DNA of 64,000 nucleotides, taken from Alienimonas californiensis (GTDB lineage Bacteria > Planctomycetota > Planctomycetia > Planctomycetales > Planctomycetaceae). Under the pieces are notes generated by a model. It was given only the letters and a program-made list of their open reading frames with translations. It did no database searches and was not told the DNA's origin. A program made the position numbers and the translations under genes. The stretch spans positions 4,409,823 through 4,473,822 of the forward strand of contig NZ_CP036265.1 in NCBI RefSeq assembly GCF_007743815.1, in the 5' to 3' direction. Shown one piece after another: positions 1-64,000 of the stretch; position 1 is the first letter of the stretch; each line of letters opens with the position of its first letter.

Positions 1-826
<826 letters not shown>

Positions 827-1029
827 CAGGTCCCGGGCGGGAGGCGTTTACGTGGGGGCGGCGGGGGCGACGCACGGTAGAGAGCCGCCCCTTCGCCCCC
901 AACCGGGCGCGGGCGTCGGCACAACCGGGCGGCGGCGGGGGATTCTGCGCGATTGCGCGTCGCGTTCCACAGAATCCGGTCGAACGCCCGCCCCGGGGTC
1001 CGGTGGCGCGGGCGGGGGGCCGCGACGTC

Positions 1030-1057
1030 TTGACGGGCGTGATTGCCGTCCGAAGAT
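1030..1057 (+). promoter_or_regulatory. possible sigma-70-type promoter for the coiled-coil gene
   Basis: TTGACG (1030-1035) matches the -35 consensus at five of six positions. A 16-bp spacer is followed by GAAGAT (1052-1057), a weak -10 box. This would give a leader of about 55 nt that is strongly C-rich before the ATG at 1118. It lies in the divergent polA/coiled-coil intergenic region. Sequence match only. Confidence 0.3.
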
Positions 1058-1117
1058 CATTGAACCGGCGATTCCGCCCCGTTCCCGCCCCGCCCTGTTC
1101 CCCCCGCACCCCGAATC

Positions 1118-2644
1118 ATGGCAGCTCAAGGCAAATCCACCGGGCTTCAGGTGGGACTTATCATCGCGGTGGTCGTCGCGCTGATCGCCTCCGTCGCCGC
1201 GTTCATCATCTATCGGCAGGACAGCCAGAACCAGGTCCGCTACGCGACGATCGAGCAGGAGAAAGAGAACGTTCAGCGGGTGAACGAGACGCTCCGCAAC
1301 GAAATCGCCGCGATCAAGCAGACCCTCGGCACGACCGCCAGCGAAGCCGGCCTGGCCGACCGGGCCGCGGGCACGGTGCTGGGCGACCTGGACGCGCGGA
1401 TCGCCAACTACAACACCGACCAAAACGAACAGACGCTGTTCCAGGTCGTCGAGAACCTGGACGCCCTGCTGGAAGCGGAACGGTCCCGGTCGGGCCAGTA
1501 CGCATTGACGAACGCAGCCCAGCGTCAGGAGATCAACGGCCTGAACAGCAAATACAGCCGCGAGTCGCAGCAGTATATGGAAGCCCGCAACGTCGCCGTC
1601 GCCGACCGCGGCGACGTGCAGGCCGCGACCGACGAACGCATCCGGGCCGAGCAGGCCCGCCGGCAGGAGATCGAGGACACCCTCGCTTCGACCAAGGCGG
1701 AGCTGGAAGAGGTCAAGGAACAGTTGGCGAACCGCGAGGCGGAACTCGAAGACCAGATCGCCGAACTGGCGGAAACGAACCGGCGCCTGAATCGCGACCT
1801 GGCGATGCAGGAGACCCGCAGCTTCACCACCGCCGACGGCAAGATCGTCAACCTGCAGCGCAGCACCGACACCGTTTACCTCAACCTCGGCAGCCGGCAG
1901 AACCTGCGTCCGGGCGTGACCTTCAGCGTCTACGACAAGGAACAGGTCGGCCCGACCGGCGGCGACATCAGCGCCCTGAAGGGGTCGATCGAAGTGCTGA
2001 GCGTCGGCGAGCAGATCTCCGAGGCCCGCATCACCGAAGTCACCACGCTGGAGCCGCTGTCCGTCGGCGACCCGATCTTCAGCCCGGCCTGGTCCCCCGG
2101 CCGCAAGAGCCTGTTCGCCTTCGTGGGGATGATCGACCTCGACGGCGACGGCAACACGACCGGCGAACGCGATCGCCTGCGGCGCATCCTCAACGACGCC
2201 GGCGCCGAGATCAGCGTCTACGTCGACGACGACGGCAACTGGGTCGACGGCGACGGCGATCCGAACGTCAACAAGCCGCTGGACGTGAACACCGAAATGC
2301 TGGTGCTCGGCAACATCCCCGATCCGTCCGAGGTCTCCGACCCGGCCCGTAAGGCGGCCTTCTCCAAGATGCGTGAGCACCTGACGGAGATCCGCGGCCA
2401 GGCGGAGCGGAACGGCATCGTGGTTAAGAACCTCAAGACCTTCCTCGACACGATGGGCGTGCAGAGCACCCGCCGCCGGTTCGTGCCGGGGCAGGACCCG
2501 AACTTCAACAACCGCGGCGACCGGGATCGGCAGGTCGATCCCAACCCCTCCTCGCCCGTCAGCGGCCTGTTCGATCCGAACCGCGGCCGTCGCGGCAGCG
2601 AGATCGACCCGCAGCCCAGCAGCCGGTTCAACCCGCAGCGGTAA
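1118..2644 (+). CDS. membrane-anchored coiled-coil protein of unknown function
   Basis: 508 residues. One transmembrane helix lies near the N terminus (about residues 10-32, LIIAVVVALIASVAAFIIY). A long Glu/Gln/Arg-rich coiled coil follows to about residue 235, including runs such as QARRQEIEDTLASTKAELEE. A compact acidic region with repeated D-D-G-D elements follows (about residues 325-385). The C-terminal ~60 residues are Arg/Asn/Pro-rich and probably disordered. The topology suggests a single-pass anchor with the coiled coil in one compartment, but the side is not clear. I do not recognise a named family and no enzymatic motif is visible. The gene is isolated, divergent from polA and convergent with the GTPase operon. 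Confidence 0.75.
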   Translation: MAAQGKSTGLQVGLIIAVVVALIASVAAFIIYRQDSQNQVRYATIEQEKENVQRVNETLRNEIAAIKQTLGTTASEAGLADRAAGTVLGDLDARIANYNTDQNEQTLFQVVENLDALLEAERSRSGQYALTNAAQRQEINGLNSKYSRESQQYMEARNVAVADRGDVQAATDERIRAEQARRQEIEDTLASTKAELEEVKEQLANREAELEDQIAELAETNRRLNRDLAMQETRSFTTADGKIVNLQRSTDTVYLNLGSRQNLRPGVTFSVYDKEQVGPTGGDISALKGSIEVLSVGEQISEARITEVTTLEPLSVGDPIFSPAWSPGRKSLFAFVGMIDLDGDGNTTGERDRLRRILNDAGAEISVYVDDDGNWVDGDGDPNVNKPLDVNTEMLVLGNIPDPSEVSDPARKAAFSKMREHLTEIRGQAERNGIVVKNLKTFLDTMGVQSTRRRFVPGQDPNFNNRGDRDRQVDPNPSSPVSGLFDPNRGRRGSEIDPQPSSRFNPQR

Positions 2645-2668
2645 TCGCCCGCCGCGCGAAACGATTCA

Positions 2669-2704
2669 AACGCCCCGGTCGCCTCAGGCGCCCGGGGCGT
2701 TTTC
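2669..2704 (+). terminator. Rho-independent terminator of the coiled-coil gene
   Basis: AACGCCCCGG (2669-2678) pairs perfectly with CCGGGGCGTT (2692-2701), with a small inner GCC/GGC stem, and is followed by a T run. The hairpin overlaps the last codons of the convergent GTPase gene, which ends at 2684. Confidence 0.8.
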
Positions 2705-4600
2705 GTGCGCCGAGCGGCCGGCAGGCCGCTTTGCCCCCGCTCCGGCGACCGGGGCGCCGGCGAGTCGGTCGCGGGCGGCGGCGGCCTCCCCGGCGAGTCG
2801 GTGTAGCCGGTCCGCCGCCGCCGCCGCCCGGGCGACGGCGGCGTCCAGCGCCGGGAACAGCCCGGCCGGGGTACGGCCAGCGGAGACGCTGCGGGCTAGT
2901 TCGTTCACCTCCTGATCGAGCCCCCGCCGCAACCGCCGGCTGAACAGCATCACCAACAGCCCGGCCCACAGCGAGGCGAACACCGCCCCGGCAATCCAGT
3001 AGTCCCCGCCGTACAACACAGGCCCGGCGGCCGTGGCGACCTCGGCGTCGCCAAAGATCAGCGGGTGCAGGAAGGTGTCCCAGAAGAAGTTCTTCGCGGC
3101 CCGCAGCAGGATCACCGCCGGCAGGCTGAGCAGCAGGATTTCGTACCACAGCCGGACCGGCGTGCGGCTGTTCTTCGCCGCCAGTTTCTTGATCAGGGCG
3201 TCCACCTTCCCCCGCACCCCTTCCAGAAACCGCCCCTCCGCAGCGACGCCCTGATCGCGGATCTGCGCGTCGGTGAGGGTCAGCAATTCGGTCGGCAGCC
3301 CGGCGTCGGCGGTGAAGCCCTGTAACCGGAAGCGGGCGTCCCGCAGCAGACCGTCGTCCTGCCCGAACGCCCCGAGCTGATCCAGCCCCGCGTCCGCCGC
3401 GTTGCCGGCGTGGTAGTCCCGCAGCTTCTGGCCGGCCATCGTCGCGCCCACCAACGCCACCGCGGCGGCGTTGCGGGCGCGGAACAGGCTGGACGACGTG
3501 ATGTAGCCGCCGATGCCGTTGTAGAACCGCAGGGAGATGCTGAACGGGCTCACGCCCCAGGCGGTCGCCACCGCGTCGGCGAGTCGTCGCTCCCAGACCC
3601 CCGGATTGCCCAGCAGTTCCTCTTTCAATCGAGCCGTCATCGCGGCGGTGAGGGCCTCGCGCTCCGCCGCCAGCTTCTCGCCCACGGCGTCCAGAGCCGG
3701 CCGGCGCTGCCGCACGTTGGCGTCGGCCCGATCCAGGGCTCCGAGGAGCAGATCGAGCAGATTCGCCCGCCGCACCGCGACCCGGGCGTGCTCGGACAGT
3801 TCCGTCCGCAACGTCTCGAGCAGCCGGGCGAACTCGCCGGTCGGCAGACGGCCGGCCTCGCGCTCCGTCTGGGCCCGCACCGAGTCGACGAAGTACAGGT
3901 CATCGGGCGCGACCTCGAACCGCTCGCCGAGCACCCGGCGCCAGTCCTCGCGGATGTCGCCGTCCGTGGCGGCGTGGGTCTGAACGAACAGCAGGCGGCA
4001 GCCGCGGGCGGCGTGCAGCAGTTCGTCGGCGACCCGGGCGTTGCGGTACTTCTGCTGCGTGCTGACGACCAGTAGCACGTCGCAGTGCGGGAGCAACTCC
4101 CGCAGGCGGCCGAGGTTCGTCGCGGCGCCCTCGCCCTCGGCCTCCACCTCGGTGGTGTCCGGGTCGGGGCAGTCGACGAGGATGAACTCCCGCAGTGCCG
4201 CGGCGTCCGCCCGCTTCACCCGCACCCGGTCCAGCGGCAGGCCGAGCGGGGCGAGGTCGGTGTCCGGGTGGGCGACGAGCGTCGGCGTGGTGGTCGTCGG
4301 CCGCTGCTTGCCGGGGAGGGCGACCTCCTCGCCCACCAGCGCGTTGACCAGCGTGCTCTTGCCGGTGCCGGTGCCGCCGAAGGTGGCGACGACCAGCGGC
4401 GCCTCCAACCGCACCCGCACGGCCTCCGCCCGGCCCAGCACCCGGCGCAGCAGCCCGCGGGCGTCCGCCAGCGGTTCCCAGCGGGCCGCGTCGCGTTCGA
4501 CGCCGGGAACGTCCGCCGGTTCCTCCGCCCACTCGCGGACGCGGCGGATCAGCCCGTCGATGCGGGCAAGTTGGTCCAGGCGATCGAGTTCAGGCGACAT
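2684..4600 (-). CDS. dynamin-like GTPase, second of a tandem pair
   Basis: 638 residues from the ATG at 4600; a TTG four codons upstream (4612) is an alternative. The N-terminal P-loop domain has G1 GGTGTGKS (75-82) and a Thr-rich switch I (PTTTTPT). G3 reads DCPD (143-146) instead of DxxG. A TQQKY motif (181-185) occupies the usual switch II/helix position, and VQTHA stands where NKxD is expected. Two hydrophobic segments (about 484-502 and 533-555) suggest membrane insertion, as in bacterial dynamin-like proteins. The C terminus is helical and Ala-rich. It starts 28 nt after its paralogue at 4629-6533, so co-transcription is likely. A membrane-remodelling role is inferred from architecture only; nucleotide preference is uncertain because G4 is not canonical. 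Confidence 0.75.
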   Translation of the reverse strand: MSPELDRLDQLARIDGLIRRVREWAEEPADVPGVERDAARWEPLADARGLLRRVLGRAEAVRVRLEAPLVVATFGGTGTGKSTLVNALVGEEVALPGKQRPTTTTPTLVAHPDTDLAPLGLPLDRVRVKRADAAALREFILVDCPDPDTTEVEAEGEGAATNLGRLRELLPHCDVLLVVSTQQKYRNARVADELLHAARGCRLLFVQTHAATDGDIREDWRRVLGERFEVAPDDLYFVDSVRAQTEREAGRLPTGEFARLLETLRTELSEHARVAVRRANLLDLLLGALDRADANVRQRRPALDAVGEKLAAEREALTAAMTARLKEELLGNPGVWERRLADAVATAWGVSPFSISLRFYNGIGGYITSSSLFRARNAAAVALVGATMAGQKLRDYHAGNAADAGLDQLGAFGQDDGLLRDARFRLQGFTADAGLPTELLTLTDAQIRDQGVAAEGRFLEGVRGKVDALIKKLAAKNSRTPVRLWYEILLLSLPAVILLRAAKNFFWDTFLHPLIFGDAEVATAAGPVLYGGDYWIAGAVFASLWAGLLVMLFSRRLRRGLDQEVNELARSVSAGRTPAGLFPALDAAVARAAAAADRLHRLAGEAAAARDRLAGAPVAGAGAKRPAGRSAHENAPGA

Positions 4601-4628
4601 GAAAATCTTCAAGGCGAGCGGCGGGGCG

Positions 4629-6533
4629 TCAGCCCCCCGCGCGTTCTGTGCTGTTGGAAACCGTGACCGGCTCGCGTTCCCCGCTCGCCCGCTGCAGTTC
4701 GGTCAACGCCGTTCCCACCGCGGCGAACGCTTCGGAGTCGGGCAGGGCGGCGGCGTGGGCGACGTCGGAGACCAGCGGCCCCAGCAGCGCGTCCCGCACC
4801 CAGCGTTCGAGCCAGGCCCGACGCCGCTCCGCGAAGCGGCGTTCGATCCGGGCGAGCTTGGCGTTCACCCGCATGGCGAGAGTGCCGGCCCCGGCGCCGG
4901 CCGCTTCGCCCGCGGCGGCGGCGGCCCCGCCGACCAGCGTGTCCGCCACGACCGTGATCCCCGCGGCGGCCAGTTCCGTGCCGATCACCCCGGTGCCCAG
5001 CAAGCCCACGGTCAGCGCCGGCCGGCCCATCACCGCGGCGCCGTCCAGCACGCGCAGCCAGCGGCCGGCGCGGGGGTTGTTCGTCAGCAGGGCGTCCATC
5101 TCCGTCCGCACGACCCCGGCCAGTTCCTCGTCCAGATCGCAGGCGGCATGGTCGGCCCGGAGGCGTTCCAGCAGCTCCGCCCGCGGGGCCCCGCCCAACG
5201 CCGCGGCGAGGCGGGGGGCGAGCACCGGATCGCTCTCCCGCAGTCGTTCGAGCTGGCTGAATAACCGTTCCACCGCCCGGCGGAACAGGGCGAACTCCTC
5301 CTTGGAATAGCCCTCCAGCGGCGGCGGCTTCGGGCCCCGCAGCGCCCGTAACGGCTGGGCGATCAGGCCGCCCACGACGGAGTAGGCGTCGGCGACCCGG
5401 CGGGTCGCCCCCGTCCGCCGGCCCCGCCACCAGTCGCGGACCTCGTCTACCAATGCCGCGGAGGGCACCGGCGGCCACTTCGCCTTGCTGTCGGTCAGTT
5501 CGTCCATCAGGTGTTCGCCCGCCGCCGCGAACCGCCCGGCGGCCTCCCGCACCTCGCGCAGCCACGCCGGGACGCCGTCGTCCGGACTGGCCAGTCGATC
5601 GACCGCCCCGGAGAGCGTGCGGAGCTTCACCTCGTCGAAGTGCAGTTCCGACAGGGCGACCCGCAGCGTGTCGCCGTCGGCCGACAGCCTCGCTTGCGCT
5701 TCGGGCTCACTTTGGTCCGGCGGCCAAGGGCGTTCGTGGAAGGGCAGCCGCAGTTCTTTCGCCGCCACCCGATCGTGCGGGGCGAGGAACAGCAGGTCCG
5801 GCGCGATGCCGGTGCGTTCCGCGAACGTGCCGACCCACGTCGGCCAGTACTGCTCGTCCTCGGGCAGATGCACCTGGTTGAAGACGACTACGACCGCCGC
5901 GTCCGCCCCGTGGACGTGCCGGCCGCCGGCTTCGCGGAAGAACCGCACGACGGCGGCGTCGTTGTATTTCTGCTCCGTGACGACGGCCAGCAACACGTCG
6001 GCGGCGGTGCGGATCTTCGCGGCCCGCTCCCAGTTGACCGGGGCGTCGCTGTCGACGTCCGGCGTGTCGAGCAGCAGCAGATTCGCCGGGACCGCGTCGC
6101 TTTCCGCCCAGAACAGCAGGTCGCGGTCGTCGGCCCGCAGGGCGGCGTCCGGGTCCCGTTCGTCGAGCTTCGTGGGGGTGAAGCCGGGGAAGATCTCCTC
6201 CAGGCGATGGCTCTCACCGAACCCGGTCGGCACGAGGCAGGTGGGATGCTTGGTGCCGCTGGCGAACTTGCTGCTGGAACTGGCTTCGAAGCCGGCGAGG
6301 TGATTGAAGATCAGCGACTTGCCGATGTTCGTGCCCCCCACGACCGCCACCACCAGAAACGCCCCGCCGCCGCCGGGGCCTGGGAGTTGGGGCAGCAGCT
6401 TGCCGTGCAGCGTTTCGTGCCAGGGCCGCTCCTTCGCCGGGCGCAGATCGAGCGCGCCGGCGTGGCGGTCCAACGCGGAAACGGCCTCCGCCAGTCGGCG
6501 GGCCGCGGCGGCGAACTCCGCGAGATCGGCCAT
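4629..6533 (-). CDS. dynamin-like GTPase, first of a tandem pair
   Basis: 634 residues. G1 is GGTNIGKS (66-73), and a Thr in GTKHPTCL is a plausible switch I residue. G3 is DTPD (156-159) rather than DxPG. TEQKY (186-190) matches the same motif in the downstream paralogue, and FNQVH (218-222) replaces NKxD. A Gly/Ala-rich hydrophobic stretch (about 504-555) could insert in membranes and is followed by a basic helix. Bacterial dynamin-like proteins often occur as adjacent pairs, which fits this arrangement. It lies between the zinc-ribbon/TPR gene upstream and the second GTPase downstream. The GTPase fold is well supported; the biological role is unknown. Confidence 0.75.
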   Translation of the reverse strand: MADLAEFAAAARRLAEAVSALDRHAGALDLRPAKERPWHETLHGKLLPQLPGPGGGGAFLVVAVVGGTNIGKSLIFNHLAGFEASSSSKFASGTKHPTCLVPTGFGESHRLEEIFPGFTPTKLDERDPDAALRADDRDLLFWAESDAVPANLLLLDTPDVDSDAPVNWERAAKIRTAADVLLAVVTEQKYNDAAVVRFFREAGGRHVHGADAAVVVVFNQVHLPEDEQYWPTWVGTFAERTGIAPDLLFLAPHDRVAAKELRLPFHERPWPPDQSEPEAQARLSADGDTLRVALSELHFDEVKLRTLSGAVDRLASPDDGVPAWLREVREAAGRFAAAGEHLMDELTDSKAKWPPVPSAALVDEVRDWWRGRRTGATRRVADAYSVVGGLIAQPLRALRGPKPPPLEGYSKEEFALFRRAVERLFSQLERLRESDPVLAPRLAAALGGAPRAELLERLRADHAACDLDEELAGVVRTEMDALLTNNPRAGRWLRVLDGAAVMGRPALTVGLLGTGVIGTELAAAGITVVADTLVGGAAAAAGEAAGAGAGTLAMRVNAKLARIERRFAERRRAWLERWVRDALLGPLVSDVAHAAALPDSEAFAAVGTALTELQRASGEREPVTVSNSTERAGG

Positions 6534-6602
6534 GAGCTGAGGGGAAGGGCGGGCGAGCGAGAAACCGGCGGGGGCGGGACGATACGCGATCCGCCCGGCA
6601 GT

Positions 6603-7637
6603 TCACGCCCACTGCCTCCGCAACTCCGCGAGTTCTTCCGTCCGCCCGGACTGCTCCAACAGCGGGGCGACCCGCTGGTAGGCCGGGGCGTAGTTCGCGC
6701 AGTCGTCCAGACTGGCGAGGAAGGCGTCGGCGGCCCGGTTCGTCTCGCCCTCGCCGGCCAGCGCCAGACCGAGGTTGTACTTCACCCCCGCCGCGGCCCC
6801 GAGGCGTTCGAGGATCGCCCGGTACCTGGCGATGGCCGCGTCGAACTTCCCGGCCCGGGCCGCTTTGTTGCCGGCGTCCAGGCCCGCGTAGGGTCCGCCG
6901 GTCAAGTCGCTGCCGTAGGTGCGGGCCAACTGCGTGAGGGCCACCGGCACGCCGAGGACGAACGGGGCGTTGACGACCAGCATCTTCCAGGCATCACCGC
7001 GCATGCAGGCCGGGCAGCGCCACGTCGCGCGGACGTTCCAGCCGTACACGACCAGCAGGAAGTAGAAGTAGAACACCGTGAACTTCCGCGGGGCGGCGAA
7101 GTAGCCGCACTCGTCGCAGATGCGGTGCGCCGTCTCCCACGCCGGCGGATCGGCGGCGGCGCGTTCAGTCCAGAGGGTCTCACAGAAGGCGCAGAACACC
7201 TGCGGGGTCTTGGGCATGTCGCTCAGCACCGCGGTCGCCTCGCAGTGCGGGCAGGTTGCGGAGCGAAACGCGGCGCCGCGGCCGGCCGCCTCCAACTGCT
7301 CCCGGTGCGATTCGGCCCATGCCGCGCTCCGGGCGACGTCCAACGCGGACTTCAGCGACTGCGCGGTCGCATTCCCGGAAAACGACGCCCCGATCGTACC
7401 CGCCCGCGGGCCGGCGGCTTCCTCTGCCGTTGAGTCGTTCTCCACGGGGACGACGAGGAACAGCAGTTTGTCCCGCGCCTGGACGTCCATCAGGGCGGCG
7501 GCGGGCAGGGTGACGTCGTCGAGCGTCAGCGTCTCGCCGTCCCAACGCCCCTTTTTCCGAAACAGGCCGGCCGGTTGGCCCTGCTCGTTGAGGAAGCGAA
7601 ACTTGAACCGCAGCGGGTCGTCAGGGGAGGGTGTCAC
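6603..7637 (-). CDS. zinc-ribbon, membrane and TPR-like protein, first gene of the GTPase operon
   Basis: 344 residues. The N-terminal ~100 residues form a beta-rich domain of unknown type (RFKFRFLNEQGQPAGLFRKK). Two zinc-ribbon-like CxxC pairs follow: CPHC...CAFC and CDEC...CPAC. Hydrophobic stretches lie between and after the second pair (FTVFYFYFLLVVYGW and MLVVNAPFVLGVPVAL). The C terminus has tetratricopeptide-like helices (KFDAAIARYRAILERLG, then KYNLGLALAGEGETNRAADAF). It precedes the two GTPases on the same strand with a 69-nt gap and may be their membrane partner or adaptor; this rests on position alone. The family is not recognised. Confidence 0.65.
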   Translation of the reverse strand: MTPSPDDPLRFKFRFLNEQGQPAGLFRKKGRWDGETLTLDDVTLPAAALMDVQARDKLLFLVVPVENDSTAEEAAGPRAGTIGASFSGNATAQSLKSALDVARSAAWAESHREQLEAAGRGAAFRSATCPHCEATAVLSDMPKTPQVFCAFCETLWTERAAADPPAWETAHRICDECGYFAAPRKFTVFYFYFLLVVYGWNVRATWRCPACMRGDAWKMLVVNAPFVLGVPVALTQLARTYGSDLTGGPYAGLDAGNKAARAGKFDAAIARYRAILERLGAAAGVKYNLGLALAGEGETNRAADAFLASLDDCANYAPAYQRVAPLLEQSGRTEELAELRRQWA

Positions 7638-7717
7638 AGCGGTGAGGCGGGCGGGGAGCGAGCGATGGGGGGAACGCCGCCGACGGCGCTGCGGTTCACT
7701 TGCGGCGACGGCGGCGT

Positions 7718-9265
7718 TCAGAGCAGGTCGCTGGCGAGTTCGGCCAGTTCGCTGCGTTCGCCCTTCTCCAGCGTGACGTGGGCGTACAGCGGCTGCCCGG
7801 TCATGCGGTGGATCAGGTGCGATAAACCGTTGGAGAGGCCGTCGAGGTAGGGGTGGTCGATCTGCTTCACGTCGCCGGTGAGCACGATTTTGGTCCCCTC
7901 GCCGGCCCGGGTGACGATCGTTTTCACCTCGTGCGGGGTGAGGTTCTGGGCCTCGTCGATGATGAAGTAGATGCGGGGCAGGCTGCGGCCGCGAATGTAG
8001 GCCAGCGGGCTGATCTCCAGCTTGCCGGTCTCCAGCATCAGGGGGATGCGCTTGGCGTCCTCGCTCTCGTCGCCGAGGGCGTGCCGGATGACGGACAGGT
8101 TGTCGTGCAGCGGTTGCATGTAGGGGTCGAGCTTCGCTCCGATGTCGCCCGGCAGGAAGCCGAGGTCCCGGTTCGACAGCGGCACGACGGGACGGGCCAG
8201 CAGGATCTGGCGGTACTTCGTCCGCTGGGCCAGCGCCGCGGCGAGGGCCAGCAGGGTTTTGCCGCTGCCCGCCTTGCCGGTCAGCGAGACCAACCGCACG
8301 TCGTCGTCCAGCAGCGCCCGGACGGCGAAGCTCTGCTCCGCGTTGCGGGGGGCGATGCCGTAGACCGTCGATTTTTCGACCCGGCGGAACTCCCGCGGGC
8401 CGGGCAGGTAGGTCGCCAGGGCGGACTTGGAGCCGTTGCGGAGGATGAAGTTCTCGTTGGCGATCGGGCCGACCACCTCCGGCAGCTCGGCCGCCGGCAC
8501 GCTGCCGGGGGGGGAATAGAAACGGTCGACCGTTTCCGACGGCATGTTCTGGACGATCCGCTTGCCGGTGTAGAGGGCCTCGTGGCTCTCCACCTTGTCG
8601 TTCTCCCAGTCCTGGGCGATCAGGCCCAGCGCCTTGGCCTTCATCCGCAGGTTGGTGTCCTTGGTGACGAGGACCACGATCCGCTGATCGCCCTCCGCCC
8701 GGTGCACGGCCATCGCGGCGGCGAGGATGCGGTGGTCCGGGGTGTCCTCGGTGAACACCCCCTGGATCGCCGGGTCGTCCCGGCGGCCCATCACGACCCG
8801 CACCCGGCCCAACTTCGAGCCGTCACCCGCCTCGCCGAGGCCGATGCCGGCGGTGGAGAGCAGTTCGCCCGTCAGCCCGTCCAGTTCCCGCAGAAAGCGC
8901 CGGGCGTGGAAGTGCTTTTCCTCCGCCCCCTTCTTGAAGCGGTCGAGTTCTTCCAGCACCGTCATCGGAACCGCGACGTCGTGCTCGGCGAAGCTCCGCA
9001 GGCACTGGGAGTCGTGCAGGATCACGTTCGTATCCAGCACGAACGTCTTGGGCACCGGGCCGGTGTCCGGGGTACGCACGTCGTCCGCGGCGTCCTCCAG
9101 GGTTTCGTCGTCCGCGGCGAGTTCGTCGGGCGAAGGGGGGCCGCCGGGCGAGGCGAGGTTCGGCTGCTCCTCCCCGGCGGCGGCGTCGAGTCCTGCGCCG
9201 AAGTCCGAGGCGCCGGAGTGGCTGTCGAAGGCGACGGGCGAACGCAAAGCGGCCGGAGCGGACAT
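7718..9265 (-). CDS. PhoH family protein with N-terminal PIN domain (PhoH2 type)
   Basis: 515 residues. After an ~85-residue low-complexity acidic N terminus comes a PIN nuclease domain starting [18 protein letters not shown], with the acidic residues typical of metal-dependent RNases. The PhoH ATPase domain carries Walker A GKAGSGKT and Walker [14 protein letters not shown], then LTGDVKQID, as in superfamily 1-like helicases. PIN-PhoH fusions are known as RNA helicase/RNase proteins (PhoH2, YlaK). It is monocistronic, transcribed away from tadA across a 289-bp spacer that holds no other gene I can support. The start [10 protein letters not shown] is the first ATG; the poorly conserved N terminus makes it uncertain. 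Confidence 0.9.
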
Positions 9266-9554
9266 AAGCGGGATCCGAGGGGCTGACGTCGGGGACGGGC
9301 GGCAACGGGCGCTAACGATAGTTCCTCACCGCCGGACCACCGACCCCGACCTGGGGTTCGGCGGGATGAGGATCCCGTGAAGCCGACGGGGAGCGACGTG
9401 GCAAAACCGGCACGAACGGCGCGCTCGCACGTTGCCGTTCCGCCACATGGCCGCCGCCGCCGGCGCGGTCCGCCCGACCGAACGGCGTGACCTAGGTTCG
9501 CAGACCGGCATTCCCCCCGCCGGCGCCGCCGCGTCCCTCCTCGCTCCCGCCGTC

Positions 9555-10886
9555 ATGTCCGCCGCCCGCACCGCCGCCCGCCCCGGCCGCCCCTCGACCG
9601 GTCGCCCCGGCGAGCAGATGGATTTCGAAGACTTAAAGCGCCTGATCCACGGCAAACTGGTCGACAAGCTCGACCTGTCCCGCCTCGGCGACCTGGAGGG
9701 GGACACCCTCCGGCGGGAGATCCGCCTCGTCGTCGAACACCTCTGCGACACCGAAAACCCGCTGTTGAACCGCGGCGAGCGGGAGCGGCTCGTCGAGGAG
9801 GTCCTAGACGAAACCTTCGGCTTCGGTCCGCTGGAGATCCTCCTCAAAGAGGAGGGCGTCGCGGACATCATGATCAACGGCCCGAAGTGCGTTTATATTG
9901 AGAAAGAAGGCCGCATCCTGAAAAGCCCGGTGACGTTCCGGGACAACGATCACCTGCTGCAGATCCTCGACCGGATCGTCTCCAAGGTCGGCCGGCGGAT
10001 CGACGAAACCAGCCCGATGTGCGACGCCCGCCTGCCGGACGGCTCCCGGGTGAACGCCATCATCGCCCCGCTGGCGCTGGACGGCGCCGCGATCACCATT
10101 CGGCGGTTCGGCTCGAACCCGCTGACGCTGGAAGACCTGCTCAAGTTCGGGGCCTTCACCCCGGAGATGGTCATGCTGCTGGAAGGGGCCATGAAGGCCC
10201 GGCTGAACGTGCTCGTCTCCGGCGGCACCGGCTCCGGCAAAACGACGTTGCTTAATACGCTGTCCAGCTTTATTCAGCCGGACCAGCGGATTATCACCAT
10301 TGAGGACGCGGCGGAGCTTCAACTCCAGCAACCGCACACCCTGCGCCTGGAAACCCGTCCGCCGAACATCGAGGGGAAGGGCGCCGTGACGGCGACCGAT
10401 CTCGTCAAGAACGCGCTGCGGATGCGGCCGGACCGGATCATCATCGGCGAGTGCCGCGGACCGGAGGCCCTGGACATGCTCCAGGCCATGAACACCGGCC
10501 ACGAAGGCTCCCTGACGACCATCCACGCCAACACCCCGCGGGACGCGGTGAGCCGCCTGGAAACGATGATTTCCATGGGCGGCGTCGAACTGCCGATCCG
10601 GGCGCTGCGTCATCAATTCGCCAGCGCCGTGGACCTCATTATTCAGGCCAACCGCCTCCAGGGCGGGCCGCGCAAGGTTACGGATATAACAGAAGTCGTC
10701 GGCATGGAAGGGGATACCATCGTCATGCAGAAAATCTTCGAGTTCGTGCAGGACGGCATCGGCGAGAACGGCAAGGCCTTCGGCCACTTCGAAAGCACCG
10801 GCGTGCGGCCGACGTTTATGGACCGGCTCGAGTCGGCGGGCGTGAAGCTGCCGCACAACCTGTTCGCCGCCCGGCGCCTGGGTTGA
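9555..10886 (+). CDS. tadA: Tad/Flp pilus secretion ATPase TadA (CpaF family)
   Basis: 443 residues from the ATG at 9555, which follows a C-rich leader; an ATG at 9618 ([12 protein letters not shown]) is a good alternative. It belongs to the type II/IV secretion ATPase family. An N-terminal helical region leads to [18 protein letters not shown], typical of CpaF. Walker A is [11 protein letters not shown] (about residues 221-231), and the Asp-box/Walker B region is [19 protein letters not shown], followed by the His-box [11 protein letters not shown]. It forms a hexameric cytoplasmic ATPase powering pilin assembly or retraction. tadB and tadC follow on the same strand. No pilin, prepilin peptidase, TadZ or Flp secretin gene is visible in the window. 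Confidence 0.93.
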
Positions 10887-10935
10887 GCCCCGTCGCTTCG
10901 CCCTTCCCGCCCCCCGTCCCCCGCCGCACGCCCCC

Positions 10936-11901
10936 ATGATCGCCTCGCCGCTGGTTATCTCGCTGTTCGCCTTCGGGTTCGTCGCGCTGCTGGCGCTCGC
11001 GGCGATGGTCACCTGGCGGAACAGCGCCGCCACGGACGTCGAGGACCGTCTCACCGCCCTGGTCGGCGGGAAAAAGGCCGCCCCGAAGCTGAAAACCAGC
11101 GAACTGCTGGCCGAAGCCTCCGACGGGATGAGCGGCCTGGCGGGGCGGATCGGCGGGTCGCTAACGAAGCTCGGCCTGATCCTGGAGCAGGCGGACAACC
11201 CGATGACGCCGAACACGTTCTTTATCGCCACCGGCGGGTGCGCCTTCGCGGGCTTCGCCGCCGCGGTGCTCGGCGGGGCGCCGGCCCCGCTGTACCCGAT
11301 CGCCGCCCTAATCGCCTCGGTGGGGCCGTTCGGCTACGTCCTGTTCATCCGCCGTCAGCGGCATAAGCGGTTCGCGGCGCAGATGCCGGACGCGTTGGAG
11401 TTAATCGCCCGCGCCCTCCGCAGCGGGCACAGCCTCGCCAGCGGCCTGCACGTCGTCGTCGAGGAGATGCCGCAGCCCGTCAGCAAGGAGTTCAGCCTGG
11501 CTTACGAGGAGCAGAACCTCGGCCTGCCGCTGGAACACGCGCTCAAGAACATGCTGAAGCGGGTCCCCAATATGGACTTGAAGTTCTTCGTGACCGCGGT
11601 CGCCATTCAACGGGCGGCCGGCGGCGATATGGCGGAGATCCTCGACAAATTGAGCCATCTGATCCGCGAACGTTTCCAGATCATGGGTCAGGTGCAGGCC
11701 CTCACCGGGGAGGGCCGCATCTCCGGGCTGGTGCTGATGGCCCTGCCCGTGGGGACCTTTCTGGCAATCTACTACATCAACCCGAGCTACATCGAGCCGC
11801 TGTTCGAGGACCCCCGCGGCCGCATGATGATCGGCGTGGCGACTGTCTTGCAGGTCGTCGGGGCCGTTGTCATCAAGAAAATCGTCAATATTAAAATCTA
11901 G
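10936..11901 (+). CDS. tadB: Tad pilus inner-membrane platform protein TadB
   Basis: 321 residues. It has an N-terminal transmembrane helix (LVISLFAFGFVALLALAAMV), a second hydrophobic region around the first third, and then a T2SSF (GspF-like) domain. Recognisable TadB features are QMPDALELIARALRSGHSL, EEQNLGLPLEHALKNMLKRV and LTGEGRISGLVLMALP. It forms the membrane platform with TadC above the TadA ATPase. It starts 49 nt after tadA in a C-rich leader (gcacgcccccATG) with no Shine-Dalgarno motif. Confidence 0.9.
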   Translation: MIASPLVISLFAFGFVALLALAAMVTWRNSAATDVEDRLTALVGGKKAAPKLKTSELLAEASDGMSGLAGRIGGSLTKLGLILEQADNPMTPNTFFIATGGCAFAGFAAAVLGGAPAPLYPIAALIASVGPFGYVLFIRRQRHKRFAAQMPDALELIARALRSGHSLASGLHVVVEEMPQPVSKEFSLAYEEQNLGLPLEHALKNMLKRVPNMDLKFFVTAVAIQRAAGGDMAEILDKLSHLIRERFQIMGQVQALTGEGRISGLVLMALPVGTFLAIYYINPSYIEPLFEDPRGRMMIGVATVLQVVGAVVIKKIVNIKI

Positions 11902-11963
11902 CGGCGGCGGCGTTCGCTACCGATCGGTCACCTTCCGCTCCCCCCTCATCCGCCCGCCCTTCA

Positions 11964-12896
11964 ATGTCCCTCGAAACCCTGCTGCCCTTCGCCGTCGGCG
12001 GGGCGATTCTGTTCTCGGCTCTGGGAGCGGTCAGTCTGTTTTCCAACGCCCGCAGCTCCGCGGACGATCGGCTGGACCGGCTGCGGGACCCCCGCCGCCG
12101 CGGCGACAAGCAGGAGAAGTCCCGCGGCGCGGGATTCAGGAACGCTGCGCAAAGAGCCGCGCCCGCCCTGTCCAAAGCGTTGACGCCGAAGACGGACGCG
12201 GAGGTCTCCGCCCTCCGCCTGCGCCTGGTGAATGCCGGCTTCCACAGTCCGGCGGCGCCGCAATTGTACCTCGCGCTGAAATCCGCCGTGGCCCTCGGCG
12301 GCCTGGCGGCCGGCTTCGTGTACGGCACGGCGAACTACGGGATGACGCTCAATACGGCCTTCTCCGCCATTATCGTCGGCGGTTTGGCCTTCTACCTGCC
12401 GGAGGGCGTCCTTTACTTCATAGTGAAGTCCCGCAAGGAACAGATCTTTCTCGGGCTGCCGGACGTGCTGGACCTGTTGGTGGTCTGCGTCGAAGCCGGA
12501 TTGGGATTGGACGCGGGCATGCGGCGGGTCGCCCAGGAACTGGAAGACACACATGAAGCCGTCTGCGAGGAAATTAATATCTGCAACAAGCAACTGAACC
12601 TCGGTTCGCCGCGGCGTCAGGTATTGCACGACCTCGGCGTGCGGACCGGCGTGGACGATATGCGAGCCCTCGCCGCCGTGCTGATTCAGGCCGACAAGTT
12701 CGGCAGCAGCATCGGCGAGGCGCTGCGGACGCAAAGCGATTCGATGCGAATCAAACGCCGCCAACTCGCGGAGGAGCGCGCCCAGCAGACGGCGGTCAAG
12801 CTGATCTTCCCGCTGGTTCTGTTTATTTTCCCGGGCATATTTGCGGTGCTGGTCGGGCCGGCGGCGCTGATGATCATCGACGGCGTGCTGGTCTGA
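11964..12896 (+). CDS. tadC: Tad pilus inner-membrane platform protein TadC
   Basis: 310 residues, T2SSF domain. Membrane helices lie at the N terminus (LLPFAVGGAILFSALGAVSL), the centre (two around residues 110-150) and the C terminus (VKLIFPLVLFIFPGIFAVLV). TadC-type motifs include LPDVLDLLVVCVEAGLGLDAG and ALAAVLIQADKFGSSIGEAL, then RIKRRQLAEERAQQTAVKL. It is the paralogous partner of TadB in the pilus platform and sits 62 nt downstream of it. It is the last gene of the tad group here; the next gene is an unrelated oxidoreductase. Confidence 0.9.
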   Translation: MSLETLLPFAVGGAILFSALGAVSLFSNARSSADDRLDRLRDPRRRGDKQEKSRGAGFRNAAQRAAPALSKALTPKTDAEVSALRLRLVNAGFHSPAAPQLYLALKSAVALGGLAAGFVYGTANYGMTLNTAFSAIIVGGLAFYLPEGVLYFIVKSRKEQIFLGLPDVLDLLVVCVEAGLGLDAGMRRVAQELEDTHEAVCEEINICNKQLNLGSPRRQVLHDLGVRTGVDDMRALAAVLIQADKFGSSIGEALRTQSDSMRIKRRQLAEERAQQTAVKLIFPLVLFIFPGIFAVLVGPAALMIIDGVLV

Positions 12897-12924
12897 GCGG
12901 GCATGATGGCGGCCATCGGGTAGA

Positions 12925-12947
12925 CTCCGGGAGCCAGTCACCCGGAG
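12925..12947 (+). other. hairpin between tadC and the oxidoreductase start
   Basis: CTCCGGG (12925-12931) pairs with CCCGGAG (12941-12947), ending 6 nt before the GTG at 12954. It could be a weak terminator for tadC or a structure near the ribosome entry site. There is no T run. Confidence 0.35.
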
Positions 12948-12953
12948 CGCCCC

Positions 12954-14408
12954 GTGGCCCGATATTTCAAGTACAAGTCCGCCGACGATCTCGCCGCCGA
13001 CGCCGCCGAGCGCGGCGTGCCGATCGACCTGTCGGAGGACTTGGAGCCGTTGTTCGCACCGCTGGACGTTCCCGTTCCCGGCGGGTCGTTACGAACGGTC
13101 GGCAACCGGCTGGCGGTCCAGCCGATGGAAGGCTGCGACGGCACGCCGGACGGTCGGCCGGACGAACTGACCTATCGTCGATATTGCCGCTTCGGCGCCG
13201 GCGGCGCCAAGTTGATCTGGGGCGAGGCGACGGCGGTCGCAGACGACGGCCGGATGAATCCCCGGCAACTCTGGCTAGCGGATCACTCCGCCTCCGAGAT
13301 CGCCGACATGCTCTCCGGCTGCCGCGAGGAACACCGCGCCGCCTGCGGCGAGGACGGCGATCTGCTCGTCGGCCTGCAACTGACCCACTCCGGCCGCTAC
13401 AGCTTCCGCGGCCCGCTGATCCCGGTCCGCGACCCGCTGCTGGATCCCCGCACGGTCAATAAATCGACCGGCGGACCGATCGCGGACGATTTTCCGATCC
13501 TGTCCGACGACGATCTCCGCCGCATCCAGGATCAATTCGTCACTGCCGCGACGCTGGCCCGGGAGGTCGGCTGCGACTTCGTCGACATTAAGCAGTGTCA
13601 TAAATACCTGCTCTGCGAACTGCTTGCCGCGACGAATCGGCCCGGAAACTACGGCGGCAGCTACGAGAACCGCACCCGGTTCATTCGTGAACTGATCGGT
13701 CGGATTCGGGAGGAGGTTCCCGGATTATTGATCGCCAGCCGGTTCAACGCCTATGACGGCGTCCCGTTCCATAAGGGGGCGGACGGACTGGGCGAACCAG
13801 ACGCCCACGCCACGCCGCTGACGAACAGTTTCGGCACCGACGCGCACGATCACGCGCAACTGGCGCTGGACGAACCGCGACGGTTGGCCGCCGATCTGGC
13901 CGCGTGGGGCGTGAGCCTGCTGAACGTATCCAGCGGGAATCCCTACGCCTGCCCGCACCTGGTGCGGCCGGCCGAGAACCCGCCGACGGACGGCTATCAC
14001 CAGCCGGAGCATCCGCTTGTCGGCATCCACCGTCACTTCGCCCTCACCGCGGCGGTGCAGGAGGCCGCGGTGACGCCGCAGGGAGTGCGCGTCCCGGTCG
14101 TGGGCAGCGGATATAGCTGGTTGCAGGACTACGCCTTCGCCGCGGCCGCGGCGAACGTCGCCGCGGGGCGGTGCGACGTCGTCGGCTACGGCCGCGGCTC
14201 GCTCTCCCACCCGGACTTCGCCCGCTCGCTGCGGGAGTCCGGCGCTCTGAACCGCAAGCAGGTCTGCCGCACGTTCAGTTATTGCACGAACATCATGCGG
14301 ACGAAGGACCACCCGCTGGGACAGTACCCCACCGGCTGCCCGCCCTTCGACCGGGAGGTGTACGACCCGATTTACAAAGAGGTGAAGGCGAAGCTCGCCG
14401 GGTCCTGA
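12954..14408 (+). CDS. Old Yellow Enzyme-type NADH:flavin oxidoreductase
   Basis: 484 residues with a GTG start. It is a TIM-barrel FMN protein of the OYE family. Seen are NRLAVQPMEGCDG near the start (FMN-binding strand), GGAKLIWGEATAV, QLTHSGRYS, and HKYLLCELLAATNRP followed by NYGGSYENRTRF, the classic family block. VVGSGYSWLQDY and DVVGYGRGSLSHPDFAR form the phosphate-binding end. The C-terminal FAD/[4Fe-4S] extension of 2,4-dienoyl-CoA reductases is absent. Compared with classical OYE, the substrate-binding pair is not clear, so the substrate (enone, enoate or other) cannot be named. The gene appears monocistronic. Confidence 0.85.
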   Translation: MARYFKYKSADDLAADAAERGVPIDLSEDLEPLFAPLDVPVPGGSLRTVGNRLAVQPMEGCDGTPDGRPDELTYRRYCRFGAGGAKLIWGEATAVADDGRMNPRQLWLADHSASEIADMLSGCREEHRAACGEDGDLLVGLQLTHSGRYSFRGPLIPVRDPLLDPRTVNKSTGGPIADDFPILSDDDLRRIQDQFVTAATLAREVGCDFVDIKQCHKYLLCELLAATNRPGNYGGSYENRTRFIRELIGRIREEVPGLLIASRFNAYDGVPFHKGADGLGEPDAHATPLTNSFGTDAHDHAQLALDEPRRLAADLAAWGVSLLNVSSGNPYACPHLVRPAENPPTDGYHQPEHPLVGIHRHFALTAAVQEAAVTPQGVRVPVVGSGYSWLQDYAFAAAAANVAAGRCDVVGYGRGSLSHPDFARSLRESGALNRKQVCRTFSYCTNIMRTKDHPLGQYPTGCPPFDREVYDPIYKEVKAKLAGS

Positions 14409-14489
14409 ACGACAGGGCGTGACGGACTGAGGTGCGATCGGCCGAAGGGTCGGACAAGATCAACCTTTCCCTCGCCCGGAGCGCCGCCG

Positions 14490-15923
14490 ATGTCGCCGAC
14501 CCTCGCCCTCGCCTGCTTCCTACTCGCCGGCCCGCCGGACGGCGGACCCGTCGCGGACCGGGAGCGCCCGCGACCGAACGTTCTGCTGATTCTCTGCGAC
14601 GACCTCGGCTACGGCGATCTCGGTTGCTACGGCCACCCGGTGATCCAGACGCCGCGGTTGGACGCCCTCGCCGCCGGCGGCGTGCGGTTCACGCACTTTT
14701 ATTCAAGCAGCCCGGTCTGCTCCCCCAGCCGGGCCGGCCTCCTGACCGGTCGCACGCCGGATCGCTCCGGCGTGTACGACTGGATCCCCGGCGGCTCCGA
14801 GGTGCATCTCCGATCGGGCGAAACGACGATTCCCTCGCTGTTGAACGGCGAGAACTACGACACCTGCCACGTCGGCAAGTGGCATCTCAACGGGAAGTTC
14901 AATCAGGCGGCCCAACCGCAGCCCGGGGACCACGGCTTCGACCACTGGTTCGCCACGCAGAACAACGCCTCCCCGTCGCACCGAAACCCCTCCAACTTCG
15001 TCTCGGACGGCAAGCCGGTGGGAGAGCTGGAGGGCTACTCCTGCAACCTCGTCGCCGCGGAGGCGGTCCGCTGGTTGGACGAGCGGGCCGACTCCGCCGC
15101 CCCCTTTTATCTCAACGTCTGGTTCCACGAACCGCACGAACCCGTCGCCAGTCCGGAAGAACTGACCGAGCGGTATGAAACCCGCAGTCGTACCGCGGAC
15201 GAAGCGGAGTATTTCGCCAACGTGGCGAATATGGATCGGGCGGTCGGCACGCTGCTGGACGCGCTGGACGAACGCGGCGTGCGGGAAAACACGCTCGTCG
15301 TCTTCACCTCGGACAACGGACCCGAGACGCTCAACCGCTATCGGTCGGCGAATCGCAGCTACGGCTCGCCGGGGGAGCTGCGGGGCATGAAGCTCTGGCT
15401 GTACGAGGCCGGCATCCGCGTGCCGGGCATCGTCAGTTGGCCCGGGAAGATCGCCCCGCGGGTGGAGGACGAGCCGGTCGGGGCCGTCGACCTGCTACCG
15501 ACGATTTGCGAACTCACCGCCACGCAGCCCCCGGAGGATCGGCCGCTGGACGGCACGAGCCTCGCCGGGCTGCTCCTCGAGGACGCACCGCTCACGCGGA
15601 CGCAGCCGCTGTTCTGGAGTTACTACCGGGCTCTCGGCGGGCCGGTCGCGGCGGTGCGAGAGGGGAATCAGGTTCTGCTCGGCCGCCGCGACCGACCCGC
15701 CCAGCCCGGGGGCGGGAACGTCGGGCCGGAATCGATGCCCGTGATCAAGGAGACCGAACTGGGCCGCTTCGAACTGTACGACACCCGCAGCGACGAGCGG
15801 CAACACCGGGATCTGGCAGGCACGCGGCCGGAGGAGCGGGATCGATTGGCCGACCGGCTGATCGAACTGCACCGCTCCGCCCGCGACGAAGGCCCGGCGT
15901 GGGAGTTCTCGCGAAAGCCTTGA
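14490..15923 (+). CDS. secreted sulfatase (arylsulfatase A-like)
   Basis: 477 residues. The N terminus MSPTLALACFLLAGPP looks like a short signal peptide. The metal site begins with VLLILCDDLGYGD. The formylglycine motif is CSPSR with Cys77 as the residue converted by a formylglycine-generating enzyme. VGKWHLNG supplies the active-site Lys/His, and FTSDNGPE the Asp-Asn metal ligands. Sulfatases of this family are abundant in planctomycetes and remove sulfate esters, often from algal polysaccharides; the substrate here is not predictable. No maturation enzyme is in the window. It converges with the decarboxylase gene across a strong hairpin. Confidence 0.92.
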   Translation: MSPTLALACFLLAGPPDGGPVADRERPRPNVLLILCDDLGYGDLGCYGHPVIQTPRLDALAAGGVRFTHFYSSSPVCSPSRAGLLTGRTPDRSGVYDWIPGGSEVHLRSGETTIPSLLNGENYDTCHVGKWHLNGKFNQAAQPQPGDHGFDHWFATQNNASPSHRNPSNFVSDGKPVGELEGYSCNLVAAEAVRWLDERADSAAPFYLNVWFHEPHEPVASPEELTERYETRSRTADEAEYFANVANMDRAVGTLLDALDERGVRENTLVVFTSDNGPETLNRYRSANRSYGSPGELRGMKLWLYEAGIRVPGIVSWPGKIAPRVEDEPVGAVDLLPTICELTATQPPEDRPLDGTSLAGLLLEDAPLTRTQPLFWSYYRALGGPVAAVREGNQVLLGRRDRPAQPGGGNVGPESMPVIKETELGRFELYDTRSDERQHRDLAGTRPEERDRLADRLIELHRSARDEGPAWEFSRKP

Positions 15924-15926
15924 GCG

Positions 15927-15970
15927 ACGCCGCAGGCCGCCTGAACCCGCTCAGGAAGCGGCCGCGGCGT
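15927..15970. terminator. hairpin between convergent sulfatase and decarboxylase genes
   Basis: ACGCCGC (15927-15933) pairs with GCGGCGT (15964-15970), with inner GGCCGC/GCGGCC and CTGA/TCAG stems around a 6-nt loop. There is no clear T run, so it may act as a bidirectional RNA 3'-end structure rather than a classic intrinsic terminator. Confidence 0.5.
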
Positions 15971-15990
15971 GCCTCAGCGGGATCACGCCG

Positions 15991-17475
15991 TTAGTCCGCC
16001 AGGACGAGGATCCGCTTCAACGTGGAGTCGGCGGCGTGGACGGACAGGCCCGCCGCCGCGGCCGCGTCGGCGGCGCGCAACACCTCGGCGGTGACCTCCT
16101 CGCCGGGGCAGGCCAGCGGGATGCCCGGCGGGTAGACCGCGATCACCTCGCCGGCGATCCGGCCCGCGGCGCCGGCCCGCGGGACGGATTCGGTGGGCAG
16201 GGAGGCGGCGCGACGGGGGGAGAGCCGCACCAGCGGCTCCGGCAGCACGGCGCCGCCCCCGTGGCCGTTCTCTCCCGGCTGACCCGGGGGCAGGGCCGCG
16301 AACGTGTCGATCAGGTCGTCCCAGGCGGCCCGGTCGTCGCCCGGTCCCAAAACGAAAACGACGTGCGTCCGGTCGCAGAACTCGTGTTCGATTCGACGCT
16401 CTCGCAGGACCCGCTCCACCGCCGGGCCGTCGGCCCCCGTCTCGGACACGTCCACCGCCAATCGGAAGGGGTCGGTCGTGGCGAAGTCCTCCGGGTCGCG
16501 GCTCGCCCCGGACAAACGCACGCCGGGCAGCGCCGCGAGCTTCGCCCGCAGGGCCGCGACCTCCGGCACCGCGTCGGGGAAGCGGTTGCGGCCGCCGCCG
16601 TGCAACCACTGCCGGGCGGCGTCGAGGGAGGCCAGGACGAGGTTGGACGGGGACGTGGTCTGGAGCAGGTTCATCCGGGCCGCGAAGCGGTCGGGGTCCA
16701 GCCGCGATTCCTGCGGAAAGTGCGCCCAGGCTCCCCCGACCAGCGCGCCGAGCGTCTTGTGCGGGCTCTGGATCACGAGATCGACCGGCGCGTCGACCGC
16801 CGATCCCGGCCCGCGCCCGGCGGGCAGGAACTTGAAGTGGCCGCCGTGGGCTTCGTCCACGATCGTCAGCACGCCCCGCCGGCGGCAGAGCGCCGCGACC
16901 TCCCGCAGGACGTCCAGACTCGCCGCCACGCCGTAGTAGCTCGGCCGGGTCAGCAACAACGCGCGAATGCGGGGGTCGGCGTCCAGATGGTGGGCGACGT
17001 CCGCCGGGGAGAGCTCCGCGGCGGCGGCCGGATCGGCGGACCGCGGCATCAGATACCGCGGCGTCGCCCCGGACAGGGCCAGCGCGGAAAAGGCGCTGCG
17101 GTGCGCGATCCGGCTGAGCAGCAGCGAATCCCCCTCCGGGACCGCCGCGAGGACTCCTGCAATAATGCCGAGCGTCGCCCCGCCGGCGAGGAACCGGGTG
17201 GCGGACGCCTCATAAAGGTCGGCGGCCAACCGCTCCGCCTCCGCCAGACAGCCGCGGGGGTGGAACGTGTTGTCCGTGACGCCCATCGCCGGCAGGTCGA
17301 GCCGGAACGCGGCCGGCCCGAGGGCTTCCAACATTCGCGGCGGGGCGAAGCGTCCGGACTTGTGCCCCGGCGTGTGCAGACCGCGGACGCCGCGGTCGGC
17401 ATACGCCAACAGCGCGTCCAGCAGCGGGGCGCGGTCAGCGGGCTCCCGCGAACCGGAAATCTGAACGGCAGACAC
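15991..17475 (-). CDS. Orn/Lys/Arg decarboxylase family PLP enzyme
   Basis: 494 residues, the length of the short Gram-positive-type SpeA/Cad class. GLHTPGHKSGR near residue 35 is the family signature. DNTFHPRG and ATRFLAGGATLGI follow. VDEAHGGHF (Asp207, His210) contacts the PLP ring, and Lys240 in QSPHKTLGAL should form the Schiff base. A C-terminal domain (from about 370) completes the family fold. It decarboxylates a basic amino acid to a polyamine or precursor; which one is not decidable from sequence. The gene lies 114 nt downstream of the DUF3326 gene on the same strand, suggesting co-expression. Confidence 0.87.
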   Translation of the reverse strand: MSAVQISGSREPADRAPLLDALLAYADRGVRGLHTPGHKSGRFAPPRMLEALGPAAFRLDLPAMGVTDNTFHPRGCLAEAERLAADLYEASATRFLAGGATLGIIAGVLAAVPEGDSLLLSRIAHRSAFSALALSGATPRYLMPRSADPAAAAELSPADVAHHLDADPRIRALLLTRPSYYGVAASLDVLREVAALCRRRGVLTIVDEAHGGHFKFLPAGRGPGSAVDAPVDLVIQSPHKTLGALVGGAWAHFPQESRLDPDRFAARMNLLQTTSPSNLVLASLDAARQWLHGGGRNRFPDAVPEVAALRAKLAALPGVRLSGASRDPEDFATTDPFRLAVDVSETGADGPAVERVLRERRIEHEFCDRTHVVFVLGPGDDRAAWDDLIDTFAALPPGQPGENGHGGGAVLPEPLVRLSPRRAASLPTESVPRAGAAGRIAGEVIAVYPPGIPLACPGEEVTAEVLRAADAAAAAGLSVHAADSTLKRILVLAD

Positions 17476-17589
17476 GGCAAAGGTCTTTCGAGGGAACCGG
17501 CAGGTCCCGGGGGAGCGGGCGCCGGCGACGGCGGAAGGACGTTTTTCGCCCCCTCCGTCGCCGCACGGTCGCCCGGATCGCCCGGTCGC

Positions 17590-19020
17590 TCAGTTCACGC
17601 CGGCCAGATGGCCGTTCCGGGATTCCACGCGGCGTGCGGCGCCGTTCGAGGAACTCCCGTGGGACGACCCGGCCTTCGGCGCGTCGCCGCGGCGGACGCG
17701 GGTGGGGGCGATCGGCCGACGGACCGATTCCGGGGCCACGCCCGCCTTGATCGCCGCCAACAGGCCGGCCGCTTCGAGGTAGCTGCTCACCTGGTGGAAC
17801 TGTCCCGGAGCCCAGCCGAGGGCGCCCAGGTCGTTCCGCATGAGGTTCTCGTTTTCCTGCACCGCGATCACGCGGATGCCCTGCGCCCGGGCGGCGAGGA
17901 CCGGCAGCCCTAGGCAGCCGTCCGGCACGATCAGGGCCGACACGTCTTCGGCGTGCAGTTCGGAGGGGTCGTAAGCCGACGATCCCGCCACCAGCGCGGG
18001 GGCCTTGTGCAGGCCCTTGAGCACGCACATCAGGTACGTCACGGAGATGACCTCCGCCGCCTTCCGGGGGTCGACCCGGCCGTACCGCTCCGTCCGCAGC
18101 GACAGGTCGGACATCGTCGGGGCGTGGGCGACCGGCACTTCCAGCAGCGAGGACAGCGTGTGCGTCAGGGCCGCCTCGGCGCCGCCCCAGGGGTTGGGCC
18201 GGTCGCCGTTGAAGTAGTCCGCGTGGAGTTGCAGCGAGTCGACCGGGGGAGTGATCTTGCTGGCGACGGCGACGGCGTCGAACTCCGCGCGGCGGCTCCG
18301 CAGCAGGCGGACCAGCGGTTCCAGAGAGTCGATCCGCCCGGTCGCGCGACCGGCGGGGGAGTACTCGATCCGGACGCCCAGTCCGCCGTGGGCAATGAGG
18401 ACTTCGGGCACGTCAATGCCCATAGTCGCTCGCGCCGTGGAGGCGCAGTTCACGACCTGATCCAGCACCCAGCCGGAACCGAGTTCGCCGTCTTCCTCGA
18501 AGCCCGCGCCTCCCCGCTCGGCCGGATCGGTGACCACCAGCACCCGGTTCGAACGCACCCGCCGCAGGCCGGCGGCACCGGTCAGCAACCGGCAGATCTG
18601 GCTGCCCTCGACGTACAGCGCGTTCTCCGGCTGTTCGTTCACGTCGCTGGCGTTCACCACGTTCGGGTGCAGGACGAGCCGGTCGCAGACCTGGGCCAGG
18701 ACCTTCGCGGCGGGCGTGGCGTCGCCGGCGTGCCCGCCGATCGTGCAGTCCACCCCGGTGGGGATGAGCATGACGGCGTTCATCGCGTCGACCCGCTCCG
18801 GGCCGCGGCGGCGGTATTCGAAGATCGAGGGGAACTCCGCCCCGCCCTCGAACCCGAATGCCGTCTCGACCTCACAGCGCACCGCGTCCCCGCGACCGTC
18901 GATCGCCGAGAATCGCAGCGGGATCCCGCCGCACCGCTCTTCCAGCTCTCGACCCAGACTTGCCAGATCGCCGCGGACTGTCTGCCCGTCAACGTTAAGG
19001 GAGACAGATTTCACGTGCAT
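17590..19020 (-). CDS. DUF3326 family protein
   Basis: 476 residues. The core resembles DUF3326 proteins known from cyanobacteria and planctomycetes: NAVMLIPTGVDCTIGGHAGD, VLHPNVVNASDVNEQPENAL, EGSQICRLLTG and VRSNRVLVVTD. The conserved Cys/Gly-rich blocks suggest a substrate or cofactor pocket, but no function is established to my knowledge. The C-terminal ~55 residues are basic and low in complexity (RVRRGDAPKAGSSHGSSSN). It is upstream of the Orn/Lys/Arg decarboxylase on the same strand, so a link to basic amino acid or polyamine metabolism is possible but only inferred. Confidence 0.8.
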   Translation of the reverse strand: MHVKSVSLNVDGQTVRGDLASLGRELEERCGGIPLRFSAIDGRGDAVRCEVETAFGFEGGAEFPSIFEYRRRGPERVDAMNAVMLIPTGVDCTIGGHAGDATPAAKVLAQVCDRLVLHPNVVNASDVNEQPENALYVEGSQICRLLTGAAGLRRVRSNRVLVVTDPAERGGAGFEEDGELGSGWVLDQVVNCASTARATMGIDVPEVLIAHGGLGVRIEYSPAGRATGRIDSLEPLVRLLRSRRAEFDAVAVASKITPPVDSLQLHADYFNGDRPNPWGGAEAALTHTLSSLLEVPVAHAPTMSDLSLRTERYGRVDPRKAAEVISVTYLMCVLKGLHKAPALVAGSSAYDPSELHAEDVSALIVPDGCLGLPVLAARAQGIRVIAVQENENLMRNDLGALGWAPGQFHQVSSYLEAAGLLAAIKAGVAPESVRRPIAPTRVRRGDAPKAGSSHGSSSNGAARRVESRNGHLAGVN

Positions 19021-19568
19021 AGCAGGCGAACGATCGGCAGGGGGGAGGGGGAGGGGGGCCGGAGCGAAAGCAGAACGACGCGCTCGTCGGCCGGGCGCGT
19101 TTTATAGGTGCGAGGGTCCGCTCTGTCGAACCCAGGGGCGGTCGAACATTCCGCGGCGGTCGGCTGCGTTCCGTAACTCCTACAGGATTCAGGAGAACGG
19201 GGGTGCGCGCCCCCGGGCCGCTGCGGCGTGACTCCCCAGGCCGCAGCGGCGCGACCGCCGTTCGGCGTCGTCGGCGTTCACGCCGCCCCGCGACAAACAG
19301 TCGCTCCTGACGGGGCTGGGTCGGGAGTTCACTGAGCGGCGTTCCAACTTGCCGTCGACGTACGCTCCGCCGCCGGCCCGTCGCCACCTCGCTCTCCGAG
19401 ACGTCGGTGCAGCACCGCGACGACGGGCTCCCGCCGGCCGACGAGGCGATCCGGTCCGGCCGGGCCGGAGGATTCGACGGTCCCTCGGAGCCATACCGGA
19501 ACGTTCGTCAGGAGCCGCCTGACTTGCTATCGGTAGGCGCGCCCTCCTGCTGGAAATACCGAGTCGCC
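19021..19568. other. 548-bp divergent intergenic region upstream of nhaA
   Basis: No credible coding frame. It holds the start regions of the DUF3326 gene (minus) and nhaA (plus). The nhaA-proximal ~75 bases contain a nested hairpin annotated separately; the remainder shows no structure I can support. Confidence 0.6.
19494..19535 (+). ncRNA. structured leader of nhaA, candidate cation riboswitch
   Basis: An outer stem TACCG (19494-19498) / CGGTA (19531-19535) encloses a perfect inner hairpin GTCAGG (19507-19512), loop AGCCG, CCTGAC (19518-19523). Immediately downstream, GGCG (19536-19539) could pair with CGCC (19565-19568) right before the ATG at 19569, offering a way to hide the start. Conserved leader RNAs upstream of nhaA (the nhaA-I class, reported to sense Li+) are known. 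The fit here rests on location and the nested stem only; no covariation test was possible. Confidence 0.4.
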
Positions 19569-20933
19569 ATGGCAGACCGTCAGAAATCCGTCGAACGATT
19601 TTCTTTCCCGCAAGAGCCGATCGATCGGTTGGTCAAGCCGATCAATCAGTTTCTCCACGTCGAAGCGGCGAGCGGGATCGTCCTCCTGCTCTGTGCGGTC
19701 GCGGCTCTCGCGGCGGCGAACTCCGCGATTGCCGAGGCGTATCTCGGCTTCTGGAAGACGCCGATCGGCGTCGCCGTGGGAGACTTCGAACTGCGGCATT
19801 CCCTGAAACACTGGATTAACGACGGGTTAATGGCGGTGTTTTTCTTCGTCATCGGCCTGGAGGTGAAACGCGAACTTGTCCTTGGGGAACTGCAGGACAT
19901 TCGGCGCGCCGCCCTGCCGCTCGCGGCGGCGCTTGGCGGGATGCTCCTGCCGGCGTCGATCTATCTGGCATCGCAGTTCGGCGAAACGGGGCAGCGGGGG
20001 TGGGGAATTCCCATGGCCACGGACATCGCCTTCGTCGTGGGGTGCATGGCGGTGCTCGGCCGGCGGGTGCCCTCCGCTCTCCGAATCGTTCTGCTCTCCC
20101 TGGCGATTATCGACGATATCGGGGCGATCCTGGTGATCGCCTTCGGTTATACCGAATCCATCCACTGGATCTGGCTGACGGCGGGGATCGCGGGGATCGG
20201 CCTCGTCTGCATCATGCAACGCCTGGGGATTCGCAGCATGGGCATGTACACGCTGTTGGGCGTCTTAATCTGGCTCGGGTTTCATGAGTCCGGTATCCAC
20301 GCCACGATCGCCGGCGTGGTTCTGGGATTAATGACGCCGGCTCGCGCCTATCTCGAACGTGGAACCGGCAAGGAACTCCTGAAGCGCGCCAGCGAGTTTA
20401 TTCACGGCGGAAGTTGGGAAAAGGAGCCGGACCGTGCGGCGGAAATCAGTCGATACCGCCGCGCGACGCGGGAGACGATCTCTCCCCTGGAGTATTTGAT
20501 TCACGTCCTGCACCCCTGGGTCGCCTTTTTTATCATGCCCGTGTTCGCGCTGGCCAACGCCGGGGTGCCGTTTCAGGCTGCGGACGCGGCGTCCCCCGTG
20601 GCGCTGGCGGTGATCGCGGGGCTGGCCGTCGGTAAGCCGGCCGGCATTCTGATCTTGTGTTGGCTCGCGTTAAAAACCGGCCTGGCCCGGCTCCCTGCGG
20701 GGGTCACCTGGCGGCACCTGGCGGGCGGGGGATTTCTGGCGGGCATCGGCTTCACGATGGCCCTATTTATCGCCGGCCTTGCGTTCGCGGACGAAACGTT
20801 ACTGCGGTCGGCCAAGGTCGGCGTGCTCGTCGGATCGCTGACCAGCGCCGTGGTCGGTATGGCCGTCCTCGCAACCTCTCCGGTCTCCTTGGCGGCCACG
20901 CAGACCGGGCCGGTTCACGGATCAGAACCATGA
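19569..20933 (+). CDS. nhaA: Na+/H+ antiporter NhaA
   Basis: 454 residues from ATG 19569; in-frame upstream sequence is rejected because NhaA homology starts at about residue 20 (RLVKPINQFLHVEAASGIVL). Transport residues are visible: Asp152 in MATDIAFVVG and the Asp182-Asp183 pair in LAIIDDIGAIL, which correspond to the E. coli Asp133 and Asp163/Asp164 cation site. About 11-12 membrane helices are expected. A hydrophilic loop (about residues 258-305) is longer than in E. coli NhaA (388 residues), as in many non-proteobacterial members. It exports Na+ (and Li+) in exchange for protons. The structured leader suggests cation-dependent control. Confidence 0.95.
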   Translation: MADRQKSVERFSFPQEPIDRLVKPINQFLHVEAASGIVLLLCAVAALAAANSAIAEAYLGFWKTPIGVAVGDFELRHSLKHWINDGLMAVFFFVIGLEVKRELVLGELQDIRRAALPLAAALGGMLLPASIYLASQFGETGQRGWGIPMATDIAFVVGCMAVLGRRVPSALRIVLLSLAIIDDIGAILVIAFGYTESIHWIWLTAGIAGIGLVCIMQRLGIRSMGMYTLLGVLIWLGFHESGIHATIAGVVLGLMTPARAYLERGTGKELLKRASEFIHGGSWEKEPDRAAEISRYRRATRETISPLEYLIHVLHPWVAFFIMPVFALANAGVPFQAADAASPVALAVIAGLAVGKPAGILILCWLALKTGLARLPAGVTWRHLAGGGFLAGIGFTMALFIAGLAFADETLLRSAKVGVLVGSLTSAVVGMAVLATSPVSLAATQTGPVHGSEP

Positions 20934-20934
20934 T

Positions 20935-20952
20935 CCGGGGAGACCTCCCCGG
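20935..20952 (+). terminator. hairpin after nhaA
   Basis: CCGGGGA (20935-20941) pairs with TCCCCGG (20946-20952) around a GACC loop, starting 2 nt after the nhaA stop. There is no T run, so efficiency is unclear. Confidence 0.5.
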
Positions 20953-21384
20953 CTCAGTCCGCTGCACCGGTGCGAAGAATTCAGGACAGGTCGTCACCAC
21001 CATGGGCGGCCGGTGAAATGCGAGCGCTCCCGGTCGCTCACGCACCCGCCGATTCACACGCTCAACGTCGCCGAGCGTGTTGGAGGCGAACGCTCCCCGC
21101 CGCCGCGGACGCGATCGGCGCCTCCGTCACGCGGTGGCGGGAGAAAACGGCTGGAGATCGGGAACCGCAACCCGCTGGTTGGCTGCTCGTTCTCGCCCAG
21201 CAGGGGCGGCATGAAGTTCCTCGCCCCGTCACTGGTCGTCGTCTGTTTTCTGACGCGGCGGGCACAACCGATCGTCGGCGGCGTTCAGTCTTGCGGTCCG
21301 TCCCGTCGGCCCTTGGCGTTCGACCTGCCGGGGCGTGATACTAGCCCGCGTTGATCCGTTTCCGCCCACGCCGCCGACCGTCCC
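20953..21384. other. intergenic region, no gene supported
   Basis: About 430 bp between nhaA and the secretin-N protein. Short open frames are present but have no recognisable domain. The last ~25 bases form the C-rich leader of the next gene. Nothing else is seen. Confidence 0.55.
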
Positions 21385-24279
21385 ATGCCTCGCGTCGACG
21401 TCACCGCCGTTTTATGGTTCGCGGTCGGGACGCCGCTGCTGTTCGGACCGACTCCCGCCTTTGCCCTTCAGGAGGATTCCCCGGCAGAGCAGGCCAAGGA
21501 AAAGACGCCCGCCGCCTCGAAGCCGGCCGAGTCCAGCCCCGCCCCCGCCGCGAAGGAGAACGACGCCGCGGCGGCCAAGGACGCCCCCAAGGACGCCCCG
21601 AAAGACGCCTCCGCCGACTCTAAGGACGCTGCCGCCGCTCCGGCGATCGTCAAACGGCCCGCGGCTCCGGAGGGCGCCGCGGCGATCGTGGAGGGCGGGG
21701 CGGATCTGTTCGACGCCGATGCCGACGGCAACTACTCCTTCAACTTCCGCGGCGCCCCCTGGCCGGCCGTGGTGACCGCCCTGGCGGACGCGTCCGGCCT
21801 GTCGCTGGACTGGCAGGAACTGCCGGGGGATACGCTCAACCTGCGAACCCAGCGGGCCTACACGGCCGAAGAGGCCCGCGATCTGATCAACCGGCACCTG
21901 CTCGCCCGCGGCTTCACGCTGCTGGTCGACGGCGAGGTGCTGACGGTGGCGAACCTCAAAAAGCTCGACCCCGGCGCCGTGCCGGCCGTCACGCCGGAGG
22001 AACTGGCGGACCTGCCGCCCAACCGCTTCGTGAAGTGCGTGTTCGCCCTCGACTGGCTTCCCGCCGAGCGGGCCGCGGAGGAGCTCAAGGTCCTGCTCTC
22101 GCCGCGGGGGACGCTCGCGGCGCTGCCGGGCAGCAACCGGGTGCTCGCGATGGACGCGGCCGGCAACCTGCAACAGCTCGCCGCCATCCTGCGTGAGGAA
22201 CAGCAGGGCCGGGGCAAGGAGCGGCTCGTCCGCCAGTTCCGCCTAGAGCACATTCGCGCCGACCGCGCCAAGCAACTGCTGGACGAGTTCCTCGGCCTCG
22301 TGAAGGAGGACGACTCGCTGCCCTCCAATCCGCAACTGGCCCAGATGGAGATGCAGATGCGCATGCAGCAGGCCCAGATGGCGAAAAACCAACCGGGCGG
22401 CGGGGCGGACGGCAAGGCGGCGGGGACGATCCGGCTGATCGTCAACGAGCGGGAAAACGCCATCCTCGCTCAGGCCCCGCCGGAGCAGATGGCGATCCTC
22501 GAAAGCAGCGTGGAGGCCCTCGACGTCCCCCGCGATCCGACCGACGGCCTGCTGGCCCGCATGGTGATGCGGGAGGACCCGGTCCGCATCTACCGGCTCG
22601 CCCGCCTCAACCCGGAAATGGTGGTGCGGTTGCTGTCGAACAGCGGGGAACTCGGCCCGCTGACCCGGGTGGAGGTGGACGAAAAGGCAAACGCCCTGGT
22701 GGTGAACGGCTCGCCGACGGATCACCTGATCGTCGCCCGACTCGTCGAGAGCCTGGACGGGACCGATCGCAGCTTCGAGGTCCTGCCCCTCCGCCGCCTG
22801 CCGGCCGACTACGTCGCCGGCACCGTGCGGTTCATGATGGGCGTGGAAGAAGAGAAACCGGACGACGACGGCAACTCCCGATACGGTTTTTTCAGCTACG
22901 GTTACGGCTCCTCCTCAACGGAGGAGGAAGAGGAGGGACCGGAGGGCCAGTTTCGGGTGGACGCGGACGTGCGGAACAACCGCCTGCTCCTGTGGGCGAA
23001 TCCGGTCGAACTGAGCGAGGTCAACGCTCTGTTGGTGAAGCTCGGCGAGGTCCGGGCGAGCGGCGTGAACCGCTCCGCGACGCGTGTGCTGGACGTCACC
23101 GCCGATCAGTCCGAGGAGATCCTCGAGCGGCTCCGCACCGCGTGGCCCCATGTCCGCGACAACCCGCTCGACCTCCCCGCCGCCCCGCCCGCAGCGCCGA
23201 CTGGGGCCGGCCCGTCGGACGCCCCGCCCGGCGAGGGGCCGGAGGCGCGGATCGACGCACCGGGCGAGGAGTCGAACGTCGCGGCCCGCAGCCCGATCTC
23301 GGCCCGGCCGGCGGCCCTGCGACAGGCGGCCGATACACCGTCCCCGCCGCCCCTGACGCCCGAGCGAATCACGGTTCGCCGCACGCCGGACGGCCGGTTG
23401 GTGCTCGAGAGCGACGACCTCGACGCGTTGGACGCGCTGGAGGACCTCGTCGGCGACCTCACCCCGCCGCAGCGGGAATTTCACGTCTTTCAATTAGAAC
23501 ACGTGCAGAGCGCCGAGTGGCTCACGTATCAGCTCGAAGACTTTTTCGAAGCCGACGCCGACGCGGAGGAGACCCGCGACTGGTGGGGACAGCCGATTAA
23601 CGTCAAAAGCGAGGCGCCCGGCCGGTTGTCGGACCGGAAGCCGCTACGGTTTATCGGCGACTCGGACACCCGCACAATCCTTGTGCAGAACGCCACGCCC
23701 GCCCAACTGCGACAGATCGGCGACCTGCTGAAGATTTGGGACCAATCCCCGGAGCAGCGGGGCGGATCGCTCCGGCTCACGCAGTATTTTAATCTCAAGA
23801 GCGCCAAGGCGGAGCAGGTCGCGGCGACGATCAAGGACGTCTATCGGGACCTCCTCAGCACGGACGACCCGGCGCGGCAAAAGGGCGACGAGAAGGAAAA
23901 GCAGCCCGCCGCCCCCGCCTACACCTACGTGTACGGCCGGCAGAACGAGGACGACCGGGGCGGCGACGAGGAGCCGCCGATCCGTTTTAAAGGGCTGCTG
24001 AGCGTCGGCGTGCACGAGGAGTCCAACACCCTGGTGATCTCCGCCAGCGAGGGCCTGATGACGAACGTGGCCGCGCTGGTGGAGGTCTTGGAGGAGAACG
24101 CCCGGCAGGCGACCGCCGCGAGCATGATGTGGCAGGGCGGCCCGCGGGCCGTCGACGAGATGAAGACCCGCCTGCAGAACGTCCTCGGGGACAGCGTGAC
24201 GATCTCCCCCGCCCGCGTCCCCGCCTCCGCCGAGGTCGGCGCCGCCCGCACCCTCGGCGACCCGCCCGACGCGGAGTGA
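21385..24279 (+). CDS. exported secretin-N repeat protein without a secretin channel
   Basis: 964 residues. An N-terminal signal (VLWFAVGTPLLFGPTPAFA) is followed by an Ala/Lys/Pro/Asp-rich linker to about residue 95. An STN/N0-like domain follows (WPAVVTALADASGLSLDWQE). Several secretin-N-type beta-alpha modules come next, each with a V-x-E-x-x-N-x-L-x-V pattern, such as TRVEVDEKANALVVNGSP and LSVGVHEESNTLVISASE. Acidic Gly/Ser inserts (EEEEEGPEGQ) and a Pro-rich linker (about 590-650) separate modules. The beta-barrel secretin domain that ends GspD/PilQ is missing, so it probably does not form an outer-membrane pore. The last codons overlap the next gene (GTGA). Role unknown; a periplasmic scaffold is plausible. 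Confidence 0.8.
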   Translation: MPRVDVTAVLWFAVGTPLLFGPTPAFALQEDSPAEQAKEKTPAASKPAESSPAPAAKENDAAAAKDAPKDAPKDASADSKDAAAAPAIVKRPAAPEGAAAIVEGGADLFDADADGNYSFNFRGAPWPAVVTALADASGLSLDWQELPGDTLNLRTQRAYTAEEARDLINRHLLARGFTLLVDGEVLTVANLKKLDPGAVPAVTPEELADLPPNRFVKCVFALDWLPAERAAEELKVLLSPRGTLAALPGSNRVLAMDAAGNLQQLAAILREEQQGRGKERLVRQFRLEHIRADRAKQLLDEFLGLVKEDDSLPSNPQLAQMEMQMRMQQAQMAKNQPGGGADGKAAGTIRLIVNERENAILAQAPPEQMAILESSVEALDVPRDPTDGLLARMVMREDPVRIYRLARLNPEMVVRLLSNSGELGPLTRVEVDEKANALVVNGSPTDHLIVARLVESLDGTDRSFEVLPLRRLPADYVAGTVRFMMGVEEEKPDDDGNSRYGFFSYGYGSSSTEEEEEGPEGQFRVDADVRNNRLLLWANPVELSEVNALLVKLGEVRASGVNRSATRVLDVTADQSEEILERLRTAWPHVRDNPLDLPAAPPAAPTGAGPSDAPPGEGPEARIDAPGEESNVAARSPISARPAALRQAADTPSPPPLTPERITVRRTPDGRLVLESDDLDALDALEDLVGDLTPPQREFHVFQLEHVQSAEWLTYQLEDFFEADADAEETRDWWGQPINVKSEAPGRLSDRKPLRFIGDSDTRTILVQNATPAQLRQIGDLLKIWDQSPEQRGGSLRLTQYFNLKSAKAEQVAATIKDVYRDLLSTDDPARQKGDEKEKQPAAPAYTYVYGRQNEDDRGGDEEPPIRFKGLLSVGVHEESNTLVISASEGLMTNVAALVEVLEENARQATAASMMWQGGPRAVDEMKTRLQNVLGDSVTISPARVPASAEVGAARTLGDPPDAE

Positions 24280-24710
24280 ACACGGCCGTCCCACTGTACG
24301 AACCCACCCCAACCGCCGGCCGCCGGTTGTGGCGACTGCTTAGGACACTCGCCCTGCCATGGATCGTCTGCGGGGGCCTGCTGTGCTCGCTGTGCAGGCT
24401 GACGCCCGCGGCGACCGTCACTGTGCCAGACAGTAAACACTCCCCCCGACTTGCTGCGTCGGTGACGGGCTCTCGATCAGACCTCCCCGGTCCATTCGTG
24501 CTGCTCCTCGCGTGGAACCAGCGACTTTTTCTAAACGGGTTTCCGCCGCCGAACGAGGTGTGTTATTGGGGCTGGGCGGGGTTGAGGGGAGCGAGTCACC
24601 ATCATCTGGGCGGGCTGGTGGCGGCCGTGGACGTCAGTGGGTGGTACCTGATCCCGTTCCCGCTGCTGTGGTCCGGCGTCAACCTCTGGCGGTGGGTCCG
24701 CTGGGCGTAG
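24276..24710 (+). CDS. small membrane protein coupled to the secretin-N gene
   Basis: 144 residues from a GTG at 24276 that overlaps the preceding stop as GTGA, implying translational coupling. It has a hydrophobic segment near the N terminus (TLALPWIVCGGLLCSLC) and another at the C terminus (GWYLIPFPLLWSGVNLW), with Trp/Gly-rich sequence between. No family is recognised. The overlap and the two hydrophobic segments favour a real gene, but the sequence is short and GC-rich, so a chance frame remains possible. Confidence 0.45.
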   Translation: MNTAVPLYEPTPTAGRRLWRLLRTLALPWIVCGGLLCSLCRLTPAATVTVPDSKHSPRLAASVTGSRSDLPGPFVLLLAWNQRLFLNGFPPPNEVCYWGWAGLRGASHHHLGGLVAAVDVSGWYLIPFPLLWSGVNLWRWVRWA

Positions 24711-24817
24711 TCGACGACCGTCGCGGAAACGATCCGGCTCAGGTTCCGCCGTGGCCCCGGCGTCGGCGTGGCGGGGAGGAGTCAGCCCGGACGCTCGTTC
24801 GGCAAGAGAAGCGGGAT

Positions 24818-25285
24818 TTAATCCGCAAGGACCGTGAGGTGAACGACCTCGACCGGCGTGACGTCGGCGAGGGCGTCGGCGACCAACGACCTGTGACAGC
24901 GGTCTGCGTCAGGACAGGTGCACAACAGGCAGCACCGTTGGTCGGCGACCAACTCGGCGAGTTTCTCCAAGGCGTCCACCGCCGGGGCCGTCGTCAGGTG
25001 TTCGTTGACGGCGGTGGCGAACGCCCGCCAGTCCTTGTCGGCTTGGAACCGCTTGCGGGCATCCCGCGGCGACCCGAGGGGGCGGAGGTGCGTGTAACCG
25101 ATGTCATCCACCGCGAGCCGCGCCGCCAACCCGTTCTTGCTGAACCCCGCCCGGCGGGAGAGCGGCAACTCCCGCACGTCGACGACGCGCTGCACGCGGT
25201 GTTCAAGCAGTACCTCGATCAGTCGGTCGACCGACACGCCGGTGTAGCCGGCGGTGAGGAGGAGACTGTCGGGCGGCTTTTCCAA
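24818..25285 (-). CDS. DUF488 family protein
   Basis: 155 residues from a TTG at 25285, which follows a purine-rich GAGAGGGG stretch; a GTG at 25315 is an alternative. DUF488 hallmarks are LLLTAGYTGVSVDRLIEVL at the N terminus, VVDVRELPLSRRAGFSKNGL, YTHLRPLGSPRDARKRF, and the Cys/His-rich CCLLCTCPDADRCHRSLVADAL. The conserved Cys and His residues suggest a metal or catalytic site, but the biochemical role is not established. It lies downstream of tRNA-Val on the same strand. Confidence 0.85.
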   Translation of the reverse strand: MEKPPDSLLLTAGYTGVSVDRLIEVLLEHRVQRVVDVRELPLSRRAGFSKNGLAARLAVDDIGYTHLRPLGSPRDARKRFQADKDWRAFATAVNEHLTTAPAVDALEKLAELVADQRCCLLCTCPDADRCHRSLVADALADVTPVEVVHLTVLAD

Positions 25286-25406
25286 ATCAATCCCCTCTCT
25301 CCAGCGGAAAGGCACGGCGGGCGGCGTGCCCCTCGGCGTTGTCGCACGAACAGGTGGCACAGGGGAGGGGCGCCCGCCGCGACCCGTTTCATCCCTGTTT
25401 CCGTAG

Positions 25407-25480
25407 TAGGCGGTGAGGGACTCGAACCCTCGACCTTCTGCGTGTAAAGCAGACGCTCTAACCAACTGAGCTAACCGCCC
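25407..25480 (-). tRNA. tRNA-Val (anticodon TAC)
   Basis: A 74-nt cloverleaf reads from 25480 to 25407. The acceptor stem GGGCGGT/ACCGCCT has one G-U pair at its end. It has the D arm TAGCTCAGTTGGTTAGAGC and an anticodon stem TCTGC/GCAGA with loop TTTACAC, giving TAC at 34-36. The T arm contains GGTTCGAGTCC, and the discriminator is A. CCA is not encoded. Its first 10 bases also encode the end of the AAA ATPase gene. Confidence 0.95.
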
Positions 25481-26358
25481 GCGGGCAGTTTAGCGACTTC
25501 GGCGGCGCTCACACCCGTGGCCCGGCGCCGGGGCGTCGGCGGGGCGGCCGGTGGATCGTCCGCGGCCAACGACGCGGCGTCGGCGAATCGCAGCCGCAGG
25601 GCCAGGGCGCCGCAGCGTTCCTGGAACTGGGCGCCGGTGTCGCCGGCGCCGGCTTCGACCACCTCCTGCCAGCGTTCGGGGCGTTCGGCGAGAATGCGGC
25701 GGGCGAGGTGGAAGCGGCCGTCCTCGTCCAGCGGGGGAAGCTCGACGACCCGGTCGATCCGGCCCGGCCGGGTCGCCGTCTGGCGGGGCGAACCGAGCGC
25801 CGGGTCGAGGCGTTCCGGGTGGTTTGTCGTGACCGCGATCAGCAACCCGTCCGCCCGCTGGACCCCGTCCAGACAATTCAGCAGACAATCGAACGTCAGT
25901 CCGCCCTCCTTCACGGCGACGTTTTCCCGGCCGTGGAAGACGGCGTCCACGTCCTCGAGCAGGGCGAGGCAGGGGGCCTCGGTCAACATTTCCGCCCAGT
26001 TCTCCCGCAGTTCGTCGTTCTTCAAACTGGCGAGGTCGTAGGCGTAGACCGGCAGGTCGAGGTCCTCGGCGACCGCGCGAACCAGCGCCGTCTTGCCGGT
26101 GCCGGGGGGGCCGTGGAGCAGCCAGCCGCGGCGCCAGGGCAGGCCGCGGTCGCGGTACCACTGCTCGCTGGCCTTCCAGTCGCGGGCCTCGGCGATCAGG
26201 CCGCGGGCCTCGGCATTGAGGGCGAGGGGAGCGTAGGGGTTGCCGTCGCCGGTCTCCCCGCCGAGTTCGTCGAACCCCCGGCCCAGCGGGCGATGCGCGA
26301 GGCAGGGCCGCAGGTCGGTGTGGCCGGCGGCGCCGCGGTTGCGGCGGACCTCCTTCAT
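25471..26358 (-). CDS. BCS1-like AAA ATPase domain (downstream half of a split gene)
   Basis: 295 residues from the ATG at 26358. The AAA core has Walker A HGPPGTGKT (82-90), Walker B CLALLEDVDAVF, sensor 1 AVTTNHPERLD, and the arginine-finger region RPGRIDRVVELP. WYRDRGLPWRRGWLLHG directly before Walker A is typical of BCS1-type AAA proteins. The upstream half, with the membrane anchor and BCS1 N-domain, is in another frame (26358-26963) and ends with TGATG, overlapping this start by one base. In-frame codons upstream of this ATG (HTVRFVHGTAG) also look like BCS1 sequence, which points to one gene with a -1 shift near 26415-26440. The stop codon TAG lies inside tRNA-Val. Confidence 0.75.
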   Translation of the reverse strand: MKEVRRNRGAAGHTDLRPCLAHRPLGRGFDELGGETGDGNPYAPLALNAEARGLIAEARDWKASEQWYRDRGLPWRRGWLLHGPPGTGKTALVRAVAEDLDLPVYAYDLASLKNDELRENWAEMLTEAPCLALLEDVDAVFHGRENVAVKEGGLTFDCLLNCLDGVQRADGLLIAVTTNHPERLDPALGSPRQTATRPGRIDRVVELPPLDEDGRFHLARRILAERPERWQEVVEAGAGDTGAQFQERCGALALRLRFADAASLAADDPPAAPPTPRRRATGVSAAEVAKLPAGG

Positions 26359-26963
26359 CACGCCGCCCCGATCGCCGGCGGTGCCGTGGACGAATCGCAC
26401 GGTGTGCCGACGGCCCTCGGCGGCTTGTGACGGGCCTCGAAGGCGTTGAACCGCTCGGCGGCCCGAGCCATCAAGTCGTCCGAATCGAGCGTGCCGCGGA
26501 GGAACAGCAGGGTGAGCGGCTTCTCCTCCCAGTTGCGACAGGTCAGGCCGTCGTGCATCTCCTCGTCTTTGGATTCGCCCCGCCGCACCCAAACCGCTGA
26601 GCGTCGCCAGCCGGCGCCGCGCCACCAGAGGCGGCCGGCGGAAGGCGTCACCTCCATCGGGACAAGTTGCACCCGCCGAACGGGCCGCACGTGCAACATC
26701 CAACCCAGATAGCTCTTCGGCCCCCACTTGGAGGTGCGAAAGGAGCTGCGCAGTTCCAACAGCACCGCCTCCGCCTGATAGCCCCGCACGTTCACGCTGA
26801 CGATCGCGATGCGGGTGAGGTGCGTGAGAAACTCCCGCACCTTGCCGAACGTCGCCGCAATCAACGTCAGTGCCGCGGCCCCGCCGGCGAACTGCCAGCC
26901 GTCCACGGCCGCCAGCGGCGGACCGGAACTTGCGAACAGGAGGGCCGGGGCGTGAAGGAACAT
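26358..26963 (-). CDS. BCS1-type N-terminal domain (upstream half of a split gene)
   Basis: 201 residues from ATG 26963. It has a short hydrophobic start, a transmembrane helix around residues 25-45 (FAGGAAALTLIAATFGKV), and then a beta-rich domain with YLGWMLHVRPVRR, LWWRGAGWRRSAVWVRR and PLTLLFLRGTLDSDDLMARA. The last resembles the BCS1 N-domain segment before the ATPase. The protein stops at 26358-26360 in a TGATG overlap with the ATPase frame. Either two coupled genes form one complex, or an ancestral or sequencing frameshift has split a single ORF. The last ~15 residues (TPCDSSTAPPAIGAA) are low complexity, consistent with reading out of frame. Confidence 0.6.
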   Translation of the reverse strand: MFLHAPALLFASSGPPLAAVDGWQFAGGAAALTLIAATFGKVREFLTHLTRIAIVSVNVRGYQAEAVLLELRSSFRTSKWGPKSYLGWMLHVRPVRRVQLVPMEVTPSAGRLWWRGAGWRRSAVWVRRGESKDEEMHDGLTCRNWEEKPLTLLFLRGTLDSDDLMARAAERFNAFEARHKPPRAVGTPCDSSTAPPAIGAA

Positions 26964-27178
26964 GCGGACTCGGACCCCGCTCGTCGTGTCGAGGTTCGCG
27001 TCTGGCCGAGCTGCAGCAGAAGTGCGAATCAAGTACCTCGACGCGCGGCCGGGGCGAGCCCGTATTCGGTCTCCCGGCGCCGTCCCGATCGGCCGATAAA
27101 TACGTGGGGTATGCGCCGTAGGGGCAGGCCCCCCGCCGATTCCGGGCCCCCGCCCGCACGGGTTCGGGAAATGCTCAT

Positions 27179-27184
27179 TATAAT
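27179..27184 (+). promoter_or_regulatory. consensus -10 box inside a perfect palindrome
   Basis: TATAAT at 27179-27184 lies within the 12-base perfect palindrome TCATTATAATGA (27175-27186) in otherwise GC-rich sequence, about 75 nt before the DUF11 gene start. No strong -35 box is seen 15-19 bases upstream. The palindrome could also be an operator. Confidence 0.5.
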
Positions 27185-27260
27185 GATCATCGTCGGCAGT
27201 GAATGCCGCGGGGCCGTTCCGCTGGTCCCTCTCACAGGACGCAGACTTCAGGAGAAACTC

Positions 27261-28967
27261 ATGCACATCTCAACGCCATTCCAAACGTTCGCCACGGGGG
27301 TTGCGCTCGCCGCAGCCGGGCTGTTCGCCGTTCCCGCCTCGGCCCAACAGGGGCAGAACGACGCCGACTCTGTCGGAAATCAGGGCACGCAGTCCTCAAC
27401 TCTCATGTTGCAGGGGCCGACGGGCGACGACGTGCTGTCCGTAAAGCGTAACCCGCCCCGCGAGGCCAGGGCCGGCCAGGAGGTCTCCTATACGATCGAC
27501 GTGAAGAACGTCAGCGACTTCCCGGTGCAGGGCGTCACCGTCATGGAGACGTTCCAAGGCGATTTTGAGATCGTCTCCGCCCAGACGAAAGGTCAGAGCA
27601 AGTCCGGCGACGCGTCGGGGAATAACTCCGGCGATCAATCCAGCAATAGTTCCGATCGGCAAGCGGGCGGCAACAAGCAGAACGACGCGTCGGCTGGCAA
27701 ATCGAACTCGAAAAGTGGCTCCGGCCAAAAGAAGTCGAATCAGATGACTCAGTTTTCGGTGGACCTCGGCACCCTCAATGCCGGGCAGACGAAAACCGTG
27801 CAGGTGACCGGGTCGGCGCCGAAGGAAGGTACCGTGAGGGCGTGCCTCTCCGCCGATTATCGACCGACGCTATGCACCAGTTTTGACGTGGTCGCGCCGA
27901 ATCTGAAGCTGACCCGTCAAATCCTGGTCGACGCTCGCGCCGAACTGGCCGATCTCGACATGAAGAAGAATACGGCGTACGTCTGCGACACGGTCTCTGT
28001 TCGCTATACCGTCAAGAATACCGGCTCCGGCGAAAGCCGCAGCGTCACCCTCCGGGACGACCTGCCGCAGGGCCTGGTGACGAAGGACGGTTCGAAAGCC
28101 AAAATCTCCGAAGACCTCGGCACGCTCGACGCCGGCGAGACCGTCACGCGGGAATATCAGTTGACCCTCGCGAAGAATCGTAACCAGGGCGGCGAGTTCA
28201 ATCTCTCCGCCGCGACGGCGAAGAGTAAGACGGACACCGCCCGCAGCGGCGAAGACACGGCCCCGCTGCGACTGCTCAAGCCGGAATTGAGCCTGAATAT
28301 CGACGGCCCGCAGGAGCAATATCTGGATCGTCCGGCGGAATATACCGTGACCGTCACGAACGAGTCCGACGACCCGGCCCTGGACGCCCAGGTCGCGCTG
28401 ACGCCGGCCTCCGGCGCCTCGAACGTCAACATTCAGAGCCAGGACGCGGACGGCAACACGGTCTCCCTCGGCACGCTGAAAGGCGGCGACAGCCGTGAGT
28501 TCACCGTGACGATGACCGCCACGGAGCCGAAGACGGTTTCCCTGTCCGCCGAAGCGAACGCCTACTGCGTCGATGCGGTGAAAAAGTCCGCCAAGACGGA
28601 GTTCAAGGGGATCGCCGCGATTTTACTCGAGGTGGTCGATCAGGTGGACCCGGTGCCGGTGGACGACACCACCACCTACGAGATTTACGTGAAGAACCAG
28701 GGCTCCGCCCCGGACTCCGAGGTGCAGCTGACCGCCACGCTGCCGGACGGCATGGAGTTCGTCGAAGCCTCCGGCGACTCCAAGGTGACCGCCAACGGGA
28801 ACGAGTTGACCTTCAAGAAGATCCCGACCGTGGCCCCCGGCGACGTGCTGTCCTGGACCGTGAAGGCCAAGGCGAACGACGCCGAGAAGGTGCGCTTCCG
28901 CGTCGAACTGACCAGCGAAGCCAACCAGCGGCCCGTGTTCGAGCTTGAGCCGACCACGCTCTACTGA
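27261..28967 (+). CDS. secreted DUF11/CARDB-type repeat protein
   Basis: 568 residues from ATG 27261, preceded by a clear Shine-Dalgarno AGGAGA 6 nt upstream, rare in this window. A signal peptide ending ...AVPASA is followed by an Asn/Gln-rich linker. At least four Ig-like DUF11/CARDB modules follow, each with the Y-T/V-x-x-x-N motif, such as VSYTIDVKNVSDFPVQGVTV, VRYTVKNTGSGES, AEYTVTVTNESDDPALDAQV and YEIYVKNQGSAPDSEVQLTA. The first module holds a Ser/Asn/Lys/Gly-rich insert of about 55 residues. Such proteins are usually extracellular or cell-surface structural proteins. No enzymatic motif and no cell-wall anchor are visible. The final residues are FELEPTTLY. Confidence 0.8.
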   Translation: MHISTPFQTFATGVALAAAGLFAVPASAQQGQNDADSVGNQGTQSSTLMLQGPTGDDVLSVKRNPPREARAGQEVSYTIDVKNVSDFPVQGVTVMETFQGDFEIVSAQTKGQSKSGDASGNNSGDQSSNSSDRQAGGNKQNDASAGKSNSKSGSGQKKSNQMTQFSVDLGTLNAGQTKTVQVTGSAPKEGTVRACLSADYRPTLCTSFDVVAPNLKLTRQILVDARAELADLDMKKNTAYVCDTVSVRYTVKNTGSGESRSVTLRDDLPQGLVTKDGSKAKISEDLGTLDAGETVTREYQLTLAKNRNQGGEFNLSAATAKSKTDTARSGEDTAPLRLLKPELSLNIDGPQEQYLDRPAEYTVTVTNESDDPALDAQVALTPASGASNVNIQSQDADGNTVSLGTLKGGDSREFTVTMTATEPKTVSLSAEANAYCVDAVKKSAKTEFKGIAAILLEVVDQVDPVPVDDTTTYEIYVKNQGSAPDSEVQLTATLPDGMEFVEASGDSKVTANGNELTFKKIPTVAPGDVLSWTVKAKANDAEKVRFRVELTSEANQRPVFELEPTTLY

Positions 28968-29011
28968 TCACTGCCGACTGTCGGTCGATCGACCGATCCT
29001 CTCAAGAGGAG

Positions 29012-29042
29012 ACGGCCCGGACGCCTGTCGCGTCCGGGCCGT
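29012..29042 (+). terminator. Rho-independent terminator after the DUF11 gene
   Basis: A perfect 12-bp stem ACGGCCCGGACG (29012-29023) / CGTCCGGGCCGT (29031-29042) with a 7-nt loop is followed by TTC. It lies between convergent genes. A separate 16-nt perfect palindrome, TCGGTCGATCGACCGA, is at 28981-28996. Confidence 0.75.
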
Positions 29043-29070
29043 TTCGCTGCGCGCCCGAGGCGGCCGACGC

Positions 29071-30618
29071 TTATTGCACCCCGGGCAGGCTCCAATAGCG
29101 GGCGACCCAATAGGCGTGCAGAAAATCGATGCCGGCGGCCCATTTATTCATCGGCGGGCCGGTTGGCACGAACACCTCGTTCGGGTCGGCCTTCCAGACG
29201 TAGCAGTCCCAAGGCCGCTGCTCCGCGATCCAGACGTCCTCCCGGCTGCTCTTCATCTCTCCCACGACCGAGCGGCGGGAGAGCGGGAACCGGTGGAGGT
29301 GCTCGACGCCGGCCTCGATCTCGCGGCGGGCGGCGTCGAACTCCGCGATCTGCTCCTGCGGGTCGGGCAGGATTGCGGCGGCCCGGCGGCCGTCCATCAG
29401 CAGGCCCCCCCACAGAAACGCCAGCAGCGAGTTCCGCTCCCCCCGGACGCCCCGCATGGCGTACAGCGGCGTGCGGCCCATTTCGTAGAGGAACCGGCCG
29501 TCCGCGGCGGCGTTCGCGCGACGGGCCAGTTCCCACTCCAACAGCAGAGCCGTGTATCCGGCGGTCATCGAGTGGTGCCGGTCGTTCATGCCCTTCAGCA
29601 GGAGGCTGGCCCCGATCCGCTGCGGACGGACGACCTGCGTCGGCGCTTCGTAATAAACATGGTGCTTCACCCGCAGTTCCTCAAACGCCTTCATGACCCG
29701 GTTCACCGCGGCCGGGTCGGCGTTCTCGGCGTGGACCCCCAGCCCGGCACCGCCGGCGACGACCAGATAGGCGACCTGCGCGTTGAACGGAATTGATTGA
29801 GGGCCGATGCGCGGGGTGAGGTCGCCGTACTCGGTCCGCTTGCCGGTGCGTTCGGTGAGGTGGTAGTCGTGCCGCACGAGGTGGTCGGCCATATCCAGCG
29901 ACATCTGGGCCGCGCGATTGCGGTCCTTCGGCCCGAGGTCGTCCCCGCATAGCAGTTGGCAGACGATCAGCCCGCCGGCGATCTGATTCACCGTGCCCTT
30001 GGCGGCGTCGGAACGGGCCCAGATCGTCCGGCCGTTCTCCTGTTCGTATCGCAGCGACAACTCGCCGTTCGACCGAGCCGCCTGCGTGTAACAACGAGCC
30101 GGCAGCCCCGGTTGCCCGGTGACTTTCATTCCCAATTCCAACCCGCCGAGCAGCGTACGAACCCACTCCAGCGCCGCCGGGTCGCGGGAAATCGCCCACC
30201 GGTAACTCATCGCGGCGAGCAACGCTCCGTTCCAGGTGAGCGTGTCCGGGCCGGCGTTAAACTCTCCCCGTTCCCCCGGCTTCGCCGGCAAGAACGCCGT
30301 TTGGTGGACGATCCCGACCGGTGCCCCGTCAGGGGTGGGGGCGAATTGCTCCAGGTGGTGGCGACGGATCACCCAGTCGTAGAACGCCGCCTTCACCGCC
30401 AGCGGGACCTCCCGCGTGCCGCCGTAGTGGGCGGTGAGGGCGGTTTCGTACTCGGCGAGGGCGTCCGCCGTGAGGTCGTCCGTCGGCGGGAGAGGCCCGT
30501 TCATTGCGGAGCGGGTCGCCTCCGCGGAGAGGGACGGCGGGGTGAAGCTCGACGGGGCGGCGTCGGGAAGTTGAGCCGGCAGGGCGGCGAGCAGCAGGCA
30601 ACTGAGCGAACCGGTCAT
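29071..30618 (-). CDS. exported protein of unknown function
   Basis: 515 residues. The N terminus MTGSLSCLLLAALPAQLPDA looks like a signal peptide. The body is helix-rich with many Trp, His and Tyr residues (YDWVIRRHHLEQF, WNGALLAAMSYRWAI, KHHVYYEAP, MNDRHHSMTAGYTALLLEWEL). The repeated helical pattern resembles alpha/alpha-barrel enzymes such as lyases and glycosidases, but I cannot assign a family or catalytic residues. The C terminus PMNKWAAGIDFLHAYWVARYW is also aromatic-rich. It is a single gene, divergent from ispH and convergent with the DUF11 gene. A periplasmic polysaccharide-related role is only a guess. Confidence 0.65.
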   Translation of the reverse strand: MTGSLSCLLLAALPAQLPDAAPSSFTPPSLSAEATRSAMNGPLPPTDDLTADALAEYETALTAHYGGTREVPLAVKAAFYDWVIRRHHLEQFAPTPDGAPVGIVHQTAFLPAKPGERGEFNAGPDTLTWNGALLAAMSYRWAISRDPAALEWVRTLLGGLELGMKVTGQPGLPARCYTQAARSNGELSLRYEQENGRTIWARSDAAKGTVNQIAGGLIVCQLLCGDDLGPKDRNRAAQMSLDMADHLVRHDYHLTERTGKRTEYGDLTPRIGPQSIPFNAQVAYLVVAGGAGLGVHAENADPAAVNRVMKAFEELRVKHHVYYEAPTQVVRPQRIGASLLLKGMNDRHHSMTAGYTALLLEWELARRANAAADGRFLYEMGRTPLYAMRGVRGERNSLLAFLWGGLLMDGRRAAAILPDPQEQIAEFDAARREIEAGVEHLHRFPLSRRSVVGEMKSSREDVWIAEQRPWDCYVWKADPNEVFVPTGPPMNKWAAGIDFLHAYWVARYWSLPGVQ

Positions 30619-31002
30619 GCCCCGTTTTAGCTGGCGGTCCCCCCCGCGGGGAACCCGGGTCGGCCGTCCCCGGGTCTCCCGTCGGAAGGCGGACGCTCAG
30701 TTCCCCCCGTCCTCCTCGCGGCGGCGCCCCGCGAGCAGGCGACGGTTCACGGTGCCGCGAGCCCGACCAGCGCGGCGGCCGCCTGAACGCCGCGGACAAA
30801 TCTCAACGATGAGGCAATCCACAGGACAAGCACCGGCAACGGCCCCGACACATCAAAGTCCGAAGAGGCAAAGTGAAGTCGGGCAATCGACCGCGGGCTA
30901 CTTCCCGGGCAGACGCTTGTTCAGAGGCGGTCGTGCCCCCCCGGCCGCCGACTCGCTAAACTTCGTCGCCGCAACGTCCTCCGCACCCGCCGCCCGTTCT
31001 CG
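30619..31002. other. intergenic region between the exported orphan and ispH
   Basis: 384 bp, divergent. No gene, RNA or clear promoter recognised. The last ~30 bases before ispH form a C-rich leader (ccgcacccgccgcccg). Confidence 0.5.
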
Positions 31003-32013
31003 ATGCACATTCTCCTCGCCAATCCCCGCGGTTTCTGTGCCGGGGTCAACATGGCGGTGGACGCGCTCGACCTGGCGGTCGAGCGGTTCGGCGGCGGCGG
31101 CCCCCGCGGCGGGGAAGGGATCTACGTCTATCACGAGATCGTCCACAACAAGGCGGTGGTCGAACGGTTCACGTCCGCCGGCGTCACCTTCGTGGAGCAC
31201 GTGGAAGACGTGCCGGAGGGCAGCGTGCTGATGTACTCCGCCCACGGCGTCAGCCCGGAGATCCGCGAGGCGGCCAAGGCCCGCAAGCTGTTCACCATCG
31301 ACGCCACCTGCCCGCTGGTGACGAAGGTGCACATCGAGGCGATCCGCTACGCGAAGGCCGGGTACCACATCATGTTGATCGGGCACGAGGGGCACGACGA
31401 GGTGATCGGCACGATGGGCGAGGCGCCGGAGAGCATCACGTTGGTGGACTCCCCCGAGGAGGTGGACGCCCTGTCGTTCCCGCCGCGGCCGGACGGTTCG
31501 CCGGCGCCGCTGGCCGTGCTGACGCAGACCACCCTGTCCGTCGACGAGGCCGGCCGCGTGATGAAGCGACTGCGGGAGCGGTTCCCGCACCTCGAGACGC
31601 CGCGGAAGGAAGACATCTGCTACGCCACGACGAACCGGCAGGAGGCCGTCCGCAAGCTGGCGGAACGCAGCGATCTGCTTTTGGTGCTGGGCAGCAAGAA
31701 TTCCTCCAACAGTCTGCGGCTCGTGGAGATCGGCCAGGAATGCGGCATCCCGGGCCATCTGCTGGACGGTCCGGACGAACTGCGGGACGAGTGGTTCCTC
31801 AACTCGGCAGGCGAACCGTTCGCCACGGTACTGGTCACCGCCGGCGCCAGCGCCCCGGAGCGGGTGGTGACCGGCGTCGTCGAGGCCCTACGGGAGCGAT
31901 TCGGGGCGACGATCAGCGAGGAAACGCTGCGGACCGAGCACGTCCGCTTCCCGCTGCCCAAGGAACTGCGGCCGGAAACCCCCGGCAAAACGGTCGTGAC
32001 GTTGCAGGCCTGA
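31003..32013 (+). CDS. ispH: 4-hydroxy-3-methylbut-2-enyl diphosphate reductase
   Basis: 336 residues. This is the last enzyme of the MEP isoprenoid pathway: it reductively dehydroxylates HMBPP to IPP and DMAPP with an [Fe-S] cluster. Cluster cysteines are visible at Cys12 (ANPRGFCAGV), in IDATCPLVTKVH, and in DICYATTNRQ. VYHEIVHNKAVVERF, SAHGVSPEI and GHEGHDEVIGT are also family signatures, and LLVLGSKNSSNSLRLVEI is typical of the C-terminal lobe. The length is slightly above E. coli IspH (316). It is a single gene with a C-rich leader. Confidence 0.97.
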   Translation: MHILLANPRGFCAGVNMAVDALDLAVERFGGGGPRGGEGIYVYHEIVHNKAVVERFTSAGVTFVEHVEDVPEGSVLMYSAHGVSPEIREAAKARKLFTIDATCPLVTKVHIEAIRYAKAGYHIMLIGHEGHDEVIGTMGEAPESITLVDSPEEVDALSFPPRPDGSPAPLAVLTQTTLSVDEAGRVMKRLRERFPHLETPRKEDICYATTNRQEAVRKLAERSDLLLVLGSKNSSNSLRLVEIGQECGIPGHLLDGPDELRDEWFLNSAGEPFATVLVTAGASAPERVVTGVVEALRERFGATISEETLRTEHVRFPLPKELRPETPGKTVVTLQA

Positions 32014-32029
32014 GCCGTCCGGCCGCCGT

Positions 32030-32299
32030 TCAGCGGTCCGTCCGCTCCGCTAGGTGGACGATCGCCTGCAGCCCGACCGAGGCCCCATGCAGGAGAAAGC
32101 CGACGCCGGCGGCAAAAGCGGCGACGGCCAATCCGCCGAGATTGCCTGAGAGCAGCGCGACCGCCGTGGCTGCGAACGCCGTGAAATACGCCAGAAGCGC
32201 CGTGGCCTTCAATAACTTGGCGACCGTTCTCCCTTCCTCTCCGGCGGCGAACCCTTCCAACAAAGGTTCGGCCGGCTGTGGCGGGAGCGCTTCGTCCAT
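32030..32299 (-). CDS. small membrane protein
   Basis: 89 residues from ATG 32299. A charged N terminus (MDEALPPQPAEPLLEGFAAG) is followed by two predicted transmembrane helices (ATALLAYFTAFAATAVALL and GLAVAAFAAGVGFLLHGASV) and a short basic/acidic tail (HLAERTDR). No family is recognised. It is convergent with ispH, 16 bp away. Longer upstream in-frame sequence reaches into tRNA-Ser and is not credible. Confidence 0.55.
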   Translation of the reverse strand: MDEALPPQPAEPLLEGFAAGEEGRTVAKLLKATALLAYFTAFAATAVALLSGNLGGLAVAAFAAGVGFLLHGASVGLQAIVHLAERTDR

Positions 32300-32464
32300 C
32301 GCGGGGCGGAGGTGATCGCGGAGCGGAGAGGGCCGAGCGGGGTCGCTCGGAAGGCGAACCGAACGGGTTCGGGCGGTGTCGGCCCCCCGTGGGGTGGACG
32401 ACCGAGGACGTTGGATCGTAACATCCCGCCCCGCTCCCGGCCGCAGGGCCGAGCGGAACCGACT

Positions 32465-32551
32465 GGAGAGTTGCCGGAGTGGTCGATCGGGCAGGATTGC
32501 TAATCCTGTGTACCTTTCGGGGTACCGGGGGTTCGAATCCCCCACTCTCCG
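32465..32551 (+). tRNA. tRNA-Ser (anticodon GCT)
   Basis: 87-nt class II tRNA. The acceptor is GGAGAGT/ACTCTCC with discriminator G. The anticodon loop TTGCTAA sits in a GGAT/ATCC stem, giving GCT. The long variable arm is TGTACCTTTCGGGGTACC, and the T arm contains GGTTCGAATCC. CCA is not encoded. Confidence 0.95.
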
Positions 32552-32566
32552 CTTGAGGTTGGACGA

Positions 32567-32596
32567 CGGCGTCGGGGGAATCGGCCCCCGACGCCG
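32567..32596 (+). terminator. hairpin after tRNA-Ser
   Basis: A perfect 12-bp stem CGGCGTCGGGGG (32567-32578) / CCCCCGACGCCG (32585-32596) has a 6-nt loop, beginning 15 nt after the tRNA. There is no T run. Confidence 0.5.
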
Positions 32597-32760
32597 CCGC
32601 TCCGCCCGGAGCAGCCGGGCACTGCGGGAACAGGTCTTCCGCGACGGTCGCCCCTCGGCGGTTGGTGTACCCTGACGGCAGGACCGGGCTTCCCCCCGTG
32701 TGCCGGCGTCGGCGTCGGCTTAAAAGGAGACTCCGCCCAGTACCCTCTCGGGATCGGCCG

Positions 32761-33582
32761 ATGCCTCCTCCCGCCGCTGCGTCGCCCCCCGCCGCGACGC
32801 CCCGCTGTCCGAGTCTGCCGCCCTGTTGCGACGGCGACGGCTCGTTCCTTCCGGAACCGCCCTCGGCTGCGGCGCCCCCCGGCGACGGCGTGTCCCGCCG
32901 TACGTTCCTTGGCGCCGGCTCCGCGGGCGTCGCCCTCGTCTCCTCCCGCGGGGCGAACCCCGCCGCCGCGGCGACCGACGCGGACGGGGAAGCGACGGAG
33001 AACGGCGCCCCCGTTCGCTTTACTCTCAACGGCGAACAGCGTTCCGAAACGCTAGACCCGCGGGTGACCCTCGTCGACCTGCTCCGCGAGCGCCACGGCC
33101 TGACCGGCACCAAAAAAGGCTGCGACCACGGGGCCTGCGGCTCGTGCACGGTGCACATCCAGCGACCAGGCGACGAGGCCCCGACCCGGCAACTCTCCTG
33201 CCTCACGTTCGCGGCGACGCTCGACGGGGCGAAGGTGACGACGATCGAGGGTCTCCCCGCCGCGGTGGGGGCGAAGGGCGAGGTGCTGCATCCGCTCCAG
33301 GAGGCGTTCCTCCGCTGCGACGCCTACCAATGCGGCTACTGCACGCCGGGGCAGATCATGAGCGCCGCCGCCCTGCTGAAGGAGGACCCGGCCGGCGGCG
33401 GGCACGCCGGCAGCCGGGAGATGGTCCGCGAATGGATGAGCGGCAACCTCTGCCGTTGCGGGGCCTATCCGAACATCGTTTCCGCCGTCCGCCAGACCGC
33501 CGGCGAGGAGCCGGAGGAGGACCCGTCCGCCGCCGTCGTCATTCTGTCGTCCGGCGACGCCCAAACCTCCGGGGAGAGCTGA
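32761..33582 (+). CDS. paoA: aldehyde/xanthine oxidoreductase [2Fe-2S] subunit with Tat signal
   Basis: 273 residues from ATG 32761. After a Pro-rich leader comes a twin-arginine signal (SRRTFLGAGSAGVALVSS), as in E. coli PaoA/YagT. The plant-type [2Fe-2S] cluster is CDHGACGSC plus a Cys in LSCLTF. The second, helical-domain cluster is QCGYCTPGQ plus NLCRCGAYPNI. The protein passes electrons between the molybdopterin and FAD subunits of a periplasmic xanthine-oxidase-family enzyme. It is the first gene of a nine-gene molybdenum operon; the next gene starts 3 nt after its stop. The paoA name is by architecture; the true substrate may differ. Confidence 0.85.
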   Translation: MPPPAAASPPAATPRCPSLPPCCDGDGSFLPEPPSAAAPPGDGVSRRTFLGAGSAGVALVSSRGANPAAAATDADGEATENGAPVRFTLNGEQRSETLDPRVTLVDLLRERHGLTGTKKGCDHGACGSCTVHIQRPGDEAPTRQLSCLTFAATLDGAKVTTIEGLPAAVGAKGEVLHPLQEAFLRCDAYQCGYCTPGQIMSAAALLKEDPAGGGHAGSREMVREWMSGNLCRCGAYPNIVSAVRQTAGEEPEEDPSAAVVILSSGDAQTSGES

Positions 33583-33585
33583 CCG

Positions 33586-34611
33586 ATGGTGCCCTTCACG
33601 TTCTCCTCGGCCGCCGATCCGGCCGCCGCCGCCCGTCCGTCCGCCGCTTACCTGGCGGGCGGGACGACGATGGCGGACCTGATGAAGCTGAACGTCCTCA
33701 CGCCGGAGGAGGTGACGTTCGTTCGCCCGGCGCTCTCGGCGGAGGTGACGAAAACCGACGACGGCCTGCGGGTCGGCGCCGGGTGCACGATGGCGGCGCT
33801 CGCCGATCACCCGCTGGTGCGGTCGAACCTGCCCGCGGTGCGGCACGCGCTGATCCTCGCGGCCTCCCCGCAGATCCGCAACATGGCGACCGTCGGCGGG
33901 AACCTGCTCCAACGGACCCGCTGCCCGTACTTCCGGCACACGGAGTACCGCTGCAACAAGCGGGAACCCGGCTCCGGCTGCGACGCTCAGGAGGAGGGGG
34001 CGGATCGTTCCCTGATGGCCGTGCTGGGCGTGTCGGACCGCTGCATCGCGAACTACCCGGGCGACTTCGCGGTCGCCTTCGCCGCCCTCGGCGGCTCCGT
34101 CAAAACGGAGCGCCCGGACGGCGGCCGCACGATCGCCGCGACCGACCTGCACCGGCTCCCCGGCGACACGCCGGAGATTGAAACCGTCCTGCGGCCCGGG
34201 GAACTGATCACGCACCTGACCCTGCCGTTCTCGCCCGCCGCGGCGAACGGCTGGTACTGCAAAATACGGGAGCGCAGCAGCTACGCCTTCGCCCTCGCCA
34301 GCGCCGCCGTCGGTCTGGAGTTGGACGGGGACAGGGTGAAAAGTTGCCACATCGCCCTCGGCGGGGTGGGCGTGAAGCCGTGGCGGTCCCCGGAGGCCGA
34401 AGCGACCCTCACCGGCAAAGCGGCCACCGACGAGCAATTCGCCGCCGCCGCCGAGGCCGCCCTCGCGGACGCCGATCCCCCGAAGGGCACGGAATACAAG
34501 GTGACCTTGGCGAAGCGAACGCTCGCCTACGCCCTGCGGCGCCTCCGCGACGACGGCCCGCCGGACGACGCCACGTTGTTCGCCCTCCAGCACGGCCGCG
34601 ACGTCGGCTGA
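33586..34611 (+). CDS. paoB: aldehyde/xanthine oxidoreductase FAD-binding subunit
   Basis: 341 residues of the CO dehydrogenase flavoprotein family. FAD-binding features are AYLAGGTTMADLMKLNV near the N terminus and SPQIRNMATVGGNLLQRTRC. The Cys-rich insertion RCPYFRHTEYRCNKREPGSG with a later DRCIAN provides four cysteines, as in PaoB-type subunits that carry an extra [4Fe-4S] cluster. The C-terminal domain follows (ITHLTLPFS, SSYAFALASAAVGLELD, KSCHIALGGVGVKPWR). It has no own export signal and would be carried through Tat with the Fe-S subunit, as known for this family. Confidence 0.88.
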   Translation: MVPFTFSSAADPAAAARPSAAYLAGGTTMADLMKLNVLTPEEVTFVRPALSAEVTKTDDGLRVGAGCTMAALADHPLVRSNLPAVRHALILAASPQIRNMATVGGNLLQRTRCPYFRHTEYRCNKREPGSGCDAQEEGADRSLMAVLGVSDRCIANYPGDFAVAFAALGGSVKTERPDGGRTIAATDLHRLPGDTPEIETVLRPGELITHLTLPFSPAAANGWYCKIRERSSYAFALASAAVGLELDGDRVKSCHIALGGVGVKPWRSPEAEATLTGKAATDEQFAAAAEAALADADPPKGTEYKVTLAKRTLAYALRRLRDDGPPDDATLFALQHGRDVG

Positions 34612-34668
34612 ACCCCGTCCGATCCGCCCGCCGCCGCGGCGTCCCCGCTCCCTGTCCGCCCCCCGCCG

Positions 34669-36972
34669 ATGTTTTTCGCCGACCAGCCCGACACGGCGTT
34701 CGCCCCGCTCCCGCGTCTCGCCGACGACACCGGGGCGGTCGGCAAACCGCGGACCCGCCGCACCGGCCGGGCGAAGGTCACGGGCACGGCGGCCTACACC
34801 GCGGAGCGCGACGGGAAGCACAGCCCGGAGAGTTTCCCCGGCCTGCTGCACGCCGTCGCCGTGCCGGCGACGATCGCCAAGGGCCGCGTGACCGCCATCG
34901 ACGCCTCCGCCGCCGAGGCGATGGCCGGCGTCCGCCATCTGCTCACCCCGGCGAACAGCCCGAAGCTGAAGGTGCCCAGCGGCCCGCCGGGGTTGGGCTT
35001 TCAGAGCGTCGAACCTGCCGGCCCCGCCGGGGCGGAGTCGCAGGAGATCGTGCACGCCGGGCAGTACGTCGCCGCGGTGATCGCCGACACCTTCGAGGCC
35101 GCCCGCGACGGGGCGCTGGCGGTGAAGGTGTCCTACGAGGCGGACCCGAACCCGTTGATCGCCGTCGAGTCCGTCAACGGCACTCAGGAACGCCCGAAGA
35201 GCCTGATGGGCGACCCGCCGGTGATGGAGGAGGGCGACGCCGAAGCCGCCCTCCGGGAGGCGACGCTGCGGGTCGATCAGCAGTTCAAGACGGACCCGAA
35301 CCACCACAACCCGATCGAGCCGCACGCGACGATCGCGGTCTTCGGCAAGGGGGAGGACGGCGGAGAGACCCTCAGCGTCCGCGACACGACGCAGAACCTC
35401 TACGGGACCCGCAGTTCGCTGGCCGAGGCGTTCGGGCTCAAGCCGGAGCAGGTCGAGGTGGTGTGCGAGTACGTCGGCGGGGCGTTCGGTTCCAAGGGCG
35501 TGATGTGGCCGCAGGCGCTGCTGGCCTGCAAATGCGCCAAGCTGGCCGGGGCGCCGGTCAAACTGGTCGTCACTCGGCGGCAGCTCTACGGCGGCACCGG
35601 GTATCGCTCCCCCACGCTGCAACGGGTGGCCCTGGGGGCGAAGGAGGACGGCACCCTGACGAGCATCGTGCACGAGGGCTTCACCGTCACCAGCATCCGC
35701 GACGACTACAGCGACGCCGTCGTGATGGCGACGAAGATCCTATACGCCGCCCCCAACCGCCGGCTCGCGCAGCGGATGGGCCGGGTGAACACGCAGTTGC
35801 CCACCTTCATGCGGGCGCCGGCGGAGACGCCGGGCATGTTCCCGCTCGAATGCGCGATGGACGAACTGGCGGAGGCCGCCGGGCTGGACCCGGTCGAACT
35901 GCGATTGCGGAACGAGCCGAAAGAGGACCCGACGACCGGCAAGCCGTTCTCGAACCGGCAGTTCGTCCGCTGTCTGCAGGCCGGGGCGGAGCGATTCGGC
36001 TGGGCGGACCGCCCGCTCCAACCTCGGCAGCGGCGGGACGGGCGGTGGCTGATCGGCACCGGCGTGGCCGCGGCCACCTATCCGGCGTTCGGCTTTCCCA
36101 CGGAAGTCGAACTGACGATCCGGGCCGACGGCGGCGTGCGGGCGCTCTGTGCGACGCATGAACTCGGCACCGGCACCGCGACCGTGCAGGAACAGACCGC
36201 CGCCGACCTGCTGGGCGTGCCCGCGGGCCGGGTCACGTTCGAACTCGGCACCACGGCGTACCCCAAGGGCGGCGTCTCCGGCGGCAGCGCCACGACGCTC
36301 TCCGTCGGCTCCGCCCTCCGCGACGCCGCGGAGAAGTTGAAGGCGGCCCTGTTGAAGCACGCCCCCAAAGATTCGCCGCTGGCCGGGGCGAAACCCGCCG
36401 ACGTCACCTTCGCCTCCGGCAAACTGGTGGTGACGGAATCGGAGAAGGGCCTGCCGCTCGAGGATCTGATCGAACAGTCCGGCCGGGAGGAACTCTCCGC
36501 CAGGGGTAGCTACGCGCCGGGCAAGAGCGACTACTCCAAGCACAGTTTCGGGGCGACCTTCGTCGAGGTCGGCGTCGACGAAGAGTTCGGCCTGGTCCGC
36601 GTCCGGCGGATGCTGGGGTGCTACGCCTGCGGGACGATCCTGAACCGCAAGCTGGGCCGCAGCCAGTTCCTCGGGGGCATGGTGATGGGCATCGGTTCCG
36701 GCCTGCTGGAGGTCACCCACCACGACACGCGGCTGGCTCGCTGGACAAACGACAACCTCGCCGAGTATCACGTGCCCGTGAATGCGGACGTGCCGGACCT
36801 CGACGTGATGTGGATCGACGACCCGGACTTCAACGCGTCTCCCATCGGAGCGAAGGGCATCGGCGAGATTGGCATCACCGGCGTCAACGCAGCCCTCGCG
36901 AACGCGGTCTGGCACGCCACCGGCCGGCGGCATCGCTCCTGCCCCGTCACCCCCGAAATGGTGATGGCTTGA
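34669..36972 (+). CDS. paoC: aldehyde/xanthine oxidoreductase molybdopterin subunit
   Basis: 767 residues. The N-terminal hammerhead domain begins TRRTGRAKVTGTAAYTAERD. Molybdopterin-binding blocks include EPHATIAVF, EYVGGAFGSKGVMWPQALLA, MRAPAETPGMFPLECAMDEL and GGVSGGSATTLS. Near the C terminus GAKGIGEIGITGVNAALANA contains the catalytic base Glu of the xanthine oxidase family. The enzyme hydroxylates aldehydes or N-heterocycles at the Mo centre with water as oxygen source. Closest in type to E. coli PaoC/YagR; substrate unknown. The stop overlaps the TTG of moaA (TTGA). Confidence 0.88.
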   Translation: MFFADQPDTAFAPLPRLADDTGAVGKPRTRRTGRAKVTGTAAYTAERDGKHSPESFPGLLHAVAVPATIAKGRVTAIDASAAEAMAGVRHLLTPANSPKLKVPSGPPGLGFQSVEPAGPAGAESQEIVHAGQYVAAVIADTFEAARDGALAVKVSYEADPNPLIAVESVNGTQERPKSLMGDPPVMEEGDAEAALREATLRVDQQFKTDPNHHNPIEPHATIAVFGKGEDGGETLSVRDTTQNLYGTRSSLAEAFGLKPEQVEVVCEYVGGAFGSKGVMWPQALLACKCAKLAGAPVKLVVTRRQLYGGTGYRSPTLQRVALGAKEDGTLTSIVHEGFTVTSIRDDYSDAVVMATKILYAAPNRRLAQRMGRVNTQLPTFMRAPAETPGMFPLECAMDELAEAAGLDPVELRLRNEPKEDPTTGKPFSNRQFVRCLQAGAERFGWADRPLQPRQRRDGRWLIGTGVAAATYPAFGFPTEVELTIRADGGVRALCATHELGTGTATVQEQTAADLLGVPAGRVTFELGTTAYPKGGVSGGSATTLSVGSALRDAAEKLKAALLKHAPKDSPLAGAKPADVTFASGKLVVTESEKGLPLEDLIEQSGREELSARGSYAPGKSDYSKHSFGATFVEVGVDEEFGLVRVRRMLGCYACGTILNRKLGRSQFLGGMVMGIGSGLLEVTHHDTRLARWTNDNLAEYHVPVNADVPDLDVMWIDDPDFNASPIGAKGIGEIGITGVNAALANAVWHATGRRHRSCPVTPEMVMA

Positions 36973-38033
36973 CGCACCTGCCGATCCTGACCCGGGTCCC
37001 CGGTCCGCGTGCTGGCGTGCGCGAGCCGGCGGGCGACGTTCCGGAATCGGCCGTCCTGGTGGATCGCTTTGACCGAAGGTTTCGCAGCCTGCGGGTGTCG
37101 CTCACGCCGGCCTGCAACTTCGCCTGCGTGTACTGCCGACCGGCGGATCACCGCACGTTTCAACACGGCTCGGCGCTGCTCAGCCTCGGCGAGATCGCCC
37201 GGGTCGTCCGGACCGCAGCGGGGCTCGGCTTTCGCAAGGTGCGACTGACCGGCGGGGAGCCGCTGGTTCGCCCCCACGTGCCGGATCTCGTCGCGGATCT
37301 CAAAGCGATTCCCGGCATCGCCGAGGTCGCCCTGACGACCAACGGCTCGCTGCTCCCCCGACATGCGGGCCGGTTGAAGTCGGCGGGATTGGATCGGGTG
37401 AACGTCTCGTTGGACTCCCTGAACCGCGAGGCCGCGGCGAAGCTGGCCGGGCGGGACGTGCTCGCCGAGGTGCTGGCCGGGTTGGAAGCGGCCGCGTCGA
37501 CCGGGTTGCCGGTCAAGTTGAACGTCGTGCCCGTGCGCGGGGTGAACGATCACGAGGCGCTCGATCTGGCTCTGTACGGAGCCGAACGCGGCTGGGAGGT
37601 ACGGTTCATCGAATACATGCCGATGGGGCGGGTTGCCCAATCGCTGCCGGACGCCACCGTCCCCACCGCCGAGCTGCGGGAGCGGCTCGCGGAGCGGTTC
37701 GACCTGCACCCCGACCCGTCCGTGTCGGCCAGCGACCCGGCCCGCCGCTGGGTCTGCCGCCGCACCGGGGCCCGGGTCGGGTTCATCTCCAGCCTGACGG
37801 AGAACTTCTGCGGGGCCTGCGATCGCATGCGGCTCACCGCCGAGGGGCAACTGCGGCCCTGCCTGCATCAGGACGCGGGGGTCGACGTCCGCGGCCCGCT
37901 CCGCGCCGGCGCGGATGACGCCGCGTTAGCCGTCCTCTTCAATAGGGCGGCCGACGCAAAATGGGCCGGCCACGAGATGACCGCCGCGGAGCCGCGGTTT
38001 TCCGAGCGGGACATGATCTCGCTGGGGGGCTGA
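36969..38033 (+). CDS. moaA: GTP 3',8-cyclase MoaA
   Basis: 354 residues if the TTG at 36969 (overlapping the paoC stop) is used. A GTG at 37059, giving 324 residues, fits the family start better (VDRFDRRFRSLRVSLTPACN). The radical SAM motif is CNFACVYC. The C-terminal second cluster is built from CGACDRMRLTAEGQLRPC, and the chain ends in Gly-Gly (MISLGG), both typical. TGGEPLVRPHV and FIEYMPMG are further signatures. It performs the first step of molybdenum cofactor synthesis on GTP; MoaC, which would follow, is not in the window. Confidence 0.93.
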   Translation: MTHLPILTRVPGPRAGVREPAGDVPESAVLVDRFDRRFRSLRVSLTPACNFACVYCRPADHRTFQHGSALLSLGEIARVVRTAAGLGFRKVRLTGGEPLVRPHVPDLVADLKAIPGIAEVALTTNGSLLPRHAGRLKSAGLDRVNVSLDSLNREAAAKLAGRDVLAEVLAGLEAAASTGLPVKLNVVPVRGVNDHEALDLALYGAERGWEVRFIEYMPMGRVAQSLPDATVPTAELRERLAERFDLHPDPSVSASDPARRWVCRRTGARVGFISSLTENFCGACDRMRLTAEGQLRPCLHQDAGVDVRGPLRAGADDAALAVLFNRAADAKWAGHEMTAAEPRFSERDMISLGG

Positions 38034-38037
38034 CGCG

Positions 38038-38991
38038 GTGCGGAGCCTGCGGGAGGTCCTCGCCTTCGCCGATCAGCTCGAACCGGGCGAGGCCGCCGCG
38101 GTCTGCACCGTCGTGCGGGTCACGGGCAGCGCCTACGGCCGGCCGGGGGCGCGGCTGATTCTCACGCCCGACGGCCGGCGGGCCGGATACGTTTCCGGCG
38201 GGTGCCTGGAAAAAGAACTCGCCCGGCGGGTCTGGGACGCGACGGCCGAAGGCCCCCGCACGCTCGCCTTCGACACCCGCGGCAACCCCCGCGACCCCGG
38301 CGGGGCCTACAACGCCGGCTGCGACGGCGTGATCGAGGTGCTGTGCGAACGGCTCGACGGGCAGGGGGCGGACGCCGATCCCGGCGGTCTGCGGGCGGTG
38401 CGGCGGGCCGTGGAGACCGGCGAGCCGGTGCAGCGCACGGCCGGAGGGTTCGACGAGACCATCGAACCGCCGCGGCCGCTGACGATCTTCGGCGCCGGCG
38501 ACGACGCGCGTCCGCTATGCGAACTCGCCGGCGTGATGGGCTGGGCGGTGACGGTGGTCGCGAAACAGCCGGACCTCGCCCTGCCGGCCCGCTTTCCCGA
38601 CGCGGTGCGGGTGCAGTGCGCCGATCCGGCGTCGGTTCTCGACTCGCTCCCCCTCCGCCCTCACGCCGCGGCGGTGGGGCTGACGCACGACTACGAGGGC
38701 GACGTCCGACTGCTGCCCGGGTTGTTGAACAGCGAGATCGGCTACGTCGGCCTGCTGGGTCCGAAGCGGCGGGCCGGCCGATTGATGACCGACCTGCACG
38801 CGCTCGGCCGTTTGCCCGCGCCGGACCGGCTTGCGAAGCTCCGCACGCCGGTCGGCCTCGATCTGGGGGCGAGAACCCCCGAGGAGATCGCCGCGGCGGT
38901 CGTTGCGGAGATCGTCGCCCACTTCCGCGGCCGCGACGGCGGGTTCCTCTCGAACCGTGACGCCCCGATTCACGACCCCGCCGGGCCGTGA
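38038..38991 (+). CDS. xdhC: XdhC/CoxI family Mo-cofactor maturation factor
   Basis: 317 residues with a GTG start 4 nt after moaA. The N-terminal XdhC/CoxI domain begins RSLREVLAFADQLEPGEAAA and has the motif NAGCDGVIEVLCE. The C-terminal Rossmann domain has LTIFGAGDDARPLCELAG, YVGLLGPKRRAGRLM and VGLDLGARTPEEIAAAVVAE. Proteins of this family bind sulfurated Mo cofactor and insert it in xanthine-oxidase-type enzymes, consistent with the preceding oxidoreductase genes. Confidence 0.9.
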   Translation: MRSLREVLAFADQLEPGEAAAVCTVVRVTGSAYGRPGARLILTPDGRRAGYVSGGCLEKELARRVWDATAEGPRTLAFDTRGNPRDPGGAYNAGCDGVIEVLCERLDGQGADADPGGLRAVRRAVETGEPVQRTAGGFDETIEPPRPLTIFGAGDDARPLCELAGVMGWAVTVVAKQPDLALPARFPDAVRVQCADPASVLDSLPLRPHAAAVGLTHDYEGDVRLLPGLLNSEIGYVGLLGPKRRAGRLMTDLHALGRLPAPDRLAKLRTPVGLDLGARTPEEIAAAVVAEIVAHFRGRDGGFLSNRDAPIHDPAGP

Positions 38992-39061
38992 TCGCGACGA
39001 GAGTCGGCGGCGGGCTCCCGTGTCCGCTGGGCAAACGCCGCCTCAGCCCCACAATGCGTTG

Positions 39062-39706
39062 ATGTCCCGCCCCGGCCCGCCGCAGAAGCTCGAACCGGTC
39101 GACGACTGTGCGGCGATCGTGCTGGCCGCGGGGGGGGCGAGCCGGTTCGGCTCGCCCAAGCCGCTGGCTCCGTGGGGGGACGACACGCTGCTTGGGCACG
39201 CGGTCGCCGTTGCTGAGGCGGCCGGTTGCTGGCCGATCGTGGCGGTGGTGGGCTGCGAGGCGGCGGCGGTCGCGCGTGCCGTGCCCGCGGCCGCCGCGGT
39301 GGCGATCAATCCCCGCTGGGCGGCAGGGCAGGGGACGAGTCTGGCCGCCGGGTTCGAGGCCCTCGCCGGCGGCCAGGAGCCGAGCCGCACGCTGATCCTC
39401 CCCGTCGATCTGCCCCGGATCGAAGCCGACGACCTGCGACGGATCATCGACGCCAGCAAGGCCGACGGAGCGGTCGCCGCCGCGGCCAGTTTCCCCGACG
39501 GTGCCGGGGGCGAGGCGTTCGGTCCGCCGGTGTGCGTGACTCCGTCGCTCTATCCCGCCCTGCGGGCGTGCACGCCGGAGGGCGGAGCGAAGCCGTTTCT
39601 GGCCGAGTTGGGGGACGGGCTCGTCCGCGTGCCGCTGCCGGCGGCTGCGGACGATGTGGATACGCCCGCTGATCTCGCCGCCGCTCAATCCGCCGCGTCG
39701 CCATGA
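39062..39706 (+). CDS. mocA: molybdenum cofactor nucleotidyltransferase (MocA-like)
   Basis: 214 residues. The nucleotidyltransferase signature is VLAAGGASRFGSPKPL, followed by WAAGQGTSLAAGFEAL and the metal-binding ILPVDLPRIEADDL. FGPPVCVTPSLYPAL and DVDTPADLAAAQ close the domain. MocA makes the cytosine dinucleotide cofactor used by PaoABC-type enzymes; MobA makes the guanine form. MocA is preferred because the only Mo enzyme here is of the xanthine oxidase family. It starts 70 nt after xdhC and overlaps moaD (ATGA). Confidence 0.8.
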   Translation: MSRPGPPQKLEPVDDCAAIVLAAGGASRFGSPKPLAPWGDDTLLGHAVAVAEAAGCWPIVAVVGCEAAAVARAVPAAAAVAINPRWAAGQGTSLAAGFEALAGGQEPSRTLILPVDLPRIEADDLRRIIDASKADGAVAAAASFPDGAGGEAFGPPVCVTPSLYPALRACTPEGGAKPFLAELGDGLVRVPLPAAADDVDTPADLAAAQSAASP

Positions 39707-39981
39707 TCGATTCACTCGCTCCGGCCGCCGCCCGCCGCACGGTCGCGGTGCGGCTGTTCGGTCCGCAGGCCCGATTGGCGGAGGCGGATCAGATTGCCGT
39801 CCTCCTGACGGAAGGCGCGACCGTGGCCGAACTGCGTGCGGAACTGTCCGCGGCCTGCGAGCCGCTGCGAGCCTCGCTGAAGAGCAGTCGAATCGCCGTC
39901 GATCACGAGTACGCCGGCGACGCGGACGTCATCCCGCCGGGTGCGGAAGTAGCGCTGATCGGCCTGGTGAGCGGCGGATGA
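39703..39981 (+). CDS. moaD: molybdopterin synthase small subunit MoaD
   Basis: 92 residues with a ubiquitin-like fold (TVAVRLFGPQARLAEADQIA, ATVAELRAELSAACEPL). It ends in the obligatory Gly-Gly (ALIGLVSGG), whose terminal carboxylate is thiocarboxylated to deliver sulfur. It overlaps mocA and moaE by four bases on each side (ATGA), so it is tightly coupled. Confidence 0.92.
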   Translation: MIDSLAPAAARRTVAVRLFGPQARLAEADQIAVLLTEGATVAELRAELSAACEPLRASLKSSRIAVDHEYAGDADVIPPGAEVALIGLVSGG

Positions 39982-40376
39982 GCGCTGCGTTCTCCCCCGT
40001 TCTTCTCCATGAGGGACCGCTGCCGAACGACGGGCCGGCGTTCGCGACCGGGTGCGGGGCCGTGCTGACGTTCGAGGGCGTCGTTCGGCCCTCGGAGCCG
40101 GATGGGGAGGCGGTGCGACCGCTCGCGGCGCTGCGTTATGAGGCATACGAGCCGATGACGACGCGGGAGCTGGACCGCCTGCGGGCGGCCTGTGCGGCGG
40201 AGTTCGGGGCAACGCTGGCGGTGGAGCACAGCGTCGGCGTGGTGCCGGTCGGGGCGTGCAGTTTTCGACTGCGGGTGGCGACGCCGCACCGGGCGGCGGC
40301 TCTGGCCTGCTGCGGAGCGTTCGTCGATCGCATGAAGCGGGACGTGCCCCTCTGGAAGGTCCCGGTGTGGGCGTGA
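39978..40376 (+). CDS. moaE: molybdopterin synthase large subunit MoaE
   Basis: 132 residues. MoaE features are GAVLTFEGVVRPSE, LRYEAYEPMTTREL and TPHRAAALACCGAFVDRMKR. The two catalytic lysines of the family are retained in RMKRDVPLWK. The usual HRxG block reads HSVG, and the common WKKE ending is WKVPVWA, so it is a divergent member. With MoaD it converts precursor Z to molybdopterin. The stop overlaps the transporter GTG (GTGA). Confidence 0.88.
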   Translation: MSAAFSPVLLHEGPLPNDGPAFATGCGAVLTFEGVVRPSEPDGEAVRPLAALRYEAYEPMTTRELDRLRAACAAEFGATLAVEHSVGVVPVGACSFRLRVATPHRAAALACCGAFVDRMKRDVPLWKVPVWA

Positions 40377-41545
40377 CGACGGCCCACCCCGTCGCCGGGT
40401 CCGCGGACGCGGCGGGGGTCGATGCGTCGGACAGGTTGCGGTTCGGCCCCGCCGAGTGGTCCGGCGGTCTGGGGGACCTCGGCACGTTCCTGCCGGTGAC
40501 GGTGTCGCTCTGCCTCGTGTGCGACCTGAACCTCGCGGCGGTGATGATCTGGGCGGGCGTGCTGAACGCCGTCACCGGTTTGCTGTTCCGCCAGCCGATC
40601 CCCGTGCAGCCGATGAAGGCGATCGCGGCGCTGGCGATCGCCGGCGGCCTGAGCGCCGGGGCGGTGCGGACCGCCGGGATGGGGACCGGGCTCGTCGTGC
40701 TGCTATTGGGCGTGCTCGGCATCGCGGACCGCCTCGGCCGCTGGGTGCCCGCGGCGGTGGTGCGGGGGCTGCAACTGGGCGTGGGGGCGGCGCTGGCGAT
40801 TCGCGGCGGCGTGTGGCTGCTGGAGGACGCCTCGGCGTTCTGGCTGGCCGCCCCCGTCGCCGCAGCGGCGCTGCTGGCGCCGCGGTGGCCGCGGGTTCCG
40901 CTGTTGGTCGTCGTCGTGGCCGCCGGGTTGACGGCCGGCGCCCTGACGGAGACCGCCGCGGTCCCGGCCCCGCCGTTCATGACGCTCCCCACCGCGGGGG
41001 AGTGGCGCACGGGGCTGCTCGAACTGGCGCCGGCACAACTTCCGCTCACGCTGCTCAACAGCGTCGTCGCGGTCTGCGTGCTGTCCGCCGATTACTTCCC
41101 GGGACGCGGCGTGTCGCCGGGCAAGATGGCGACCTCCGTGGGAGCGATGAACCTGCTCTCCGTGCCCTTCGGCGGGATGCCGGTCTGCCACGGGGCCGGG
41201 GGGCTGGCGGCGCAATACCACTTCGGCGCCCGCACCGGCGGGGCGGTCGTCGTGCTGGGCGGACTGAAGATCGCCGCCGGGCTTGCCCTGCTACTGGTCC
41301 CGGCGGGAGCCATCACGGCGTTCCCGCGACCGATCCTCGCCGTGCTGCTGATCGCCGCGGGCTGGCGTCTGGCCAGCGCCGCCGGGGCGATTCGCGGTCG
41401 AGCCGGCACCGGCGTGACGGTGGTCACCGGGGCCGGCGTGGCCTTCGCCGGCACGCTGTGGGGCGTCGGCGGGGGGCTGGCGCTATGGGCCGTCCTGTGG
41501 ACGGCCGAACGGGTTCGGCACCGCTCTCCCAAGGAGAGCGGCTAA
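40373..41545 (+). CDS. molybdate transporter of the MOT1 family
   Basis: 390 residues with about ten membrane helices. Two MOT1 signatures are clear: EWSGGLGDLGTFLPVTVSL at the N terminus and RQPIPVQPMKAIAALAIA in the second helix pair. A repeated PFGGMPVCHGAGGLAAQYHF lies in the second half, matching the inverted-repeat fold. MOT1 proteins, best known from plants and algae, are high-affinity molybdate carriers related to SulP transporters. As the last gene of the Mo-enzyme/Mo-cofactor operon, molybdate is the likely substrate. The last codons contain a 9-bp hairpin (41521-41541). Confidence 0.88.
   Translation: MTTAHPVAGSADAAGVDASDRLRFGPAEWSGGLGDLGTFLPVTVSLCLVCDLNLAAVMIWAGVLNAVTGLLFRQPIPVQPMKAIAALAIAGGLSAGAVRTAGMGTGLVVLLLGVLGIADRLGRWVPAAVVRGLQLGVGAALAIRGGVWLLEDASAFWLAAPVAAAALLAPRWPRVPLLVVVVAAGLTAGALTETAAVPAPPFMTLPTAGEWRTGLLELAPAQLPLTLLNSVVAVCVLSADYFPGRGVSPGKMATSVGAMNLLSVPFGGMPVCHGAGGLAAQYHFGARTGGAVVVLGGLKIAAGLALLLVPAGAITAFPRPILAVLLIAAGWRLASAAGAIRGRAGTGVTVVTGAGVAFAGTLWGVGGGLALWAVLWTAERVRHRSPKESG
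41521..41541. terminator. hairpin in the last codons of the transporter gene
   Basis: CCGCTCTCC (41521-41529) and GGAGAGCGG (41533-41541) form a perfect 9-bp stem with a 3-nt loop, between convergent mot1 and rpsN. There is no T run; it may serve as an RNA 3'-end structure for either gene. Confidence 0.4.
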
Positions 41546-41555
41546 CCGAGCCGGC

Positions 41556-41825
41556 TCACCAGCTGGCTTTGGTCATGCCGGGGATCAGGCCGTCGAGGGC
41601 CATGTCCCGCAGCATGATGCGGGAGATCTGGAACTTGCGGTAGGTGCCCCGCATCCGGCCGGTCAGCTTGCAGTAGCGACGGTAGCGGGTGGGGCTGCTG
41701 TTCCGGGGCAGGGCGGCGAGGCCGTCGTAGTCGCCGGCCGCTTTCAGCTTGGCGCGCTTGGCGGCATAACGCTCGATCAGCCGAGCGTTCCGCTTCATTT
41801 TCTCAATCTTGCCCTTGGAAGCCAT
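41556..41825 (-). CDS. rpsN: 30S ribosomal protein S14 (zinc-independent form)
   Basis: 89 residues, the length of the alternative stand-alone S14. The C-terminal half is diagnostic: [40 protein letters not shown] and [10 protein letters not shown]. The CxxC pairs of the zinc-binding S14 are absent. It lies outside a ribosomal protein operon, common for this paralogue type. Confidence 0.95.
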
Positions 41826-41940
41826 CGAGCGGGGTCCCGCGGCGCGGGAGTTCTAATCGTGGGGAATGTACGGGAGGACAGCGGACGGACCGGCCGCGGG
41901 TCGAGCATCATAGGGACGCGGCCCGTGACCGCAACCGCGG

Positions 41941-42102
41941 TCAGGCCTCCGGCGAAGCCCGCTTCCCCGTTCTGCGACAGGCGTCGGAGCAGAAGCGGAC
42001 CTGATCCCAGTCCCGCTCCCACTTCTTTCGCCAGCGGAAGGGCCGCCCGCAGACTGGGCAAACCTTCGTCGGCAGGTCGCGCGGGGCGGGGGAGCGGGGC
42101 AC
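41941..42102 (-). CDS. DUF2256 small zinc-ribbon-like protein
   Basis: 53 residues from a GTG at 42102. [20 protein letters not shown] followed by [13 protein letters not shown] is the DUF2256 signature, with four cysteines arranged as CxxC...CxxxC. The family is widespread and of unknown function. It is on the same strand as rpsN, 115 bp upstream of it. The start is uncertain because no ATG is close. Confidence 0.75.
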
Positions 42103-42214
42103 AGAGGAAAACGGACGGGCGCGGGCGTGATTGACCGGAGGGGGGCGGGATCTTACCGTCCTCGATTCGCCCCGGCGGCCGGATCGCCGCCCCAGTCTTT
42201 GCACAAAGCGACGG

Positions 42215-43180
42215 ATGAAGTCCGAAGAGCGGCAGGCCCTCCAGCAGAACGAACTGGAGCAGGAATACGTCGGCCACCTCAAGCCGTTCCTGGAACAGTA
42301 CGGCCGGCTGGTCGCGCTGGCCGCGGTCGCGCTGGTGCTGCTGTTCGTGGCCGTCAGCGTCTGGCTGGGCGCGGGTCGCAGCAACCGCGAAGCCGGTTGG
42401 CCGGCGCTGTTCGAGGCGCAGAGCGTTGCGGAACTCGAAGCGGTCGCCGACGAGGAACTCAGCGGCACCACCAACGCCACCGCCTGGGCCCACCTGCGAG
42501 CCGGTAACGCCTTCCTGTCCACGGCGTCCGGCGCCGCGTTCACCGATCGGAAGGGGGCGGAGGACGGTCTCGCCTCCGCTCGCAAGCACTTCGAAGCGGC
42601 CCTCGCCGCTGAGGACGCCCCGTCCGCGCTGCGGGCGCAGGCCCTCTACGGACTGGCGAGCGTCGAGGAGGCCAGCTCCTCCGGCGACGTGAAGGCGGCG
42701 ACCGACCTCTACAACCGACTGATCGCCGACTACCCGGACTCCCCGCTGGTCCCCGCCGCGGAACTGCGTTTGGAAGCTCTGAAGCGGCCGACCACCGGGC
42801 CGTTCCTCGCCTGGTTCGACAAGCAGGCGCCCCAGCAGGACGACCTCGCCCGTCCGCTGGACAACGTCACCCCGGACGAGGACGACGCCCCGCTGCCCGG
42901 CGTGGACGCCGCCGCCCCGTCGACGCCCCCCGCCCCGACCCCGCCGGCCGGGGACGAACCCGCGACGGCGGACGAGGCGCCGGCCGACCCCTTCGAGGGG
43001 GAAGGGGACGCTGAGGCCCCCATGACGGAAGAAACGCCCGAGCCGGTGGCGAGCGAGTCGTCCGAGACGACCCCGGAGCCGACGCCGGCACCGAACACGC
43101 AACCTGAGGGCGAGTCGGCGCCGGAATCCGGCGGCGAGAGTCCCGAAGAAGACGAAGCCCCGGCTCCCGGCGGTGACTGA
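42215..43180 (+). CDS. membrane-anchored TPR-like protein
   Basis: 321 residues from ATG 42215. The N terminus ([23 protein letters not shown]...) and one transmembrane helix ([20 protein letters not shown]) resemble the YfgM/TPR_21 type of inner-membrane TPR protein. Helical repeats follow ([57 protein letters not shown]). The last ~110 residues are Pro/Glu/Asp/Thr-rich and probably disordered. It overlaps the pseudouridine synthase gene by 8 bp. Role unknown; YfgM proteins work with periplasmic chaperones and the Sec translocon. Confidence 0.75.
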
Positions 43181-44168
43181 CGCGGAACGACGGACCCTCG
43201 TCGTCGGCTCCGACGAAGCGGGCGAACGAGCGGATGTGGCGTTGGCGGGTCTGTTCCCGGAGCACAGCCGCTCCGCATTGCAGAAAGCGGTGAAGGCCGG
43301 GGCGGTGACGCTGAACGGCGGGCCGGTCAAAAGCGGCCATCGGCTGCGGGAAGGGGACGTCCTCAGCGGCGCCGCCCCGGAGGCCGCCGCCCCCACGGTG
43401 CCGGCCGAAGACCTGCCGATCGACGTGCTGTTCGAGGACGAGAGGCTGATCGTCGTCAATAAGGCGGCGGGGATGATCGTGCACCCCGGCCGCGGGAACC
43501 CCACCGGCACCCTCGCCGCGGCGTTGCAGCATCGGTTTGACACCCTCTCCGACGCCGGCGGGGCGCACCGCCCCGGCATCGTGCATCGGCTGGACCGCGA
43601 CACCAGCGGGGTGCTGGTCGTGGCGAAGGACAACCCGGCCCACGCCGCCCTCAGCGATCAGTTCGCCGCCCGCACGGTGAAGAAGGAGTACGCCGCGATC
43701 GCCCGCGGCGTGCCGGGGTTCGATTCGGACTGGATCGAAACCCACGTCCGCGTGGATCCGCGAGTCCGGGAGCGGATGCAGGTCTGCGAAGCCGGCGGGA
43801 ACGCCCGGTCGGCCCGGACGTTCTACGAAGTCGCCGAACGCTTTGCGCCGAAGGGCGGCCGGGGGACCGGGCACACGCTGTTCCGCCTGTTCCCGCACAC
43901 CGGCCGCACGCACCAGTTGCGGGTGCACCTCCGGCATCTCGGGCACCCGATCGTCGCCGACAACGTCTACGGCGGCGGCAAATCGTTCACCGTGGCGGAG
44001 GCCCAGGGCGAAACCTCCCCCGGCGGCCGCACGCTGATCCGCCGGCAGGCCCTGCACGCCCGGCGATTGGAATTCGATCACCCCGCCAGCGGCGAACGGC
44101 TTTCCTTCGAGGCGCCGCTGCCGCGGGACATGACGGCGGTCCTCGACGCCCTCCGTGAGCCCCGCTAG
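43173..44168 (+). CDS. rluD: RluA/RluD-family pseudouridine synthase
   Basis: 331 residues with a GTG start inside the preceding gene. The N-terminal S4 RNA-binding domain is RADVALAGLFPEHSRSALQK, then VTLNGGPVKSGHRLREGD. The catalytic motif is HRLDRDTSGVLVVAK with the conserved Asp. FRLFPHTGRTHQLRVHLRHL and HPIVADNVYGGG are further family blocks. It isomerises uridines in 23S rRNA. RluD is the closest assignment by S4 domain and length, but RluA/RluC specificity cannot be excluded. Confidence 0.9.
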   Translation: MTDAERRTLVVGSDEAGERADVALAGLFPEHSRSALQKAVKAGAVTLNGGPVKSGHRLREGDVLSGAAPEAAAPTVPAEDLPIDVLFEDERLIVVNKAAGMIVHPGRGNPTGTLAAALQHRFDTLSDAGGAHRPGIVHRLDRDTSGVLVVAKDNPAHAALSDQFAARTVKKEYAAIARGVPGFDSDWIETHVRVDPRVRERMQVCEAGGNARSARTFYEVAERFAPKGGRGTGHTLFRLFPHTGRTHQLRVHLRHLGHPIVADNVYGGGKSFTVAEAQGETSPGGRTLIRRQALHARRLEFDHPASGERLSFEAPLPRDMTAVLDALREPR

Positions 44169-44178
44169 CCTGCCTGGC

Positions 44179-45036
44179 ATGCACCTCGCCCGCTTCCAGA
44201 CCGCCGCCGACGCCCCGCCGCAGGTCGGCCTGTCGAACGGGGAGGGCGGGATCGTCGCCCTCGGCACCGCAGGCGACGGGCTGACGCTCTCCGACCTGCT
44301 GCACGCCGACGACCCGGCCGGCCGCGTCGCCGCCTGTCCAAGCGGCGAGACCTTCGCCCTGGCGGACGTCCGTCTGCTGCCGCCGGTCGAACGGCAGGAG
44401 GTCTGGGCGGCGGGGGTGACCTACAAACGCTCGCAGGTCGCCCGGATGAGCGAATCCGAGGCCGCCGCGGATCACTACGACCGCGTCTACACCGCGGCCC
44501 GGCCGGAGATCTTTTTCAAGTCGACCGCCGGCCGCGTTGTGGCGGACGGCGAACCGATTCGGGTGCGGTCCGACAGCCGCTGGACGGTGCCGGAGCCGGA
44601 ACTAACGCTGCTCGTCGCCCCGGACGGTCGCATCGTCGGGTACGCGGTCGGCGACGACGTTTCCGCACGGGACATTGAGGGCGAGAACCCGCTCTATCTG
44701 CCGCAGGCGAAGACCTACGACGGCTCCTGCGCCCTCGGTTCCACCGTGCTGCTGGCCGAGGGGCCGCTGGATCTGCCGGCAACGACGATTACGCTGACGA
44801 TCGAACGCGACGGAGCGACGGCCTATGAGGACCGCACCGACCTGTCCCAGATGAAGCGGTCGCTGGAGGAACTCGTCGCCTGGCTGACGAAGGAGTACTC
44901 GATCCCCGACGGCGCCGCCCTGATGACCGGCACCGGGCTGGTGCCGCCGGACCAGTTCACCCTGGAGCAGGGGGACGTCGTCACGATCAAGATCGCCGGC
45001 GTCGGCACCCTGCGGAACCCGGTCACGCGGGGCTGA
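44179..45036 (+). CDS. fumarylacetoacetate hydrolase family protein
   Basis: 285 residues from ATG 44179, 10 nt after the synthase stop; a GTG at 44155 would overlap it. The FAH fold is seen in VWAAGVTYKRSQVARMSESE, IFFKSTAGRVV, WTVPEPELTLLVAPDG with the metal-binding Glu pair, and SARDIEGENPLYLPQAKTYD. The region LMTGTGLVPPDQFTLEQGD also matches. Members hydrolyse or decarboxylate 2-oxo acids in aromatic or sugar catabolism; this subtype is often near sugar-acid genes, but none are here. Confidence 0.85.
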   Translation: MHLARFQTAADAPPQVGLSNGEGGIVALGTAGDGLTLSDLLHADDPAGRVAACPSGETFALADVRLLPPVERQEVWAAGVTYKRSQVARMSESEAAADHYDRVYTAARPEIFFKSTAGRVVADGEPIRVRSDSRWTVPEPELTLLVAPDGRIVGYAVGDDVSARDIEGENPLYLPQAKTYDGSCALGSTVLLAEGPLDLPATTITLTIERDGATAYEDRTDLSQMKRSLEELVAWLTKEYSIPDGAALMTGTGLVPPDQFTLEQGDVVTIKIAGVGTLRNPVTRG

Positions 45037-45057
45037 GGGCGTCCCGCGGGGCGGGCC

Positions 45058-45939
45058 TCACTGCTGCTGGCTTTGCGAGGGCTGGTAGGAATAGCTGTGG
45101 CCCTCGGTCATGACCACGTCGAGGTCGAAGTCGATGGTGGTCTCGGCCTGCCCGCTGTAGCCGCCGGAGATGGGCATGCAGAACTGGGGGTCCGCGGAGG
45201 CCGTCACGGTCACGTGCCGATCCGCGACGGCGAGGCCGCGGGTCGGGTCGAACGCCCGCCAGCCGCCGCCGGGCAGGAAGACCTCGGCCCAGGCGTGCAG
45301 TTCCGGTTCGCTGCCGCCCTCCGGCGGGCTCGTGTAGCCGCTGACGAACCGACAGGCGAGGTCCTGCGTCCGACAGGCGTCCATGAACAGCACCGCGAGG
45401 TCGCGGCAGGCGCCGCCGCCTTCCCACACCTCCGCGGGGGTGAACGGCTCCCCGGTCTCCCGATAGCGGACCGGGCAGCGACGGTGGATCTCGTCGTTGA
45501 GCGCGGTGAGGAACTTCATCGGCTCCGGGTTCTGCTCCGCCAACTTCGCGGCCATCTTTGCGACGGGGTCGCCGGCCGGGATCTTGCCGGGCACGCGAGC
45601 CATCGAGGGGATGAGCAGGGGGCCGAAGTCCCCGTAATCGATTGGCAGGTGAGTGGATTGGATGAGGAAGTCGAACGGATTCTCCCGCACGATCTCCACC
45701 GTCAGCAGTGCGGTGATCGTCAGACGGTCCGTCTCTCCGGCGAACCAGACGACCTCCGTCGCGTTGCCCTCGGCGTCGAGGTCCTCGGTCCGGCCGACCG
45801 GCTGGGGGTCGATCGAGAGGGTGTGGGCGACGCACCGCTGGCCGGCGCCGTCGCGGGGGCGGAACCGCAACGTCTGCGGGCCGAGGGCGACCGGACTGCT
45901 GTAGCGGTACCGGGTGGAATGCCGAACGTTGAAACGCAC
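45058..45939 (-). CDS. transglutaminase-like cysteine protease of the Anbu cluster
   Basis: 293 residues. It starts MRFNVRHSTRYRYSSPVALG, the usual beginning of the bacterial transglutaminase-like N domain. The catalytic triad is Cys in GGGACRDLAVLFM, His in LHAWAEVFLPGGGW, and Asp in RAFDPTRG. The C-terminal tail is Gln/Ser-rich. It is the last gene of a four-gene cluster (ATP-grasp, alpha-E, Anbu, this gene) that recurs in many bacteria. The cluster is proposed to make and remove a peptide tag; which step this enzyme performs is not established. Confidence 0.88.
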   Translation of the reverse strand: MRFNVRHSTRYRYSSPVALGPQTLRFRPRDGAGQRCVAHTLSIDPQPVGRTEDLDAEGNATEVVWFAGETDRLTITALLTVEIVRENPFDFLIQSTHLPIDYGDFGPLLIPSMARVPGKIPAGDPVAKMAAKLAEQNPEPMKFLTALNDEIHRRCPVRYRETGEPFTPAEVWEGGGACRDLAVLFMDACRTQDLACRFVSGYTSPPEGGSEPELHAWAEVFLPGGGWRAFDPTRGLAVADRHVTVTASADPQFCMPISGGYSGQAETTIDFDLDVVMTEGHSYSYQPSQSQQQ

Positions 45940-46055
45940 CGAGAGCTTTCAGGACAGATGGGCCGGGACGAGCGCGTCCTCCGGCCGTACGAGAGGCAGG
46001 CCCGCATTCTATCCGTCGCGGTGGACGCGAACCCGGATAAACCCGGGCGGCGCCG

Positions 46056-46886
46056 TCAGGTGCCGTACCGATCCGGCCGGTGGGCTTCGAACACGTCGCC
46101 CCACTCGGCGGGCACCAGTTCTCGCAGCGGCTCCAGCCACGTGCTGGGGATCTGGCGGATGCTGCTCCGCAGGCGGTCCTGCCACCAGTCCGTGATTTCG
46201 GACAACTCCGCCTGGGTGAACCGCCGTTCGATCGTGCGGAATCCGTCACGTTTGTAGAGCACGATGTCGATCGGCGGCCCGACGTCCGCGGCGCTGATGC
46301 GGGTCGAATCGAAGGCCAGACAGCCGACCTTCAGCGCGAACCGCATCGGGTCCTCGTACTTCAGGGTGCGGTCCAGCACCGGCTTGCCGTACCCGCCGGC
46401 GCCGATGATCTGATAGGGCGTGTCCCGCTCCACCCCGACCCAGTTCCCCTCGGGATAGACGAGGAACAGGCGGTGCTGATCGTCGCCGTGCATCTGCCCG
46501 CCGACGAGGGCGTGGATGTTGAGGTCCAGCCCGGAGTTTCTCAAAGCCTCGCCGTCCTCCTTCGCCACCTTGCGGATCTGGGCGGCGAGCAGGTTCGCCA
46601 CTTCGAACAGCCGGTTCTCCACGGTGCGGCCGGGGCGGGCGATCTCGTCCTCGAAGTAGGTGAGGGCTTTGTCCCGGGCGCTGCGGAGACCGCTGGTCAT
46701 CACGAAGCAGGAGCCCGCCGGCCGACCGCGACCGTGCGACTGAAAGCCCGGGGCGTCCTCAGCGAGGGGCGGAAAGTCGTAGACGGAGACCTTCTTGGCG
46801 GCGATGACTTCGCTGCCGGTCGTCACGCGGGTGTCGGAGAGGCCGACGATGCCGTCCTCAACCTTCATCGCGAGACAAAACGTCAT
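46056..46886 (-). CDS. Anbu proteasome-like peptidase
   Basis: 276 residues of the Ntn-hydrolase (HslV/proteasome beta) superfamily, Anbu type. It starts MTFCLAMKVEDGIVGLSDTR with Thr2 as the likely N-terminal nucleophile after Met removal. GLDLNIHALVGGQ, HRLFLVYPEGNWVGV, YQIIGAGGYGKPVLDRTL and SCLAF-type segments follow the family order. It probably forms a ring or helical oligomer in the cytoplasm. No regulatory AAA ATPase is adjacent. Position between alpha-E and transglutaminase genes is the classic Anbu context. Confidence 0.9.
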   Translation of the reverse strand: MTFCLAMKVEDGIVGLSDTRVTTGSEVIAAKKVSVYDFPPLAEDAPGFQSHGRGRPAGSCFVMTSGLRSARDKALTYFEDEIARPGRTVENRLFEVANLLAAQIRKVAKEDGEALRNSGLDLNIHALVGGQMHGDDQHRLFLVYPEGNWVGVERDTPYQIIGAGGYGKPVLDRTLKYEDPMRFALKVGCLAFDSTRISAADVGPPIDIVLYKRDGFRTIERRFTQAELSEITDWWQDRLRSSIRQIPSTWLEPLRELVPAEWGDVFEAHRPDRYGT

Positions 46887-46992
46887 GGGCGGGGCTTCGG
46901 CAGGCGACGGCGAACCGTCGGCGTAGAAATCGTGGGGAGGGAATCGCCGGCGAGAGTATCGTCCCGCGGTCGGGGTTCAGTGTACCGCGGGC

Positions 46993-47958
46993 TCAGCCCG
47001 GTTGCGGAGCGAAGAAGGTGTCGTAGACCGCCTTACCCGTTTGATTGAGCTGCCGCTGCGTCGAGTCAAGGAATTCGTGCATGCCGCCGGCGACGATCTC
47101 GTCGGCCCGCGTGAAGGCCAGCCGGGCGTGGAGCTTGCCGAGGTGCTGCTCCGCCGGGCTCGCAAAAGTGCCCGACGGCGTGCCGGTGATCGCGTGCAGG
47201 GCGCCGTCCGCCTGCGCCAGGCAGAACAGCACGCTGCGGGGGAACTGCAAGTCGAGCACCAGAAAGTCGACCACGTCCCGCGGCGTGATCCGCCCGTGCT
47301 TCTGGCGGTACATCTGGAGGGCCCCGGCGCTGCGGAGCAGGGCGGCCCACTGGAGCGAATCGAACGGCGTGCCCACGTCCTCCGGTTCGGGGAGGAGCAG
47401 GTAGTACTTCACGTCGAGGATGCGGGTCGTCTTGTCCGCCCGCTCGATGCAGCGGCCGAGCCGGCAGAACTGCCAGGCCTCGCCGTGCGTCATCGTGGCG
47501 TCGGTGACGCCGAGGAACTGCTGGCCGGCTTGGCGGACCTTCTCGAAGAACTCGTGCGGTTCGGCGACCGGCCCCTCGCCTTTGCGGGCGTCGCAGGCTT
47601 CAGAGACCATCAGGTGGAACTGGTTCAGGTGCTCCCACATCTCCTCGGAGATGCACTCCCGCACGGTGCGGGCGTTTTCGCGGGCCGTCGCCAGACAGCT
47701 CCGCACGCTGTTGGGGTTCTCGGCGTCCAGGGCGAGGAAACGGATGACGTTCCGCCGAGTCGCCTCGCCGTACCGCTTGGAGAAGGCGGCGTCGTCCCCG
47801 CTGGTGACGACCAGCGGGTGCCACTGCTCCCCCTCGCCGCCGCGGTCCGGCAGGTCGAGGGAGAGGTTCAGGTTCACGCCGATGAACCGCGCGACGTTCT
47901 CCGCCCGTTCCACGAGGCGGCTCATCCAGTAAACCGATTCGGCGACGCGAGACAGCAT
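46993..47958 (-). CDS. alpha-E domain protein (DUF403)
   Basis: 321 residues from ATG 47958, chosen because family members begin MLSRVAESVYWMSRLVERAE and a C-rich leader precedes it. A GTG at 48033 overlaps the upstream stop but would add low-complexity Pro/Arg sequence. The protein is all-helical with FHLMVSEACDARKGE, WQFCRLGRCIERADKTTRIL and SVLFCLAQADGALHAITG. Alpha-E proteins always accompany the circularly permuted ATP-grasp enzymes; a role as a partner in peptide ligation is predicted, not proven. Confidence 0.9.
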   Translation of the reverse strand: MLSRVAESVYWMSRLVERAENVARFIGVNLNLSLDLPDRGGEGEQWHPLVVTSGDDAAFSKRYGEATRRNVIRFLALDAENPNSVRSCLATARENARTVRECISEEMWEHLNQFHLMVSEACDARKGEGPVAEPHEFFEKVRQAGQQFLGVTDATMTHGEAWQFCRLGRCIERADKTTRILDVKYYLLLPEPEDVGTPFDSLQWAALLRSAGALQMYRQKHGRITPRDVVDFLVLDLQFPRSVLFCLAQADGALHAITGTPSGTFASPAEQHLGKLHARLAFTRADEIVAGGMHEFLDSTQRQLNQTGKAVYDTFFAPQPG

Positions 47959-48029
47959 GGAACTAAGTGAGGGGGAGGGGGGATGCGGGAGGAGAGGACG
48001 ACGAACGGGGGCGGGCGAGGGACGCCTCC

Positions 48030-49571
48030 TCACTCCTCGCCCTCACCTTTCGCCCTCCCTTCGCCGGACAGGACCCAGGTGTCCTTGCTGCCGCCGCCCT
48101 GACTGCTGTTCACGACCAGCGAGCCGGGCGTGAGCGCCACCCGGGTCAGGCCGCCCGGCAGCACGTAGGTCTCCGGGCCGCGGATGATGAACGGCCGCAG
48201 ATCGACGTGCCGGCCGGCGAGGTTCAGGGACCCGTCCGGCGCCGGATCGCAGAGCACCGGCACGCGGGACAACGCCAGCGTCGGCTGGGCGATGTAGTCG
48301 CGGGGGTCGTCCTTGATGCGGGCGGCGAACTCCTCCCGCTCCGCGGCGCTGCTGGCCGGGCCGATCAGCATGCCGGACCCGCCGCTCTCGTTCGCCGGCT
48401 TGACGACCATCGTTTCGAGGTTCGCCAGCACGTGCTTCAAGCTGTCCGGGTCGCCGCAGCGGAACGTGGGCACGTTCGGCAGGATCGGGTCCTCGTTCAG
48501 GTAGTACCGGATCATGTCCGGCACGTAGGTGTAGATCACCTTGTCGTCGGCCACGCCGGTGCCGGGGGCGTTGGCGAGGGCGACGCGACCGCTACGGTAG
48601 GCCTCCATCAGACCCGGCACGCCCAGCAGGCTGTCCTTGCGGAAGGCGGCGGGGTCGAGGAACTCGTCGTCGATCCGGCGGTACAGCACGTCGACCCGCC
48701 GCGGGCCGCGGGTGGTGCGCATTTGCACGAACCCGTCCCGCACCACGAGGTCCCGGCCCTCGACCAGCGGGATGCCCATCTGCTGAGCGAGGAAGCTGTG
48801 CTCGAAGTAGGCGCTGTTGTAAATGCCGGGGGTGAGCACCGCCGCGACGGGGTCCTCGACCCGTCCGCCGCACAGCCAGTGCAGGCACTCCAGCAGGCGC
48901 CAGGGGTAGTCGTCCACCGGGCGGATGTCGTTATCAGTGAACAGCCCGGGGAAGGTCTGTTTCGTCAGCCGGCGGTTCTGGAGGACGTAGGAGACGCCGC
49001 TGGGCACCCGCAGATTGTCTTCGAGAACGTACAGGGTGCCGTCACTGTCGCGGACCAGATCCGTCCCGGTGATATGGCACCAGACGCCCCGCGGGGGTTT
49101 GAGGCCCATGCAGGCCTTCTTCAGCCCCTCGCCGCTCTCCACCGCCGACCGCGGCACGACGCCGTCGTTGAGGATCTTCTGATCGCCGTACACGTCGCCG
49201 ATGAAGCGGTCCAGCGCGACGATGCGCTGCTTCAAGCCGCGTTCGACGGTCCGCCACTCCTCCGCGGTGATGACCCGCGGGAGGATGTCGAACGGGATGA
49301 TCCGTTCTTTCCCGCGGGCGTCGCCGTAGACGCTGAACGTGATGCCCAGCCGCCGCATGGCGGTCTCGGCGGCGGCCTGCCGCCGGGCGAGGTCGCCGGG
49401 GGCCAGCTCCGCGATCCGTCGGCAGAGGCGATCGCTGGCCGGGCGGGGGGTCAGGTCCTCGGCGACCGTTTCGTCGAAGAACCCGCCGAGATCGTAATCG
49501 CGAAAGAGCTCCGCCGGGTTCGGCGCAGGCGAACCCGTGGACTGTGATTGGGCTTGAAACATTGGGAGCAT
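48030..49571 (-). CDS. circularly permuted type 2 ATP-grasp protein
   Basis: 513 residues. It has the order found in circularly permuted ATP-grasp (DUF404/DUF407) proteins: FDILPRVITAEEWRTVERGL, RFIGDVYGDQKILNDGVVP, VLEDNLRVPSGVSYVLQNR, GIYNSAYFEHSFLAQQMGIP, and TMVVKPANESGGSGMLIGPA. Such enzymes are predicted ATP-dependent amide ligases acting on a peptide or amino acid. It is the first gene of the Anbu cluster, followed by alpha-E, Anbu and transglutaminase-like genes on the minus strand. Confidence 0.92.
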   Translation of the reverse strand: MLPMFQAQSQSTGSPAPNPAELFRDYDLGGFFDETVAEDLTPRPASDRLCRRIAELAPGDLARRQAAAETAMRRLGITFSVYGDARGKERIIPFDILPRVITAEEWRTVERGLKQRIVALDRFIGDVYGDQKILNDGVVPRSAVESGEGLKKACMGLKPPRGVWCHITGTDLVRDSDGTLYVLEDNLRVPSGVSYVLQNRRLTKQTFPGLFTDNDIRPVDDYPWRLLECLHWLCGGRVEDPVAAVLTPGIYNSAYFEHSFLAQQMGIPLVEGRDLVVRDGFVQMRTTRGPRRVDVLYRRIDDEFLDPAAFRKDSLLGVPGLMEAYRSGRVALANAPGTGVADDKVIYTYVPDMIRYYLNEDPILPNVPTFRCGDPDSLKHVLANLETMVVKPANESGGSGMLIGPASSAAEREEFAARIKDDPRDYIAQPTLALSRVPVLCDPAPDGSLNLAGRHVDLRPFIIRGPETYVLPGGLTRVALTPGSLVVNSSQGGGSKDTWVLSGEGRAKGEGEE

Positions 49572-49685
49572 GGCAGTTCCGACGCGGGGTGAGCGGCCCC
49601 GGCGTGTCGGCCGGACGGGCCTCCAGCATAGCGAACCTCTGGGGGTTCACCCAAACTGCCCGGCTCTCTCCTGCCAGTTCGTGCC

Positions 49686-50528
49686 ATGCAATCCGCCGCC
49701 CCCGTCACATTCGACGCCATCCCGGACGTCTCCGGCGAGAATCGCGATCTCCGCTTCCGCCCGGGCGACCCGACGACCGCCACGGCGCTGTCGCCGGAGC
49801 AGGTGGCGGCGTTCAACGACCGCGGCCACGTCGCCCCGCTGCCGGCGTTCGAACCGGCGGAGGCGGATCGGATCCGGGCCTACTTCGACGGCCTGCTCGC
49901 CCAGGCGTTGGCCGCGGGAAAGGACAGCTATTCGCTCTCCACGGCCCACCTTTCTCACGGCGGCGTCTACGACCTGCTGACGCACCCCACGCTGGTCGCC
50001 TACGCGGCGGACCTGCTTGGAGAGCACGTCGTGGGCTGGGGTTCGCACTTCTTCTGCAAGATGCCGGGCGACGGCACGGCGGTCGGCTGGCACCAGGACG
50101 CCAGCTTCTGGCCGCTCTCCCCCAGTCATGCGGTCACCGTCTGGCTGGCGATCGACGACGCGGACGAGGGCAACGGCTGCATGCGGTTCCTCGCCGGCTC
50201 GCATCACAGCGGGCACCTCACCTACCGGGAAAGCACCCCGGAGGATCACTCCGCCCTCAATCAGGTCGTCCCTAATGCGGAGCAGTACGGCACGGAGGTT
50301 CTGGACGAACTGCGAGCCGGCACGTGCAGCGTGCACAGCGATCTGCTGCTGCACGGCAGCGAGGCGAACCCCGGTCCCCGCCGCCGCTGCGGACTGACGC
50401 TGCGGTACTGCTCCGCCGGCGTGCGGGCCGGACAGGGCTGGAACGCCAAGGGCGTGGTGGTGCGAGGCGAAGACCCCTCCGGCCACTGGGCGAATCCGCC
50501 GCGGCCGGCGGGGCCCGGGTGGGGGTGA
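49686..50528 (+). CDS. phytanoyl-CoA dioxygenase family protein
   Basis: 280 residues, Fe(II)/2-oxoglutarate-dependent oxygenase of the PhyH family. The HxD iron ligands are His136 and Asp138 in GWHQDASFW; the distal His is His223 in LLLHGSEANPG, with an Arg about ten residues later for 2-oxoglutarate. FLAGSHHSGHLTYRE and SDLLLHGS are typical of the bacterial branch. The substrate is unknown. It is divergent from the ATP-grasp gene and convergent with the CYP152-type P450, with only 25 bp between the stops. Confidence 0.85.
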   Translation: MQSAAPVTFDAIPDVSGENRDLRFRPGDPTTATALSPEQVAAFNDRGHVAPLPAFEPAEADRIRAYFDGLLAQALAAGKDSYSLSTAHLSHGGVYDLLTHPTLVAYAADLLGEHVVGWGSHFFCKMPGDGTAVGWHQDASFWPLSPSHAVTVWLAIDDADEGNGCMRFLAGSHHSGHLTYRESTPEDHSALNQVVPNAEQYGTEVLDELRAGTCSVHSDLLLHGSEANPGPRRRCGLTLRYCSAGVRAGQGWNAKGVVVRGEDPSGHWANPPRPAGPGWG

Positions 50529-50553
50529 GGAGGACCGCCGCCGGGGCGGTGGC

Positions 50554-51807
50554 TCAGCCGACGACCTGCACGTTGGAGATGCGGAATCGGCTGGCTGGCT
50601 CGGCGGGGATGCGGGAGAGATCGACCGACAGATCCTGCGGCGGCACTTCGTACCGCACGGCGTCGAGCAGCAGGCCGAGCGACGATCGCAGCAGGGCCAG
50701 CGTCGCGTCTTCCCCGGGACAACGGTGTCCCTCCCGCTGCGGCCCGCCGCCCTGCGGCACCAGCGCGTGGGGGCAGGCCCCGCCGCCGGCGAAGCGATCC
50801 GGCCGAAATGTTTCGGGATTGCCCCAGGCGTCGGCGTCGTGGTTCGTGCCGTACAGGTCGAGCAGGACCCATTCGTCGTGTTCAAAGCGCCGCCCGCGCC
50901 ACTCGAACGGCTCCCGCACCCGGCCCCCCACCGCTGGAAAGAAGGGGTAGAACCGGCGGACCTCTTGGGCGAACGCCTGTTTCGCCCGGTCGTTTGCGCC
51001 TCCGTTCGTCAGCGATTCCCGGCTGTCCGGATGTTCGTGCAGGGCGAGGGCGGCGAAGGTGATGAACCGGGCGACCGCCACGACCGGACGGGTCAGGTTG
51101 AGTAGTTCGACAGCGGCGACCGCTTCGTCCAGCGGCTCTCCGTTGGCGTCCCGGTAAGCCGCGAGCCGGGTGAGGGGGGAGTCTGCCGACCGGTTCGTCT
51201 CGGCCCGAGCCGCCCGGATGCGGTCCCGCGCCCAACGCTCAGTCCGCTGACGCAACCACTGGCCCCGCCAGTGCCGCGGGCCGACAGCGCCGGCCCCGTC
51301 GATCATCGCGGCGAACTCGCGCGTCCGCTCCTCCGCCGCCTCGCCCGTCACCGGGGCGCCGACCCACGCGCAGCCGGCCCGCGTCAGGATTCCCTGCAGT
51401 TCGCCCAGCAGTTCGACCTCGCCATCCGTGGCCCATCGCTCCGCGGCGGCCCGAAACTCCCGCTCGAACCGACCGACCAGATTGTGCACGGACTCCGCGG
51501 ACAGGATCTCGAGGAACAAGCCCTTCCGACGGCGGTGAGCATCCCCGTCGAGCGTCTGCACGCTGCCGCGGTCCTGGAGCAGGGTGAGCGCCGTCGCCGG
51601 CACTGCCCCCTGTCGGGTGAAGCGGCCGGGGGTGTAGAACATCTCCGCCGCCTCCCGCCCTCGCACGCAGATTGCCGGGCTCAGCATCAGCCGGCAGCGG
51701 AATGCGTCCGTGTTCAGCCGCCGGCAGCGGTTCGAGATGAACTCGTATCCCTCCCTCAGTAGACCGAGGGAGCTGTCCGGAGCGGAGACGCGACGAAAGG
51801 AGGACAT
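50554..51807 (-). CDS. CYP152-type cytochrome P450 (fatty acid peroxygenase)
   Basis: 417 residues. The heme ligand Cys363 lies in QREGHRCPGEDATL. The helix-I region has TRPVVAVARFITFAALALHE with the Arg240-Pro241 pair that, in this family, holds the fatty-acid carboxylate and replaces the usual acid-alcohol pair. EVRRFYPFFPAVGGRVR is the ExxR region. The residue aligned with Q85 of P450BSbeta and H85 of OleT is Gln84 (SVQTLDGDAH), suggesting hydroxylation rather than decarboxylation. Members use H2O2 without a redox partner, consistent with no ferredoxin gene nearby. Confidence 0.88.
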   Translation of the reverse strand: MSSFRRVSAPDSSLGLLREGYEFISNRCRRLNTDAFRCRLMLSPAICVRGREAAEMFYTPGRFTRQGAVPATALTLLQDRGSVQTLDGDAHRRRKGLFLEILSAESVHNLVGRFEREFRAAAERWATDGEVELLGELQGILTRAGCAWVGAPVTGEAAEERTREFAAMIDGAGAVGPRHWRGQWLRQRTERWARDRIRAARAETNRSADSPLTRLAAYRDANGEPLDEAVAAVELLNLTRPVVAVARFITFAALALHEHPDSRESLTNGGANDRAKQAFAQEVRRFYPFFPAVGGRVREPFEWRGRRFEHDEWVLLDLYGTNHDADAWGNPETFRPDRFAGGGACPHALVPQGGGPQREGHRCPGEDATLALLRSSLGLLLDAVRYEVPPQDLSVDLSRIPAEPASRFRISNVQVVG

Positions 51808-51996
51808 TCCAGGAGCCTGCGGGACGGCGGGCGGCCAACCTCCAAGCTAGCCGGCGGCCGGCGTCGTCGACCCCCGGAGTCCCCCCCGCGTCGGGCGGCG
51901 CTCGCCCTGAGATCCGCCGGAGGGCGCCGCAGAGGCCCGCCGCCGCCGCGTTCCGCTTAGAATGCCGCGTCCGCCCTTCGCCCCAGCGGCTCGTCC

Positions 51997-53130
51997 GTGC
52001 ATCGCTCCGTCTACGTCCACGTCCCGTTCTGCCGGCATCGCTGCGGGTATTGCGATTTCACGCTTGTCGCCGGCCGCGACGACCTGGCCGATCGCTATCT
52101 CGCGGCGCTCGACCGGGAACTGGATCGCGTCGAACCGCCGGAGGCCGGCGGGCGGCGGGAGCTGGACACGCTGTTCCTCGGCGGCGGCACGCCCACCCGG
52201 CTGACGGGCCCGCAACTCGACCGACTGTTCGCCTCGGTCTTCCGTCGCTACCAGTTGGGGGAGGGGGCGGAGGTCTCTGTCGAGGCGAACCCCTCGGACG
52301 TCACGCCGGAACTCATCGACCGGCTCGCCGACGCGGGGGTGAACCGCATCAGCCTCGGCGTCCAGTCCTTCGACGCGGCCGCGCTGAAGACGCTCGAACG
52401 GGATCACCTCCCGGCGGACGTGCCCCGCGTGCTGGAGACCGTCCGGCGGCGGATCGACAACGTCTCGCTGGACCTCATCTACGCCGTGCCGGGGCAGGAT
52501 CTGGCGGGGTGGGAGGAGACGCTGGACGCGGCCCTCGCCCTGGAACCGACGCACCTCTCCACCTACGGGCTGACGTTCGAGAAGGGCACCGCCTTCTGGT
52601 CCCGCCGCCGCCGGGGGGAGCTGATCTCCCCGCCGGAGGAGTCGGAGCGGGACATGTACGCCGCGGCGATGGATCGCCCTGCCGCGGCCGGCCTGCGGCA
52701 GTACGAACTGAGCAGCCACGCCCGCCCGGGGTTCGAGTGTCGCCACAACCGGGCCTATTGGAGCGGGGACGAGTTCGAAGCGTTCGGCCCCGGGGCGGCG
52801 AGCCTGCTGGGCGGGGTGCGGCGGATGAACCACCGCGGCGTGCTCGGCTGGCTGCGTCGCCTCGAAGCCGGCGAGTCGCCGTGGATCGAGGAGGAGGCGC
52901 TCGGCCCGGCGGACCGGGCGCGGGAACTCGTCATGTTGAACCTCCGCCGTGTCGAGGGGATCGACGGCGAGGACTTCCCCCGCCGCACCGGCTTCAAGAT
53001 TGACGAGTTGCTCAGCGAGGAACTGCTCGAACAGCAACGCCTCGGACTGGTGGAGCGAGACGATGCCGGCGTCCGGCTGACCCGGGAGGGCCGCTTCGTC
53101 GCCGACGGAGTTATGTCGGCGTTCCTCTAA
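51997..53130 (+). CDS. hemW: HemW-like radical SAM protein (coproporphyrinogen oxidase-like)
   Basis: 377 residues from a GTG at 51997. It starts SVYVHVPFCRHRCGYCDFTL with the CxxxCxxC radical SAM motif. LDTLFLGGGTPTRLTGPQL, VSVEANPSDVTPELIDRLA, VNRISLGVQSFDAAALKTLE and THLSTYGLTFEKGTAFW follow, together with the C-terminal HemN-type domain (YELSSHARPGFECRHN, YWSGDEFEAFGPGAASLLGG). HemW proteins bind heme and act as heme chaperones and lack true HemN activity; the sequence alone does not exclude HemN. It is a single gene, divergent from the P450. Confidence 0.87.
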   Translation: MHRSVYVHVPFCRHRCGYCDFTLVAGRDDLADRYLAALDRELDRVEPPEAGGRRELDTLFLGGGTPTRLTGPQLDRLFASVFRRYQLGEGAEVSVEANPSDVTPELIDRLADAGVNRISLGVQSFDAAALKTLERDHLPADVPRVLETVRRRIDNVSLDLIYAVPGQDLAGWEETLDAALALEPTHLSTYGLTFEKGTAFWSRRRRGELISPPEESERDMYAAAMDRPAAAGLRQYELSSHARPGFECRHNRAYWSGDEFEAFGPGAASLLGGVRRMNHRGVLGWLRRLEAGESPWIEEEALGPADRARELVMLNLRRVEGIDGEDFPRRTGFKIDELLSEELLEQQRLGLVERDDAGVRLTREGRFVADGVMSAFL

Positions 53131-53336
53131 CAGGGGTCGGTCCGACGGAACTGCACAACGTGCGGGTTCGGCGGGTCGGGAAACGGCGCCGGGGCGGACG
53201 GGGCCAAATCGTCCCTTCGAGGCTGGACATCGCCAGACCCGGGTTGGGGCGGAGGGCGTCGCGAGCAATAATCGCGGTTCCTCCCCGCCGGCTCCGCCCG
53301 CCGGCCGCTCCCCGCCCAGCACCCCACGGACGTCCC

Positions 53337-56150
53337 TTGCCGGCCTTCCCCCAGAATGCGGACCCGGACGTCCGGCCGGGCCGCCGGTCTTCGGCGGTCC
53401 CCCGCGCCTCTTGGGCGCTCGCGGCGTTCTGCCTCGTCCTGCCCGCGGTCGGTTGGGGGCTGACGCAGATCCACCTGGAAAACGACGTCGAAAGCTGGCT
53501 GCCGGACGGCGACCCGGACGCGGCCCGCCTGGCCTGGTTCAAAGAGCACTTCCCCAGCGAGGACACGCTGGTCCTCAGTTGGGCCGGCGTGCAGGCGGGC
53601 GATCCGAAACTGGAAGAGTTCGCCGCCGCCATCCGCGGCGCCGCCGACGCCGAGGGCATCCCCCGCGGCGGCAGCCGCCTGATCGACCGCGTCGTCACCC
53701 CCACGGCACTGGCGAGCCGCATGGTGGAGTCCGGCGTGGAGCCGGAGGACGCCGTCCGCCGCGTCACCGGCCTGCTGGTCGGCGGCGGTCCGTTGCGGGT
53801 GGTGCTCACGCCGGTCGGCGAAGCGGACCCGGCCACCGCCGCGGAACGCATCGCCGCGGCGGTTCGCGTCGCCGCGGACGTCGACGCCGAGGTCGCCCCG
53901 GCCGTCGCCGGCGATCCCTACGCCGTGCCCACTTCGGCAGATGACGAGTCGGGAGACGGCGAGCCGGCGGGCGACATCCCCTTCGCGTTCCCCGCGGTCG
54001 GTCCGCACGATCTGACGGTCCGCTGGCCGCGAATGGACGCCTCGGCGGAGACGCTGGCGGCGGCCCGGGCCGCTGTGGAGGGCGTCCGCGACGCGGAGGG
54101 ACGGCCGTTCGTCGAGGAGGTTTTCCGCGTGCCGGGGCAGCCGGCGGCGATCTCCGTCACCCTCTCCGAGGCCGGCGCCGCCGATCCGAAGGCGACGGTG
54201 GCGGCGCTCAAGGAGGCCGCGGAGGCCGTCGGCGTGCCCCGGGACGAGTTACGAATCGGCGGACGCACCGTCACCGCGGTCGCCCTGAACCAGGCGCTGA
54301 AACGCACCGCCCTGAACCGGGAGGCGCCCGCCTGGAAGCTGTGGGAGCGGAGCCCGGTGCTGCTGTCGTTCCTGGTCTCCGCCCTGTTGGCTTTTTGGCT
54401 GTTGGGCGGGCTGCGGGTCTCGCTGTGCGTGCTGGGGGCGACGGTGTTCACCGTGCTGACCGCCCTGAGCATCGTCCCGCTGACCGGGGGCGGGATGAAC
54501 ATGGTGCTGGTCGTGATGCCCTCGCTGCTGATGGTGCTGACGCTCAGCGCGGGGGTGCACCTCGTCAACTACTACCGACACGCCGCGGAGAACGGCGCCC
54601 CGAACGCCGTCGCCCGGGCGTTGGCCGTCGCCCGCACGCCGACGACGCTGGCGGCCGGCACGACGGCCGTCGGGTTGATCTCCCTGTACGTCAGCCCGCT
54701 GACGCCGGTCAGCGAGTTCGGGCTCTACTCCTCGGCGGGCTGCGGGATCATGCTGGCCGTCGTGCTGTACGGCCTGCCGGCCCTGCTGGACCACCTCGCA
54801 CCGCCCCCGGCCGCTCGCCGCATCGGCAGCTCCGTGTGGGAAACGTACGCGCGAATCCTCACCCGGTGGCGGCTGCCGGTGATCGCCGGCTGTCTGCTCG
54901 TCGCCGCCGTCTGCTCGGCGGGGCTGACGCGGTTCCGCACGGAGACGAAGGTCATCAAGTACTTCCCGGCCTCGGAGCCGGTCGTGCAGGACTACGGCTA
55001 CTTCGAGGATCGCATCACGGGCGTGATTCCCGTCGACGTGGTGGTGCGGTTTGAGCAGGAGGCGCTCGAAGATCCCGAGCAGCGGTTCACGAACCGGCTG
55101 GAAGTGGTGCGGGCGGTGGCGGACCGCATCGCGGAGCACCCGGAGATCAGTGGGGCGGTCTCGCTGGCCAGTTTCGTCCCGAAGACCGAGCCGCTGCCGC
55201 CGGACGCCAGCCGTTTTGCCCGGATCAGCTACTTTCGGCGGGCCGGGGAGATTGAGAACCGCGTTCGCGAGAACCCCGCGTCGGCCGGCTTCGTGACGAC
55301 GACACGTCTGACCTCTCCCGAGGACGAAGACGGCGTGTCGCTGGCGGAGCCCGGCGACGAAATCTGGCGGATCAGCGCCCAGGCGAACATCCTCACCGAC
55401 GTCGATTACGCGGTCCTCACCGCCGACCTGCACACCGCCGCCGCGGACGTGCTGAAGGATGAACCGGGCGCCGGGTACGCCGTGACCGGGCTGGTACCGC
55501 TGTTCCTCCGCACGCAGGAGGCGGTGTTGGAAGGCCTGATTGAAAGTTTCGGGCTTGCCTTCGCCGTCATCGCGGTCGTGATGAGCGTCGTGCTGGGATC
55601 GGTGCGGGCGGGACTGACGGCGATGCTGCCGAACATCCTGCCGGTCACGGCGATCTTCGGGCTGATCAGCTGGCTCGCCGTGCCGGTGGACATCGGCATG
55701 ATGATCTCCGCCAGTGTGGCGCTGGGCATCGCGGTGGACGGCACCTTGCACTTGGTCGCCGCGTTCCGACACGCCCCCGCGGGACTGTCGCGGGAGGAAG
55801 CGGCTGCCCACGCCTTGCACGAATGCGGCCCGGCCCTGTGGCAGACGAGCCTGATCGTGGGCGTGGGCCTGCTGATGCTCGCCCCGGCGGAGCTGCTGCT
55901 GGTCAGCCGGTTCGGCTGGCTGATGTCCGCGCTGATCGCCGCGGCGCTGGTGGCGGACGTGGTGCTCCTGCCCGCGCTGCTCGCCGGGCCGATGGGGTCC
56001 CTGATTCGCCGTCAACCGGCCTCGGAGGACGACGACGAAGAGAGCGAACCGCCCGCGGCCGCCGGGGACGTCGGCGCCCGGGAGGAGCCGACCCGGGTCA
56101 AGACGCCGGAGCCCCGCCCGCAGTTGGCCGCGTTCACCCGGCCCGCCTGA
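53337..56150 (+). CDS. MMPL/RND-family membrane transporter
   Basis: 937 residues from a TTG at 53337, preferred because it follows a long C-rich leader like other genes here; in-frame codons continue upstream to 53160. Two RND halves are seen. The first has a single helix (WALAAFCLVLPAVGWGL), an extracytoplasmic domain (~90-360), and a helix bundle (LLSFLVSALLAFWLLGGLRV, GMNMVLVVMPSLLMVLTLSAG). The second half repeats this (LPVIAGCLLVAAVCSAGL, then FAVIAVVMSVVLGSVRAGLT and LAVPVDIGMMISASVALGIA). The C terminus is Glu/Pro-rich. MMPL proteins export lipids or hydrophobic molecules; the cargo is unknown. Confidence 0.85.
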   Translation: MPAFPQNADPDVRPGRRSSAVPRASWALAAFCLVLPAVGWGLTQIHLENDVESWLPDGDPDAARLAWFKEHFPSEDTLVLSWAGVQAGDPKLEEFAAAIRGAADAEGIPRGGSRLIDRVVTPTALASRMVESGVEPEDAVRRVTGLLVGGGPLRVVLTPVGEADPATAAERIAAAVRVAADVDAEVAPAVAGDPYAVPTSADDESGDGEPAGDIPFAFPAVGPHDLTVRWPRMDASAETLAAARAAVEGVRDAEGRPFVEEVFRVPGQPAAISVTLSEAGAADPKATVAALKEAAEAVGVPRDELRIGGRTVTAVALNQALKRTALNREAPAWKLWERSPVLLSFLVSALLAFWLLGGLRVSLCVLGATVFTVLTALSIVPLTGGGMNMVLVVMPSLLMVLTLSAGVHLVNYYRHAAENGAPNAVARALAVARTPTTLAAGTTAVGLISLYVSPLTPVSEFGLYSSAGCGIMLAVVLYGLPALLDHLAPPPAARRIGSSVWETYARILTRWRLPVIAGCLLVAAVCSAGLTRFRTETKVIKYFPASEPVVQDYGYFEDRITGVIPVDVVVRFEQEALEDPEQRFTNRLEVVRAVADRIAEHPEISGAVSLASFVPKTEPLPPDASRFARISYFRRAGEIENRVRENPASAGFVTTTRLTSPEDEDGVSLAEPGDEIWRISAQANILTDVDYAVLTADLHTAAADVLKDEPGAGYAVTGLVPLFLRTQEAVLEGLIESFGLAFAVIAVVMSVVLGSVRAGLTAMLPNILPVTAIFGLISWLAVPVDIGMMISASVALGIAVDGTLHLVAAFRHAPAGLSREEAAAHALHECGPALWQTSLIVGVGLLMLAPAELLLVSRFGWLMSALIAAALVADVVLLPALLAGPMGSLIRRQPASEDDDEESEPPAAAGDVGAREEPTRVKTPEPRPQLAAFTRPA

Positions 56151-56262
56151 CGCCGCCGCCGGGGCGGCGGCGATCCCCCGCGACGGAGGCGGTTCGAAGT
56201 TCGCCGGAGCCGGTTTCGACCGTAGGATGTCGGTTCCCCGCTCCTCCTCGCTCCCCCGGCCG

Positions 56263-56631
56263 ATGCCGAACGAGTACGTCGAACCCGTCGGCAACCGCAT
56301 CCTCGTCCGCAAGGACGAGAGCCGCGGTCAGACCCGCGGCGGGATCGTGCTGCCCAGCGACGCCGAGATCCCGACGATCACCGGCCGGGTCGTGGAGATC
56401 AGCGCAATGGTCGAACGCGACGCGGACTTTCCCGTCCGCAAGTACGACAAGGTGCTGTATCACCCCAAGCGGGCGATTCCGGTCGACCTCGAAGCGGACA
56501 ACCGGCTGTTCGTCGTGCCGATTGCAGACGTGTGCGCAGTGTTCCGCCGCAGCACGGACCCCGTCGGCAGCGGCGAACTGACGATCGCGGAGGAGGCCGG
56601 CGGCGACGGCGAGTCGGCCGGCGCCGGGTGA
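56263..56631 (+). CDS. groES: GroES-type co-chaperonin
   Basis: 122 residues from ATG 56263, preceded by a C-rich leader; an ATG at 56227 is in frame but less likely. VEPVGNRILVRKDESRGQTR, the mobile-loop region GGIVLPSDAEIPTITGRVVE, and YDKVLYHPKRAIPVDLE are GroES-like. The C-terminal extension of about 25 residues (SGELTIAEEAGGDGESAGAG) is acidic and unusual. No groEL is adjacent, so it may be one of several GroES paralogues or a specialised one. Confidence 0.8.
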   Translation: MPNEYVEPVGNRILVRKDESRGQTRGGIVLPSDAEIPTITGRVVEISAMVERDADFPVRKYDKVLYHPKRAIPVDLEADNRLFVVPIADVCAVFRRSTDPVGSGELTIAEEAGGDGESAGAG

Positions 56632-56654
56632 GAGCGCCAACGGATGGGCGCACG

Positions 56655-56690
56655 AAAAACGTCCCGGACCCTTACGGGGCCGGGACGCTT
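56655..56690 (-). terminator. Rho-independent terminator after rplU
   Basis: On the minus strand, CGTCCCGG (56687-56680) pairs with CCGGGACG (56667-56660), followed by TTTTT (56659-56655). It lies between convergent groES and rplU and fits the rplU direction. Confidence 0.85.
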
Positions 56691-56713
56691 TGAAAACGCA
56701 ACCGCGAGATTCG

Positions 56714-57055
56714 CTACTCGGACTTCTCTTCCAGCCCCGGCACGTTGAGGCCGGTCACCTGCACGGTGGTGTACTTCTGGCGGTGGCCGGTGTGCCGGCG
56801 GGAGTTCTTCCGGCGGCGGAGCTTCTGGATCTCCAGCTTCTGACCCTTATCCAGCGCCCGCAGCACCTCGGCGGTGACGGTGGCCCCATCGATCAGCGGG
56901 GCGCCGATCGTGCTGGAGCCGCCGCCGTTGGCCAGCAGGACGCGATCGAAGGTGATCGTGCCGCCCTCTTCGGCGTCGCGGCGGTAGTCGATGGACAGCT
57001 TCTCGCCGGGGGCGACGCGGTACTGACGGCTGCCGTCTTCAATGATCGCGAACAT
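56714..57055 (-). CDS. rplU: 50S ribosomal protein L21
   Basis: 113 residues from ATG 57055. It begins MFAIIEDGSRQYRVAPGEKL, the L21 N terminus. FDRVLLANGGGSSTIGAPLI and KLEIQKLRRRKNSRRHTGHR followed by KYTTVQVTGL match the family. In many genomes rplU sits with rpmA and obg; here it is alone, behind the RNase E/G gene, with an intrinsic terminator on each side. Confidence 0.95.
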   Translation of the reverse strand: MFAIIEDGSRQYRVAPGEKLSIDYRRDAEEGGTITFDRVLLANGGGSSTIGAPLIDGATVTAEVLRALDKGQKLEIQKLRRRKNSRRHTGHRQKYTTVQVTGLNVPGLEEKSE

Positions 57056-57131
57056 GGCTCTTTCTTCCGGCGGGCGCCGGGGCTCGGTTCCGGCCAGGAT
57101 CAATCCGGGCGCGGCGTCGGAGGGGGATGTG

Positions 57132-57164
57132 AAAAACGCCGAGGCCCGACCGGGCCTCGGCGTT
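57132..57164 (-). terminator. Rho-independent terminator after the RNase E/G gene
   Basis: A perfect inverted repeat AACGCCGAGGCCCG (57135-57148) / CGGGCCTCGGCGTT (57151-57164) is followed by a T run on the minus strand (57136-57132). It separates rne/rng from rplU. Confidence 0.85.
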
Positions 57165-57183
57165 GGAGCACTACCTTACGTGA

Positions 57184-58785
57184 TTACTTCCCGCCCCGCG
57201 AGGGAAGGGGGGGCAGGTTCTTCACCGGGCGGCCGTTGTCGTCCACGGCGGAGAGGGCGAGAAACTCCGGGTGGGTGTCCGCCTTGGCGCTGATGGCGAT
57301 CCGCACGTCGCGGTCCTCCTCCAGGTGCATGATCTCCCGCCGCTTGCGGTTGTTCAGGTCGTCGGCGACGGCCTCGTGCACGGTGACGGTCAGCTCGCAG
57401 ACGTTCTTCACCCCGGAGGCCGCCATCAGCACGCGCATCACCTCGATGGACATGCTCTCCGGCGTCTTGACCTGACCGGTGCCGTTGCAGCACGGGCAGT
57501 CGTTGTACAGCGCCCGGCCCAGCGAGGGCCGGATCCGCTGCCGGGTCATCTCGACCAGGCCGAACGCGCTGGGGCGGGAGACCTTGGTCCGAGCCCGGTC
57601 GCGTTCGAGGTGCTGCTCGAAGGCCCGCAGCAGGCCGCGGCGGTGCCGCTCGGCCCGCATGTCGATGAAGTCGTTGACGATCACCCCGCCGAGGTCGCGG
57701 AGCCGCAACTGACGGGCGATCTCCGCGGCGGCGGCGAGGTTCACCTTATAGGCGCTCTCCTCGGCGTCCTTGGCGCCGCGGGCGGAGCCGCTGTTCACGT
57801 CGATCGCGACGAGGGCTTCGGTCTGGTCGATCACGATCGAGCCGCCGCCCTTCAGCGGGACCTGCCGCTGCTGGATGTTGGCGATCTCGTCCTCAATGCC
57901 GTGCGCCTGGAACAGCGGGGCGTTGTCCTCATGGAAGTGCAGCCGAGCCGACATTTTCGGCATCATCGACTCCATGAAGTCCTTCGCCCGGTTGTAGGCG
58001 TCCTCCGCGTCGATGTGCACCGCGTCGATGCTGTCGTCGAAGGTGTCGCGGATGGTGCGGATCATGATGTCCGTCTCCTCGTGCACCGTGCAGACGCCGC
58101 TGGACTGCTCCACCTTCTCCGCGATCGACTGCCACAGCCGGGTGAGGTAGGTCAGGTCGGCCTTCAGGTCGCTCTGGCTGCGGCCCAGCGCGGCGGTGCG
58201 GACGATGTAGCCCACGCCCTTGGGCGGGTTCATGTCCCGCAGCATCCGGCGGAGCTCGCGGCGCTCGTCGTCATCCTCGATCTTCCGCGACACGCCCACC
58301 CGGCCGAGGCTGGGCATCAGCACCAGGTAGCGACCCGGCACGCTGATCTTGGTGGAGAGCGTCGGGCCCTTGTTGCCGAGCCCCTCCTTGATGACCTGGA
58401 CGAGCACCTCGCTGCCGCGGCGGAGGATCTCCTGAATCTGCGGCTTGCTCTGGGCCTTGCGATCGGCGCCGCGGTCGCCGCCGCGGCCGTTCCGGCCACG
58501 GGGGCCGTCGAAATCGTCGTCCGGGTCGCCGTCCGGGCGGAGGTGCTTGAAGTACTGATACTCCACGTCGGAGACGTGCAAAAAGCCGTTGCGGCCTTCG
58601 CCGAAGTCCACGAAGCACGCCTGAATCGACGGCTCGACGTTGACCACCTTCCCTTTGTAGATGTTCCCGACGAGGTTATCGCCGCTGGAACGCTCCAGGT
58701 AGAGCTCCTCCAGTCGGCCGTCCTCGACGATGGCGATGCGGGTCTCCTCCGGCTGGAGGACGTTGACGAGCATCTCTTTTTTCAC
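57184..58785 (-). CDS. rng: ribonuclease E/G family endoribonuclease
   Basis: 533 residues, RNase G-like length without a long RNase E scaffold. The S1 domain is GNIYKGKVVNVEPSIQACFV, with an Arg/Gly/Asp-rich insertion around residues 85-115. The DNase I-like active site has Asp in VIDQTEALVAIDVNSG and in GVIVNDFIDM. The zinc-link is CPCCNGTG. It cleaves single-stranded, 5'-monophosphorylated RNA in rRNA maturation and mRNA decay. A 318-bp gap precedes it, and it may belong to the same minus-strand run as the PTS genes. The choice of rng over rne is by length. Confidence 0.9.
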   Translation of the reverse strand: MKKEMLVNVLQPEETRIAIVEDGRLEELYLERSSGDNLVGNIYKGKVVNVEPSIQACFVDFGEGRNGFLHVSDVEYQYFKHLRPDGDPDDDFDGPRGRNGRGGDRGADRKAQSKPQIQEILRRGSEVLVQVIKEGLGNKGPTLSTKISVPGRYLVLMPSLGRVGVSRKIEDDDERRELRRMLRDMNPPKGVGYIVRTAALGRSQSDLKADLTYLTRLWQSIAEKVEQSSGVCTVHEETDIMIRTIRDTFDDSIDAVHIDAEDAYNRAKDFMESMMPKMSARLHFHEDNAPLFQAHGIEDEIANIQQRQVPLKGGGSIVIDQTEALVAIDVNSGSARGAKDAEESAYKVNLAAAAEIARQLRLRDLGGVIVNDFIDMRAERHRRGLLRAFEQHLERDRARTKVSRPSAFGLVEMTRQRIRPSLGRALYNDCPCCNGTGQVKTPESMSIEVMRVLMAASGVKNVCELTVTVHEAVADDLNNRKRREIMHLEEDRDVRIAISAKADTHPEFLALSAVDDNGRPVKNLPPLPSRGGK

Positions 58786-59103
58786 GGGGCACGCACCTTT
58801 CGATGGAAATGGAAAGATGACGGCCGAGCCCCGTCGCCCGTGCCGGCCCCCCGGACCAGCCCGTCGACGGACCGCGGGCGGCGGCGACGGGGTTCCGGAG
58901 GGCGGACGAACGCCCCCGACGCACGGCGATCGGCCGGCGGCGGGGCGTGAAGCGGGGTCGGACCGTCGGAGAGACGGACGCGGCGGCGGGGACCCGACAG
59001 GGTCCCGACGCCGCCGCGGGAAGCGACGTGTGCAGTTGTGCGAATCGAGCCCTGCGAACCGGCGAAAGCCGGTGCGAGCTGGCGGAACGGGGGGAACGAC
59101 CGA
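58786..59103 (-). other. intergenic region between ptsI and the RNase E/G gene
   Basis: 318 bp, GC-rich. No gene supported. A small hairpin ACCGGC (59058-59063), GAAA loop, GCCGGT (59068-59073) lies just after ptsI and may mark its 3' end. The rest could be the leader of the RNase gene; no promoter is clear. Confidence 0.45.
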
Positions 59104-60924
59104 TCACCGGGCGGCTCCCGCCCAGTGGTCGATGCGGTCGGAGTTCCGCGGGCGCAGCAGCGCCACGCGGTCGTCCGGCTCCGCGCGGCCGGCGCGGGTG
59201 CGCTCGACCTCGTCCCGCAGAAAATTTTCGACGTCCCGGGCCAGTTCCAGTCCGTCGGCGTGGGCGGCGATCCCCTCGCACCCGGGCAGGTCCAGCCGGC
59301 CGGCCAGATCCTTCAGTTCCGGGATCACGTGCGGCGTGACGCTGATCTGGCGGATGCCCAGCCCCAGCAAGAGGGGCAGGAACTTCGGATCGCTGCTCAT
59401 TTGGCCGCAGACCGTCACCGGCACGTCGTGCCGGGCGGAGGCTTCCACGACCATCCGGATCAGCCGCAGGACGGACGGGTCGGCCGCGGAGTACAGCGTC
59501 GCCAGATCCGGGTCCGCCCGGTCCGCCGCGAGGGTGTACTGGATCAGGTCGTTCGTCCCGATGCTGAAGAAGTCCACCTCCCGGGCGAAGTCGTCCGCCC
59601 GCAGGGCGGCACTGGGCACCTCGACCATCATCCCCACCGGCAGATCGCGGCGGAACGGGACGCCCTCTTCTTCGAGGTCTTCCATCACGTCGGCCAGCAC
59701 CATCTTGGCCTGACGAAGTTCCAGCAGCGTGCTGACCAGAGGGAACATCACCCGGACGTCGCCGCAGACGCTGGCCCGCAGGATGGCCCGCAACTGCGTT
59801 TTGAACGAGGGCAGGTTCTGCAGGCTCAGGCGGATGCTGCGCAGGCCCAGGGCACTGTCCAGGTGCCCGGCGACGCCCCGCCGCATGCTGTCGGTCAGTT
59901 TGTCGGCGCCGAGGTCCATCGTGCGGATCACCACCGGCCGACCGGGCATGGCGGTAACGACCTTGCAGTAGGCCTCGTAGTGCTCTTCCTCGGTCGGTTC
60001 GGCGTCGCCCTGGAGGTACAGGAACTCCGTGCGGTACAGGCCCACGCCGTCGCTGCCGCGGTCGGTGCAGTGGCCGACTTCCTCGGGGAACTCGATGTTC
60101 CCCATGATGTAAACCCGCTCCCCGTCGCGGGTGCGGGGCTGCACGTCGCGGTACGTTTGCAGCCGGATCGACTCAGTCCGACGGGCCTCGGCCCGGCGGC
60201 GGTAGTCGGCGAGGGTTTCCTCGTCCGGATCAATCAGCAGTTCGCCGCGCTGACCGTCGACGATGACGGTCTCCCCGCCGGCCACGTCAGACAGGAACCG
60301 CCCCACGCCGACCACCGCCGGCAGTTCCAGCGCCCCGGCGAGGATCGCCGTGTGACTGGTCCGCCCGCCGCCCTCAGTGACGAAGGCCAGGATCTTCGAG
60401 CGATCCAGCGACGCCGTTTCGCTCGGCGTCAGGTTCTTCGCGAGCAGGACGACCGGATGCGTCAGGTTTTTCAGCTCGTCCCGACCCTGTCCGAGCAGTT
60501 CGCGGAGGACTCGCTTCTCCAGGTCGAACAGGTCGGCGGCCCGCTCCGCCATCTGCGGATTGCCCATCTCCTGCAGCGCCTTGGTGTACTTGCGGATCAC
60601 CCGGCTGGCGGCGAACTCCGGCGAGTAACTCTTCTTGCGGATGTAGGTCCGCACCTCCTCACGGAAGCTGGCGTCCCGGGCGAGTTGCCCGTGGGCGGCG
60701 AAGATCGCCCCGTACTGGGCGCCGAGGCGATCGGCGGCGATCTGTTCGTTCTGGCCGATCTCCTCCGCGACCCGCTCCAGCGCCCGGTCCAGCCGGGCCA
60801 ACTCCGAATCGACCGCGTCCACCCGCACGTACTGGCTGGGGATGCGGAACGTCTCCACGCCCAGCACAACGGCAGGACCCACGGCCACCCCCGGGGAGAC
60901 GGCGATCCCTCGTTTGAGCAGCAT
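59104..60924 (-). CDS. ptsI: PTS enzyme I (phosphoenolpyruvate-protein phosphotransferase)
   Basis: 606 residues from ATG 60924 (MLLKRGIAVSPGVAVGPAVV). The phosphorylated His191 lies in TEGGGRTSHTAILAGALELP. PEP-binding and catalytic blocks of the C-terminal barrel are YRTEFLYLQGDAEPTEEEHY, VVIRTMDLGADKL, LGLRSIRLSL, MMVEVPSAALRADDFAREVD and VCGQMSSDPKFLPLLLGLGI, with the catalytic Cys. It transfers phosphate from PEP to HPr. The gene follows ptsH by 210 bp on the minus strand. Confidence 0.95.
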   Translation of the reverse strand: MLLKRGIAVSPGVAVGPAVVLGVETFRIPSQYVRVDAVDSELARLDRALERVAEEIGQNEQIAADRLGAQYGAIFAAHGQLARDASFREEVRTYIRKKSYSPEFAASRVIRKYTKALQEMGNPQMAERAADLFDLEKRVLRELLGQGRDELKNLTHPVVLLAKNLTPSETASLDRSKILAFVTEGGGRTSHTAILAGALELPAVVGVGRFLSDVAGGETVIVDGQRGELLIDPDEETLADYRRRAEARRTESIRLQTYRDVQPRTRDGERVYIMGNIEFPEEVGHCTDRGSDGVGLYRTEFLYLQGDAEPTEEEHYEAYCKVVTAMPGRPVVIRTMDLGADKLTDSMRRGVAGHLDSALGLRSIRLSLQNLPSFKTQLRAILRASVCGDVRVMFPLVSTLLELRQAKMVLADVMEDLEEEGVPFRRDLPVGMMVEVPSAALRADDFAREVDFFSIGTNDLIQYTLAADRADPDLATLYSAADPSVLRLIRMVVEASARHDVPVTVCGQMSSDPKFLPLLLGLGIRQISVTPHVIPELKDLAGRLDLPGCEGIAAHADGLELARDVENFLRDEVERTRAGRAEPDDRVALLRPRNSDRIDHWAGAAR

Positions 60925-61134
60925 GTTGCGGGTGACGGGGTAGGGAACGAACCCGGAGCCGAAGGGCCCGGTGGGCAGGAGTGTACAGCCGGCGAGGCGG
61001 GGGCGGCAGTCCGCAGTCCGGGGCGAAGCGGCGGACGGCCGCAAAACGGGCGGGAGGCCGAAAAGTCGTTCCCCGGCCGCACGGAAACGCACTCCTCCCG
61101 AGACGGTTCCTCCGAACGCCTCCCGGCCCGCCGA

Positions 61135-61440
61135 CTACTCCGGCATGTTCATGGCGATGAGGGCGGCGATCTCGTCGACCGCCTGGCGGGCGTCGGGGCC
61201 CTCGGCGGCGACGGTCACCTCGTCGCCGCACGCGGCGGCGAGCGTCAGGAGTTGGATCATCGCCTTCGCGTCCGCGGTCGTACTCCCCTTCGTCACCGTC
61301 ACGGCGCAGTTGAAGGCGGCCGCTTTCTGCGTCACCAAAGTAATCGGGCGCAGGTGCAGTCCGTCCGGACAGCCGACCTTGACGGTCCGAATCGCTGCGG
61401 CGTCCGCCTCCGGGGCGGGATTCCTCTCGTCGACCATCAT
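61135..61440 (-). CDS. ptsH: HPr phosphocarrier protein
   Basis: 101 residues from the first of two adjacent ATGs (61440). The phosphorylated His29 lies in CPDGLHLRPITLVTQKAAAF. The region of the regulatory Ser46 of Gram-positive HPr reads AKAMIQLLTLAAACG, with Ala in place of Ser. So catabolite control by HPr kinase on this protein is unlikely. It is between ptsN and ptsI, consistent with a regulatory PTS. Confidence 0.9.
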   Translation of the reverse strand: MMVDERNPAPEADAAAIRTVKVGCPDGLHLRPITLVTQKAAAFNCAVTVTKGSTTADAKAMIQLLTLAAACGDEVTVAAEGPDARQAVDEIAALIAMNMPE

Positions 61441-61558
61441 TTCAGGGGTGAAGGCGAACCGGATCCGCGGGGTGGCCGCCGTTCGCAGGTGCAAATCGAC
61501 GCGTCCGCACGCCGCGACGGGCGAGCGGACGCGTCGGTCCAGGGAAAGGGGACGGGGC

Positions 61559-62032
61559 CTAGCTGATCCGGCCCTCGTCGGCCTCGCGGAGCAGTTCCAC
61601 GACTTCCTCGGCCGTCTGGGCCTGCTTGAGGAAGTTGCAGAACGTGTCGTTCTTCAGGTGACGGGAGACGGTCTCCAGAGCCCGCAGGTGATCGCGGGTG
61701 TTCTCCGGGGGGCTGACGAGCAGGATCATGATGTAGACCGGCTCGCCGTCGAGGCTGGCGAAGTCGATCCCCTCGTGCACCAGGCCGACCGTCGCCGTCA
61801 GGCGATCGACGGCGGGGTGCTTGGTGTGGGGCACCGCCACGCCGTTGCCGATGCCGGTCGAGCCGAGTTCTTCCCGCTTCAATACGGCGGCGACGATCGC
61901 CGACTCTTCATCCCCCGGCAACTTGCCGGAGTTCTTCAGGGAGGCGACCAACTGAGCGATGGCGTCTTCTTTCCCGGCCGGCTTGAGGTCGGGAACGATG
62001 GCGTCGGTGCAGACGAAGTCGAGCAAGTTCAT
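61559..62032 (-). CDS. ptsN: PTS EIIA protein, PtsN type
   Basis: 157 residues, the length of EIIA-Ntr. It starts [20 protein letters not shown]. The phosphorylated His69 is in [39 protein letters not shown] and the helical C terminus are typical. EIIA-Ntr proteins regulate K+ transport, nitrogen and cell-envelope responses rather than moving sugar. It lies directly downstream of hpf and upstream of ptsH, as in the rpoN region of proteobacteria, but no rpoN gene is present here. Confidence 0.9.
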
Positions 62033-62137
62033 GGCGACGGGTGCGGTTCGGGGCCGCGGGAGAGACGCCGGGAGGGCGGGGGAATGACGGAAGGTGGGGA
62101 GGCTCGGAACAGGGCGAGGCTCAGGGCAATAACAGCG

Positions 62138-62590
62138 TCAGGACGCGGAGGGCGGCTGAGCGACGCCGCCCGGCGGCGAGGACAACTCGGCCGCGTCGGC
62201 CGCCGGGGGGAGCCCCTCGTCGTCGTCCGCGTCGTCGTCGAGGGAGTCGCCGTCGAACGGGTCGCCGGCCACCTCCCGGGCGGAGGGGTCGCCGTGGTGT
62301 TCCTGGATCCGCTTTTTGTAGCGGCGGAGCTGTTGCTCCATCTTATGCAGGCAGGACTCGAACGTCGGCGTGACTTCCGTCCCCTCGCAGTGGGCGGTGA
62401 AGTCGTGCTTGTGCTCCGCGTCGACCAGCAGTTCGACCCGTACTCGATCGCCGGCGTGTTCGAACTCCACCGTGACGAGGATCTCCGTCACCCGCTCGAA
62501 CAGGTGCACCAGCTTGTCGCACTTGGCCGTGATGAATTCACGGGTGGCGTCGTTGAGCTGGCCGTGGCGGACGGCGATCTTGGTTTGCAC
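62138..62590 (-). CDS. hpf: ribosome hibernation promoting factor
   Basis: 150 residues from a GTG at 62590 with GAGGAAAG 11-18 nt upstream. The domain starts TKIAVRHGQLNDATREFITA and contains LFERVTEILVTVEFEHAGDR, VELLVDAEHKHDFTAHCEG and HKMEQQLRRYKKRIQEHHG, typical HPF/RaiA. The C-terminal ~40 residues are acidic and low complexity (PFDGDSLDDDADDDEG), unlike the long-form dimerisation domain. It binds the ribosome decoding site in stationary phase. It is the first gene of the PTS run. Confidence 0.88.
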   Translation of the reverse strand: MQTKIAVRHGQLNDATREFITAKCDKLVHLFERVTEILVTVEFEHAGDRVRVELLVDAEHKHDFTAHCEGTEVTPTFESCLHKMEQQLRRYKKRIQEHHGDPSAREVAGDPFDGDSLDDDADDDEGLPPAADAAELSSPPGGVAQPPSAS

Positions 62591-62848
62591 CGGGGCGTTC
62601 TTTCCTCGGCCGCTTGAGCCGGTCCGCCGTCCGCGGCGACGCGGCCGAATGGGCCGCCGCGAAGCAGTGTGATCCACTTGGCCGGCGACGCGGCGGTCGG
62701 CCGCCGGACGGTCCGGGAGGGGTTTCGGAGTCTATCGACGCCGCATGAATCCGCAACGCCGCCCGCACGTCCCCACAGGACGCCTCTTCCTCGCGCCCGC
62801 CGGGCGAGGGCGTCGCCCTCCGCCCGCCCTTCGCCGGGAGCCGGAGCG

Positions 62849-63157
62849 TCAGAAGGAGTCGACGGACCCGGAACGCTCCCGCCTCGCCCAATTCGGGTCC
62901 ACGGCAGCGGGCAACGGCGGCGCCTCGGGCGCCAGCTCCGGCAGGTCGTCCCAGTGCCCCGCGAGCCGCAGTTCCTCCGGAACCTCCGCCGTCTCGAACC
63001 CCTCGACCAGCGACGCCGCCGGGCGCGGCGTGTCCACGACGGCGTCCCCGCCGGCGGAGCGGCAGCCCAGGCAGGACCCGGCCAGCGACGTGCCCGCCAC
63101 CAGCGCCGCCACAGCCGCGCGGCTCATCGGACGACGGCGGCGGGCGGGGAACGACAT
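62849..63157 (-). CDS. small secreted or lipoprotein-like protein
   Basis: 102 residues, or 92 from an internal ATG at 63127. A basic N terminus and hydrophobic stretch (AAVAALVAGTSLAGSCLGC) look like a signal with cysteines at the cleavage site, though the lipobox is imperfect. The rest is Pro/Glu/Asp-rich (ELAPEAPPLPAAVDPNWARR). No family is recognised. It is between hpf and rnpB on the minus strand. Modest support. Confidence 0.5.
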   Translation of the reverse strand: MSFPARRRRPMSRAAVAALVAGTSLAGSCLGCRSAGGDAVVDTPRPAASLVEGFETAEVPEELRLAGHWDDLPELAPEAPPLPAAVDPNWARRERSGSVDSF

Positions 63158-63355
63158 ACGAGCCGAAGGCCGGATCGGGAGCGGGCGGACCGGGAATTCT
63201 CGTTATCGACCGCGCCGGCGGCGCCGCCCAACCCTCCCGCTCGCTTCGCCCCCGAACAACCCGGCCGCGCCGCCCCAATCGCTTCCACCGCACCGATCGG
63301 CCGCGTCCGGCGACGCGGGGCCGGAAGGACGCCCATCCCGTGAAGAAAAGAGAAA

Positions 63356-63851
<496 letters not shown>

Positions 63852-63890
63852 CGGGAGGATTCTAGCCGATCCCCCGCCGTGAACCATCCC

Positions 63891-64000
63891 GCCTGCGCTG
63901 GGGTCCGGCCTCGCTGGGGTCCGGCCCCGTGGCGTTGGCCGGGGGGAGGCGTATTCTGCTCTCCCGTCGCCCGCCCGTTTCGCCCGCCGCCCCGACCGAC
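63891..64000. other. intergenic end of window with a short direct repeat
   Basis: The 14-mer GCTGGGGTCCGGCC occurs twice, 16 nt apart, around 63897-63926, followed by a C-rich stretch similar to the leaders of other genes in the window, so a plus-strand gene probably starts just outside. Confidence 0.4.

Follow-up and report, generated by a model that had tools for sequence, protein, structure and literature searches.

Do two adjacent genes for large GTPases, which keep a canonical P-loop and share unusual G3 and G4 motifs, encode the two halves of one membrane-remodelling machine, or two proteins that merely lie side by side? The question is raised by a locus of Alienimonas californiensis (GCF_007743815.1, a genome of one contig of 5,475,215 bp). 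The window, by which we mean the whole stretch of 64,000 nt analysed here (NZ_CP036265.1, 4409823-4473822), contains the two genes, called A and B in the following, on its minus strand, where the order of transcription is PhoH/PIN, C, B, A. A sequence-only reading of this DNA had proposed that A and B form a distinct dynamin-like family with altered nucleotide recognition, and that they work as a pair with the zinc-ribbon/TPR protein encoded by C. The features are:

7718-9265, minus strand: PhoH/PIN protein, upstream of C
6603-7637, minus strand: gene C, zinc-ribbon/TPR protein, upstream of B
4629..6533, minus strand: gene B, transcribed first of the two, predicted dynamin-like protein of 634 residues
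6315-6338, minus strand: B, G1 P-loop GGTNIGKS, from the sequence
6048-6068, minus strand: B, G3 motif DTPDVDS, from the sequence
5964-5978, minus strand: B, TEQKY in the loop past a core strand taken as beta4 (strand 180-185, helix 193-203 in the model)
5868-5879, minus strand: B, G4 site NQVH, from the sequence
4908..5039, minus strand: B, hydrophobic region by hydropathy, residues 499-542 (499-517 and 524-542)
2684..4600, minus strand: gene A, transcribed second, predicted dynamin-like protein of 638 residues, ATG start
4355-4378, minus strand: A, G1 P-loop GGTGTGKS, from the sequence
4289..4303, minus strand: A, RPTTT, candidate G2/switch 1, from the sequence
4154-4174, minus strand: A, G3 motif DCPDPDT (DxPD in place of DxPG), from the sequence
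4046-4060, minus strand: A, TQQKY in the loop past a core strand taken as beta4 (strand 175-180, helix 188-197 in the model)
3968-3979, minus strand: A, G4 site THAA, immediately past strand 202-207 of the model
2939..3139, minus strand: A, trunk hairpin, hydrophobic at residues 488-506 and 536-554, with family-mean hydropathy of 1.55 and 2.2

Motifs and predicted fold of A and B

The stop codon of B and the ATG of A are separated by 28 nt. An alternative start of A, the TTG at 4612 adopted in the sequence-only reading, would add four residues; the ATG at 4600 (MSPELD) is likelier, because the family consensus opens with xxPEL. Aligned with each other, A and B share 82 identities in 272 columns (30%).

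The P-loops, the DxPD motifs, the G4 sites without NKxD and the [ST]xQKY motif, said to follow G3 by about 25-35 residues, are all present where they had been placed. [ST]xQKY starts 35 residues (A) and 27 residues (B) past the final residue of DxPD, and 23 and 29 residues, respectively, separate the end of its loop from G4. Among the 81,484 residues of the six-frame open reading frames of at least 100 residues in the window, the pattern occurs in A and B only; its presence in both is more than chance. A and B both carry the G1 P-loop of the dynamin superfamily, GxxxxGK[ST], and neither has its G3 (DxxG, as a rule DxPG) or its G4 ([NT]KxD).

In Pfam searches, MMR_HSR1 scored above its cut-off for both proteins. 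Dynamin_N (PF00350, cut-off 27) lay at the threshold for A, with 26.4 in hmmscan and 27.6 in the genome search, and reached 12.3 in hmmscan for B. The genome search yielded one further PF00350 match in the host, which reads as EngA/Der; since this search missed B, it is not exhaustive. In profile searches of the head domains against the PDB, EngA and Era predominated and dynamins ranked lower.

The structural comparisons were made with AlphaFold2 models of A (pLDDT 77.6, pTM 0.66) and B (pLDDT 85.4, pTM 0.80), in which part of the A trunk (383-412) and the hydrophobic region of B (510-546) have pLDDT below 50. For both proteins the top VIA matches, extending over head and neck, were mitofusin/Fzo1: Fzo1 9kff for A (Z 23.5, 303 residues, 3.7 Å), tied with three rows including mitofusin 1 (5yew_A, Z 22.8), and Fzo1 9kfd_B for B (Z 22.4, 324 residues, 4.7 Å), tied with two rows. 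Foldseek returned BDLP, IniA, Drp1, mitofusins and the Campylobacter jejuni DLP1/2 pair, with low TM-scores on the query (0.17-0.32). By their models, A and B are dynamin-like, with a GTPase-type head and a helical neck and trunk, as the sequence-only reading had held. The hydrophobic segments of the trunk probably enter the membrane, as judged from their hydropathy.

The top NCBIfam match of A was to CrfC (E 4.9e-7), over residues 67-116 only. CrfC is presumably the product of b4109, which RefSeq annotates as rdcA, so that A and B might resemble Escherichia coli RdcA (CrfC/YjdA), an annotated diguanylate cyclase regulator, in being regulatory scaffolds that bind nucleotide and do not remodel membranes. 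RdcA, however, has DTPG at G3 and NKFD at G4, unlike A and B, and the hydrophobic trunk segments of both proteins also speak against this explanation, which we regard as very improbable.

Conservation of DxPD and unequal loss of the G4 aspartate

In the named genomes of the Planctomycetaceae, DxPD and [ST]xQKY are present in 41 of 41 orthologues of A and in 80 of 80 of B. We aligned the window A with 35 of these 41 (n=36) and the window B with 43 of the 80 (n=44). The P-loop is GGTG[TV]GKS in all 36 aligned A and GGTN[IL]GK[ST] in all 44 aligned B, and the arginine, the proline and two threonines of RPTTT are invariant in A. As the P-loop lysine, the G3 aspartate and the candidate switch-1 threonine are invariant in both alignments, binding of Mg-nucleotide has probably been kept.

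The G4 aspartate behaves differently. Its position in the aligned A is occupied by D in 28 sequences, E in 4, G in 2 and A in 2, the last being the window and Alienimonas chondri, the closest named relative found. Within the aligned family, then, the window A is atypical in lacking this aspartate, the usual form being THAD, although the aspartate is likewise absent from more distant relatives of A in family f2 (QTHAA, L068). The same position in B is occupied by L (21), Q (9), H (6), E (4), D (3) and V (1).

Outside the Planctomycetaceae, we examined 30 stretches chosen from profile matches, of which 28 carry a tandem and two a lone B-like gene (L255, L257); many were chosen for showing two matches, and the share of tandems is biased accordingly. 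One tandem (L267) was dropped because it repeats the place of another (L077), leaving 27 distinct pairs. DxPD is found in the first and in the second gene of all 27, as well as in both lone genes. In contrast, the G4 aspartate is present in 27 of 27 second genes, those in the position of A, mostly as NKxD but also as NRMD, GRAD, GRRD and THCD, and in only two of 27 first genes (NKLD in L252, NKVD in L261); these counts, like those within the family, are of related sequences and not of independent events. A looser loop motif, [KR]Y, occurs in 21 of the 26 second genes read for it and in 21 of the 27 first genes. In one second gene (L259) the P-loop lysine is replaced by asparagine, which counts against the reading we favour below.

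Fourteen further stretches were examined. Two hold tandem DxPD pairs that agree with the 27 (L308, L311), and two show one DxPD gene in view (L309 and L310, the latter close to the edge of its contig). Another nine (L299-L306, L312) contain solitary dynamins from the same phylum, recovered by the same head-domain profile, which unlike A and B all carry GE[VY][KN][SA]GKS, DTPGTNS and [NAST]KxD. The last, a DTPG tandem (L307, genome G049), was rejected as a member of the family, as its genes are DUF697 GTPases with scores of 30 and 15 bits.

Relatives with NKxD thus exist, whereas DxPG was encountered in none of the tandem-family pairs examined. Of the observation that the sequence-only reading had named as refuting its proposal, homologues with canonical NKxD and DxPG, one half was thus made. 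DxPD, present wherever G3 of a member was read, can be considered the signature of the tandem family on the sequences compared, and the proposal of a distinct family stands. What does not stand is that loss of G4 is a trait shared by this family: the pattern of residues identifies the loss of NKxD as lineage-specific and unequal, since the two partners differ in its extent and A underwent it later.

Could guanine specificity have been lost in one or both proteins, particularly in B, in favour of ATP or any NTP? SpoIVA, an ATPase derived from a TRAFAC GTPase and not a dynamin, is a precedent for an altered G4, and by the account given for it and for Era, changes at G4 and G5 move the preference toward ATP (PMC7952092). 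The scarcity of the G4 aspartate in aligned B and the THAA of A in Alienimonas would fit such a loss. Its retention in all second genes outside the family and in most aligned A does not, and specificity is not set by loss of a motif alone. We consider this explanation possible but rather unlikely.

In an unrooted tree of 83 head domains, A clusters with 15 outside second genes (support 83/88), and the group around B takes in five outside first genes together with one lone gene (99/88). Gene position requires 7 (first) and 5 (second) changes on the tree, compared to about 24 when shuffled. First and second genes are, on this tree, mostly two old lines, though not clean clades. DTPG dynamins are placed beside the second genes with moderate support (82/88), and the solitary ones form a separate clade (100/100). 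The deep order is unsure, given a number of long branches and some rows with unusual composition; being unrooted, the tree does not decide between a single and a multiple origin of DxPD.

Linkage of the two genes and their neighbours

In a phylum sample of 294 genomes, full-length A and B occur together in all 21 genomes that belong to the family. They are adjacent in 13 of these and apart in 8, four of which (G005, G153, G033, G328) carry them on the same contig but far from each other. Of the 37 family genomes in the relatives sample, 32 carry both genes, whole or in part, three have only A (G012, G016, G017) and two only B (G014 and G027, the latter listed as 99% complete). Across 80 named loci, A directly follows B in 41 of the 71 relatives with room on the contig. 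At the tandem loci outside the family, the open frames, taken from stop to stop, abut or overlap.

These data bear on whether A and B might be independent, homo-oligomeric dynamin-like proteins with separate jobs, whose tandem order was merely inherited from a duplication. Unlinked genes in 8 of 21 genomes, single partners in 5 of 37 and the two lone B-like genes are what one would expect of such proteins; complete co-occurrence in the family genomes of the phylum sample and the recurrence, across families, of a tandem order with abutting or overlapping frames are not. We therefore judge independence improbable. Taken as sequences, A and B are an old pair, and the earlier proposal of a pair is borne out by co-occurrence and by the tandems of other families, but not by constant linkage.

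Gene C fared differently. Strong matches to it were found in 6 of the 37 family genomes; in four of these they lie on other contigs than A and B, and they adjoin the pair in two Alienimonas genomes only. The zinc-ribbon/TPR protein, which had been proposed as a partner, was rejected as a third component. No conserved neighbourhood or partner gene of A and B was recognised in the family.

In a family outside the Planctomycetaceae (f3), five of six loci have the order oxidase-like gene, pair, CHAD gene, with the CHAD gene confirmed by Pfam in one locus; CHAD and oxidase-like neighbours are not clustered at the other outside loci examined. A role in antiphage defence was also considered and rejected, as PADLOC gave no convincing match for A or B. 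A comparison of one outside A-like protein with plasmids gave no match.

A proposed paired dynamin and its relation to known systems

Planctomycetes have elaborate inner membranes. A search of the open literature for dynamin together with Planctomycetes or Planctomycetota yielded no planctomycete dynamin system by title or opening of the abstract, a passing mention elsewhere being possible.

The reading we favour, and consider fairly probable, is that A and B are a paired bacterial dynamin like Cj-DLP1/Cj-DLP2 of C. jejuni, a hetero-oligomer that remodels membranes and recognises nucleotides asymmetrically. In each partner a head that binds nucleotide would be joined to a helical neck and trunk, the trunk bearing the hydrophobic segments. 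A and B would form hetero-oligomers whose heads dimerise across nucleotides, with the [KR]Y loop at the head-dimer interface; we take the site of the QKY loop to correspond to the trans-stabilising loop of dynamin. Turnover of NTP might then power the tethering of the planctomycete inner membrane or its remodelling. The guanine-reading aspartate would have been retained by the A line in most families and lost early by the B line, and B would probably bind nucleotide without strict choice of base, or mainly activate its partner. In the Planctomycetaceae, G4 of A may have drifted from NKxD via THAD to THAA in Alienimonas. Like the earlier proposal, this reading infers that nucleotide recognition is altered and that the proteins act on internal membranes. 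Against it, besides the asparagine of L259, count the family genomes with unlinked or single genes, the departures from DxPG and [NT]KxD, the model regions of low pLDDT, the low TM-scores, the mixed clades of first and second genes and the lack of a conserved partner gene in the family.

A bolder version would make the DxPD dynamins a separate class of tandem dynamin, in which A reads guanine, B is blind to the base and the heterodimer controls hydrolysis; in the Planctomycetaceae both partners would have given up strict use of GTP, making the pair a membrane remodeller driven by ATP or mixed nucleotides. We regard it as speculative and rather unlikely.

The heteromeric pair is preferred because, in addition to the shift toward ATP described for G4 and G5 changes, bacterial dynamin-like proteins mostly occur as side-by-side pairs and Cj-DLP1 and Cj-DLP2, whose GTP hydrolysis is negligible when each is alone, become clearly active once they assemble into a 2:2 tetramer (both statements from PMC6104087). 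The genes of Cj-DLP1/2 (PDB 5owv, 5oxf) likewise lie side by side and encode the dynamin fold, and their chains are among the structural matches of both A and B. They differ from A and B, with which they share 10-13% identity in structural alignments, in that A and B have DxPD and an altered G4. A 2:2 assembly like theirs would be a conjecture for A and B.

LeoA/LeoBC are likewise tandem dynamins (PMC4159319). In the account of that system, LeoA alone showed neither binding nor hydrolysis of nucleotide, and LeoB has the classical DXXG, unlike the DxPD of A and B. The PADLOC matches to Leo were weak, the best being that of an outside A-like gene (2.2e-9, L077), compared to 7e-4 for A and 0.036 for B.

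In addition to mitofusin/Fzo1, Nostoc BDLP is close in fold, ranking first in Foldseek for A and second for B; identities of A and B to these proteins are 11-18%. Mitofusin/Fzo1 and BDLP carry canonical G3 and G4 motifs, and DTPD is found in some GIMAPs.

The sequences point to a matched dynamin-like pair in many planctomycete families, whose partners may use nucleotides differently. With DxPD fixed and the G4 aspartate kept in one partner and lost in the other, it offers a natural test of how nucleotide work is shared, and the same question of a division between partners stands for mitofusin pairs. Paired bacterial dynamins are already known, and the DxPD pair with its unequal G4 is a variant among them.

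Genes beside the tandem pair in the window

Three features lie around A and B, the tandem pair of dynamin-like genes whose G3 motif reads DxPD:

1118-2644, + strand: coiled-coil-like protein in convergent orientation to A
6603-7637: zinc-ribbon/TPR protein that includes a hydrophobic stretch
9432-12896, + strand: type II/IV secretion ATPase (T2SSE, 3.6e-65), then two membrane proteins, recognized from their translations

Relatives of the coiled-coil-like protein adjoin the A/B pair in three sampled genomes (G013, G035, G009), together with a gene that, by sequence reading, is putatively DNA polymerase I-like. The zinc-ribbon/TPR protein is scattered across Planctomycetaceae genomes, on contigs different from those of A and B, and is present in two copies in one genome (G023). 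The ATPase and the two membrane proteins probably constitute a tight-adherence pilus cluster.

Neighbours of the pair in family f3

In the planctomycete family f3, five of the six loci (L072, L073, L074, L075, L079) have an oxidase-like gene before the tandem pair and a CHAD-type gene after it, the latter matching Pfam CHAD in L079 (2.8e-38); L071 is the sole locus without this arrangement. These neighbours hint at a polyphosphate link in this family.

Lone, solitary and DUF697 GTPases

B-like DxPD genes stand alone at two loci (L255, L257), and the same genomes carry the tandem pair on a different contig. Family f5, in which the DxPD pair was not found, is home to another tandem:

L307:5519-8552: two adjoining DUF697 GTPases, with the motifs DTPG and NKxD

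Nine loci from other planctomycete families (L299-L306, L312) carry solitary dynamin-like genes with the motifs GE[VY][KN][SA]GKS and DTPGTNS, that of L304 matching Dynamin_N (5.4e-23). These solitary genes are a second planctomycete dynamin line, more canonical than the DxPD pair.
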